A stretch of DNA of 39,294 bases, taken from positions 1-39,294 of IMG/VR virus record IMGVR_UViG_3300006802_000031. One strand, 5' to 3'. Source of the DNA: a virus. The position numbers and the translations under genes were made by a program. A model generated the notes under the pieces. That model ran no database searches, had not been told where the DNA came from, and saw only the letters and a program-made list of their open reading frames with translations. Positions 1 through 39,294 of the stretch are shown here, piece after piece (position 1 is the stretch's first letter; every line of letters begins with the position of its first letter).

Positions 1-25
1 AGATTACGTCACTGGTAGTGACTAA
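1..25 (+). CDS. 3' tail of small head protein (duplicate of 39172-39196)
   Basis: The first 25 bases carry the last codons and TAA stop of the gene that is complete at 38783-39196. It is present here only because the contig ends overlap. Do not count it as a separate gene. Confidence 0.9.
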
Positions 26-123
26 ATAACGCGGGAAGGTGCGACGATGAAAAAAGTATTAATAAGCCGCTATGGCGCTTACGGTGATGTTTTACATTGC
101 TCTCACCTTCCCTCTCTTTTTAA
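1..123. repeat. Terminal direct repeat (left copy)
   Basis: Bases 1-123 are identical to 39172-39294. The repeat starts inside the last codons of the small head-protein gene and ends inside the first GT9 gene, so it does not respect gene borders. This is what an assembler leaves when a circular or circularly permuted genome is cut open. Seen directly: exact identity and coordinates. Inference: the unique genome is 39,171 bp and the left edge is not a natural end. A real short terminal redundancy is the alternative. Confidence 0.97.
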
Positions 124-1042
124 AAGCAAAGGTTATGATTATGTGGCCTTTGAAACTAATCATAAAGGGTACCAGGTGTTATTGGAGAACCCTGATATTG
201 ATAATCTGATCTATTTTGACCCATTAGATAATGGGCAGAACCGTTTCTCCCCTAATCGTCTTGCCGCCCATTGGAATGCCATCTCAGAAGGTTATGACTT
301 CTTTCTTAACCTAGTGAATTCTTTAGAAAGGAAGTACATCGCGATGGAGGACATGCCTGATTACTACATGGATGATATCCATAGGCGTAAACGTGGCGAT
401 GTTAATTATTATGATGCGATGACTTTAGAAGCGGGTTTTGATGAAGAAGTCGGCACACAGCATGGTAAGTTATTCTTTAATGATAAGGAAAATCAGATCA
501 TTGAAGATTGGTTAACTAAGAAAGAATTAAAAGATAAGTTTGTGGTATTGATCAATTTAGCGGGTTCTTCATTACAGAAGAAATTCACTCAAGCTAAAGA
601 ATTGATCTACATGATCCTAGAAAGTTACTCTGATGCGGTTCTGATAACAACTGGCGATGAATCAAGTAAGAAGTATTCATTGGCAGGAAAAAGAATTATC
701 AATTTAGAGGGGAAGTGGCCCTTCAGACAAGTGATGCACTTAGCCAAGCATGTCAATCTAACCATTGGCCATGAAAGCGGTATGATGATTGCTTCTAATA
801 TTCATGGTACCCCCACTATACAATTAATGACTTCATCAAGTCTAAGAAACCACCCCAATTATTGTGAAAACGATTTATCACTACAATCCCCTGCTAGGTG
901 TTCTCCTTGCAATCGTGGACCTTATCGTTTCGTAGGTTGTCCTTCAAAGGGAGGATTGCCGGTATGTGTTTATTTCGATCTATCAAAGATAATGAGAAAC
1001 GTGGAGAAAGCCTATAATGCTCGCACACATGAACTTCAGTGA
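47..1042 (+). CDS. GT9-family (heptosyltransferase-like) glycosyltransferase, copy 1
   Basis: 331 aa. The N-terminus (KKVLISRYGAYGDVLH) has the glycine-containing loop typical of GT9 ADP-heptose:LPS heptosyltransferases, followed by the usual NPDIDNLIYFDP stretch. Near residues 240-255 IGHESGMMIASNIHGTP fits the family's donor-site (D/H)(T/E)(G/S)xxHxA region, but the usual TG is ES. The C-terminus has the GT9 cysteine cluster (CSPC...C...C). Known for the family: transfer of a heptose-like sugar from a nucleotide diphosphate donor to LPS core. Inferred here: a sugar transferase acting on virion protein or host glycan. It lies directly after the head genes and overlaps the methyltransferase that follows by 26 nt, so the two are probably co-translated. 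Donor and acceptor cannot be read from the sequence. Confidence 0.8.
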   Translation: MKKVLISRYGAYGDVLHCSHLPSLFKSKGYDYVAFETNHKGYQVLLENPDIDNLIYFDPLDNGQNRFSPNRLAAHWNAISEGYDFFLNLVNSLERKYIAMEDMPDYYMDDIHRRKRGDVNYYDAMTLEAGFDEEVGTQHGKLFFNDKENQIIEDWLTKKELKDKFVVLINLAGSSLQKKFTQAKELIYMILESYSDAVLITTGDESSKKYSLAGKRIINLEGKWPFRQVMHLAKHVNLTIGHESGMMIASNIHGTPTIQLMTSSSLRNHPNYCENDLSLQSPARCSPCNRGPYRFVGCPSKGGLPVCVYFDLSKIMRNVEKAYNARTHELQ

Positions 1043-1787
1043 GAGGGTGCTTCAGAAGTGCCCGCTTTGTAATCAAAAACAACCTATCGTAGTTAGAGGT
1101 ACGGCCCCTGACATTGAAGACCCTAAAGTCCATAATGTCATTTGTGATCGTGGGTATTCTTTCTGCAACTGCCGTAATATCTATTATACGGATTGGTCTA
1201 ACATGAAGTTGGCTAATTACGATGAAGGGTATGAAGATAAATATGATACGGATGCGGTTAAAGATTTATTAGAGAATTATGCCGATAGGTATTATCCAAT
1301 GTTAAGTTCTTACGGGAAGCCAGGAGGCTCTTTTCTAGAGATTGGTAGCATCAATGAATTCTTATTAAACAAATTCAACCCAAATTATAAAACCTATGGG
1401 ATGGATGTTTCTTCTAGGGGATTTAAAAACAACTATTTCATTAAAGCCAATTTCGAATTTTTCGACACAAATGAAAAGTTTGATGTGATATGGGCTTCTC
1501 ATGTGTTTGAACATTTCAAGGACCCATTACGAGCAGTAGAAAAATGTTATGACCTTCTAACGGATGGAGGTTTATTATTTATTGCTATGCCAGATCCTTT
1601 CTTTATCGATTACGCTAATCTCTATGCTTGGGGACATTGGCATATTTATGAACACCATATCTTATGGGATAGAAACTGTTTTATAGAGGAAGTTGAGAGA
1701 AGGGGATTTCAATGTGTTTATAAAGTGAGAAATTCTTGTGAGTCGTTTATTTGCGTTGGGGACTATCATTTAATATTCAAAAAATAG
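1017..1787 (+). CDS. Zinc-ribbon SAM-dependent methyltransferase, copy 1
   Basis: 256 aa. An N-terminal cysteine knuckle (CPLC, later CNC) precedes a class I methyltransferase fold. Motif I reads FLEIGS near residue 108, motif II YGMDVS, and the post-motif region FDVIWASHVFEHFKDP is typical of Methyltransf_11/23-type small-molecule or sugar methyltransferases. It overlaps the end of the GT9 gene, and GGAGAAAG sits about 7 nt before this ATG, which favours 1017 over the ATG at 1029. The pairing with a glycosyltransferase suggests methylation of the transferred sugar, which is inference. It is a distant paralog of the product of 3572-4354. Confidence 0.75.
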   Translation: MLAHMNFSERVLQKCPLCNQKQPIVVRGTAPDIEDPKVHNVICDRGYSFCNCRNIYYTDWSNMKLANYDEGYEDKYDTDAVKDLLENYADRYYPMLSSYGKPGGSFLEIGSINEFLLNKFNPNYKTYGMDVSSRGFKNNYFIKANFEFFDTNEKFDVIWASHVFEHFKDPLRAVEKCYDLLTDGGLLFIAMPDPFFIDYANLYAWGHWHIYEHHILWDRNCFIEEVERRGFQCVYKVRNSCESFICVGDYHLIFKK

Positions 1788-1796
1788 GAGGCCAAT

Positions 1797-2009
1797 ATGC
1801 CAGGGTTTAAAGATAAAAGAAAAGCTGAAAAAGAGACGATGGAAGGAATGTTTACATCAAAGAATAAATCAAAGAGAGTAGTGAGAATGCCGAGTAGTGG
1901 GGCTTCCAAGATTAAAGTCAGTGATGAGCCTAAAAGATTTCCTAAGTTTGGCAATAAAACTTTTGAAGAGTTGACGGATGCAGAAAAGAAAAAAGCAGTA
2001 TTCGGTTAA
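1797..2009 (+). CDS. Small basic protein, unknown
   Basis: 70 aa, lysine-rich, with no recognised domain. A clear AGGAGG ribosome-binding site lies before the ATG, and the gene follows the methyltransferase by 9 nt. It sits in the glycan cassette between the two GT9/methyltransferase pairs. The basic, hydrophilic first half suggests a nucleic-acid or protein ligand, but no function can be assigned. Confidence 0.65.
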   Translation: MPGFKDKRKAEKETMEGMFTSKNKSKRVVRMPSSGASKIKVSDEPKRFPKFGNKTFEELTDAEKKKAVFG

Positions 2010-2023
2010 AGGAGGATAAAATT

Positions 2024-2206
2024 ATGGTTATGATGAATCAGATTAAAAGAGGGCCTACGCCTAAAGACAGTATGGGTATATCAGCTATGGGTGTGAGTGC
2101 CATTAAATCCATGAATCCCAAGATGACAATGCAGGGTGTTATGAAGAAGCCTATTGCAGATAGTAGAAAAGCTAATGTGAATCGTAATAAAGGCCCTAAT
2201 CCATAA
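2024..2206 (+). CDS. Small Met/Lys-rich protein, unknown
   Basis: 60 aa with many methionines spaced through the chain and a basic, Asn/Pro-containing tail. AAAGGAGG precedes the ATG, which supports translation. It shows no membrane segment or known motif. The Met-rich, low-complexity composition resembles small unstructured virion or accessory proteins more than an enzyme. Confidence 0.6.
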   Translation: MVMMNQIKRGPTPKDSMGISAMGVSAIKSMNPKMTMQGVMKKPIADSRKANVNRNKGPNP

Positions 2207-2215
2207 GGAATAGAC

Positions 2216-2545
2216 ATGGAATTTGTTATTAGAGGATGGAAACAACTATCTAATAAGCAGTTGATTAAGAAAGGGTACAAGCCCCGTCTTAATTACGAGC
2301 TGGTTGAGAAGGATGGCAAGAAGTCAGAGCATTTGAAGTGCCACTATTGCGGTAAACAATTCATCTATGATTTTAGTGAGCGGGACAGGTTCATTAAAGA
2401 AGGGCGATGGAACTTCAGAAAGGATAGGCCAGAGCATTGCGGTAACTCGACTTGTGCTGACTTTGTTCAGGATGTTGGAACCTCAAGAGAGAAGCACGCT
2501 AAAGAATTATTTGAAAGCTTATTGCAGCGAGGGTTTTGTAGGTGA
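2216..2545 (+). CDS. Zinc-finger protein, unknown
   Basis: 109 aa. A CHYC pair near residues 43-46 and a second H-C/C set (EHCGNSTC) near 75-82 suggest one zinc-binding site around a basic aromatic stretch. The stop codon overlaps the GTG start of the next GT9 gene (GTGA), so the two are translationally coupled. The role may be an adaptor for the cassette, which is only a guess from context. Confidence 0.65.
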   Translation: MEFVIRGWKQLSNKQLIKKGYKPRLNYELVEKDGKKSEHLKCHYCGKQFIYDFSERDRFIKEGRWNFRKDRPEHCGNSTCADFVQDVGTSREKHAKELFESLLQRGFCR

Positions 2546-3579
2546 AAGAACGCATATTGATTGCGAGGATTGGTGCTTTTGGCGATTGCATTATTATTAC
2601 GCCATTGATTCGACACCTAAAACAGCAAGGACATGAAATCTACGTTCTTACTTCAGAGCGTGGGATGGAGATTTTTAGTCACAATCCTCATATTGATAAA
2701 CTCATCCTTCATAAAAAAGACAGTGTTCACGTCACTAAGCTTAGGGACCACTTTAAAGTGATTCAAGAGACTTATGAATGCGGTCGGTTCATTGATCTAT
2801 GTGAAAGCATTGAATGTAACTTGGCATTCCATCCATCACAGCCAATGTATAATTATGATAGAGAGGAGCGTAAAGCTTTAGCCAACAAGAACTATTATGA
2901 GGAGACGTTTAATTTCGCTAAAGTTCCTGTAAAGGTTTCACATGAAACAATGCGCCCTGAAGTATTCTTTACAGAAAAAGAGGAAGTTAATAACACAGAA
3001 TTTCGCTCGCAATTTATAGGAAAGAAATTGATTGTGTGGGGTTTGTCAGGGTCGGCTCTTCATAAGAGTTACCCATACACTCACATTGTAATGTCAGAAA
3101 TACTTAATAAGCATGAGGATGTTGTATTTATCACGGTAGGAGATGAAGGTTGCGAGATATTAGAGCAGACATTAAGACATGAGAGAGTGGTTTGGAAGTC
3201 AAATAGATGGAATTTTAGAGAAGCTATGTGCATGGTCAGTCACGCATTTGCTATGGTATCCCCTGATACTGGCATTCTCCATTGCGCTGGTGCTTACGAT
3301 TTACCTAAAATCGGATTGCTCACTTCAGTATCTAAAACCAATATCACCAAATACTTTAAAAATGATCACAGCATCCAATCCGATGTCCCATGCGCCCCAT
3401 GTTACCGATTGATTTATGATGCTTCTGTTCAGTGCCCTACTGATTCAGAGATGTATGCCCCATTTTGTAATGCTTATGGGATTTCCCCACAACAAGTCAT
3501 CGATAAATTAAATAAGATCATAATGTTGGATGAAGTCTTTCGTTATGAAAAATCTAAAGAGGAATTAAGCTGTGCCTGA
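2542..3579 (+). CDS. GT9-family (heptosyltransferase-like) glycosyltransferase, copy 2
   Basis: 345 aa starting at GTG. It has the GT9 N-terminal signature (ERILIARIGAFGDCIIITPL), an NPHIDKLIL stretch and the donor-site motif SPDTGILHCAGA near residues 245-256. That motif is closer to the canonical DTGxxHxA than in copy 1. A cysteine cluster follows (CAPC...C...C). It is a diverged paralog of the gene at 47-1042, with its own methyltransferase downstream overlapping by 8 nt. It is probably a sugar transferase of the same pathway with a different donor or acceptor. Confidence 0.82.
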   Translation: MKERILIARIGAFGDCIIITPLIRHLKQQGHEIYVLTSERGMEIFSHNPHIDKLILHKKDSVHVTKLRDHFKVIQETYECGRFIDLCESIECNLAFHPSQPMYNYDREERKALANKNYYEETFNFAKVPVKVSHETMRPEVFFTEKEEVNNTEFRSQFIGKKLIVWGLSGSALHKSYPYTHIVMSEILNKHEDVVFITVGDEGCEILEQTLRHERVVWKSNRWNFREAMCMVSHAFAMVSPDTGILHCAGAYDLPKIGLLTSVSKTNITKYFKNDHSIQSDVPCAPCYRLIYDASVQCPTDSEMYAPFCNAYGISPQQVIDKLNKIIMLDEVFRYEKSKEELSCA

Positions 3580-4354
3580 AGTTGCTGAGAAAGAAATTAA
3601 GAAGGTTGATGTGGATGTCAATAAAGTGATGGCCGATGCCGCACAAAAGGCAGTTCATTGCCCCATTTGTAAGAATGAGCAGGTGTTTAACCATAAGATC
3701 CATGATTCTACTGATACGATGGTTACATGGTATCATTGTGGTTGTGGTACTGTATTCCATACTCAAGGTTTAGACAAGGCCGTTTTCGATGCCGATTATG
3801 TAGCTAAGTGGTTTAAAATGAAAGAGATTGAGCCAAGACTTGATTATTTTGTTCGCACTTACTTTGGCCAAATCTCACATTTAACTTATGGGCGTAAATT
3901 CTTAGATGTCGGGTTTACCATTCCTGTCATGATGGAAAGTTTAAAGAAGAAGGGTTGGATAACTACAGGGGTTGACATTATTCCAAATGATTACATGACC
4001 GATGATTTCGCAACTTTTGAATTTCAAGAAAAGTTTGATGTCATTCATTTAGGTCATGTGCTAGAGTCGATTGGCGATCCGATTGCCGCATTAAAAAAAG
4101 CCTTTGGCATGTTAAACGATATGGGCGTTCTAGTGATTACTCATCCTTGCCCAGAGTTATTGTTTGAGCTTGGCCCAAGAGCTTTTGGCCATTTCACGGA
4201 TTACCGAGAGCGTCATGTCTTTCTATCAGGGGCGGTCATCAAAAATATTGCATCTCAATGTGGATTTGAAGAGAAGTATTACGTCCGAAACCAAGATAGG
4301 AAATTTGCTATGTGGAATGACGCTCATTATATCTATCAGAAGAGGCCTTACTAA
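3572..4354 (+). CDS. Zinc-ribbon SAM-dependent methyltransferase, copy 2
   Basis: 260 aa with a GTG start and AGAGGAA upstream. Architecture matches copy 1: N-terminal CPIC and CGC knuckle, motif I FLDVGFT near residue 110, acidic TGVDI, FDVIHLGHVLE, and the same C-terminal pattern (GH...ERH...GF...YYVRN...H.IYQK). Motif I is degenerate for a SAM loop, with only one glycine, so activity is not assured. Its last base is the first base of the fibre gene's ATG, tying the cassette to the tail genes. Confidence 0.72.
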   Translation: MPEVAEKEIKKVDVDVNKVMADAAQKAVHCPICKNEQVFNHKIHDSTDTMVTWYHCGCGTVFHTQGLDKAVFDADYVAKWFKMKEIEPRLDYFVRTYFGQISHLTYGRKFLDVGFTIPVMMESLKKKGWITTGVDIIPNDYMTDDFATFEFQEKFDVIHLGHVLESIGDPIAALKKAFGMLNDMGVLVITHPCPELLFELGPRAFGHFTDYRERHVFLSGAVIKNIASQCGFEEKYYVRNQDRKFAMWNDAHYIYQKRPY

Positions 4355-6891
4355 TGAGATTTATATTATCATTGTTATTGTTGGTTAATTTATCTGGTGT
4401 TGCTTTTGGCCAGGCTAGAGCGACTTACGATAAGATGTCTCGATTAAGAGATACTAATTTCACTAGTATTGCAGATGATGATATCATTACTTATGATTTA
4501 GCTTCAGGGAAATGGATTAATGAATCAACTGGAGAGGCTTCGTTAGTCACTGGCCCAGCTTCTTCCACAGACAACGCAATCGCAAGGTTTGATGGTGCAA
4601 CTGGGACGCTTTTACAAAACAGTGGCGTAACTATCAGTGATGCTGGAGATATGAGTTTCAATGAAGGCAATATCACTGGACTTACTTCTATTGATGCGGA
4701 TTCTAGTTCGCTTGCATTTAATTTCGATAGCCTTATTGACGTTTCTTCAATTGTGATGATTGGGGATTTATTCTTAAATGGTGACAATGACGATGTTATT
4801 TTTGGTTCATCCCAAGACGCTAGCATTGGATATGATGGTACTAATCTGGTAATTAACCCAAGGTTAGTAGGGTCAGGGTCAGTTACTATTGGCGCAGGTG
4901 CGGCTGGGGTTGATTATGTTCTTTCATTTGATGGTGAGAGCGGTGACGGGACAATAACATTTGACGAGGACAATAGCCGATTTGATATCAATAATGACGT
5001 ACAAATCGGAACTAACAAAACTTTAGTGGTTTCAGAGACGGGGGCGGGTGACACGATCAGGATTCAACACTTAGGTACAGTGGATTATTTGTCGGCAAAT
5101 GAAACTGGGGGGACTAACTCGAATATTATCTTTGCAGACATACAAGGAGATTATAACTGGGGTCTTCATGTCAATGTGTCATCAACCGGTGCTAATTCTA
5201 AAGCTTTTGTTGGTGGGGCGCATGCTACTGATTCTAAGGTAATATTCGCTGATGTGGATGCTACAGGCGCAAGTATCCTATCAGGTTACCAAGCGAACAC
5301 GGCAAGTGATGGGACTCAAAACCTCATTGAGTTATTTGCCGCTCAAGATTGGCAAGATGGGAATACGGTGGGCAGGACATTTGATGGTGACTTCTTTGAA
5401 TTTCAGAACGCTGGGAATCTAAGAGCCAGACTTGATGCCGATGGATTGCTTCGCCTATATGAAACAGCGGGGACAAAGAATGTTAGGTTAGAGCATGACG
5501 GGACGAATGGTATTCTTAGGACTTCTTCAGGTGCTTTAGCTCTCACTTCTGGTTCAGGCGTTATCCATTTTCTTGGTGTTGACGGGACTAATAACGAACA
5601 ATTGATATGGGATATGGAAACTGTTGCTAATCGTCCAATTGTGTCCTCGGGGACAGGTGTTACAGACATCTTTTGGGGCGTTGGTATGGATATGCAATCA
5701 GATGTCAATTTCTGGTATGGTACCTCGAAAGAATGGTCTCTAATGTACAATGACGCGGTAGACGACCAATTGCTATTGCAAACTGCTAAGACTGGTTCCG
5801 CCGCAGTAACTGACCCTATGTTTGAGGTGTTGGTTGACACTGGTCTTGCTGGGGGTGTTCCTTCTAGCCAACAGTTATTTGGCGTTGCAGTAGGTTCGCA
5901 AGCTTCTAACACGCCTAAATTCACAGTGGATGAAGATGGTGACGGGTTCTTTTCCAGAAACTTAGATTTGGGCGTAAGCAACGGGGAAGAGACTACTTTT
6001 ACCATGTGGAGTGATACGACCAAACGAGGACTTATATTCCACGACGGCCTAACATTCACTATTGATGGTAGTGTTGCAACTCAATATTTCCAATTTGGAG
6101 ATTCTGGTACTCCTGTTTTTAGAGATATCAGGTTTATTAAATCTTCATCTAGCGGTGATATTGCTTTCATGATTACGTCTACGGAAATAATGACAATAAC
6201 GGATGACCAAAACATTGGGATAACTGATTCTACACCTAACCAAGGTAAATTAGACATAGATAATACGACGGGCAGTGATGCGCAGTATAATGGTATTGAT
6301 TTAACGCATACTACAGCCACAAACGACAAGAATGGTATAGAATTGCGTTTTACGTTAGGTGATGACGCAGACGCTTCTGACACGGTTGCTGCTATTAATA
6401 TCGACCCTGATAGTAGCACAAATGATGCTGACACTTTCGTTGGTATAAGATCAGAGTCTTTTACAGCCGGCACGGAGAATGCCACATTCATTGAAGTGTT
6501 TGGTACGGGGTGGGATGAGTTCCTTTCTTTTAATAACTTAACCGTGCTCGATGGCAGCAACAATTTAACGGTCAATGATGCAACTATTCAGGGGGCTTTA
6601 GTGCAAGCGACGGGGACAATTGCTGCTGATGATGTGACTCCGGATGTGTCAGGCGGGAATGTGTTTACCACTTCAGCGAATACAGGAGCCACAGCAATCA
6701 CTGATTTGGATAATCCCACAGTGGGGCAGATTGTTCGCATTATTGGAGGCTCTAACACTAATTCAAGTACAATTGCTGACAGTGGGAACTTTAACTTAAG
6801 TGCTGCCTGGACAGCTAGTCTTGACGATGTGCTGACTTTGTTTGTTCAAGCGGATAATGATTATATTGAAATTTCAAGGTCTAACAATTAG
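4354..6891 (+). CDS. Tail fibre protein with N-terminal signal-peptide-like segment
   Basis: 845 aa. Residues about 60-85 (TDNAIARFDGATGTLLQ, then NSGVTI) are a classic phage tail-fibre/pyocin-type repeat. Long beta-rich Gly/Asp/Thr-rich stretches follow. The chain shows no clear intramolecular chaperone or enzymatic tail. The first 20 residues (MRFILSLLLLVNLSGVAFGQ) look like a Sec signal peptide ending at AFG, which is unusual for a fibre assembled in the cytoplasm. It overlaps the methyltransferase by one base. Likely role: host surface recognition. Confidence 0.75.
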   Translation: MRFILSLLLLVNLSGVAFGQARATYDKMSRLRDTNFTSIADDDIITYDLASGKWINESTGEASLVTGPASSTDNAIARFDGATGTLLQNSGVTISDAGDMSFNEGNITGLTSIDADSSSLAFNFDSLIDVSSIVMIGDLFLNGDNDDVIFGSSQDASIGYDGTNLVINPRLVGSGSVTIGAGAAGVDYVLSFDGESGDGTITFDEDNSRFDINNDVQIGTNKTLVVSETGAGDTIRIQHLGTVDYLSANETGGTNSNIIFADIQGDYNWGLHVNVSSTGANSKAFVGGAHATDSKVIFADVDATGASILSGYQANTASDGTQNLIELFAAQDWQDGNTVGRTFDGDFFEFQNAGNLRARLDADGLLRLYETAGTKNVRLEHDGTNGILRTSSGALALTSGSGVIHFLGVDGTNNEQLIWDMETVANRPIVSSGTGVTDIFWGVGMDMQSDVNFWYGTSKEWSLMYNDAVDDQLLLQTAKTGSAAVTDPMFEVLVDTGLAGGVPSSQQLFGVAVGSQASNTPKFTVDEDGDGFFSRNLDLGVSNGEETTFTMWSDTTKRGLIFHDGLTFTIDGSVATQYFQFGDSGTPVFRDIRFIKSSSSGDIAFMITSTEIMTITDDQNIGITDSTPNQGKLDIDNTTGSDAQYNGIDLTHTTATNDKNGIELRFTLGDDADASDTVAAINIDPDSSTNDADTFVGIRSESFTAGTENATFIEVFGTGWDEFLSFNNLTVLDGSNNLTVNDATIQGALVQATGTIAADDVTPDVSGGNVFTTSANTGATAITDLDNPTVGQIVRIIGGSNTNSSTIADSGNFNLSAAWTASLDDVLTLFVQADNDYIEISRSNN

Positions 6892-6899
6892 GAGGTTTG

Positions 6900-7190
6900 A
6901 TGAGGGCAAAATTATTGTGTTTAGTTGCTTTGGTTGCTTGCGTTTCATTAGCGTATGCTGCGGAATTCACCCTTACAGTTCCAGATGAGCATGTGAATAG
7001 GGTTTTAAATGCATATGCAAGTACGTACCCTATCCCAGAAGACCCAAATGGTGACCCTATATATACTAAAGCTCAATGGGTGAAGAAAGTGCTTAAAGAA
7101 GAAATTATAGCTACCGTTCAACATTACGAGTATAGGGAAAGCGTTAAAGCGGTTGTTCCGGCTGAGCCAGACCCCAACATTGTTCAATAG
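6900..7190 (+). CDS. Small secreted tail-region protein, paralog A
   Basis: 96 aa. ATG 6900 is preferred over TTG 6897 because it gives a normal spacing from GGAGG. Residues 1-20 form a Sec signal peptide with an AYA cleavage site. The mature part (AEFTLTVPDEHVNRVLNAYA) belongs to a small phage family seen near fibre genes, with a conserved YPIP and a TKAQW motif followed by an amphipathic helix. It is paralogous to the next gene. No biochemical role is known to me. Confidence 0.7.
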   Translation: MRAKLLCLVALVACVSLAYAAEFTLTVPDEHVNRVLNAYASTYPIPEDPNGDPIYTKAQWVKKVLKEEIIATVQHYEYRESVKAVVPAEPDPNIVQ

Positions 7191-7201
7191 GAGACCATAT
7201 T

Positions 7202-7504
7202 ATGAGGAAGCTAGTTTTAGGATTAATATTAGCAGGAGCCATTGTCGGTTGTAGTAAAGAAATCCAAGCGGCAGAGATGACGATTACTATTCCGGACGCT
7301 AAAGTGACTAGGGTTTTAAATGCTTTTGAGGTAGTGTATCCTATCCCTAAAGACTCAGAGGGCACACCATTGTACACACAAGCCCAATGGGCAAGGCTAG
7401 TGATTAAACGATTCATCATTAATACCGTAACTCGTGGAGAGAACAAGGTTGCTAGAGAAGCCGCTACTGTTCCTGAAGACAATACTATAGCGGACGTTAG
7501 TTAA
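7202..7504 (+). CDS. Small secreted tail-region protein, paralog B (possible lipoprotein)
   Basis: 100 aa. It shares with the previous gene the pattern AE-T-T-PD-V-RVLNA, YPIP, TxAQW and an IIxTV helix, so this is a tandem duplication. Its signal segment contains IVGC near residue 17, a plausible lipobox. The product might therefore be a lipoprotein rather than a soluble exported protein. A good AGGAGA site precedes the ATG. Confidence 0.7.
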   Translation: MRKLVLGLILAGAIVGCSKEIQAAEMTITIPDAKVTRVLNAFEVVYPIPKDSEGTPLYTQAQWARLVIKRFIINTVTRGENKVAREAATVPEDNTIADVS

Positions 7505-7512
7505 GGATATTT

Positions 7513-8583
7513 ATGGCTAAATTAACTAGATACCACAGTGTTGATTTCGGAGGTGGGGCCAGTGGGTTATCTACTGTTGGCTACACTCTTTACAATGCTT
7601 CAGACGGGTCAGAGCATACTGCAAGATCAACCACCAATGTCACTGAGTTAGGCAGTTCTGGGGTTTATGCGACTAATTTTTCTGTAGATCACCATTTAGA
7701 TTTGTACGTGGTTTGGGATGATGGAGAAGGAACGCCGACCTATGCGGTTGAGAATAGTTTTGGTAAGCTGAATAGTATTAAAGAAGAGACGGATAAAGTG
7801 CGGACTATTTGGAACACTATACAACAAAACGCTGATTATCAAGGCGAGTTGATGTTGAAAATGGCTGGACTACAAGAAAATTTAGATAATATCCCTCATC
7901 CTGAAGTCATGGAGAAAGTATTGAAGACCATGAAGGACGATCTATTCAATAGCAATGATAAGATGGTTGAGATGGTGAACGGCCAAATGATTAGTCGATT
8001 CAATGAATTAAGCGCAATAGTTAAAAGTATTGTCGTAGTTGACCCCACTCAAAATATCAAGGCTGTTATGGATGAAGTGAAAGCTATTCAAAACAAACAT
8101 GATAATGTGATGAGCGAGCTAAATAAAATTGAGTTTGATAAATTCCAAAAAGGGATTAAGAATTTAGAGAATTTGCATAAACTTGATGAGGTTAATAAGG
8201 TTAAAAATGAGTTAGCTATCATCATTCGTAAGTTTAACGCTTTCTATTTGGATTCGGTTAAAGAACAGCGTGGAGTAGTCGGTAAACTTCAGCAATTAAT
8301 CAATTCAAGATTAGGTGAGATTAAAAGCACTGATGAGAGATTTCATGTTACTGAGATGGAGACATTGAAATTCATATTAAATCGAGTTGAGCAATTCTTT
8401 AATTTCCTAAAACTCGAACGTCAGGTTGGCAATGTAGACCAGAAGGCCGCTAATGCTTTGAATGCAGTCAATAAACTCATACAAGATATGGATAACAAGA
8501 AATTGCAATCTAATTTAAAGAAGAATCAAGAGAAGATGGCTAGACTAAAGCCGCTTTTGCAGACTCTTAAAGGAGTGAAATAA
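7513..8583 (+). CDS. Structural protein: beta-domain plus long coiled coil
   Basis: 356 aa. Residues about 1-85 form a compact beta-rich domain (GGGASGLSTVGYTLYNA, later VYATNF and LYVVWDDG) of a type common at the N-terminus of phage tail and baseplate proteins. Residues about 90-350 are almost entirely heptad-like helix. It ends one base into the adaptor gene (TAATG). Likely a fibrous tail or neck appendage. The exact role is unknown. Confidence 0.65.
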   Translation: MAKLTRYHSVDFGGGASGLSTVGYTLYNASDGSEHTARSTTNVTELGSSGVYATNFSVDHHLDLYVVWDDGEGTPTYAVENSFGKLNSIKEETDKVRTIWNTIQQNADYQGELMLKMAGLQENLDNIPHPEVMEKVLKTMKDDLFNSNDKMVEMVNGQMISRFNELSAIVKSIVVVDPTQNIKAVMDEVKAIQNKHDNVMSELNKIEFDKFQKGIKNLENLHKLDEVNKVKNELAIIIRKFNAFYLDSVKEQRGVVGKLQQLINSRLGEIKSTDERFHVTEMETLKFILNRVEQFFNFLKLERQVGNVDQKAANALNAVNKLIQDMDNKKLQSNLKKNQEKMARLKPLLQTLKGVK

Positions 8584-9248
8584 TGGCTAAATTAAGCGCC
8601 CTTCAATTAGTTCAGGAAGTTCAGTTGAATAATGGGTTGGGAACGTCAACAGCTCTCACTGCTTTAACGGGGTTAAACTACAAGATATGGCAGTACATTC
8701 AAGATGGGATTTATGACATAGGGGTGAATGATAAATGGCGACCATTAGAAGAAGATGGAACCATTACCTTAGCTGACGGTACTGCCTCCTATCCTCAAGC
8801 AAGTGATTTAAATGAGGTTGATAAGAATAGTTTTATTTATGACCAGAAAATGCAGTTGCGATGGTATTCCCCGCAAGAGATAGATAGATTGTACCCCACT
8901 AGGACAAGCTCAGGTGACCCTATTGGCGTTTTCGAGTGGAAGGGGAGCTATGACTTTATCAATACTGCGAATGCCGCTAACGCCACTAAGACAGTCAAAT
9001 ATCGCCATTGGAAGATCCCTGCTATTCTTAGCACCGCAACAGCAGCCGGAACTTCGTGGTTTCCTGAAGGGTTTGACCGGACTGTCTTAGTCAACTATGG
9101 GACCTTTAGAACTTTGCAGTATCGCCACAATGATGAATTTAAAGAATACAAAGAGAAGGTGTTTGGTCGAGGGATGTTTCTAGACCAAATGAAACGGATT
9201 CATCGCAGTCCTAATTCCAATAAAGTGTTAGTGGATGGGAAGTTTTAG
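8583..9248 (+). CDS. Head-tail adaptor, SU10-like
   Basis: 221 aa. A helical N-terminus is followed by DIGVNDKWRPLEEDGTITLADG, the layout of the phage adaptor family named after phage SU10 (ring between portal and tail nozzle). A C-terminal helix pair (DEFKEYKEKVFGRG) completes it. The position next to the putative nozzle protein agrees. Family assignment is from memory of the pattern and is not an alignment. Confidence 0.65.
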   Translation: MAKLSALQLVQEVQLNNGLGTSTALTALTGLNYKIWQYIQDGIYDIGVNDKWRPLEEDGTITLADGTASYPQASDLNEVDKNSFIYDQKMQLRWYSPQEIDRLYPTRTSSGDPIGVFEWKGSYDFINTANAANATKTVKYRHWKIPAILSTATAAGTSWFPEGFDRTVLVNYGTFRTLQYRHNDEFKEYKEKVFGRGMFLDQMKRIHRSPNSNKVLVDGKF

Positions 9249-9291
9249 CCGGCTATGTTTAGTTTTAATTATATTAAGTGAGGCAATAGTA

Positions 9292-11172
9292 ATGCCAGAC
9301 AAAAAAGTTATATTAAATCAGTACCAGGGGATAAACCGAGACGGTAGTCAATACAATATGTCAATGACTTGGTTATGGGATCTTCTTAATGGTTACCTTG
9401 ACCGCACTGAAGACGGAAGAGACGTTATTGTGCAGCGTGATGGGTTAACTAAGGTTAATAGCTCAGATATGTCTAGCACTGTTAGCGAATCAATAAAGGT
9501 GCTGTATGAAGCGGTATGGAGCGATTTAGACTCTGATATTTTTTTTACTACCGCCGATGGGGTTTGGTACCTTAATGGCTCGAATGCTCCAGTTAAAGCG
9601 TATAATTCTGCCGACACTACCTCCGAGGTGGGTGATTTTACCATGTTTAATGACTTGTTGATAGCAGTTGCTGCCGATAAGACAATCAGACAAATTAACC
9701 AATCTTTCACTGTAGCGGCTTTAAGCTCAGATAGTGCGGAGCCAACAAATATAGTGGCTTGTCATACCCACAATCACAGACTTATTTTAGCCGACACAGG
9801 GTTTAAAGTTTATATGAGCCGTGTTGATGATGCTACTAGCGCAACAGCTTGGAGTGCTAACAATGATTTCGTTCAGATCGACTTAAAAAAAGTGATTAAT
9901 CAAACAGATAGAGTGGTTAACTTTGCGACTTTAGGGGAATCATTGCTTGTTATTTTTTGTATCAACTTCACTGTCATCTATGATGTGCCTACAACTTTTG
10001 AGGGCATTAGGTTGCAACAAGTGATTCCTGTTGGGTTAAATGCTTCTCATGCTTTCGGCGTTTTAGGTTCTGATATTATTTTTACAACTAGAACAGGCAT
10101 CAAATTATTAACGGCGGCTACCGCAACTTCTAAATTAGATGTCCAAGATTTAACAAAAAATACAGGCAACTTATATCGTCGTTTGGTTAATAATTCTAGC
10201 AGTATTAACTTTGTTCATAACATGGGCGGATCGGTTTTTAATCGATTAAACCAATATCTAATTTCTTTTAACGGAACAGAGGAGAGGGATAACTTAACGC
10301 TTGTTTATAGTTTTAAACACCAGAACTTTGTAGGGATTTATCGTTTTCATGAGATGCCAACAGCTTGGTTGGAGGATAAGAACGGTGATTTATTTTTTGG
10401 AACAAGTGAAGGAAGAATATTTAAATTTGATAGCTCGAAATACTTAGATAACTTAGACGCAATAAACTTTAGGGTTGAATTCCCCTATTTTGGAAGTGAA
10501 TTTCCTTTTTCTAATAAATCTATTAAATCATTGAGAGCTTTGATTGAAACGAATCAAGACACTACCATATTCACTAAATATAGGAATGGCTTTGCTGGTG
10601 AAGAAGTAAACAATTCACAAACAGTTTCAACAACAACTATTGGTGACCCTGATAATTTAGTGGTGACAGTGGCCTCAACAAGCACTGTGACGGTGACGGC
10701 AGATTCAATATTTATTGACGGCAAACGTCATGAGAATGTGAGTGTTACTATCGATATTGATAATAGTGGGGCTAATGGTTTAGATACTGGAGCAAAAGCA
10801 GCGAATAAAGATTATGGTGTGTTTTTAATTTATGATTCAGTGAATGACACAGTTGCAGGTTTGTTTTCATTGCTTGTTCGTTCTAATGTCACTGTTTTTG
10901 ACCACCCAGATGTTTTGCCTTCTAATTATACTAAGTTTCGTTATGTCGGGTCTGCGGAGACTGATGGTTCAAGTTTGATCATTGATCGTACCACAATAGG
11001 AAGCAATTTAAATAACTATGACCAAGGAATTGATGCCCCAACTTTAATGGAAGATGATAGCGCTATTGGTAGGGGCAATGAAATAGGTATCAAGATAGAA
11101 CACAACACCCCTAGCTCTAGGGTGAAAATACACAGCGTTCAACTTCACTATACTGAGGAGTCTGAAAAGTAA
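9292..11172 (+). CDS. Putative tail nozzle/hub protein
   Basis: 626 aa from ATG 9292, which has GAGG about 8 nt upstream. The open frame extends back to 9235, overlapping the adaptor, but that extension lacks a site. The N-terminus (NQYQGINRDGSQYNMSMTWL) and repeated beta-blade-like segments resemble nozzle or stabilisation proteins (P22 gp10-like role) that follow the adaptor in podoviruses. There is no catalytic motif. The role comes mainly from position and size. Confidence 0.5.
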   Translation: MPDKKVILNQYQGINRDGSQYNMSMTWLWDLLNGYLDRTEDGRDVIVQRDGLTKVNSSDMSSTVSESIKVLYEAVWSDLDSDIFFTTADGVWYLNGSNAPVKAYNSADTTSEVGDFTMFNDLLIAVAADKTIRQINQSFTVAALSSDSAEPTNIVACHTHNHRLILADTGFKVYMSRVDDATSATAWSANNDFVQIDLKKVINQTDRVVNFATLGESLLVIFCINFTVIYDVPTTFEGIRLQQVIPVGLNASHAFGVLGSDIIFTTRTGIKLLTAATATSKLDVQDLTKNTGNLYRRLVNNSSSINFVHNMGGSVFNRLNQYLISFNGTEERDNLTLVYSFKHQNFVGIYRFHEMPTAWLEDKNGDLFFGTSEGRIFKFDSSKYLDNLDAINFRVEFPYFGSEFPFSNKSIKSLRALIETNQDTTIFTKYRNGFAGEEVNNSQTVSTTTIGDPDNLVVTVASTSTVTVTADSIFIDGKRHENVSVTIDIDNSGANGLDTGAKAANKDYGVFLIYDSVNDTVAGLFSLLVRSNVTVFDHPDVLPSNYTKFRYVGSAETDGSSLIIDRTTIGSNLNNYDQGIDAPTLMEDDSAIGRGNEIGIKIEHNTPSSRVKIHSVQLHYTEESEK

Positions 11173-11531
11173 TGGGATTAATCAGAAAACATTTAGCACA
11201 AGTTGTAGGGACCACTTCAGCAGTTTCTGCCCTTTCAGGCATTGCTGGTAAGATTGTAGTTATTCAACAGATAATAATCTGTAACACGACAGGGGGGGCT
11301 ATTACTGCTAGGGTGTTTCTTGATAATAATGGGACAACTTATGATGCGACTACTGCTATTTTATACGATAAAAGTATTGGAGCAAACGATTATTTGTATC
11401 TCAATTTTGGGTGGGGAGGGGATGCTACAGGTCTTTATTTGACAGATTCTGGAGGTAACTTAGCTGTTAGAGCTTCCGCCAATACATCTTTAACATTCAC
11501 AATAAATGGAGCGGAGATATTCTCAGGATGA
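11172..11531 (+). CDS. Small beta-sandwich virion protein
   Basis: 119 aa of short beta strands rich in Gly, Thr and Ala (VVIQQIIICNTTGGAITARV). This resembles small trimeric decoration or tail-accessory proteins found after nozzle genes. It overlaps the previous gene by one base (TAATG) and the next by four. No known enzymatic motif. Confidence 0.55.
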   Translation: MGLIRKHLAQVVGTTSAVSALSGIAGKIVVIQQIIICNTTGGAITARVFLDNNGTTYDATTAILYDKSIGANDYLYLNFGWGGDATGLYLTDSGGNLAVRASANTSLTFTINGAEIFSG

Positions 11532-12154
11532 ATACATTGTATGGCAAAAGAGTTATATTATTCCCTTTTGAGAAAGCAGACTTTGGTTTTTTTGATAAGC
11601 TGTTAACCAATGGCAATAAAGCTCGGATGTTTGAGTTTTTAGAGCAAGAAGATGTAATGAGTAGTTTGTATGAAGGCATGTTGAATGGAAACTTTTCAAT
11701 ATGGGTGAGTAAAACAATACAGGGTAAAGCCTCCAAACCTGTTGGTATTGTATTTGTCGCCCATGTGAATGATCACTTGCATGGGATAAAGTTTATGCCC
11801 GATGCAACGTTTCTTAAAGGCATGAGTAAGTACCTATGGAAAAAGAAATGCCATGATTGTAAAGGTAAAGCGAAGTCTAAAGATTGTGCTACTTGCAATG
11901 GGATTGGCTACATTTTTCCACAAACAAGGAATACGTACATTGAAGATACCCTGCGTGTGGTATTGGAACAACTGGAAGGTGAAGTTAGAGTTGAGACTAA
12001 GCTCCCCACCAGAGACGTATTACTTAGCACCTTGGTCCAGAAGCATGGATTCAAGAGAGAAGGGACACTAAAGAAGTATGCTTTGGTAGATGGGGAGTAC
12101 ATAGATATCTCCATTTATGCAAAAATTAAGGAGGATGAGGAAGATGGCAGTTAG
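11528..12154 (+). CDS. GNAT-like acetyltransferase with DnaJ-type zinc-finger insertion
   Basis: 208 aa. The start (LYGKRVILFPFEKADF) and end (LVQKHGFKREGTLKKYALVDG, then EYIDISIYAKI) match the RimJ/RimL branch of GNAT acetyltransferases. Between them, residues about 108-127, is a DnaJ-type cysteine unit, CHDCKGK then CATCNGIG (two CxxCxG repeats). It sits just where GNAT motif A, the acetyl-CoA pyrophosphate loop (Q/RxxGxG/A), should be, and I cannot find that loop. It may be an inactive scaffold, or an acceptor-specific variant that acetylates a virion component. Neighbours are all virion genes. Confidence 0.65.
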   Translation: MNTLYGKRVILFPFEKADFGFFDKLLTNGNKARMFEFLEQEDVMSSLYEGMLNGNFSIWVSKTIQGKASKPVGIVFVAHVNDHLHGIKFMPDATFLKGMSKYLWKKKCHDCKGKAKSKDCATCNGIGYIFPQTRNTYIEDTLRVVLEQLEGEVRVETKLPTRDVLLSTLVQKHGFKREGTLKKYALVDGEYIDISIYAKIKEDEEDGS

Positions 12155-13058
12155 ATTTGATTCATTTGCTGGTGGGTTTATTGTCGGCAACGATAGAAGC
12201 AGAGTATTTAGGGGGCGTTCAGGTAGAGCTGATGCTATAAGATTTGAGGAGCAGCAACGTAAAAAAAGAAGTTCCGCTGCCGAGCGTACAAGGTCTAAGT
12301 CTAAACGAGGAGGTCGTTCAGGTCCAAGTCGTTCAGAACGATTTATAGAAGAAGCCAAAAGACGTCAAAGAGAATTAGCACAAAGAAAACGTGAGGAATC
12401 CGCTAGGAGAAAACGCTTAGAAGAGCAGCGACGTCAAGAAGCTAGATTACAAGCTGAGAGGTTAAGGCAAGAGCAAAGAGCTGACCAATTAAGGGCGCAA
12501 GCTATTGCTAGACAAGACGCATTACGTAACCAATTATTAGCAGAGCAACGTAGATTAACTGATAGCTTCTCTTCTGGTGGCACTGGCGGAGGAGCAGGAG
12601 CTGGTGGAGGTTTTGGAGGCGGTGGTTCATTAGATGCTTCTCAAGCTGCCTTATTAGCACAGCTTCAAGCTAAAGAAGCTCAAGACCTTTCAGAGCAGCG
12701 CAAGACTTTTCTAGAGTCTAATCTCCCAGAATTAGAGCGCCAAATTACTCAATCATTAGTCGGAAGAGGATTGGGTGGTACTGAGCAAGCAAAAGCATTA
12801 GGAAGGGCTGGCGCTGAGTTAGGACGTCAAGCAGCTCAATTTGCAGGTGGTGAAAAACGTGCTGACATTGCATCCCTTCTCGCTCAATTTGGGGGTGTTG
12901 GAAACGAGTTGCAGAACAGACGATCGTTAGCACAACAAGAGAGCCAGTTTGGCCGCAATTTGGCCCAGAGACAGTTTGAGACGCTTCAAAATAACTTACT
13001 TCAGCAACAGCAAAACCTAAGTAGTCTGTTTGGTGGTGGCGGTGGGAGCTTATTCTAA
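12144..13058 (+). CDS. Arg/Gln-rich coiled-coil internal virion protein (candidate ejection protein)
   Basis: 304 aa from ATG 12144, placed after AGGAGG and overlapping the GNAT gene by 11 nt. Residues about 30-135 are a very basic, Arg/Gln-rich helix, 140-160 a glycine hinge, then further helical Gln-rich segments to a Gly-rich end. Highly charged proteins of this kind between tail genes and a giant virion protein are typically injected or packaged. Function is inferred from position. Confidence 0.5.
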   Translation: MAVRFDSFAGGFIVGNDRSRVFRGRSGRADAIRFEEQQRKKRSSAAERTRSKSKRGGRSGPSRSERFIEEAKRRQRELAQRKREESARRKRLEEQRRQEARLQAERLRQEQRADQLRAQAIARQDALRNQLLAEQRRLTDSFSSGGTGGGAGAGGGFGGGGSLDASQAALLAQLQAKEAQDLSEQRKTFLESNLPELERQITQSLVGRGLGGTEQAKALGRAGAELGRQAAQFAGGEKRADIASLLAQFGGVGNELQNRRSLAQQESQFGRNLAQRQFETLQNNLLQQQQNLSSLFGGGGGSLF

Positions 13059-13073
13059 TAGGAGGGTATGACA

Positions 13074-13901
13074 ATGGTGCAAGGTGTATTTGGAAGAACT
13101 CCGTTAGACCCTAACCAGTTTATTAGTGGAGCAGACGCTAGGGTAAGAGGATTTGGTAGTGGCCATCAAGCTAAGTTAGCTCAGGCGGAACAGTTTTTAA
13201 GGAGTGTTGGGGGCGACCCTAATGTTAGGATTGGAGGCAAAGGAAGAAGTGGCATCACACAAGGCATTGACCCTAGCACTGGTTTAGCTGATCCTGATAG
13301 GGATTTTCTGAGGCTTGAAGAAGAAGAAAAGCTGCAGAAAGCTAGGATAAAGCAGCAAGAGAAAGAAAATGCTAAAGCTCTAAAAGATGAAGAAAAACAA
13401 CGAAAAGCACGTCTTAAAGAGTTGGGTGACCTGAAAAATTCTCTTAGGAAAGAATTTAAGATGAGTGATGGGTTTAGTGTTAGTAAATTATTTGATCTTG
13501 TTGGCACTGAGGACGAAAAGAAAGCTTTTTCTAATGTGTCTCAATTCGCTACTGGCACTACTAGAAAAGGTGAGAGTATCCCATTTAGGAATAAAAGATT
13601 ATTTGATAGGTTGCTTGAGAGGGCAGCTATTAAAAGACTCAACCAACGTGATCAAGATAGGGCTTCGGTGGGGTTAGATGTTCCTCCTTTAGGTGCTCTT
13701 AATGAAGGAGCAAGTAACCAGACTCCCCAATTCCAACAACAATTAGCCAATATCAGTTTGCAAAATCAAGCAGAGTTATCGGCTGCCCCATCACAACCAG
13801 CAGGACCACAAATAGGTGATGTGTTGCAGAATAAAGCAGGCAGAAGAGCTATTATTGTTGGATTTGATCTTAATGGGAAGCCGCAAATAGAGGCGCTATA
13901 A
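13074..13901 (+). CDS. Coiled-coil internal virion protein, unknown
   Basis: 275 aa. ATG 13074 is used because GGAGGG lies 7 nt before it, while ATG 13068 is only one base from that site. Residues about 80-130 are a Glu/Lys/Arg-rich coiled coil. The C-terminal 35 residues form a small beta unit (IGDVLQNKAGRRAIIVGFD). It lies between two candidate ejection proteins and is likely part of the same injected set. Confidence 0.5.
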   Translation: MVQGVFGRTPLDPNQFISGADARVRGFGSGHQAKLAQAEQFLRSVGGDPNVRIGGKGRSGITQGIDPSTGLADPDRDFLRLEEEEKLQKARIKQQEKENAKALKDEEKQRKARLKELGDLKNSLRKEFKMSDGFSVSKLFDLVGTEDEKKAFSNVSQFATGTTRKGESIPFRNKRLFDRLLERAAIKRLNQRDQDRASVGLDVPPLGALNEGASNQTPQFQQQLANISLQNQAELSAAPSQPAGPQIGDVLQNKAGRRAIIVGFDLNGKPQIEAL

Positions 13902-13902
13902 A

Positions 13903-16900
13903 ATGCCTATTTCTTTAGAAGAATTTGGTGAGTTTGAAATTGTAGAAAGAAGCCCAACCCAATCTAAGAGTAATTTATCTTTAGAGGAGTTTGGTGATTT
14001 CGATGTGGTTGAATCTGCTAAAGATAGGCAAAGGCAACCGCTTAGTCTTGAAGAGTTTGGTGAGTTTGATATTTTGCCAAGAGAGCAGGAGCAAACTAGC
14101 TTCTTCACACCTGATGAGCAAGAGGAGCAACGTAAACAAGCAGAGCTAAAAGCGTTGGCTGATTTAGAGGACCAAAGGAATGGGGTTCAGGCTCAGATTG
14201 ATAGGTTTAAAGGCCAAACTATTCAAGCGGCTGACCCATTTGCAGAGCAAACTATTCAAGCTGATGATCGTAATATTTTTGAGCGTGCTAAAGATAAGTT
14301 AGTCGCTAAGTTTCGTGGCACTGTTGAAGAAGCTAAGGAATTGCCTTTAGTTGAAAAAACAAAGCGAATAGGTAAGAACTTAGCTACAGGGGTCGGTGGG
14401 ACAACTAAAAGCTTTGGTGATTTCCTTCAAATTGTTGGAGCGGAGAAGGTAGGTAAAAGCATTTCTGATTTCTCTGAAGAACAACTAGAGAAAGTAATTG
14501 TTGAAGACCCCAACTTTGCTGATGAGGTGATGCAAGGGTTAGGTTCAAGTTTAGTGTTCTTTGTGCCTGGTTTAGGAGCTGCCGGATTAAGCTCTAAAGT
14601 ATTGAAAGGTGCCCCCAAGGTTGCAGCCGCATTAGGTAATAGTTTAACCTCACTGTTAGAATCTATGACTGAAGGTGGGGCAGAGTACACAGAATCAATA
14701 CGACAAGGTAAGAAGCCAGAGGAAGCCGAGAAAGACGCTTTCAAAGTGTTTGGGGCTAACGTACCTATCACAGTTGTGAGTAACCTGTTAGGCGGGATAT
14801 TTAGCTCTAAAGGTAATCCTATCAAGAGGGCGTTGCGAGGTTTTGTTGGTGAGGGGTCTCAAGAAGCAATCCAAGGTGCCACTAGTTCATTAGTGGGTGG
14901 TGGTTTTGATGACTTAGACCCTAAACAGTTAGGTAAAGAATTCGCTATTGGGGGAATCATTGGTAGTGGTTTAGGCGCTTTAACCACCCCTTCAGCTCAA
15001 TCGAGGGCGCAAGAGGAAGCTTTAGGTAAGTTGAGCCGTGGAGAATTGCTTACACCTCAAGAAGAAAGTGTCGTAGAAGAGATATTGCAACCCACAGGAG
15101 TGAAGCAAGATGACATTACGCAAGACATCCAAAGGTTACCAAGTGAAGAGCAAATCAGGCAAGACGTTAAAGATAATACTAAAAAAGCCGAACAACAACG
15201 AGAAAAATTCATACAGATAAAAAAAGATAACCCCGATGTTAAATTTAGAGGCGATGCTGGCGAGAGAAATGTAGGTTTAATTAATCTCACAGACGATTTT
15301 AATGCAGCCGCCGCTTATCAAAGAGGCGGTTTAGTATCACAAGAGGATTTTGAGGCTGATGTTAGATCAGGTAAGTATGCCGAATTATTATCAAAAGTAA
15401 AAGCCTTCAAACCCAATGTAGAGAATACCCTTGATGCTACCGATTTCGCAGAGATAGCAAGAATAGGTTTATTAGATTCTAAAAATAACGTAGAAGCCCA
15501 AGAAATTATTGATGCAGCGAATGACCGCAATGTTATTTATTTCTGGGAATTTACAAAACCAAAATACCAACAAGCATGGAATGATGTGTTGATCCCCCAG
15601 TTGCGAACAAGGGGATATGACAGTATTAAATATAATGATGATGTCGCTACGGGGACAACATTAGCAGTATTTAGCAGGGAACAACTAAAAGAAATCAAAA
15701 CCGAAACTACCAAAATCCCAAGCGAAAAAGCGATTGATCCAGGTAGAGTTCTTCAAGCGAAAGGAGAAATAGAAACCGTTCCTCAAGAACAAACAATAGA
15801 AACTCAACAACCTATCACCCCTCAGAACCCTAAAGGAATCCCTAAAGAGCAAGAGGGTGTATTGCCAATACAAGAAGCCGCCAAAGAAACACAACCAGCT
15901 ACGGTGATAGGCAAGTTTCTTAAGAAGAATTTCACCAGCAAAGGTAACTTACCAAAAGATGTGTTTGATGCAAAGATTTCTAAAGATGGATTCATCAATA
16001 GAGAATTGAAGCTGGTCCAACAATCTGTAAAAGACCTTGAGATTGCGACAAAGGAAGTCACTAATCGATCTGATTTATCGGATTCCCCTAAATTGGCATT
16101 GAAAGTAGATTCTGCCCTTAAAGGTGACATTGATATTAATGAATTAAGTGAGCCTCTTAGGGCACCTGTTAGGGCTATGAGAGATCATATTGATAATATG
16201 TCACGACGACTTATTGAGGAAGGCGCAGTTGAAGGTAAATTAACACCAGTTCTTCAAAAAAATTTAGGAACTTATGTTAAGCGTTCTTACAGAGTCCACA
16301 CTGACCCTGATTGGGCTAAAAAAGTTCCTGAAGAAGTGAGAAATAAAGCTAAGGCTTTCATTAGGCAAGAATTGCAAGGGCCTTTTAAAGAAAGGGGTGC
16401 TTTTTTATTGCCACCAAAAGACCCTGTTACTGAAGCTGAAGTTAATGGTTTGATTGATGAGCTGCTTTATAAATTCGATGGGCCAATCAGTATCTTATCG
16501 AAAGGCAGTAAGCTTGGTTCTAAAAATTTATCTATCCTGAAGAAAAGGAAAGGGATACCCCAAGAAATTAGGCAGCTATGGGGCGAGATCAAAGACCCTG
16601 TTGCTAATTATTCTGCCAGTATGGCTAATATGGCGCAACTGCTAGGTAATCATAAGTTCCTATCTGAAGTTAAAGAGAAAGGGTTAGGCAAGTTTCTTCA
16701 TGAAGCCCCTATCGTCAAAGGAGACCAGAGTTTTAGCTCTAAGTTTGCCACAGAAGGGAGCAAAACAATGGCTCCTCTCAATGGCCTGTATACTTCAAAA
16801 GAAGTTAAACAAGCTTTTGAGGATGCTTTAGAAGTTGAGCAAGTCCCCCCTTGGCTAAAAACTTATATGAGAATCAATGGGATTGTTAAATACAGCAAGA

Positions 16901-18393
16901 CTATTGGCTCTGTAATGACGCATATCAGAAACTCTCTAAGTAATATTGGCTTTGCTACAGCTCAAGGTCACATCAATGTGAAGAAAGCCCCCAAGGCATT
17001 TAAAGGGGTTATGACAGACATTGTGAATAAAGGGAGCCAGGAATATAAAGATTATGTTTTGAAACTCCAAGGTCTTCGAGTGATTGGTGACAACGTTAGG
17101 TCAGGAGAATTGCGCGATACTTTGAAAGACGCTCAAGTGGATGGGGTAGACCACCTTACTGAGAAGAAAAGAAAAAGCATTATTAGTAAAGGGGCTAGGC
17201 TAGCAGAAACTGCTTACAGTGCTGAGGACGATATTTGGAAAATATATGCTTTTGAAAATGAATTAGCGCGATATAAGCAAGCTTTGCCGGATGTCCCATT
17301 ACCTCAACTTGAGAAACATGTAGCTGAAATTGTGCGAAATACATTGCCAACTTATTCTTTAGTCCCGTCTGCTATCAAGAAATTGAGAAGATTCCCTTTT
17401 GTGGGAGCGTTTGTTAGTTTTCCTTCTGAAGTTATTAGGACCACTTACAACACAGTCAATCAGATCAATAAAGAATTGAAGAACCCTAAACTAAGAAAGA
17501 TCGGCGCGCAAAGATTAGCAGGTTCTTTTGTTGCTGCTAGCGCTACGGGCATAGCTTCAATTGCTCTTAAAGCCCTTACTGGTATTTCTGATGATGATGA
17601 TAATGATTTGAGAAGATATTTACCCCCTTGGTCAAAGAATAGTCAGATATTGTGGTTTGGCAGAGAAGATAATGGAAAGATTAAATATGTGGATGTGGGG
17701 TACACTGACCCATTTTCTTACTTAAAGAATCCCATCATTGCTTTCATGAGAGGGCAGGACTTTAAAAAAGCTGCGATTGATGCAGGGATTGAAGCTTTTA
17801 GCCCATTTTTGTCAGAGGATATTTTCACTCAAAAGGTTTTGGATGTGACTAGGAATTCTAATAGAGCAGGGAAACCAATTTATAATCCAAGAGATGATAT
17901 AGAAAACATTGCCTTAGATGTGTCTAAACATTTCTATGATGCTATTGAGCCAGGCACTATTTCAAGCATGAGAAGGATTGCCAAAGGCATATCAGGAACA
18001 CCTATCAATTCCTATGGTAAAGTTTATGACCCAAAGTTAGAGTCGCTAGCTGTTGTTTCAGGTCATCGTTTATCTAAGCTAGATATTCAAGAAGCCTTTA
18101 GATTTAAAACATTAAAAGCTAAGAAAGATTTTGTGAATGCGGTTTTAGTAGGTAAAATTGATGAAGGGGATAAGAAGATTAAAGCAATGATGGATGTGTT
18201 TAACGATTATGGAGGCGATATTCAGGCGGCTATTAGATTAGGTGTAACCCCTAGCCAATTGAGAGAAGCCGCTAAGGATGCAGGCATGTCAATGGTCCGA
18301 TATGATGCTGCCTTGCTTGGTAATTATGAACGCTATGTTAATACGCATATTAGAGAAAAGATCCAAAAACTTAAAAGGAGAAGGACTAAATAA
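13903..18393 (+). CDS. Giant polyvalent virion protein with triple N-terminal motif and ART-like domain
   Basis: 1496 aa. Residues about 2-60 carry three copies of a (L/I)SLEEFGEFD-type motif, near residues 3, 25 and 47. Residues about 165-335 are hydrophobic, Gly-rich helices (EGGAEYTESIRQG, GEGSQEAIQGA) typical of polyvalent phage proteins. Residues about 445-600 resemble an ADP-ribosyltransferase-like (ART-PolyVal) module: FRGDAG, NLTDDFNAAAAY, GYDSIKYNDD, VFSREQLKEI. The rest is helical with an acidic DDDDND loop near 1226. Known: such proteins are packaged and injected with DNA. Inferred: an ejection protein and early effector. The ART catalytic glutamate is not evident. Confidence 0.65.
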   Translation: MPISLEEFGEFEIVERSPTQSKSNLSLEEFGDFDVVESAKDRQRQPLSLEEFGEFDILPREQEQTSFFTPDEQEEQRKQAELKALADLEDQRNGVQAQIDRFKGQTIQAADPFAEQTIQADDRNIFERAKDKLVAKFRGTVEEAKELPLVEKTKRIGKNLATGVGGTTKSFGDFLQIVGAEKVGKSISDFSEEQLEKVIVEDPNFADEVMQGLGSSLVFFVPGLGAAGLSSKVLKGAPKVAAALGNSLTSLLESMTEGGAEYTESIRQGKKPEEAEKDAFKVFGANVPITVVSNLLGGIFSSKGNPIKRALRGFVGEGSQEAIQGATSSLVGGGFDDLDPKQLGKEFAIGGIIGSGLGALTTPSAQSRAQEEALGKLSRGELLTPQEESVVEEILQPTGVKQDDITQDIQRLPSEEQIRQDVKDNTKKAEQQREKFIQIKKDNPDVKFRGDAGERNVGLINLTDDFNAAAAYQRGGLVSQEDFEADVRSGKYAELLSKVKAFKPNVENTLDATDFAEIARIGLLDSKNNVEAQEIIDAANDRNVIYFWEFTKPKYQQAWNDVLIPQLRTRGYDSIKYNDDVATGTTLAVFSREQLKEIKTETTKIPSEKAIDPGRVLQAKGEIETVPQEQTIETQQPITPQNPKGIPKEQEGVLPIQEAAKETQPATVIGKFLKKNFTSKGNLPKDVFDAKISKDGFINRELKLVQQSVKDLEIATKEVTNRSDLSDSPKLALKVDSALKGDIDINELSEPLRAPVRAMRDHIDNMSRRLIEEGAVEGKLTPVLQKNLGTYVKRSYRVHTDPDWAKKVPEEVRNKAKAFIRQELQGPFKERGAFLLPPKDPVTEAEVNGLIDELLYKFDGPISILSKGSKLGSKNLSILKKRKGIPQEIRQLWGEIKDPVANYSASMANMAQLLGNHKFLSEVKEKGLGKFLHEAPIVKGDQSFSSKFATEGSKTMAPLNGLYTSKEVKQAFEDALEVEQVPPWLKTYMRINGIVKYSKTIGSVMTHIRNSLSNIGFATAQGHINVKKAPKAFKGVMTDIVNKGSQEYKDYVLKLQGLRVIGDNVRSGELRDTLKDAQVDGVDHLTEKKRKSIISKGARLAETAYSAEDDIWKIYAFENELARYKQALPDVPLPQLEKHVAEIVRNTLPTYSLVPSAIKKLRRFPFVGAFVSFPSEVIRTTYNTVNQINKELKNPKLRKIGAQRLAGSFVAASATGIASIALKALTGISDDDDNDLRRYLPPWSKNSQILWFGREDNGKIKYVDVGYTDPFSYLKNPIIAFMRGQDFKKAAIDAGIEAFSPFLSEDIFTQKVLDVTRNSNRAGKPIYNPRDDIENIALDVSKHFYDAIEPGTISSMRRIAKGISGTPINSYGKVYDPKLESLAVVSGHRLSKLDIQEAFRFKTLKAKKDFVNAVLVGKIDEGDKKIKAMMDVFNDYGGDIQAAIRLGVTPSQLREAAKDAGMSMVRYDAALLGNYERYVNTHIREKIQKLKRRRTK

Positions 18394-18620
18394 TGGGCGC
18401 ATCAAGTTACGATTACGAGCAAATAGGAGACCCAATACAGCAATTGGTTGTGGCTCAGAATGAGATTATGGAAGACTCAGATATTGCACAAGAGTTAGTG
18501 GAGTCAATCGCTAACACAGTAGGTTGGTGGCCAGTGGTGGGGCTGATACTATGTGGGGCAATTTTTGTGTTCAAAAAGAGAATAAAGAGGGCTTTAATAG
18601 CTTTTATTCGGGAGAAATGA
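18393..18620 (+). CDS. Small membrane protein, holin candidate
   Basis: 75 aa with one strong membrane segment near residues 45-63 (VGWWPVVGLILCGAIFVF) and a basic tail (KKRIKRALIAFIREK). It begins within the stop of the giant protein (TAATG). Size, topology and position at the end of the late operon fit a single-span holin. Evidence is topological only. Confidence 0.55.
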   Translation: MGASSYDYEQIGDPIQQLVVAQNEIMEDSDIAQELVESIANTVGWWPVVGLILCGAIFVFKKRIKRALIAFIREK

Positions 18621-18624
18621 TACA

Positions 18625-19005
18625 ATGGTCCCAACGTTAGAAAACTTTCAGGAATTAAATGAACCAATGAGCGATCCAAGCGCAAAAGAGTATTTCGATT
18701 TAGCCTTCAACAACATTAATTCTAAGATGGCACACCTAGAGCGTAAGCTTGACGAAGAACAAGTTTCCCGTAGGCGTCACCAACAGAGATACAGTGAGGA
18801 ATTGAGAGCTGCTATGATCACCATGCAGATGCTTCAGACGGAATTCGCTAACCTTAGAAGAGAGATTGATAGCCACATTCATGAGGCAGGACCAGTTAGA
18901 GATCAAGTGCTTGCGAATACCTCATTTAGAAAGACAGTGAAATTTGCTATAGTTGGGTTATATACTTCTATTGTAGCTTTACTTACTCAAAAGTGGTGGG
19001 GCTAA
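18625..19005 (+). CDS. Coiled coil with C-terminal membrane anchor (XhlA-like holin or lysis accessory)
   Basis: 126 aa. Residues about 30-85 are a charged coiled coil, and the last 20 (FAIVGLYTSIVALLTQKWWG) a membrane anchor. This order resembles XhlA-type lysis proteins, though this protein is longer. GGGAGAAA precedes the ATG. It overlaps the DUF1353 gene by one base, which implies co-translation. Confidence 0.5.
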   Translation: MVPTLENFQELNEPMSDPSAKEYFDLAFNNINSKMAHLERKLDEEQVSRRRHQQRYSEELRAAMITMQMLQTEFANLRREIDSHIHEAGPVRDQVLANTSFRKTVKFAIVGLYTSIVALLTQKWWG

Positions 19006-19394
19006 TGCAATCTCCTAATTATGAATTCGTCACGGCTTTATGTCGTCAACATAACGTGAACCCTACAGGGATGCGCTGGATAGAATACTGTTACGCTATA
19101 AACTATGATGCTAAAAGTGACGGCATATCATTAGTCTCTGATTTAAGCTTTGAAGCTTTCGATAAGCCATCACAGCAGAAACACCCAGCAGGGGTAGTGC
19201 ATGATTACCTTTATTGGACAGGGGCTATTTCACGTAAATCAGCCGACATAATATTTAGAGACATCTTAATCGATTTTGGACATCCAATCAGAGCGTGGAT
19301 AAGGTATTACGGATTACGAGCTGGCGGCTGGTATGTTTGGAATAAATGCAGAAAGGCAGATCATGAACGGAAAAATCAACCCAGACCCCATTAA
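19005..19394 (+). CDS. DUF1353-family protein
   Basis: 129 aa from ATG 19005, which overlaps the upstream TAA. A GTG start at 18993 is possible but less natural. The core HPAGVVHDYLYWTG then SRKSADIIFRDIL and a late RAWIRYYGLRAGG match the DUF1353 pattern of phage proteins. No recognised endolysin exists in the genome, and this is the only enzyme-like candidate beside the holin-like genes. The conserved HD pair may be catalytic or metal-binding, which is inference. Confidence 0.65.
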   Translation: MQSPNYEFVTALCRQHNVNPTGMRWIEYCYAINYDAKSDGISLVSDLSFEAFDKPSQQKHPAGVVHDYLYWTGAISRKSADIIFRDILIDFGHPIRAWIRYYGLRAGGWYVWNKCRKADHERKNQPRPH

Positions 19395-19536
19395 GCGAAT
19401 AAATGCGCGTTTAAGTCAGATCAATAGCCACTTTTCTATCATGCAAGCTATGGTTCGTAGCGTAATGATTGATGTTAAAGAGCTAGAAAAGAACCCTACG
19501 GGGGGAAACAAAGGGAGTAAAACCCCCGCAGGGTAG
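19363..19536 (+). CDS. Small helical protein at the end of the late operon
   Basis: 57 aa from ATG 19363, with AAAGG upstream and a 32-nt overlap with the DUF1353 gene. The middle is helical (IKRINARLSQINSHFSIMQ) and the tail Gly/Lys-rich. The last codons lie in the hairpin region at 19494-19533. Unknown function. Confidence 0.5.
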   Translation: MNGKINPDPIKRINARLSQINSHFSIMQAMVRSVMIDVKELEKNPTGGNKGSKTPAG

Positions 19537-19557
19537 ACTGGAGAGAGTCTTTCTCTC
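19494..19557. terminator. Convergent terminator region
   Basis: This lies at the meeting point of rightward late genes and leftward genes. An 11-bp arm at 19494-19504 (CCCTACGGGGG) pairs with 19523-19533 (CCCCCGCAGGG) with one mismatch. A second small hairpin, GAGAGA 19541-19546 with TCTCTC 19552-19557, follows before a pyrimidine-rich stretch. There is no long T run. The terminator role is inferred from convergence. Confidence 0.45.
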
Positions 19558-19591
19558 TATAGCAAACTAATCTTTGTGATTCAATTAAAAG

Positions 19592-19939
19592 TTAAACTGC
19601 GTACATTTTATCGTACTGTTCTTGTCTTAATTTAAAATATTTTACTTTGTTTCCATAGGCAATGTTTCCTATAGATTTCAGCGCTTTTACTAAATCGTAG
19701 GTAAAATTGGTTTGGAAGTGATTAGAAACAAGATATTCTAATGGAATTTTTTTTAAAAACATCCATTTCTTTCTTCGACCTAAATCAGATAGCATCTCAT
19801 ATTGCAATTGATTCGCTATCATCCTAAATTCTGAAGTAGGTTCACAATTTCTAGTTATTTGATCAATAGCGTCATTAAGATCACCATTAATCTTGCGCGC
19901 CATTGCTTTCCTAAAGAATAATGGGAATATCTCTTTCAT
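19592..19939 (-). CDS. Unknown leftward protein
   Basis: 115 aa, basic and mainly helical (RKAMARKINGDLNDAIDQIT, later YLVSNHFQTNFTYDLVKAL). No known motif. It follows the coiled-coil gene by 7 nt in a two-gene leftward operon facing the late operon, with only a weak ribosome-binding site. Possibly coupled to its upstream partner. Confidence 0.55.
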   Translation of the reverse strand: MKEIFPLFFRKAMARKINGDLNDAIDQITRNCEPTSEFRMIANQLQYEMLSDLGRRKKWMFLKKIPLEYLVSNHFQTNFTYDLVKALKSIGNIAYGNKVKYFKLRQEQYDKMYAV

Positions 19940-19946
19940 ACTAACT

Positions 19947-20537
19947 CTATTTGTTTAAATTCACATAAACATCAACTTGTTTTAAAGAAACGTCTTTAGG
20001 CCCTTCAATTTCTTGTCGTTTAGTAGGGCTTACTTTATCAATGAACATACCAACTGTTTTTAATGCGCGATCAACAGCGTTATTAGCTTCATCTTTAAGG
20101 TCGCCGTAATTCTTTTCAAGGAAGTCTTCGCGCGTTTTAAGGAGTTCTGTTTGCACTTTAAGCAATATTCCTTCTTTTTCTTTCTCAAATTCTCTACGTG
20201 CTAATCCAATCTTATGATTTGCTAAATCAACTTTCTTTTCTGCTTCATGGTGAACTCTTTGTTTCTCTAATTCTAATGCTTGGTTAAGACTCATGATTTC
20301 ATTTTCATGCTCTATTTTTATTTTAGATTCTCTGCTAAGATGGTTATTCCTTAATTCATTCAACTCGTGTTGATGATCAAGCTTTATCTTGGTGGCTTCA
20401 TTCTCTTTTTCAATGAGTTTCTTTTCAATGTCTTGTGCCTTATCAAGCATTGTGTTTAGTTCTTTAAAGTCAGACACTTTAATGTGTTCTAACTCTCTTC
20501 TCATTTTTAAATAATTTCTGTAGCTATCAAAAAACAT
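19947..20537 (-). CDS. Long coiled-coil protein, unknown
   Basis: 196 aa. Residues about 12-150 are almost unbroken charged heptads (Glu/Lys/His-rich), followed by a short globular end. A strong AAGGAGGTAAC site precedes the ATG. The N-terminus (MFFDSYRNYLKMRREL) is not clearly a signal or membrane segment. It is transcribed from the promoter region shared with the ribbon-helix-helix gene. Candidate structural tether or host-interaction protein. Confidence 0.6.
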   Translation of the reverse strand: MFFDSYRNYLKMRRELEHIKVSDFKELNTMLDKAQDIEKKLIEKENEATKIKLDHQHELNELRNNHLSRESKIKIEHENEIMSLNQALELEKQRVHHEAEKKVDLANHKIGLARREFEKEKEGILLKVQTELLKTREDFLEKNYGDLKDEANNAVDRALKTVGMFIDKVSPTKRQEIEGPKDVSLKQVDVYVNLNK

Positions 20538-20567
20538 AGTGTTACCTCCTTTTGTTTTTTAATTTGA

Positions 20568-20608
20568 TTGACAACACTGACACTATTGGATACGTTGGAT
20601 GTTGTCAA
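20568..20608. promoter_or_regulatory. Face-to-face promoters inside an inverted repeat
   Basis: TTGACAACA at 20568-20576 and TGTTGTCAA at 20600-20608 are perfect 9-bp inverted arms 23 nt apart. Each arm contains TTGACA as a -35 box pointing inward. Rightward: TTGACA 20568-20573, 17-nt spacer, TACGTT 20591-20596. Leftward: TTGACA 20608-20603, 17-nt spacer, TAGTGT 20585-20580. The -10 boxes are weak. The layout suggests two overlapping promoters controlled by one dimeric repressor, probably the ribbon-helix-helix protein next door. Confidence 0.5.
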
Positions 20609-20628
20609 CAACAAAAAGAGGATTGATT

Positions 20629-20790
20629 ATGAAAATAGAAGTTAGACCTATCATTCGCATAGGGCCTAGACATTGGGATAGGCTTAAATTCTTATCTATT
20701 AAGAAAGGCGAAACAATGTCTGTTGTGTTAGGTAATTTATTAGAGAAAGCAATGGAGCAAAAAAAGTATAAGGGGTTAGAAAATGGATAA
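20629..20790 (+). CDS. Ribbon-helix-helix-like DNA-binding protein
   Basis: 53 aa from ATG 20629, with AGAGGA upstream. An in-frame ATG at 20599 lies within the inverted repeat and lacks a site. A beta-strand (KIEVRPIIRI) is followed by two helices with the RHH spacing (RHWDRLKFLSIKKGETMSVV, LLEKAMEQ). First gene of the rightward early block and next to an inverted-repeat promoter, it is a good candidate autoregulator. Confidence 0.5.
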   Translation: MKIEVRPIIRIGPRHWDRLKFLSIKKGETMSVVLGNLLEKAMEQKKYKGLENG

Positions 20791-20944
20791 AAACCTTATT
20801 GAGGTGTTGAAGTTAATTGCAGTTGAATCGACTAAAGGACGATGGGGGACAGGTGAGAAACTGAGGTCTTTGATTGATGAGATTATTGAAAACGATAAAC
20901 CAAAGAGGGCAATTAATGGGAAGATTTCCAAGCGAGTTACATGA
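20783..20944 (+). CDS. Small helical protein, unknown
   Basis: 53 aa beginning within the last codons of the RHH gene (8-nt overlap). It contains helical segments NLIEVLKLIAVES and KLRSLIDEIIEND and a basic end. No distinct ribosome-binding site beyond the purine-rich AAGGGG about 8 nt upstream. Tight packing supports it. No function known. Confidence 0.45.
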   Translation: MDKNLIEVLKLIAVESTKGRWGTGEKLRSLIDEIIENDKPKRAINGKISKRVT

Positions 20945-21047
20945 TTATTGGAAGGAGGGGGCGCTCGATAAGGTTGGCCCTTACGAAGAGGAAGAGGAAA
21001 ACGAGGAAGAAGAAGGAGAGAGTGAATGCCAAACACAGGAGATATAA
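20916..21047 (+). CDS. Small acidic protein, unknown
   Basis: 43 aa. A neutral start (GRFPSELHDYWKEG) leads to a run dominated by Glu. AGAGGG precedes the ATG. It overlaps both neighbours by 22-29 nt, common in this block. The acidic tail resembles DNA-mimic or anti-restriction style small proteins, but that is speculation. Coding status is uncertain. Confidence 0.35.
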   Translation: MGRFPSELHDYWKEGALDKVGPYEEEEENEEEEGESECQTQEI

Positions 21048-21370
21048 CTAAAGTGTTACTTGTTATTCCGTGGGATTATGTGAAGCCTGATAAATTCCCT
21101 ACAAGTTATGGGGAAGTTGACTTTGAAACATTTTGTTATAAAGTTAAAGAGTCACTATTAAAGAAAAAGAATATTGAAACGGAAGTAGCTTACAAAGGTG
21201 CAGGAAATAAAAGAAAAGTTTGTCTTAGACGTAAGGTACTTGTGGAGGTAGACCGTAATGCTTACAGAAAAACACCACTCGTTAATAAGGATGGAAGCAG
21301 AATCAGAATTATTAAAGATGACGCTTGTGGGCATAGGAAAAATAATAAGAGCTATGGAGGAGGATGGTAA
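21026..21370 (+). CDS. Unknown basic protein
   Basis: 114 aa with AAGGAGAG 6 nt before the ATG. A beta/alpha start (KVLLVIPWDYVKPDKFPTSY) is followed by a very basic half (AGNKRKVCLRRKVLVEVDRN). Its stop codon overlaps the start of the RecB-like nuclease (TAATG). The basic surface and location suggest a replication or recombination role. Confidence 0.55.
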   Translation: MPNTGDITKVLLVIPWDYVKPDKFPTSYGEVDFETFCYKVKESLLKKKNIETEVAYKGAGNKRKVCLRRKVLVEVDRNAYRKTPLVNKDGSRIRIIKDDACGHRKNNKSYGGGW

Positions 21371-22215
21371 TGGTCTTAGCGAAATCACAGCCTCCAAGGA
21401 AGAAGAAAGCGCCCTCTGAATCCGGACACTTTTATTACGGCGATGGGAGTCCCTGTTTTGTAGTCCCCAACTTATCCCAACCAGGGAAAGATCGTAACAC
21501 GACGGTGGCTGATGCTAGGAAGCTTGGGCTTTATCCTTCAGTGACGACCATAATTGGTTGCTTGAAATCCCTTGACCTCAATTATTGGTCTGAGGGAGTG
21601 GTGATAGACACGTGTTACGATAATCCCATGAGCATCACACAGGACAAGAATGAGTACGAGGACATGATCAGGGCGATTGTGACTGAGTTTAAAGCCAAGG
21701 CGCCGGATGAAGGGACGAAGGTCCATAAATCTTTGGAGACTAACTTATTCAAAGAACATATCCCTGAAGATCACCCCCACTTCAAACAAATCATAAGTGT
21801 CAACGCCTGGCTGTTTGAGAACGGCATAGAGGACGGGGAATCTGAGGTAGAGCTTGTCCCTGATGATTGCGGATTTGGCGGCTGTGTGGATTTCAGGGGA
21901 TTCTACAAGGATTCTAAAAGAAAGTGTGTCATTGATTTTAAGACGGTCAATACAGTGGATAAGAAGATCATACAAAGAGACTCACACAAGTTGCAATTGG
22001 CTGCCTACAAGTTAGGATTAGGGAAAGATTATATCGATGCTGACCTGATCAACTTATACGTCAGCAGGGACAATCCTGGTTTCGTTGAGGCGATCAGAGT
22101 ACCGGAAGAACAGCACATGAAATTAACAGAGCGGTTTGTATTATTGAAATCATATTACGAAATAACAAACAAACTAACCAAAGGAGATAGGAAAAATGGT
22201 AATGGCAAAAGCTGA
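21370..22215 (+). CDS. PD-(D/E)XK (RecB/Cas4-like) nuclease
   Basis: 281 aa. ATG 21370 overlaps the upstream stop, and ATG 21364 is an alternative. Motifs run in RecB-nuclease order: GTKVHKSLE (motif with His) near residue 116, GFGGCVDF near 166 (metal Asp), VIDFKT near 185 (D-x-K catalytic), and QLAAYKLG near 207. Known for the family: Mg-dependent exonuclease or endonuclease on DNA ends. It sits with the SSB-like gene, overlapping by 20 nt, as in many phage recombination/replication modules. Confidence 0.8.
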   Translation: MVLAKSQPPRKKKAPSESGHFYYGDGSPCFVVPNLSQPGKDRNTTVADARKLGLYPSVTTIIGCLKSLDLNYWSEGVVIDTCYDNPMSITQDKNEYEDMIRAIVTEFKAKAPDEGTKVHKSLETNLFKEHIPEDHPHFKQIISVNAWLFENGIEDGESEVELVPDDCGFGGCVDFRGFYKDSKRKCVIDFKTVNTVDKKIIQRDSHKLQLAAYKLGLGKDYIDADLINLYVSRDNPGFVEAIRVPEEQHMKLTERFVLLKSYYEITNKLTKGDRKNGNGKS

Positions 22216-22726
22216 ACAAATAGATAGAGAAGAAACCCCAATAGGATTGCAAAACGCAATATGTGCTTTTAGTGTAGATTTAGGAATACAAGAATCTACC
22301 TATGAAGGTGAGAAAACAAAGAAGCATGAAGTCTTACTGTGTTGGGAGCTTGAAGAGAAAATGACGAAAGGTAAATTCCAAGGGAAACCTTTTATGGTGT
22401 CCAAACGGTACAATGTTTCATTGGGCAAGAAAGCCAATTTGTCCTTAGCGTTAGAAGGTTGGTTTGCTAGGGAATTCACCCCAGAACAAAGGGAGATTGG
22501 GTTTGATACCGATCAGCTTGTTGGAACTCAGTGCACACTAACATTAACTAAGACTCCTAAAGGAAGCGTCAAGGTAACAGCCATAGCACCTATGCAAAAG
22601 AACGCCACTAAATTGGAGATTGTCAACGAAGAGCCACCAAAATGGGCGATTGAGCTTGCTGAGAAAGGCGGAGCTACTGAGTATTGTGGTGGGGCGAGTG
22701 CTAAATCAGATCAGATACCATTCTGA
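22196..22726 (+). CDS. SSB-like protein with DQIPF C-terminal tip
   Basis: 176 aa. A beta-rich core (KKHEVLLCWELEEK, MVSKRYNVSL, LVGTQCTLTLTKT) suggests an OB-like fold. The chain ends SDQIPF, closely resembling the DDIPF tip by which bacterial SSB recruits partners. It is encoded directly after the nuclease, with AGGAGAT upstream. Likely binds single-stranded DNA. The family resemblance is to phage proteins usually annotated as hypothetical next to such nucleases. Confidence 0.6.
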   Translation: MVMAKAEQIDREETPIGLQNAICAFSVDLGIQESTYEGEKTKKHEVLLCWELEEKMTKGKFQGKPFMVSKRYNVSLGKKANLSLALEGWFAREFTPEQREIGFDTDQLVGTQCTLTLTKTPKGSVKVTAIAPMQKNATKLEIVNEEPPKWAIELAEKGGATEYCGGASAKSDQIPF

Positions 22727-23100
22727 TGAACAGAGCTGACAAGACCAGGCGATTAGCTGTGGAGTTGATGGGCTACATGCTGCTAGAAACTCCATGCGAT
22801 GTTCGTGTTGGTAGCACAATCTATAAATATAATGACGATGACATTGTTGTTATTAGAGGTGATGGATCTTCAGAATGGAACCCCTACGAATCTATAGCTG
22901 ATGCTTGGCAGATTGTGGAGAGGATGAATGGTATTGATATCCACATATCACGGTACTCTGATGAGACAGGAAATTTCTATGTAGTTAAAACAGGAGATGG
23001 GAGACTGGGGTCTGAATGGGGGGGTAGAGACTGCAAAGAAGCAATCTGTGAGGCCGCCCTCAAATACCTGGATCATAAACAGGAGGATAAGGAGGATTAA
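22726..23100 (+). CDS. Phage ABA-sandwich-domain protein
   Basis: 124 aa. WNPYESIADAWQIVERM and the C-terminal CKEAICEAALKYL follow the phage ABA sandwich (BC1872-type) pattern. It starts in the stop of the SSB-like gene (TGATG). Molecular function of the family is unknown. Its ending is Asp/Glu/Lys-rich. Confidence 0.65.
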   Translation: MNRADKTRRLAVELMGYMLLETPCDVRVGSTIYKYNDDDIVVIRGDGSSEWNPYESIADAWQIVERMNGIDIHISRYSDETGNFYVVKTGDGRLGSEWGGRDCKEAICEAALKYLDHKQEDKED

Positions 23101-23115
23101 CAATGGCTGACTTAA
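23087..23115 (+). repeat. Duplicated translation-initiation module, copy 1
   Basis: The stretch from ATAAGGAGGATTAACAATGG into the codons for M-A-D-L recurs at 23477-23505 with a single mismatch. It carries a strong ribosome-binding site and start region, and serves a different gene at each site. Confidence 0.8.
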
Positions 23116-23309
23116 AACCCTGTCCTTTTTGCGGTAAAAAAGCATCGATTAGTACAAAAAAGATGCGAGGTTCGCAAAGTTTTAAAGATGGCGATGATAA
23201 TTGTTATTATTATTTTGTAGGTTGTTTTAAACCTAAATGTAGCGTCAAACCTAAGACTCTAGCGCCATTTAGCAAATTAGCGGTTTCATATTGGAATACA
23301 AGAGTATGA
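23103..23309 (+). CDS. Lar-like restriction-alleviation zinc ribbon
   Basis: 68 aa. LKPCPFCGKKAS at the start, a second knuckle (CFKPKC) and the closing SYWNTRV are the hallmarks of the Lar/restriction alleviation family. Known for E. coli Rac Lar: modulates type I restriction-modification. Here the assignment is by pattern only. Strong AAGGAGG upstream. Confidence 0.65.
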   Translation: MADLKPCPFCGKKASISTKKMRGSQSFKDGDDNCYYYFVGCFKPKCSVKPKTLAPFSKLAVSYWNTRV

Positions 23310-23337
23310 ATGAAAAAGAAACTGAAGGAGGGTTAAC

Positions 23338-23490
23338 ATGGTGAACTTTAAGAAGAAAAAAAAGTTCAAACGGTTAGGCAAAGATCCTTTTGAGATAGTC
23401 GTTAAAGATTTTAAGGAAGGTAAGGTTATACGTTTATTGCCGCCTTATATCAAAGAGCTATCCTTTAAAGAAAGTAATAAGGAGGATTAA
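23338..23490 (+). CDS. Small basic protein
   Basis: 50 aa. GAAGGAGGG precedes the ATG at an ideal distance. A lysine run (FKKKKKFKRLGKD) is followed by a short beta/alpha unit (FEIVVKDFKEGKVIRLLPPY). The stop lies inside the second copy of the repeated initiation module. Function unknown. Confidence 0.5.
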   Translation: MVNFKKKKKFKRLGKDPFEIVVKDFKEGKVIRLLPPYIKELSFKESNKED

Positions 23491-23505
23491 CAATGGCAGA
23501 CTTAA
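23477..23505 (+). repeat. Duplicated translation-initiation module, copy 2
   Basis: Second copy of the 29-bp sequence found at 23087-23115, one mismatch. It serves the 79-aa gene at 23493. Suggests duplication of an upstream region with replacement of the coding part. Confidence 0.8.
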
Positions 23506-23732
23506 GTTTCACAGATGACATCGGGGTTAAAATAAGCATATCAGGGCCGCAAGAATCAGTAATGGAATATGCGGCAAAGTTGCAAGGAGGTGCCCAACAA
23601 GACACGTTAGGCAAGTTACTGAGTGGCGCTGATAGCAATGATATACAGATGATTGCTAAGAGCTTAGGATATGAGAAGTTCAACGCAAGCAAGACATTGG
23701 GAGCGTTGAGTTTGTTGAAGAAGTTCTTATAA
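23493..23732 (+). CDS. Small protein of unknown function
   Basis: 79 aa with a beta start (LSFTDDIGVKISISG) then helices (VMEYAAKLQGG, LSLLKKFL). Strong ribosome-binding site from the repeated module. Its final codons TTA-TAA form the -10 box of the promoter for the folded element at 23738-23816. Confidence 0.55.
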   Translation: MADLSFTDDIGVKISISGPQESVMEYAAKLQGGAQQDTLGKLLSGADSNDIQMIAKSLGYEKFNASKTLGALSLLKKFL

Positions 23733-23733
23733 T
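23706..23733 (+). promoter_or_regulatory. Sigma70-like promoter before folded element 1
   Basis: TTGAGT at 23706-23711, 16-nt spacer, perfect TATAAT at 23728-23733. Predicted start is near 23740, at the first bases of the fold. The TAA stop of the upstream gene is inside the -10 box. Confidence 0.55.
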
Positions 23734-23737
23734 CTTA

Positions 23738-23816
23738 CCCCGCCGGTAGGGTTTGTGGTGCGTATATACGGGTAACTACGGCTCGTTTGAAAGCAAATCC
23801 TACCGCGTAGGCGGGG
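23738..23816 (+). ncRNA. Folded element 1, candidate small RNA
   Basis: Arms: CCCCGCC 23738-23744 with GGCGGGG 23810-23816, and GGTAGGGTTTG 23745-23755 with CAAATCCTACC 23794-23804, leaving a 5-nt bulge on the 3' side. The one non-Watson-Crick pair is G-U on the plus strand and would be C-A on the minus strand, so the plus-strand RNA folds better. The apical region holds the palindrome CGTATATACG at 23761-23770. A promoter sits directly upstream. There is no U run at the end. Confidence 0.45.
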
Positions 23817-23833
23817 CTCACCCAAAAGAGAGA

Positions 23834-23879
23834 GTTATTAAAGAATCAATAGGAATATATGATTTCGGATGCGAGTATT
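23834..23879 (+). pseudogene. Decayed copy of the start of the CDCGK zinc-ribbon gene
   Basis: This 46-base stretch aligns without gaps to 24097-24142. Read in the same frame it gives VIKESIGIYDFGCEY then stop, against VMGESIDIYDFGGEYS in the intact gene. The ATG is lost (ATT) and a stop follows, so this is a remnant of a duplication. The start of the gene at 23869 uses the same bases in another frame. Confidence 0.6.
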
Positions 23880-24072
23880 GAATAATCACAAGACTGAGGA
23901 AATTAGGGCGTTAATCACTGACATATTCGATGGGGACGAGGTTAGATCAGCCCTTTGGTTTGTCACTAAAAATAAATTATTAGAGGATTTTACCCCCAAA
24001 GAAATGATTGAGTCAGGTCGAATCGACAAATTATATAATTGTCTTTTTGATGCAGTTGATAGAGGTGAATAG
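23869..24072 (+). CDS. Small protein resembling MbcA/ParS antitoxin C-terminal region
   Basis: 67 aa. LWFVTKNKLLEDFTPKEMIE followed by LYNCLFDAVD resembles the W-x-x-x-N-x-x-L-x-x-x-x-P helix-turn seen in MbcA/ParS/Xre-type antitoxins. No partner RES-type toxin is visible nearby. The start lies within the decayed repeat and no clear ribosome-binding site precedes it, so the start is uncertain. Confidence 0.45.
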   Translation: MRVLNNHKTEEIRALITDIFDGDEVRSALWFVTKNKLLEDFTPKEMIESGRIDKLYNCLFDAVDRGE

Positions 24073-24099
24073 TGGATAAGGGAAAAAGGCGGTGAAGTT

Positions 24100-24285
24100 A
24101 TGGGCGAATCAATAGACATATACGATTTCGGAGGAGAGTATTCGCAAATATACGCAGCTAAATGTGACTGTGGTAAAGTGATAAAAGTTTCTACGCAAGA
24201 GTATAGAAACCCAGAATATACAACAAGCATTTATATTAAGTGTGATTGTGGCAAATCTGTGTATTTTGAGTTGCCTGTAAACTAA
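24100..24285 (+). CDS. Small zinc-ribbon protein
   Basis: 61 aa with two CDCGK knuckles (residues about 22-26 and 49-53) separated by a beta-rich linker, a compact zinc ribbon. The N-terminal MGESIDIYDFGGEY region is duplicated and decayed at 23834-23879. Function unknown. Confidence 0.6.
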   Translation: MGESIDIYDFGGEYSQIYAAKCDCGKVIKVSTQEYRNPEYTTSIYIKCDCGKSVYFELPVN

Positions 24286-24299
24286 AGGAGAGAGTCACA

Positions 24300-24548
24300 A
24301 TGAAGAAAGCAATAATTACATTCATGTTAGGTATCATTTTAGCGTATAGCCAACTATGTCATTGTGGGAGCGATGGGTTCTTCACTGGTAAATCATTCAT
24401 TAGCGGAAACAGGCCAATGGATATATTCCAGTGCCACGACTATGGACATCTGTATCACGTTAAGGCATTTGGGGGGCATCGTCAGAAACAAGAGGAAGAG
24501 GATTGTGCGGATGAGAATAACGACAATGACTTTGGGCCTTATCAATGA
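24300..24548 (+). CDS. Small exported protein
   Basis: 82 aa. Residues 1-19 (KKAIITFMLGIILAYSQLC) form a signal peptide or membrane anchor, followed by a Cys/His-containing region and an acidic, Asp/Asn-rich tail. AAAGGAGAG precedes the ATG. Likely acts in the periplasm or on the membrane. Role unknown, possibly host takeover or exclusion. Confidence 0.55.
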   Translation: MKKAIITFMLGIILAYSQLCHCGSDGFFTGKSFISGNRPMDIFQCHDYGHLYHVKAFGGHRQKQEEEDCADENNDNDFGPYQ

Positions 24549-24781
24549 GAGAGATCGTTGATAAGAGCATGGATCGAAGTGGATTGGACGCTAACAAGGT
24601 CAAAGAAATAGTGGCTTACATGAAGAAGCATCAAGTGAAGCCTGGTATTATTAAGACGCAAGAAGAAGTGGACAGGCTAAATATGTTAGACCAATACTTC
24701 GGAATTGAGGGGAACAATTGGAAAGTTGGCGATAAATGTTACTCTTTGCCGATGAACCTTCAGATATTATCGGACTTTTGA
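24545..24781 (+). CDS. Small helical protein, unknown
   Basis: 78 aa starting within the stop of the exported-protein gene (ATGA). Helical beginning (DANKVKEIVAYMKKHQ) and a C-terminal beta part. It is followed immediately by folded element 2, which could terminate its transcript. Confidence 0.5.
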   Translation: MREIVDKSMDRSGLDANKVKEIVAYMKKHQVKPGIIKTQEEVDRLNMLDQYFGIEGNNWKVGDKCYSLPMNLQILSDF

Positions 24782-24786
24782 ATACT

Positions 24787-24851
24787 AACCCCTATCGCTT
24801 CGGAGGTAGGGTGCGGGGTGGTGCGTTTTAAGGGATTTTAGCGCATCACCC
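24787..24851 (+). ncRNA. Folded element 2: tandem hairpins, terminator or small RNA
   Basis: Hairpin a: CCCTATC and GGTAGGG around a CUUCGG tetraloop core. Hairpin b: GGGTGGTGCG 24816-24825 with CGCATCACCC 24842-24851. Each contains a G-U or U-G pair that exists only in the plus-strand RNA. Hairpin b is followed by TTGCTTTTATAT, so this may be a plain intrinsic terminator. I see no good promoter directly before it. Confidence 0.45.
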
Positions 24852-24867
24852 TTGCTTTTATATCTAA

Positions 24868-24897
24868 TTGATTTCCCTTTATAGGTTGTGTTACAAT
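24868..24897 (+). promoter_or_regulatory. Promoter for the DUF1064 gene
   Basis: TTGATT at 24868-24873, 18-nt spacer, TACAAT at 24892-24897. The predicted start near 24904 falls at or just before the in-frame ATG 24905, and no ribosome-binding site precedes either ATG. This suggests a leaderless transcript. Confidence 0.4.
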
Positions 24898-25348
24898 GCA
24901 TCCTATGGCCAACAATCGCATCACCGTCAATCAGTACAGGCAATACCTCAAATCAGGCAATCAGGATGCGCTTAAAGCACAAAAAACTAATCCAAAAGAA
25001 TTTAAGTTAGAGAAGGGCAAGCAAGTCGTCCATGATGGCATCAAATTTAAGTCCATTATGGAAGGAGATCACTATCTCAAGCTCAAGCTACTGCAGCAAT
25101 CTGGCGTAATAAAAGAGCTGAACTGTGAGCCTATATATCGGTTCAAGATCAATAATGTCTCCCTTGGTTACTACAAGCCGGACTTCTCATTCTACCGCAT
25201 CAAACCTAATGGAATAGATTGGGAATTCGTGGTTCAGGATAAGAAAGGTAGGAATGGTAAAGGCAATCAAAATCCAATGTGGCGTATATTTAGGATGAAA
25301 GTAAAATTAATGAAGGCCCTGTTTAACATAGACGTGGAGGTAGTGTAA
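24896..25348 (+). CDS. DUF1064-family PD-(D/E)XK nuclease
   Basis: 150 aa (147 aa if ATG 24905 is used). FKSIMEGDHYLKLKLLQQSG corresponds to the family's N-terminal Glu-containing helix. YKPDFSFY gives the metal-binding Asp and FVVQDKKGR the D-x-K catalytic strand. Family members are phage endonucleases, often considered Holliday-junction resolvase-like. Overlaps the next gene by one base (TAATG). Confidence 0.75.
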   Translation: MHPMANNRITVNQYRQYLKSGNQDALKAQKTNPKEFKLEKGKQVVHDGIKFKSIMEGDHYLKLKLLQQSGVIKELNCEPIYRFKINNVSLGYYKPDFSFYRIKPNGIDWEFVVQDKKGRNGKGNQNPMWRIFRMKVKLMKALFNIDVEVV

Positions 25349-25536
25349 TGATCCCATTAAGTTTAAGCGAGATTAGAAACCATCGTATTCAGATAAAGTC
25401 GATGTTTAAACAAAACAGATTCGTTATGAATCAAGCACTCAATGAGATACTCATGAGCTATCATTCGATATTGAAGCAGTTTGAAAACAGGATACTAGAA
25501 GAAGCCGACCAGAAAAAAGTAGAGGCAAAATTATAA
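25348..25536 (+). CDS. Small helical protein
   Basis: 62 aa, all helical (LSLSEIRNHRIQIKSMF, NRILEEADQKKVEA). GGAGGTAG lies upstream inside the DUF1064 gene, and both ends overlap the neighbours by one base, so it is one translational unit with them. Unknown. Confidence 0.55.
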   Translation: MIPLSLSEIRNHRIQIKSMFKQNRFVMNQALNEILMSYHSILKQFENRILEEADQKKVEAKL

Positions 25537-25910
25537 TGGGTTGGGCGATCGGTTATGAAAAACATTGGGAGCGTGATATAGGCTATGGTGTCCCTTCAAT
25601 TTGTGACTATCCCCATTGCAGTGAAAAGATAGATAGAGGTTTAGCTTATGTTTGCTGCAATGAAGAACCTTATGGTGGCGAAGAAGGTTGCGGGCTGTAC
25701 TTTTGTGCTAAACATTCAGATTACGAAGGAAAATGTGTTAGGTGTCAAAATAATGACAAGCCTTTTAAACCTAAACCAGACACTAAAGAGTGGGTAAACC
25801 ATAAGAACACACACCCTAGTTGGGAAGATTGGCGAAAAGAAGCCGACCAGGCAGGAGAAATAGGGAGTGAAAAACCTGCCCAGCCGACTATAGGGGCGAC
25901 CGCTCCATAG
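25536..25910 (+). CDS. Conserved cysteine-rich phage protein
   Basis: 124 aa. The pattern WERDIGYGVPSICDYPHC, DRGLAYVCC, GGEEGCGLYFCAKH, CVRC, DTKEWVNHK, WEDWR is a widespread phage zinc protein of unknown function. The final 20 codons, after the conserved WEDWRK, run into folded element 3 and are likely not conserved. Last gene of the rightward early block. Confidence 0.65.
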   Translation: MGWAIGYEKHWERDIGYGVPSICDYPHCSEKIDRGLAYVCCNEEPYGGEEGCGLYFCAKHSDYEGKCVRCQNNDKPFKPKPDTKEWVNHKNTHPSWEDWRKEADQAGEIGSEKPAQPTIGATAP

Positions 25911-25953
25911 CGGAGAGGGTAGCTTAGGGTACCACCCCGCAGTGCCAGTCGCC
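25870..25953 (-). ncRNA. Folded element 3, candidate small RNA on the minus strand
   Basis: Read on the minus strand: GGCGAC (25953-25948) pairs with GTCGCC (25900-25895). Inside are a 7-bp arm (GGGTGGT with GCTACCC, 7-nt loop) and a 5-bp arm (CCGCT, AUGG loop, AGCGG), forming a three-way junction. The 7-bp arm has two G-U pairs that become A-C mismatches on the plus strand. Five U residues follow at 25874-25870. A promoter lies directly upstream. It may double as the convergent terminator. Confidence 0.45.
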
Positions 25954-25958
25954 ATGAT

Positions 25959-25988
25959 TTTATAATGCGTCTTTAGTGTAGCTATCTA
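25959..25988 (-). promoter_or_regulatory. Promoter for folded element 3
   Basis: On the minus strand, TAGATA (25988-25983), 18-nt spacer, TATAAA (25964-25959), then five bases to GGCGAC. The TAA stop of the 70-aa gene lies inside the -10 box, as it does at element 1. Confidence 0.45.
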
Positions 25989-26172
25989 TTGGGTTTTCTC
26001 TCTTAACCATTGTTTGATAGTAAACTAAAAGTGACCCCCCTGCTTCTTCAACTGAGGTAGAGAGGTTCCCGTATAGTTCAAACCCTTGTTTTAAGAATTC
26101 ATTAACATCTTTCTCTAATGCTTCTAAAATCTGGTTTTCCAGAACTTTATACTCAACTATCTTTTCCATCAT
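25960..26172 (-). CDS. DUF1737-like protein
   Basis: 70 aa. YKVLENQILEALEKDVNEFL then QGFELYGNL and YYQTMVK follow the DUF1737 pattern (small phage/bacterial domain of unknown function). AAGGAGATAG precedes the start. Last gene of the leftward early block; its stop overlaps a promoter. Confidence 0.6.
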   Translation of the reverse strand: MMEKIVEYKVLENQILEALEKDVNEFLKQGFELYGNLSTSVEEAGGSLLVYYQTMVKRENPIDSYTKDAL

Positions 26173-26208
26173 TCTATCTCCTTGTGATTACTATGATTTG
26201 ACGTGTAT

Positions 26209-26466
26209 TTAAGTGTAATGGTATAATCTGCGACTAACTATTAACTCCTCCCTATCATGGTGCGAATCGTATAAAACATTTCCATCCTCATCCGCCACAA
26301 CTATCCTATATGGTTTACTCGCTACAATATATTCATCTATTGTAGATTCAACCTCTGGCAGATCAACATGTGAATGGCGTGCCACATGATCTTCTACATG
26401 ATGAGAGTGGATAAATACACATATCACCCAAATCGCTAGTGTGTTTAAAAGCGTCAACCAGAACAT
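26209..26466 (-). CDS. Small membrane protein with His-rich segment
   Basis: 85 aa. N-terminal membrane helix (WLTLLNTLAIWVICVFI), then HSHHVEDHVARHSH (possible metal-binding) and a beta-rich tail. Uses the GGGGGTAATAATG initiation module shared with three other leftward genes. Unknown function; possibly envelope-directed. Confidence 0.55.
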   Translation of the reverse strand: MFWLTLLNTLAIWVICVFIHSHHVEDHVARHSHVDLPEVESTIDEYIVASKPYRIVVADEDGNVLYDSHHDREELIVSRRLYHYT

Positions 26467-26468
26467 TA

Positions 26469-26576
26469 TTACCCCCTATCATGATGATTGTGATCTATCT
26501 CAATAAACCCTGCTATCGTCATACAAGCGAATAATCCGATACAGAAAAAGTCTATGATTACTTGAGCTATTGTCAT
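26469..26576 (-). CDS. 35-aa membrane microprotein
   Basis: One hydrophobic helix (VIIDFFCIGLFACMTIAGFI) ending in DHNHHDRG. GGAGGG precedes the ATG. The ATG overlaps the stop of the 42-aa gene (ATGA) and the stop is two bases before the next ATG. The packing strongly suggests translation. Confidence 0.55.
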   Translation of the reverse strand: MTIAQVIIDFFCIGLFACMTIAGFIEIDHNHHDRG

Positions 26577-26701
26577 CCGTTCCACCCTCCTTTCCATTCC
26601 TCTTTGGTCATAGGTGGTCTATCATGATAAGCGATATAAGTCCCGTAAAGAACGGCTGAAATTGAAGCAATAACTAGTGCAAATATCATTACTATTACCA
26701 T
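26573..26701 (-). CDS. 42-aa membrane microprotein
   Basis: Hydrophobic segment (VIVMIFALVIASISAVLYG) followed by a short polar tail with KEEWKGGW. AAAGGAGA precedes the ATG. First of three consecutive tiny membrane proteins. Unknown. Confidence 0.55.
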   Translation of the reverse strand: MVIVMIFALVIASISAVLYGTYIAYHDRPPMTKEEWKGGWNG

Positions 26702-26840
26702 GAAAGTCTCCTTTATTTTAATTGAGTTGTAAGATACTCATACTGTGTGGTTTGTCTGTTTATGGATTTTTACCCTCCTTTATTTCATAAAACCGCAAAC
26801 CATTGTTAATGTGTACGTTATAAGTTAATTTCAATATATA
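26702..26840. other. AT-rich leader upstream of the membrane microproteins
   Basis: No gene seen. On the minus strand a strong ribosome-binding-site-like GGAGGG near 26780 is not followed by a usable start codon. No convincing promoter for the microproteins was found, so they may be read through from the replication gene. Confidence 0.4.
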
Positions 26841-26869
26841 TTGACAGAATCTCAATATCTCTATATAAA
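26841..26869 (+). promoter_or_regulatory. Near-consensus promoter before folded element 4
   Basis: TTGACA 26841-26846, 17-nt spacer, TATAAA 26864-26869: eleven of twelve consensus bases with ideal spacing. It points rightward although all neighbouring genes are leftward, so its product would be the folded element and an antisense RNA to the replication gene's 3' end. Confidence 0.65.
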
Positions 26870-26871
26870 GC

Positions 26872-26935
26872 CATTGCGGCTTCGGAGCAATTACTCCCCC
26901 GCATAGCGGTCTTCGGCCCTAGCGGCCGTGGAGCG
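26872..26935 (+). ncRNA. Folded element 4, candidate small or antisense RNA
   Basis: GC-rich in an AT-rich setting. Hairpins: ATTGC/GCAAT around CUUCGG; CCGC/GCGG; GGTC/GGCC, whose U-G pair exists only in the plus-strand RNA; and alternatively CGGCC/GGCCG. The best promoter in this region reads into it. It may also terminate leftward transcription from the replication gene ending at 26945. Confidence 0.45.
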
Positions 26936-26944
26936 GATAACCTA

Positions 26945-27793
26945 CTACTCATCCCTCCCTCCCATCATCTCCTGAATACTCACTCCTTGAGTGACCTTCT
27001 TGACTATTGGCGTCTCCACTACCCTAACTTTGGGTTGTGTTTCTAATGGTATCTCCTTACCTGCCCCACTAAGTGCTACTTTGACATTGTGCCATCCCTG
27101 TTTCATCTCCTCAGGGTCAGCTAGATTTAGGGTGATTCTTTGTTGAGGGGTTAGCTGGTTAGCATGTCTTGGTAGATGACCAGGGTGTTTGAGGTTCAAC
27201 TCCATAGCACATTGCAGTATCCATTTGGGGTAGGCGTAGGAATCCTCAAGTTCCATCCCAAAGAATTTGGCGTATTTGGCATACACGCTAGCTTTGTTAT
27301 TGCCCCCCTTGTCCACATTGGCCATGACCTTCGTGTAGCGATTGGCGTAACTTATGAAATCCTTGGCTAAGGGGAACATCTTAGTTGGGATGGGCTCGAA
27401 GTTAGCCGCTAGTTCCTTACAGGCAAAATGGAATGCCTGTTCATCGGTGTGATGGTAACATTCGGTGGCTGATACTAGGATGCCATGCTTAGTGATTTTG
27501 GACTGGAGGAGGAACTTTAGCTTAATAATCCCCTCAATGTAGGGCTTAAGTTGAGGTTTCCCCCTATAATCGCTCTCGAAATCCTCAATACTAATGTCAT
27601 TTGGGTCATAACGGATGGGCTTGGCTCGATTCTTCCCCTCCCACGTCACTAGAGCTCGTTTCCAGTCCTTCATGGGGTTTTTGCCTACTTTCCAGCCATT
27701 GGAGTCATAGAAGGCTAAAAACGCCTTAGGATCGACCGTATAGCCCTTAGATTTGATGTAGGTGGTGAGGTCTTCCAAGCTAGGTTTAATCAT
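26945..27793 (-). CDS. Putative replication initiator/helicase-loader protein
   Basis: 282 aa. Residues about 22-52 (FLAFYDSNGWKVGKNPMKDW, then KRALVTW) are the signature helix found in phage replisome-organiser and DnaT/DnaD-like loaders. The remainder is mixed helical with a basic Pro-rich tail. The largest gene in the leftward block; it starts in the stop of the upstream gene (ATGA). Known for relatives: loading of host DnaB-type helicase. No polymerase or helicase is encoded, so recruiting host enzymes fits. Confidence 0.6.
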   Translation of the reverse strand: MIKPSLEDLTTYIKSKGYTVDPKAFLAFYDSNGWKVGKNPMKDWKRALVTWEGKNRAKPIRYDPNDISIEDFESDYRGKPQLKPYIEGIIKLKFLLQSKITKHGILVSATECYHHTDEQAFHFACKELAANFEPIPTKMFPLAKDFISYANRYTKVMANVDKGGNNKASVYAKYAKFFGMELEDSYAYPKWILQCAMELNLKHPGHLPRHANQLTPQQRITLNLADPEEMKQGWHNVKVALSGAGKEIPLETQPKVRVVETPIVKKVTQGVSIQEMMGGRDE

Positions 27794-28125
27794 TTAGCTT
27801 TCCTCACTTTCTTGCCGTAGATATAAACATTATTAGGCAAACAATCCTTAATGAATCTATTTAACTTCTGAGCACTGCTAAAATATAGTGGTTTAGTCAT
27901 TATGGTAGGCAATCTTTCAGATGAGTCTTCTTTAAAGTCTACTGAATGATAAACTTGATCGACTTCTATCCTTATGCTCCCAAAGCAAGACCATTCAATA
28001 ATATCTATTATTTCACCTGATCTAGGAATTTGCCCTAGTGTGGTTTTAATAATAGCGCTATAGTTCCTATTATTAGCTACCAATAATAGCTCTATAATTA
28101 CTTCAAATTGAGGTTGGTTACTCAT
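27790..28125 (-). CDS. Unknown early protein
   Basis: 111 aa from ATG 28125, which overlaps the upstream stop (ATGA). Alternating beta/alpha (QFEVIIELLLVANNRNYSAI, later YGKKVRKAK). No known domain. Coupled upstream and downstream. Confidence 0.55.
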   Translation of the reverse strand: MSNQPQFEVIIELLLVANNRNYSAIIKTTLGQIPRSGEIIDIIEWSCFGSIRIEVDQVYHSVDFKEDSSERLPTIMTKPLYFSSAQKLNRFIKDCLPNNVYIYGKKVRKAK

Positions 28126-28322
28126 GGCGCAATCCCCGTGTCCCAATCGTATTCGCCATCACTCTCGTATTCCTTAACCCAAGCTTCGTATTTATCACCT
28201 GTTAGCCTCCTAACTATTTCGTCAATCACCCATGCTTTATGATGGGCACTGTCTGTTCCGCCGAATTGTTTGATTATGTATAGGACTTGGGATATCTTAT
28301 CTTCCGGTGTGGGTTTAATCAT
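28122..28322 (-). CDS. Conserved phage protein (HHKAWVIDE family)
   Basis: 66 aa from ATG 28322, preceded by GGGGGTAATC. The sequence HHKAWVIDEIVRRLTGDKYE and the ending YDWDTGIAP match a very widespread small phage protein of unknown function. The N-terminus MIKPTPEDKI resembles that of the replication gene. Confidence 0.65.
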   Translation of the reverse strand: MIKPTPEDKISQVLYIIKQFGGTDSAHHKAWVIDEIVRRLTGDKYEAWVKEYESDGEYDWDTGIAP

Positions 28323-28500
28323 GATTACCCCCCTCACAAACCATCCTCCAACCCCTCGCTAACTTAAGTTTGAGGGAAACTTTTCTCGATAAACCACTTA
28401 GTATCAGTGACAAAGGTATTTTTGAATTTCGCCCTGACTGATACAGTAGCTTGTCATCTAGTAAACAATGTTCTAATGTGATTTTAGTGATTCCGCTCAT
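28315..28500 (-). CDS. Small basic protein
   Basis: 61 aa using the GGGGGTAATCATG initiation module. Basic helix near the middle (LSRKVSLKLKLARGWRM). Its last codons supply the ribosome-binding site and start of the next gene. Unknown. Confidence 0.5.
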   Translation of the reverse strand: MSGITKITLEHCLLDDKLLYQSGRNSKIPLSLILSGLSRKVSLKLKLARGWRMVCEGGNHD

Positions 28501-28502
28501 GA

Positions 28503-28802
28503 TTACCCCCTTTTGGTGACATCTATCATTTTAATATCATCCCACCCATTTGGTATTATGGTACAAATGACGGGCACTTGGTTAGCTCGTCTATAACTTG
28601 CAATCGTTCTATTAGCTTCGACCGCTTGGCCATAAACATCTTCAGACACGTTATCGGCTAAACCAGTTATGTCTTTCCTAAGTTGTTCGATGTCACTAGA
28701 TCGGGTGATAAACGCCATGTAATTTAAACCTGCAACAAGAGACCATATCACAACGCCCACCTTCACAATAATCGATAACAATTCTTTAGTGTCTTCGTTC
28801 AT
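28503..28802 (-). CDS. Small membrane protein
   Basis: 99 aa from ATG 28802, with GGGGGTAAT directly upstream. The frame is open to 28853, but only this ATG has a site. Membrane helix near residues 8-30 (IIVKVGVVIWSLVAGLNYM), then a coiled segment and a beta tail. Unknown. Confidence 0.55.
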   Translation of the reverse strand: MNEDTKELLSIIVKVGVVIWSLVAGLNYMAFITRSSDIEQLRKDITGLADNVSEDVYGQAVEANRTIASYRRANQVPVICTIIPNGWDDIKMIDVTKRG

Positions 28803-28803
28803 A

Positions 28804-29001
28804 TTACCCCCAAATATTAAGAATGGTTGCACTGCTACCCTTTTGCACCCCATTCACGAATAGGTTAATCTTAGCTTGGTAGCTCTTGCATTCCTGAGAC
28901 TCTCTAGGGCGGCTATAGAGCCACTTTCCATAATCAGCAATACTTTCCCCTAGGTAATGACTCCCTTTTGCTCCTGTGACGATGTGTGTGCGTTCAATCA
29001 T
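28804..29001 (-). CDS. Small protein, unknown
   Basis: 65 aa (GAKGSHYLGESIADYGKWLY, later KINLFVNG). AAGGAGAGAG precedes the ATG. No motif recognised. Confidence 0.5.
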   Translation of the reverse strand: MIERTHIVTGAKGSHYLGESIADYGKWLYSRPRESQECKSYQAKINLFVNGVQKGSSATILNIWG

Positions 29002-29022
29002 GATTCTCTCTCCTTTGTTTGG

Positions 29023-29277
29023 TTAGAAGCCTAAGTTAATGGGTAATTTTGTATTATTAGGCTCTGATTGTGTTTTAGGTGTCTCCACTATTGGGTTTAA
29101 TGTAATTATAGCTTGATCAAGTGCCGTTTCTCGAATGAATCTTGATTTATTTGTCTGCCCATAGAGTTTACGGCTAGCTTTCTCTATGATTTTCATGTCA
29201 GATTTATCAAACCAGACAACCGCTTGTTTTCTATCAGCCTTAGCGGGTAATTTAGATTGGACTGCTTTCCTAACCAT
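29023..29277 (-). CDS. Possible ribbon-helix-helix-like regulator
   Basis: 84 aa. QAVVWFDKSDMKIIEKASRK and SRFIRETALDQAI have a strand-helix-helix order with RHH-like spacing, after a basic N-terminus. A Pro/Asn-rich tail follows. DNA binding is inferred. Confidence 0.45.
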   Translation of the reverse strand: MVRKAVQSKLPAKADRKQAVVWFDKSDMKIIEKASRKLYGQTNKSRFIRETALDQAIITLNPIVETPKTQSEPNNTKLPINLGF

Positions 29278-29280
29278 CCC

Positions 29281-29538
29281 TTAACCCCTCCAATGGTAAT
29301 TAGTGAAATTAGGGTCATCGTCTACTATGATTTCTTCAGGCTCTCTGTCCTCAGCTTTCATTAACAGGAAATCCTCTGCCCCTTTAATTGCTTCTACACT
29401 CTGGCATTGCAAGCAAGGAGGTGAGCCATACTTTGTTGAATCATATCTCATTGTTTTGCACACACACTCGTCGGAGTATATGTAGTCATTTAGGTAGCTC
29501 ATGACCCTGCGTATTCGGTATAAATCGTAGTCTTTCAT
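29281..29538 (-). CDS. Cysteine-containing small protein
   Basis: 85 aa. CVC near residue 25 and CLQC near 42 suggest one zinc site. The C-terminus is acidic (EEIIVDDDPNF). It starts in the stop of the gene upstream (ATGA overlap). Function unknown. Confidence 0.5.
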   Translation of the reverse strand: MKDYDLYRIRRVMSYLNDYIYSDECVCKTMRYDSTKYGSPPCLQCQSVEAIKGAEDFLLMKAEDREPEEIIVDDDPNFTNYHWRG

Positions 29539-29768
29539 TGTGATGGCTCCTTTGGTTTAAAGTGGATACATCCGAAATCTTGGCCAGTGTAGAAACCTGC
29601 GGAGTATCCCTCATAATCATAGTAAAACATGAGGTCGCTTGAGAATTCCCCTTCCCCTTTGTATGGGGAACCATAAAAGAACTTGTCTTCATTATTGCAA
29701 TCTCCATAGTTGTTATCGAAATAATCCTTATTTGAACGCTCCCAATACTTGCAGTCTTTACAGTGCAT
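29535..29768 (-). CDS. Conserved Cys-rich phage protein
   Basis: 77 aa. MHCKDCKYWER, GDC, and the ending FYTGQDFGCIHFK follow a common phage zinc-protein pattern. AAAGGAGGTAAC precedes the ATG. Unknown function. Confidence 0.6.
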   Translation of the reverse strand: MHCKDCKYWERSNKDYFDNNYGDCNNEDKFFYGSPYKGEGEFSSDLMFYYDYEGYSAGFYTGQDFGCIHFKPKEPSQ

Positions 29769-29791
29769 GTTACCTCCTTTTTTGTAATGGT

Positions 29792-30097
29792 TTAGTTCTC
29801 CGTTCTTTCTAGCAATTCAGGGTGAGAGTGAATGTTTCCTATGATATCGCATTTATGCCCTTCGGTTATGTTCCATACTTCACATATACGTTTAACTTTT
29901 ACCAAATGTTCCTCGTGTTCCTCTGATACGTGATTAGGATGGAGTATTTTAACGATATCACCTTCTCTTATGTCTCTGCCCCTGATGTCTTTGATGCCCG
30001 TTTTGGGTGACATAATAAAGATTAACCTGTTTAATATCTCTTTGTCCGACGCTTCAGCTCTTGATTTTCGGCTTGATTCCACTTCACTTGCGGTCAT
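29792..30097 (-). CDS. YopX-like domain protein, leftward copy
   Basis: 101 aa from ATG 30097, which has GGAGG 8 nt upstream; the upstream ATG 30112 precedes that site and is unlikely. KDIRGRDIREGDIVKI and the ending CDIIGNIHSHPELLE are the YopX beta-domain features. A second YopX-like gene is at 32901. Function of the domain is unknown. Confidence 0.6.
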   Translation of the reverse strand: MTASEVESSRKSRAEASDKEILNRLIFIMSPKTGIKDIRGRDIREGDIVKILHPNHVSEEHEEHLVKVKRICEVWNITEGHKCDIIGNIHSHPELLERTEN

Positions 30098-30099
30098 TG

Positions 30100-30630
30100 T
30101 TATTTCCTCCATTCAGTTGACCAATCATTCTTTTGGCCCTTTAAGATCTCCATGTCCTTGGCAATTTCAAAGATAACAGAATCCATGTTTAAAGCTTGAC
30201 CAGTGGTTGTCCTACCCCAGATATTTAAGCCTAAGATTTGTTTGACCACTTCGCCCTTCTCCTTGAGCTTTTCTGCTAGGCTGTCATAGACAATCCAATG
30301 TTCGTAAATTTCGTCTGTATAAGGCTCTATATTGTTTTCATAGGCGAATTCTTTATATTCCTCGTCGGTAGTTAAATACGCCCCTTTATCTATGGCTTCT
30401 TGTAGCTCCTTATTAGAGTTGTTTTCGTCTAGCCAGTCCTCTACGGCGCTTTTATAGTCCACCTGGCCGAATATAAGATCCTCTGCGCCGTTATCCTCAA
30501 AGTAAGACACTGATAAGCCACTTACTTCTTGAATGAGCTGTGAGGCACAATGGGCCACCTCTCTTTGAACTAGCTTCTCGGTGATTCTTTGATTGTCGCC
30601 GTCTAATGTAATGTCTGTTTTAGTTGTCAT
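30100..30630 (-). CDS. Conserved phage protein, unknown
   Basis: 176 aa. EIYEHWIVYDSLAEKLKEKG and LGLNIWGRTTTGQALNMDSV are highly conserved in a phage family without known function. Overlaps the 71-aa gene upstream by 11 nt. The acidic middle part may mimic nucleic acid, which is only speculative. Confidence 0.65.
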   Translation of the reverse strand: MTTKTDITLDGDNQRITEKLVQREVAHCASQLIQEVSGLSVSYFEDNGAEDLIFGQVDYKSAVEDWLDENNSNKELQEAIDKGAYLTTDEEYKEFAYENNIEPYTDEIYEHWIVYDSLAEKLKEKGEVVKQILGLNIWGRTTTGQALNMDSVIFEIAKDMEILKGQKNDWSTEWRK

Positions 30631-30835
30631 TGTTCCATTCCTCTCTTATTTCGTTTATGATTGACTTGGCCACTGCTTCAGATAAAAAATAATATTCAGC
30701 GAAACGCTCATAAGTAAGGAAGTTATTCCGCCAGTCTAAATAAAGGTCTTCCTTCTCTTGCTTGGTGAATACCCTTGAATCGTTCGAGTAACCCATTGCT
30801 TCAGTTGGAAAATGATTTCTTAATACCGTTGCCAT
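30620..30835 (-). CDS. Small protein, unknown
   Basis: 71 aa with AAGGAGGG before the ATG. Helical (TKQEKEDLYLDWRNNFLTYE). No motif recognised; part of the coupled leftward operon. Confidence 0.55.
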   Translation of the reverse strand: MATVLRNHFPTEAMGYSNDSRVFTKQEKEDLYLDWRNNFLTYERFAEYYFLSEAVAKSIINEIREEWNNDN

Positions 30836-30847
30836 TGCTTACCCTCC

Positions 30848-30991
30848 TTAATTAATCAGCGTTTTACTAATGAAATCACTGGTCCAGTACTTCTGACCAG
30901 TAATTGGTTCTTGAATGATCCATCCATAGTTCAATCGTCTAAGAATACGATGATTAGCCAGCTTATTTAATACTCGAATGAATTTGTTCAT
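30848..30991 (-). CDS. 47-aa basic protein
   Basis: Starts ATG 30991 overlapping the upstream stop (ATGA), with AAAGGGG about 9 nt before. Basic N-terminal helix (NKFIRVLNKLANHRILRRLN) then WIIQEPITGQKYW. Possibly a small DNA-binding or host-factor-binding peptide. Confidence 0.55.
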   Translation of the reverse strand: MNKFIRVLNKLANHRILRRLNYGWIIQEPITGQKYWTSDFISKTLIN

Positions 30992-31173
30992 AGATCATAA
31001 CCCCTTTCTTCTAAAACCGTTTCCAGTGAACACATTATATCTCGCTCGTCTTTGGTCATATTATTCTGGCCCACACGGCAAAGATAATTCTCTAACTGAT
31101 AGAATTTGTTCGCTAAGAAACTGTTAGTTTTTATTTCCCGCGCCTCACTGATTCTTTGTGCCAATGTTTTCAT
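30988..31173 (-). CDS. First gene of the leftward early operon
   Basis: 61 aa. Helical (AQRISEAREIKTNSFLANKF, EERGYDL), no motif. Preceded by AAAGGGATGG. Its leader crosses the G-free tract, so the early mRNA would have a leader lacking C. Confidence 0.55.
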   Translation of the reverse strand: MKTLAQRISEAREIKTNSFLANKFYQLENYLCRVGQNNMTKDERDIMCSLETVLEERGYDL

Positions 31174-31226
31174 TGTTCCATCCCTTTGTTTGTTAATAAC
31201 TCTCCAGTTACACCCTAATTACTAAG

Positions 31227-31326
31227 CATCACCCATACCAACTCCACAATATAATCCATAAACCACTAACCCACTCAACACACACTACTTACCAATAATT
31301 CCCAAAATATAATATCCCCCACTATT
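31227..31326. other. 100-nt G-free tract
   Basis: Not one G occurs on the plus strand in these 100 bases, so a leftward transcript would contain no C here and could hardly form Watson-Crick hairpins. Read directly from the sequence. Confidence 0.9.
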
Positions 31327-31427
31327 GCAAATTTGCATTCTTGGCAAGATATCACATGACAATATTGCATCACATGTATCAAAACATCCCAATAACCCCA
31401 CTCACTGTAACACTCTAACAATAAAAA

Positions 31428-31618
31428 TGCCCCATAACGAAAAAGTAACTTGCTTTTTGGCCATAAAGGGTAATAAAAATGGTACAGTTCAGTGGTTGCC
31501 ACGCAATCCTCAACCACGGATAAAGACTGCTAATACTCCTAGGAATCCCAACCCAATACAATGGATTGACTTAGATTACTCTCTCATGTTACCATCCAAT
31601 CATGGACACGCTAGGTAA
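31428..31618 (+). CDS. Weak ORF in the switch region
   Basis: 63 aa from an ATG without a ribosome-binding site. Beginning MPHNEKVTCFLAIKGNKNGT reads somewhat like a real beta strand pair, then Pro/Asn-rich. It overlaps the candidate late promoter. May be a chance ORF. Confidence 0.2.
31566..31595 (+). promoter_or_regulatory. Candidate late promoter with inverted repeat
   Basis: TTGACT 31566-31571, 18-nt spacer, TG-T-TACCAT (extended -10, hexamer 31590-31595). The -10 overlaps the left arm of the perfect 8-bp inverted repeat ATGTTACC/GGTAACAT (31586-31593, 31614-31621), a likely operator. It would drive the rightward terminase and virion genes. Confidence 0.4.
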
Positions 31619-31625
31619 CATTGCA

Positions 31626-31748
31626 ATGAACACAAATAGACAGCTAATGAATAGCTGGTTACAAAGGAACATTGCCGATCAATTAGATTGTGTCCCCAAC
31701 AAAGCAGATAACATGGTTAGCAATAAGCCCCGTAGGCATATGGAGTGA
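31626..31748 (+). CDS. Weak 40-aa ORF
   Basis: Begins inside the right arm region of the inverted repeat (MNTNRQLMNSWLQRNIADQL). No ribosome-binding site. Listed only as a possibility. Confidence 0.2.
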   Translation: MNTNRQLMNSWLQRNIADQLDCVPNKADNMVSNKPRRHME

Positions 31749-31861
31749 TTGCGAACATGCAAAGAGGTAGCAGTAGGCTATGGGGTGACAAAGGTCCGAA
31801 ATAGCATTGTTTTTAGCTACCGCAAGTAATTGAAAGCAAATGAGTTGTGAAAGGCTAACTT

Positions 31862-32251
31862 ATGGGGCAAGGAATAAAGACTGTCAAACCTAAGAACAAA
31901 GGCGGCAGACCAAGCTTGAGGCAAGAGATACAAACCAAGGAGTTGATCGAGCTTTCCGTTAAGACATTGTGGCGAGTCCAGAAGTCTAAAGACATGTCCC
32001 TGGCTGATAAAGCTAAGTATGCCCTACCAGTCGTTGTGAAGCACATCAAGCAGCAAGTGGATGTCACTGGGAATAACGAGGTTACCTTGCAGATAGTCCA
32101 CTACAACGCCCCTAATGACCTACCAGCTACCACTGACCCAATGAAGATAGCTAACAGCATGGCTGATGACCAGGCAATCCCTATCGATAGTGTAACTAAG
32201 CAAGCCGATCCCATACCTGTCGAGCTAAGTGACGAGAATAATGTTGAGTAA
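31862..32251 (+). CDS. Terminase small subunit candidate
   Basis: 129 aa. KNKGGRPSLRQEIQTKELIE then helices is a frequent N-terminal pattern of phage small terminases (DNA-recognising HTH). The tail is acidic. It is the first late gene, 1 kb before TerL. GAAAGG precedes the ATG. Assignment by position and pattern. Confidence 0.5.
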   Translation: MGQGIKTVKPKNKGGRPSLRQEIQTKELIELSVKTLWRVQKSKDMSLADKAKYALPVVVKHIKQQVDVTGNNEVTLQIVHYNAPNDLPATTDPMKIANSMADDQAIPIDSVTKQADPIPVELSDENNVE

Positions 32252-32349
32252 CTCACACAGTTGTAGTTAGTTAGAGGATTATGAGAATCTTACATAAGTT
32301 TTATTATCCGACATTGAGTATTTATAAGTTATTGCAAATGAGTGAGAAA

Positions 32350-32393
32350 GGGGGTGGGGGTGTTTAGAAAGAGGGCCGCGATGTTCCACCCCC
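32350..32393 (+). other. G-rich hairpin between late genes
   Basis: GGGGGTGG 32350-32357 pairs with CCACCCCC 32386-32393 around a 28-nt loop. The left arm is part of a G-tract cluster (GGGGGTGGGGGTG), also able to form a quadruplex with nearby G runs. No T run follows. Confidence 0.45.
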
Positions 32394-32433
32394 CGTCTAT
32401 GTATTATAAGAGTATAACTAAAGGAGTCTCTAA

Positions 32434-32667
32434 GTGACCCTAAGCCCCACAGATATCACCCCACCCCCCATCTGGCAATCCCATGACTCCATCGAGCTTC
32501 ACACTGCCTTCTCCCGTTTCTATGTGGTTGTCCCTCCTGTCTGTAATGTTAGAGGGTGTGAGGACCTTTGGACGCTGTTAAGGTCTGACGGCCGTTCAGC
32601 TAAGTTTGGCAGTGAGGAAGATGCTAAGGTTGCTGCAATTGCATGGGAGAGTGAGGTGTCTGTTTGA
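32434..32667 (+). CDS. Small protein, unknown
   Basis: 77 aa with a GTG start and AAGGAGT 8 nt before. Pro-rich N-terminus, then FYVVVPPVCNVRGCEDLWTL and a helix ending (DAKVAAIAWESEV). No motif recognised. Confidence 0.5.
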   Translation: MTLSPTDITPPPIWQSHDSIELHTAFSRFYVVVPPVCNVRGCEDLWTLLRSDGRSAKFGSEEDAKVAAIAWESEVSV

Positions 32668-32694
32668 TTAATTCTGACAAACACGGGTCCCTAG

Positions 32695-32859
32695 ATGCCA
32701 AATAATATTTTTTACCAAAATGAGGCGTGTCCGGTGCTGTCTTCGGATAGTATAGCGGGGCGAGGTGTGGATGTGGTTAGGATTAAATCCAAGCCAAAGG
32801 TGTTGCAGTGCAGGGTCGCGACCTGTTCCTGTAGTGCCGGTACCCTTTCATGCGACTAG
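32695..32859 (+). CDS. Possible 54-aa Cys-rich protein
   Basis: Open frame from ATG to TAG with a Cys-rich end (VLQCRVATCSCSAGTLSCD). No good ribosome-binding site. The stretch includes the palindrome GGTCGCGACC at 32814-32823. Uncertain, but it explains most of the otherwise empty gap before the YopX-like gene. Confidence 0.3.
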   Translation: MPNNIFYQNEACPVLSSDSIAGRGVDVVRIKSKPKVLQCRVATCSCSAGTLSCD

Positions 32860-32900
32860 CAAAAACTCACGCCTTACTTTCTAACTATGAGGGGGTTTAG

Positions 32901-33296
32901 ATGAGAGAGATTAAGTTTAGGGTGTGGGATGATGGGAAGATGCGCCATTTTGGTTGGGGATGTGCAGAGTTTTACAAGATGCACATGTATGGTTTTGAAG
33001 CAGTGGACGATCTAATTTGGATGCAATACACTGGCCTTAAGGACAAAGCTGGGGTTGAGATTTACGAGGGCGATCTTGTTAAGATGTGGGGAGGGGATGA
33101 GAGCGAGGAAGTTTGTGAGGTGAAGCATGGTGAATACTCAACTAATGGTTTTGAGTATAACGGATACTGGGGATTTTATCTAAAGGGTAAATTTCATGAG
33201 GATTGTTTATTTGTCCATGATGAACCTGAAGTTGTAGGCAATATTTACGAGAGTAAGGTTGAGGAATCTGAGGTTAGCGGTCCTATTTATGTCTAA
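32901..33296 (+). CDS. YopX-like protein, late-operon copy
   Basis: 131 aa. REIKFRVWDDGKMRHFG at the start, MQYTGLKDKAGVEIYEGDLV in the middle and EPEVVGNIYES near the end are classic YopX features. Its end overlaps the terminase start by 8 nt. Unusual in being inside the late packaging group while its relative is in the early block. Confidence 0.75.
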   Translation: MREIKFRVWDDGKMRHFGWGCAEFYKMHMYGFEAVDDLIWMQYTGLKDKAGVEIYEGDLVKMWGGDESEEVCEVKHGEYSTNGFEYNGYWGFYLKGKFHEDCLFVHDEPEVVGNIYESKVEESEVSGPIYV

Positions 33297-34671
33297 TCCT
33301 GACAATCTCTTACGAGTCCCCGTAGCTGCTTTTCAACCATTCCCCTGGCATAAGGATATTCTCCAAAAGTTTGACAGTGGTTCTTACCATACGTTCATGT
33401 TGAATTGGCATAGACGTGCCATGAAGACCACCATGACGATTAATTTATTGTTACGTGAGGCTTGCACTCACCCTAATCGTACTTATGTTTATATTGCGCC
33501 TACTTATAAGCAAGGGAAGATGATTTTATGGCAAGACCCTGAGATGTTACCCAGGTACATTCCTAATGCTTATGTGAGGCGTAAGAATGAGACGGAGTTG
33601 TTCATTGAGTTTAAGAATGGCTCTTATTTCAGGATTCTAGGGGGTGATGACCCTGACAGTATTCGTGGTACCAATGCTTTTGGGTATGTGATTGATGAGT
33701 GGCCTGTTTTTACGGATGCCGCTATTTGGAGTCAGATTATCTCCCCTATTTTAACGAGGAAGCGCAGTGCTGGCATCAATGCTTGGGCGATGTTTACGTT
33801 TACCCCCCGAGGCCGTAACCATGCTTTTGAGATGTGGAATGAGTGCGTGGAGTGGAAGGGGTGGCATCGTAGTCTCTTAACGGTTGATCATTCTAAATTA
33901 TTGACTGAAGAGATGCTGATTGAGGCCAAGAAGCAGACCAAGCCAGAGAGTTTGTTTAGGCAAGAATATTATTGTGATTTTACTTCTGACGATGAGCGAG
34001 TGGTGATTTCCTGGCAAGTGGTTAATGATTTAAAGAAGAACGTGCTGGTTAATGATGATAAGAGGAAGTTTGTGGTAGCTGACCCAAGTTTAGGAGGAGA
34101 TGCTTGTCCCATCATGTGTTTTGAGGGGAGCAGGGTGGTTAAGAAGAAGACATTGGTGGATGAGCGTAATCCCATGATTGTCGCAGGAGAGATCATTGCC
34201 ATGATGAACTCTCACGGCACCCGCTATTGTGTGATTGATGCTAATGGGCTAGGGGAAGGGATAGCTGCCAGGATTGAGGAGCAAGGGTACACGGTTTTAA
34301 CAGTAAGGCCGCAAGAAAGAGTGAGGAAAGATACCAAATATTTGAATAAACGGGCTGAAATGATATTTTATGTTCTAAATGAGATGCTTTCTCATCGTGT
34401 CGCCCCGATTGAGGATGAGGATATCATCAATCAGTTGACCAGCGTGAGGTATAATCCGGTAGATTCTAGTGGGAAGATTAAATTGGAGAAGAAGGAAGAG
34501 ACGAAAAAGCGTATTGGCCGCTCCCCGGATGACTCAGACTGTTACATAATGGGAATTTATGAGTTGCTAAACATTCCTAAGATAGATTATAGCCAATTAG
34601 AGCAATGGAGAAACCCTAACCAACTTATTCGTAGGAAGAAAGCGTACGCAGGTAACGCAAAGGGGTATTGA
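33289..34671 (+). CDS. terL: Terminase large subunit
   Basis: 460 aa from ATG 33289. Walker-A-like RRAMKTT near residue 40 and Walker B YVIDEW near 135 form the ATPase. The nuclease half has VVADPS near 260, YCVIDANG near 306 and DDSDCYIMG near 413 as metal-binding acids. It packages DNA into proheads through the portal. Length and motif order are normal. Followed by a 40-aa miniprotein and the portal. Confidence 0.88.
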   Translation: MSNPDNLLRVPVAAFQPFPWHKDILQKFDSGSYHTFMLNWHRRAMKTTMTINLLLREACTHPNRTYVYIAPTYKQGKMILWQDPEMLPRYIPNAYVRRKNETELFIEFKNGSYFRILGGDDPDSIRGTNAFGYVIDEWPVFTDAAIWSQIISPILTRKRSAGINAWAMFTFTPRGRNHAFEMWNECVEWKGWHRSLLTVDHSKLLTEEMLIEAKKQTKPESLFRQEYYCDFTSDDERVVISWQVVNDLKKNVLVNDDKRKFVVADPSLGGDACPIMCFEGSRVVKKKTLVDERNPMIVAGEIIAMMNSHGTRYCVIDANGLGEGIAARIEEQGYTVLTVRPQERVRKDTKYLNKRAEMIFYVLNEMLSHRVAPIEDEDIINQLTSVRYNPVDSSGKIKLEKKEETKKRIGRSPDDSDCYIMGIYELLNIPKIDYSQLEQWRNPNQLIRRKKAYAGNAKGY

Positions 34672-34673
34672 GA

Positions 34674-34796
34674 ATGTGGAAAAAGTGTTCTAAGTGTAGG
34701 TGCTTGTTTAAATATTACTCTAAGAGAGCCACAAATTCTAAGCACTGTTATATGTGCACTTACAAACCAAATAACTCACTTGGAGGCAAAGCGTAA
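34674..34796 (+). CDS. 40-aa zinc-finger miniprotein
   Basis: MWKKCSKCRC and HCYMCTY give a CxxC...CxxC site in a basic 40-residue chain. ATG lies 3 nt after the TerL stop, and its TAA overlaps the portal ATG (TAATG). Both junctions support a real gene. Perhaps a packaging accessory. Confidence 0.6.
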   Translation: MWKKCSKCRCLFKYYSKRATNSKHCYMCTYKPNNSLGGKA

Positions 34797-36658
34797 TGGC
34801 GTTAGGACAGGCTAAATTATTTGATAACCCAAAGACAGTCACTAGTTTTGGCTCGGCACAGACTAAATCTAATCCTAGCGCAGAGAACGACCAGGGGGAT
34901 AAGGATCTTTTAAGGACTATTTCTAATATTCGTTACGAGGCTGAGACTTACCGTGATAAATTCGCCCCACAATGGCAGGAAATTGAGGATCAAATCAATA
35001 TTGTCCCCCCATCTGAATGGGAGGATAAGGATGAGTGGCAAACTAAGATATTTATTCCGTTACAATTTAAGGTAAGTGAGACTGCCTCTGCGATGATGAT
35101 GGAGTTGTTAGGATTCACTGGGCGCCGTCAGTTTTTCACGGTAAAAGGGATTGATAATGACCAGGATCGTGAGCAAGAGACTGAATTAACACGTTTTATT
35201 AATATTATTTTGAATGAAGGTGGGTTTTTTAAGCATAACGGTTTTGTTTTGCAAGAAGCTATCAATATTGGCACTTCTTTAATGAAGATGATTGATTCTA
35301 AAACCCGTACTGGTATCGACTTTTCTTTTAGGTCTATCATTCGTGGTGCTCTCGACCCTCAAGCTATCGTGGATTTTGAAGATTCCCGCTATGTTATGGA
35401 GTGGTACAACGAGGATATTGCCGATATTATGGCTAATGAGGAGTACACCAAGAAGGGTAGGGACGAATTATTAGAGCATTTGCAGAGTAAAGGGCCAGGG
35501 AAAGCTAAGAAGACCACTTTAATAGGGATAGCTAATTCAGAAGGCAATGCTGAGTTCCAAATTAGTGAGGAGTATGCTTCGGTTGATATTGAGGAATTCT
35601 GGGGGTTCTTCCCGATCAGAGAGGAAGTTACCGTTAATGGCAAGGTTAAGGTTCAATACCGTAACGAATGGCGTGCTATTACGGTAGCGGATGAGAAGGT
35701 TATTTTACGTAATGACCCTAATGCTTATGGGTTTATCCCTTACCAGATGTGTAGAACAAAAAGGCGCAGAAACCATGTGTATGGGAATGGATTCTGTCTC
35801 AATATCCGAGGGCTCCAAGATCTTTCGAATTCACTTGTTAATCTAGGTTTCGATTCGGCCAAGATCAAGTCCTTGGGTATTGTCAAAGTATCGGAAGGGG
35901 ATGTTGCTGACCCTAACTCTATAGAATTTAGGCCCCTGGCTAAGTGGTACATGAAACCTGGGAAGATGGACGCAGCGTCTTTGGAGTATCTTGGGGAAGA
36001 TAATCTTAAGAATATCATCAAAGATATTTCATTCGCTGACCAATTATCCCAGGATGCTTCTGGTGTAACCCGCCAGTTCCAAGGGGCTTCCCCTTCTTTT
36101 GAGAGGCAGGAAACATTAGGGCAAACTCAGATCAAAATGGCCGCTACTGAGAAGCGTTTCATGAAGATCGCTCAAGAAGTGACTGAGGATTACATTTTAG
36201 GCATTCCTAAGAAGGTATTCAAGATTATCACTCACCCTAAATTGGTCAATAAGTATCAAAAGTTAGCCAATGAGAAGATTGGCATGAAGACCGAACGCAT
36301 TAATATTAATGAAGGTGACCCTACACTTCCCCCTGAATTCATTGTTGAGACTACTCCTAAGATTGATTTGAAGAATTTAGGCCAAATGCACCTTGATTTC
36401 GAGCCAATTGGCATAGTGAATTTTCAACAGAAATCAGAATTGCCGGAACAAATGAATAATATTCTGACATTAATGCAGAATGACCCCACTATGAACCTTA
36501 TTTTAGCGAAAGAACGTATTCTTAAGCGTTTATTGCAAGCTTCTGATATCCCCGATTTAGATGATTTGTTTCGAAATACCGATGAGAGAACTCAGATGCA
36601 AGATATTCTTAGTGGTGTTCAAGAACAATTAGGAGGTGGCGAAGGTGGACAAATCTAA
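34796..36658 (+). CDS. Portal protein
   Basis: 620 aa. The N-terminal helical region (DKFAPQWQEIEDQINIVPPS), the long central beta/alpha region and FADQLSQDASGVTRQFQGA near residue 415 are typical of podovirus portals of the P22/SU10 type. Forms the dodecameric DNA channel at the capsid vertex. Directly after TerL and before scaffold and capsid. Confidence 0.75.
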   Translation: MALGQAKLFDNPKTVTSFGSAQTKSNPSAENDQGDKDLLRTISNIRYEAETYRDKFAPQWQEIEDQINIVPPSEWEDKDEWQTKIFIPLQFKVSETASAMMMELLGFTGRRQFFTVKGIDNDQDREQETELTRFINIILNEGGFFKHNGFVLQEAINIGTSLMKMIDSKTRTGIDFSFRSIIRGALDPQAIVDFEDSRYVMEWYNEDIADIMANEEYTKKGRDELLEHLQSKGPGKAKKTTLIGIANSEGNAEFQISEEYASVDIEEFWGFFPIREEVTVNGKVKVQYRNEWRAITVADEKVILRNDPNAYGFIPYQMCRTKRRRNHVYGNGFCLNIRGLQDLSNSLVNLGFDSAKIKSLGIVKVSEGDVADPNSIEFRPLAKWYMKPGKMDAASLEYLGEDNLKNIIKDISFADQLSQDASGVTRQFQGASPSFERQETLGQTQIKMAATEKRFMKIAQEVTEDYILGIPKKVFKIITHPKLVNKYQKLANEKIGMKTERININEGDPTLPPEFIVETTPKIDLKNLGQMHLDFEPIGIVNFQQKSELPEQMNNILTLMQNDPTMNLILAKERILKRLLQASDIPDLDDLFRNTDERTQMQDILSGVQEQLGGGEGGQI

Positions 36659-36797
36659 ATTAAACCCTCCAGAACCTGAGAAGGTGAGGCAGATTAGGAG
36701 GCTAGAGAAAGAAATTGGGAAGATCAAAGAAACAATAGAGGAACCTTTACCCAACAATCGTAGAAAGGAAATTTATGGAAAAAGTCTTAGCAAGTAG
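36645..36797 (+). CDS. 50-aa charged protein
   Basis: GTG start with AGGAGGT 6-8 nt upstream. Charged helix (PEKVRQIRRLEKEIGKIKET). Overlaps the portal end by 14 nt and the next gene by 23 nt. Small capsid-assembly accessory at best; function unknown. Confidence 0.5.
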   Translation: MDKSKLNPPEPEKVRQIRRLEKEIGKIKETIEEPLPNNRRKEIYGKSLSK

Positions 36798-37092
36798 ACC
36801 TGCCGTTAATCGAAAAGAGGCTTTAATTCGTCGTGAGTTAGAGAATCGAAACAAAGCGGATAGAATGGATGAGTTGCGTCGCTGCAATGGTTGGCGTGAT
36901 ATCCAGGGGATGTTGGAGGATGATTTCTCTGACAAGTTAACGGAATTATTGGATGAGAATGATGTATCACGAGCATTTGTGATTAAATCAGATTTACGAG
37001 CCACTGTTCGATTGGCTTCAAAGATTGGAGCAACGATCAATATTGGCGAAAGCGCCAAGCGTAATTTGCGTAAGGCATTAGAACAAGGATAG
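36775..37092 (+). CDS. Unknown helical protein between portal and scaffold
   Basis: 105 aa, basic and helical (RRELENRNKADRMDELRRCN, DENDVSRAFVIKSDLRATV). AAAGGA precedes the ATG. Position suggests a head-assembly role. Confidence 0.55.
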   Translation: MEKVLASRPAVNRKEALIRRELENRNKADRMDELRRCNGWRDIQGMLEDDFSDKLTELLDENDVSRAFVIKSDLRATVRLASKIGATINIGESAKRNLRKALEQG

Positions 37093-37103
37093 GAGATAGA
37101 AAA

Positions 37104-37826
37104 ATGGAAGAACAGGAAACTCAAAATGTGAATCAAGAAGCACAGGCGCCGGAAGGGCAAGTGCAGGAAGGTTCTCAGGAGACACCACAGCAAGATCCAG
37201 TGGCCAAGCTAAAAGAGCTTGAGCAGAAACTGAATGAAGCTAACACCCAAAGGGCAACTCTTGAAGCTAGATACAATGAGTTGTCTAATGTGCAGCAGAG
37301 CTATGCTCAACCTGCGCAGGCAGCACCTTCTTTAGACGATCGATTGGATAAGGTAGTTAATGGGTTTTTGGATGACCCGCAGGCAGCCAAAGCGGAATTA
37401 GCTAATATTATCCAAGAGACAAAAGATGACGCCAGTTATACCACCACAGCGTTGGTGCAAGGGATGATGGCTATGAATAATATTAAAGCCACCAAACCTC
37501 ACTTAGCTCCTTTTGAGAATGTGCTTAATCAAAAGGCTCAGGAGCTGATGTATAATAATTCGCAGTTGAGCTATGAGCAAGCTCTCGCAAAGTCTGCGGA
37601 TGAATTCGATGGCCTTATACAAAAGGCCAACTCAACTAGAAACCAAGGACAAGGAACGGAAGGTCAAGCTGACCCGCAGCAAGTAAACGTGGCTGGCCCA
37701 GGAGGGAACATGAGGCAAGCGCCCCCTGTAGCCCCTGTGAAACAACAGCAGACACTCTCACTTTCTGATGAATTAGCTAACCGAAACCGAGCCATGTCCA
37801 ATAAATTCAGTGTAAAAGCGAGGTAA
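37104..37826 (+). CDS. Scaffolding protein candidate
   Basis: 240 aa. Gln/Glu-rich disordered start, coiled coil near residues 30-65 (KLKELEQKLNEANTQRATLE), then helices and a basic tail (NRAMSNKFSVKAR). This composition directly before the capsid gene is typical of scaffolds. No protease is visible. Confidence 0.6.
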   Translation: MEEQETQNVNQEAQAPEGQVQEGSQETPQQDPVAKLKELEQKLNEANTQRATLEARYNELSNVQQSYAQPAQAAPSLDDRLDKVVNGFLDDPQAAKAELANIIQETKDDASYTTTALVQGMMAMNNIKATKPHLAPFENVLNQKAQELMYNNSQLSYEQALAKSADEFDGLIQKANSTRNQGQGTEGQADPQQVNVAGPGGNMRQAPPVAPVKQQQTLSLSDELANRNRAMSNKFSVKAR

Positions 37827-37829
37827 CAA

Positions 37830-38768
37830 ATGGCTCAAACTACTTGGACCAGTCATGGAACTACCCAGTTTTCACCTAAACTTTCCGCCGAGATGCGGGA
37901 GCAAGCGCTTCCGTTTTGGGTCTTTCGTCAGTTTGCAAAAACTCACGATGGCTTAGGGAAAGGTCGTGGTGATACTGTACAGTTCACTAAACGATTGAGA
38001 GTCGATGTACAAGGCGGCACTCTAGTGGAAACAGCAACCGTTCCATCTAACCAAATCAAATTTGTTAAAGATTCGATTGTGGTTACGGAATACGGTAATG
38101 CCGTTGAAGCAACAGAGAAAGTCTTAACCTTAAGTGAGTTCACTTTAGATAATGAATTCAATTCAGGTTTAGTCGATGATCAAAAAACTACTTTGGATTC
38201 TGCCGTAGCGACAGAGTTTCAAAGTGCTCAATACCGTGCCGTCTGTTCAACGACAGATTCTACGGTATTCACAACCAATGGTGCGCAAACTATCACGGCC
38301 TCAACCAATCCTTCGGACAAAAACATTCGAAGAATTGTGGAGTACATGAAAAAACGTCACATTCCTAAAATGGGTAACCACTATATTGGTATTCTATCTG
38401 TTGAAGCTATGGGCGGAGTTTATGACACCTTGCAAGCAATCGCACAGTATGCGGAACCTTCTTATCGTTTGAACGATGAAGTAGGCCGTTACTATGGGGT
38501 TCGTTTCGTAGAAGACAATGCCATTCTTTCTAATACGATTGGGAATGGTAGTGCCTACGGAGAAGGGTTAATCTTCGGTGACGAAGCGGTGTCAGAAGCT
38601 GTAGCGGTGCCTGAAGAACTCAGATTTGAAGTGGATGACCTTGGCCGTTCTAAGAAATATGCTTGGTATGCGATTCTTGGATGGAAGAAAACCTGGCATC
38701 TTGCAACCGATGACTCGAACAGTACCAACGCTGGTATTGAACGAATCGTTAGAATCTTTAGCGCCTAA
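37830..38768 (+). CDS. Major capsid protein, N4-gp56 family
   Basis: 312 aa. The N-terminus (TTQFSPKLSAEMREQALPFW), GRGDTVQFTKRL near residue 45 and a late YYGVRFVEDNAIL match the N4-gp56-type HK97-fold capsid. It forms the icosahedral shell. It is preceded by the scaffold candidate and followed by a small beta-rich head protein. Confidence 0.85.
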   Translation: MAQTTWTSHGTTQFSPKLSAEMREQALPFWVFRQFAKTHDGLGKGRGDTVQFTKRLRVDVQGGTLVETATVPSNQIKFVKDSIVVTEYGNAVEATEKVLTLSEFTLDNEFNSGLVDDQKTTLDSAVATEFQSAQYRAVCSTTDSTVFTTNGAQTITASTNPSDKNIRRIVEYMKKRHIPKMGNHYIGILSVEAMGGVYDTLQAIAQYAEPSYRLNDEVGRYYGVRFVEDNAILSNTIGNGSAYGEGLIFGDEAVSEAVAVPEELRFEVDDLGRSKKYAWYAILGWKKTWHLATDDSNSTNAGIERIVRIFSA

Positions 38769-38782
38769 AGGAGGAATATAAA

Positions 38783-39196
38783 ATGGGTAGACCTTATAGT
38801 GATCCAGCTTTCGGTGTTAAACAGATTTTACCTCTGGCTGACACGGGAGCTTTAAATGGGACGCGTGCAGCGGATACCGAGTTAAATCGGTTGACCTTTA
38901 TGCACCCAGTTTCTGTAACAGATGCGAACATGTATATGGTAGCAGGTGGAACAGGTTCGGTGTTAGCCGTAGCCCTTGGGAAATCAGCAGCCGGTACAGG
39001 TGCAATAACTCAGATTGGAACCTTAGCAATTGGCACTCAAGCCACGGCTACCGTTAAAGACGGTGCTGTGACTGAGACTTCTTTTGCTGCGGGTGATGAT
39101 TTGACAGTAGAAGTGCTTGCAGGAACAGCGACTATTGTCCCTAATGTAAGACTTTATGTCACATATAGAGAAGATTACGTCACTGGTAGTGACTAA
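38783..39196 (+). CDS. Small beta-rich head protein (decoration candidate)
   Basis: 137 aa. Ala/Gly/Thr-rich beta strands (AVALGKSAAGTGAITQIGTL, later VRLYVTYREDYV). Placed after the capsid gene with a strong AAAGGAGGA site. Likely a decoration or head-completion protein. The 3' end is also found at 1-25. Confidence 0.55.
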   Translation: MGRPYSDPAFGVKQILPLADTGALNGTRAADTELNRLTFMHPVSVTDANMYMVAGGTGSVLAVALGKSAAGTGAITQIGTLAIGTQATATVKDGAVTETSFAAGDDLTVEVLAGTATIVPNVRLYVTYREDYVTGSD

Positions 39197-39294
39197 ATAA
39201 CGCGGGAAGGTGCGACGATGAAAAAAGTATTAATAAGCCGCTATGGCGCTTACGGTGATGTTTTACATTGCTCTCACCTTCCCTCTCTTTTTAA
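39172..39294. repeat. Terminal direct repeat (right copy)
   Basis: Identical to bases 1-123. Shows the contig is circular or circularly permuted. Confidence 0.97.
39218..39294 (+). CDS. 5' part of GT9 glycosyltransferase copy 1
   Basis: First 25 codons of the gene complete at 47-1042, repeated because of the contig overlap. Cut by the window end, not truncated in the phage. Confidence 0.9.
   Translation, partial: MKKVLISRYGAYGDVLHCSHLPSLF

Follow-up and report, generated by a model that had tools for sequence, protein, structure and literature searches.

A head-linked GT9 glycosyltransferase-methyltransferase module in environmental phages, a candidate virion glycosylation cassette

The analysed window, a stretch of 39,294 nt from a virus (IMG/VR record IMGVR_UViG_3300006802_000031), carries two GT9-family glycosyltransferase (GT) genes, each overlapped by the gene of a zinc-ribbon SAM methyltransferase (MT), and dozens of divergent IMG/VR relatives share its gene layout. 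The link between these GT9-MT pairs and the phage head genes is old and specific, and the cassette is under purifying selection (dN/dS of about 0.04-0.17, wherever dS was computable). On balance, we consider it rather probable that the cassette serves virion glycosylation, with methyl capping of a sugar carried by the particle. The genes concerned, in the order found on the closed genome, are as follows.

37830..38768, + strand: mcp, major capsid protein, the backbone gene for this module (E 3.5e-18 to PHROG 1357, major head protein).
38783..39196, + strand: o38, a threonine-rich beta-sandwich of 137 aa with an N-terminal YSDPxYG, which follows mcp in many loci.
47..1042, + strand: GT1, GT9 family, clade A, first position (PF01075, 23.3 bits, cut-off 22).
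1017..1787, + strand: MT1, zinc-ribbon class I SAM methyltransferase (PF13489, E 2.3e-17), overlapping GT1 by 26 nt.
1797..2009, + strand: small ORF of 70 aa inside the operon, with no match in Pfam or PHROG.
2024..2206, + strand: small ORF of 60 aa inside the operon, with no match in Pfam or PHROG.
2216..2545, + strand: zn5, a cysteine-rich product of 109 aa, with homologues in 12 survey loci (iterative profile); its matches to zinc-ribbon profiles are weak and under the cut-off.
2542..3579, + strand: GT2, GT9 family, clade B, second position, GTG start (PF01075, 44 bits, cut-off 22).
3572..4354, + strand: MT2, zinc-ribbon class I SAM methyltransferase (PF13489, E 9.6e-13), overlapping GT2 by 8 nt.
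4354..6891, + strand: putative fibre-like protein of 845 aa, the next gene of the operon, outside the conserved module and with no family match.

The 123-bp direct terminal repeat found at the ends of the window indicates that it represents a circular phage genome, and the junction is bridged by a separate 7-kb record (L001) that reads portal-scaffold-mcp-o38-GT1-MT1...GT2-MT2. Once the circle is closed, portal, scaffold, mcp and o38 are followed by GT1-MT1, three small ORFs, GT2-MT2 and the fibre-like gene. The first-pass annotation had located the enzymes between the capsid and fibre genes; closing the circle bears out this arrangement, while the fibre itself is only a putative one, its product having a Sec-signal-like N-terminus (MRFILSLLLLVNLSGVAFGQA) and no recognised family. 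Likewise, the capsid had been assigned to the N4-gp56 type, a label that is reasonable given the PHROG 1357 match and a distant homologue annotated as capsid_maj_N4, although the match to Phage_capsid_3 (PF13252) is weak and below the cut-off. All four enzyme genes lie on the plus strand; o38 and GT1 are separated by 21 nt and every later gap is of 14 nt or less, or an overlap. This tight packing suggests that the module genes are co-transcribed with the late head genes; matches to consensus promoters and terminators were not commoner than in shuffled sequence.

The presence of two GT9 genes, each overlapped by a methyltransferase gene, was confirmed by Pfam matches above the cut-offs for both families and by the overlaps given above. 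GT9 is the LPS heptosyltransferase family, chiefly associated with LPS core synthesis. Both GD and D/E-(S/T)-G motifs, as found in WaaC and WaaF, are present, the former containing D15, which we take to be the counterpart of the WaaC catalytic base. In an alignment of up to 113 sequences, D15 (109/109), E91 (113/113) and K175 (113/113) are conserved throughout, and Cys 284, 287, 298 and 309 are kept in 112/113, 113/113, 111/112 and 109/109, respectively. GT1 and GT2 are old paralogues, both predicted to be active enzymes; in the GT tree, clade A comprises 37 sequences. An AF2 model of GT2 (pLDDT 88.8) opens on a strand of the Rossmann N-lobe (residues 4-9), and the structural search that had been proposed for the enzymes gave, for GT2, the GT9 structure 3tov and WaaF (1psw) as closest PDB matches, with WaaC entries near behind. 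The enzymes thus share Pfam family, fold and motifs with WaaC and WaaF but differ from them in their pairing with methyltransferases and their linkage to the capsid gene of a phage, and are only 14-16% identical to them in structural alignments. Of the earlier description as heptosyltransferase-like, GT9 membership stands, while heptose as the transferred sugar finds no support beyond the family. A further comparison can be made with TibC, a bacterial autotransporter heptosyltransferase that has a four-cysteine finger (C-x2-C-x15-C-x11-C) and an N-terminal beta-barrel of ~97 residues (PMC4358343). TibC has a related GT-B fold, glycosylates protein and carries its metal finger in the C-lobe, the four near-invariant cysteines of GT2 being a candidate counterpart with a similar but shorter spacing (C-x2-C-x10-C-x10-C); it also possesses a beta-hairpin thumb besides the barrel, whereas GT2 is structurally closer to 3tov and WaaF. 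Membership of GT2 in the TibC-type (BAHT) group was rejected because the beta-barrel is absent from the model.

The methyltransferases score 63.6 (MT1) and 48.6 bits (MT2) against Methyltransf_23, for a cut-off of 27. In a comparison of seven homologues, C30, C33, C56 and C58 are invariant and form a CxxC...CxC pattern, which is a real zinc-ribbon pattern and a putative metal site. In the same comparison, the first glycine of SAM motif I (G114) and D135 are invariant, the remainder of the GxGxG being degenerate; this poor conservation weighs against the reading of the cassette favoured here. The MTs probably methylate the sugar that would be added by their partner GTs.

The survey of related phages suggested by the first-pass annotation recovered the predicted four-gene order next to the capsid gene in dozens of phages. 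A single-protein capsid query of IMG/VR gave L001 alone, and an alignment-based search was then used that matched at least 570 mcp relatives, of which 80 were kept. In the mcp-seeded survey, a GT9 gene occurs 6 kb or less downstream of mcp in 30 of 35 non-redundant loci and upstream in 0 of 40, and four loci are devoid of GTs. When loci were seeded with the GTs, mcp was found upstream in 46 of 47, usually with o38 in between. Clade A precedes clade B in all 26 loci (26/26), and an MT lies directly downstream of the GT in 34 of 36 cases for clade A and 36 of 42 for clade B (70/78 together). Most of the 29 remaining GT9s are N-terminal MT-GT9 fusions, in which Pfam resolved the MT domains separately; SAM motif I has apparently been lost in some of these fused domains. 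A true C-terminal GT9-MT fusion occurs in one locus (L006), the only one left under strict profiles, the other "GT9+MT" single-ORF labels of a first gene-order map having resulted from drift of the MT profile.

Outside this group, tblastn searches of 50,697 phage records returned no match for GT1, GT2, the GT consensus, the MT consensus or an MT-GT9 fusion, and MT1 alone gave one weak 22% match, in Synechococcus phage S-SKS1. The cultured capsid relatives inspected have no module in the slot downstream of the capsid gene. A scan of a genome collection with a single narrow motif detected one relative, a 3.7-kb contig in an Omnitrophota MAG that has the gene order of the window and is most likely phage itself; the possibility, raised earlier, that the genes are a fragment of a host LPS locus therefore failed within the scope of that scan.

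Besides linkage, the enzymes co-vary with the head proteins, and the two lines of evidence tie the glycan genes genetically to virion protein genes. In the same 23 loci, co-variation reached 0.69 for o38/GT-A and 0.81 for mcp/GT-B but only 0.24 for o38/GT-B; partial correlations for the first two pairs were 0.62 and 0.80 (permutation p 0.001). The pattern recurs in both halves of the locus set, MT-A co-varying with o38/GT-A and MT-B with mcp/GT-B. This suggests specific enzyme-substrate pairs, although the o38/GT-A component could also arise if one contiguous piece of DNA were exchanged as a whole, irrespective of substrate. o38 itself is a candidate head decoration protein and glycan acceptor: its mean threonine content is 14.6% versus 9.2% for mcp, and Foldseek searches with its AF2 model (pLDDT 84.6) gave weak matches to phage fibre-like proteins and to the KHP40 cement protein, with no convincing named relative.

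If the cassette does glycosylate the virion, GT1 (clade A) would, upon late expression, add a sugar to a head protein or to the first sugar on it, and the added sugar would be methylated by MT1; the clade B enzyme, GT2, and its partner MT2 would act likewise on another residue or on a different protein. The product would be a short methyl-capped glycan at the capsid surface, with o38 as best guess for the acceptor of GT1/MT1 and either the capsid protein itself or the following sugar for that of GT2/MT2. The virion would thus be the acceptor and the glycan may act in shielding or in altered surface contact. The scanned window proteins included no recognisable sugar-nucleotide gene product, and donor sugars would therefore be supplied by the host. 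A broader and more tentative extension, possible but doubtful as it stands, is that a widespread uncultivated podovirus-like lineage maintains one enzyme pair per acceptor, GT-A/MT-A and o38 being exchanged as a cassette and GT-B/MT-B being inherited with the capsid protein, so that the slot would be a "glycosylation island" diversifying the particle surface.

An unlikely alternative is late modification of the host envelope, in which LPS or some other glycan of the cell surface would receive sugars from the GT9s, capped by the MTs, so that progeny avoid binding to cell debris or competitors are excluded. The association of GT9 with LPS heptosyltransferases fits this scenario, and the downstream fibre-like and small proteins of the window and several relatives have Sec-signal-like N-termini, so that an action of these phages on the envelope of the host is conceivable. 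Glycosyltransferases located near the tail fibres of pelagimyophages have been interpreted as modifying the O-chain (PMC7029224); they too lie close to virion genes, but what that account describes is a host-recognition cluster of mostly GT8 enzymes, with no GT9-MT tandem that follows the capsid gene. Against envelope modification stand the position of the capsid gene ahead of the enzymes in nearly every GT-seeded locus, the co-variation with head proteins, and the recovery of a single phage-like contig as the only relative in bacterial genomes (narrow single-motif scan). Alternatively, and quite improbably, the slot behind mcp/o38 is a tolerated cargo site for late accessory genes, and linkage would then say nothing of the substrate. 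Slot content indeed varies widely, and some relatives have no module, including the four mcp-seeded loci and the cultured capsid relatives mentioned above; yet the identifiable slot genes are mostly glycan-related (in other phages, transferases of the GT2 and GT4 families, RmlD, FdtA and DegT), the same two paralogues occur in fixed order even where capsid identity falls to about 40%, and co-variation with the capsid protein is closer for GT-B than for the neighbouring o38. Finally, glycosylation and methylation of bases in phage DNA, for which glycosyltransferases serve in DNA hypermodification as cited in PMC12619734, is extremely improbable, as the genes sit in the head operon, the GT2 model has a GT9 fold and no gene for base modification could be recognised in the scanned window proteins.

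Virion glycosylation, the reading that we favour, has precedents. In the chlorovirus PBCV-1, two GTs and two methyltransferases (A064R, A061L) make a methylated capsid glycan (PMC9614988). The resemblance lies in a virus-coded GT pair and MT pair, one GT-MT unit being fused, and a major capsid protein that bears a methyl-capped glycan; PBCV-1, however, is a eukaryotic virus with an N-glycan and a proven acceptor, against candidate acceptors in the window, and the A064R domains are rhamnosyltransferases of unrelated, non-homologous GT families. In mycobacteriophages, glycans occur on capsid and tail-tube protein and phage-encoded glycosyltransferases are implicated (Freeman et al. 2023, cited in PMC12619734 and PMC12691614); what these citing accounts relate of them includes no GT9-MT tandem, and hosts and phages are unrelated. 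The claim that no such phage system had been described is thus to be narrowed: in a limited open-access search, mycobacteriophages and chloroviruses were the only precedents for phage-encoded capsid glycosylation, and a GT9-MT module next to the capsid gene of a podovirus was not described.

If the particles are glycosylated, a branch of environmental phages would wear a methyl-capped sugar coat of their own making, which could affect sticking to surfaces, avoidance of debris, survival of grazing and recognition. With two pairs of enzymes and two acceptor candidates, the module would then represent a compact phage protein glycosylation system that is testable in E. coli.

The window, a virus record in its own right, is circularised: an identical 123-base sequence occurs at both of its ends, and the junction is spanned by L001, a separate 7-kb IMG/VR record whose proteins are identical to those of the window. 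Across the closed ends the order is terminase, SU10-type portal, scaffold, mcp, o38, GT1, MT1, three small ORFs, GT2, MT2 and a fibre-like gene, with an SU10-type adaptor encoded farther downstream. The features concerned are as follows.

37830-38768, + strand: mcp, major capsid protein gene
38783-39196, + strand: o38, gene for a small Thr-rich protein of 137 aa
47-1042: GT1, GT9-family glycosyltransferase
1017-1787: MT1, zinc-ribbon SAM methyltransferase
2216-2545: zn5, cysteine-rich protein of 109 aa
2542-3579: GT2, GT9-family glycosyltransferase
3572-4354: MT2, zinc-ribbon SAM methyltransferase
4354-6891: fibre-like gene

GT1 and GT2 pass the Pfam GT9 cut-off, and MT1 and MT2 that of Methyltransf_23. 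With 27% identity between the GTs and 28% between the MTs, the two pairs appear to stem from an ancient duplication. Since o38 and GT1 are 21 nt apart and all later module gaps are of 14 nt or less, or are overlaps, co-transcription of the module appears probable; consensus promoter and terminator matches in the window showed no excess over shuffled sequence. The adjacent small genes at 6897-7190 and 7202-7504 are a tandem duplication, their products sharing 48% identity.

When the GT alignment was used as a profile query, IMG/VR yielded 56 loci, and the gene order beside the capsid gene to which the first-pass annotation had drawn attention recurs: most of the loci are arranged as mcp, o38, GT9, MT, optional genes, GT9, MT and tail genes. 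In this set mcp lies upstream in 46 of the 47 loci with enough sequence; in L002 the pair occurs on the opposite side of the packaging genes. Because loci should not be chosen by the feature itself, a second survey was seeded with the capsid alignment, scored with strict profiles and counted per capsid cluster (90% identity) wherever the sequence extended 4 kb or more downstream (n = 35) or upstream (n = 40). Drawn from the best 80 of at least 570 capsid matches with a query alignment built from GT-bearing loci, its frequencies are valid for this neighbourhood of the capsid tree: a GT9 gene occurs within 6 kb downstream of mcp in 30/35 clusters, any of the four GT types sought in 31/35 and a zinc-ribbon MT in at least 19/35, a lower bound as fused MTs were left out of the count, and neither GT types nor MT were found upstream in the 40 clusters. 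An inserted ORF, probably an intron or intein, interrupts the capsid gene in six loci (L002, L018, L019, L025, L028 and L047), leaving two or more capsid ORFs; the insert of L002 resembles an HNH endonuclease by eye.

The GT9 tree comprises clade A (first position, 37 sequences), clade B (second position, 47) and 29 others. A precedes B in all 26 loci having both, and an MT directly follows the GT in 34/36 cases for clade A and 36/42 for clade B. Most of the 29 others are proteins of 490-770 aa with an N-terminal MT domain or MT-like stretch, and L006 carries a separate GT9-MT fusion with the domains in reverse order. This recurrence of association and fusion suggests that each MT modifies what its partner GT has made. 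Among the N-terminal fusions of L064, L070, L079, L080, L098, L101 and L107, several sequences have seemingly lost SAM motif I, the MT domain being perhaps a non-catalytic relic or a binding domain.

Across as many as 113 non-redundant GT9 domains, D15, E91 and K175 never vary, and four cysteines (284, 287, 298 and 309, GT2 numbering) are nearly invariant. Wherever dS is computable, pairwise comparisons of GT and of MT give dN/dS of 0.04-0.17, with similar values for mcp and o38. The GT2 model (pLDDT 88.8) best matches the GT9 structures 3tov, WaaF and WaaC, followed by TibC. In the MTs the acidic residue is retained, as is the EH..DP region; SAM motif I is degenerate, however, making their predicted activity less certain than that of the GTs.

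As to the acceptor, distances were compared in the 23 loci having o38, mcp, GT-A and GT-B (the clade A and B enzymes). Those of o38 track GT-A (0.69) and those of mcp track GT-B (0.81), o38 and GT-B being barely related (0.24). After correction for the other head gene, 0.62 and 0.80, respectively, remained (permutation p 0.001), and the pattern is present in both halves of the locus set and extends to the MTs. Plain DNA distance is no explanation, since mcp adjoins o38 yet follows the distant GT-B more closely. In the simplest history, o38, GT-A and its MT would be swapped as a block, with the backbone inheriting mcp together with GT-B and its MT. Such a history agrees with o38 as a candidate substrate of the first enzyme pair, but the same pattern would arise if contiguous DNA were exchanged with no substrate relation involved. 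The predicted o38 model is a Thr-rich beta-sandwich whose structural resemblance to fibre-like and cement proteins is only weak.

Elsewhere, no members of the GT family were found among 50,697 phage records. Among cultured phages, the records inspected were those of Vibrio podophages, E. coli PTXU04 and Bas95 (capsid ca. 40% to the family consensus) and of Bacteroides and Streptomyces phages (ca. 30%). None has annotated glycan genes after the capsid gene, although many genes in these records are annotated only as "hypothetical protein", and profile searches of two of these phages found no GT or MT there. A narrow scan of bacterial genomes gave a single relative: a contig of 3.7 kb from an Omnitrophota MAG (GT9-zn5-GT9-MT-fibre-like), which is probably a phage fragment given its gene order close to that of the window. 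Further glycan genes occupy this slot in other phages, among them GT2- and GT4-family members and homologues of FdtA, DegT and RmlD. L053 and L056 have FdtA, DegT aminotransferase, RmlD and epimerase homologues between the GT9-MT pairs, which points to an amino-sugar nucleotide pathway encoded by the phage. Sulfotransferase-like sequences were seen by eye in L016 (7294-8001, without a Pfam match at E 0.001) and L048 (924-1382), and L016 also has a GDSL/SGNH hydrolase in this slot; further glycan decorations are possible.

We rather favour virion glycosylation with methyl capping as the role of the module. Late modification of the host envelope is considered less likely. Predicted Sec-signal-like N-termini occur just downstream of the module (4354-6891, 6897-7190 and 7202-7504, e.g. 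MRFILSLLLLVNLSGVAFGQA), also in downstream fibre-like or small proteins of L007, L008, L016, L023, L060, L105 and L135, as compared with only 10/412 ORFs upstream of mcp by a crude rule; it would be unusual for a phage to export fibre-like proteins, and this could favour a role at the host surface. For glycosylation of the virion, PBCV-1 offers a like logic, with two GT and two MT activities that build and methylate its capsid glycan (PMC9614988), although the GTs are not homologous. TibC, a heptosyltransferase glycosylating protein (PMC4358343), is a functional precedent with a related fold; its N-terminal barrel is missing here, and a BAHT identity for the window GT was therefore rejected. 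Among phages, the precedent is the virion glycosylation of mycobacteriophages, as cited in PMC12619734 and PMC12691614.
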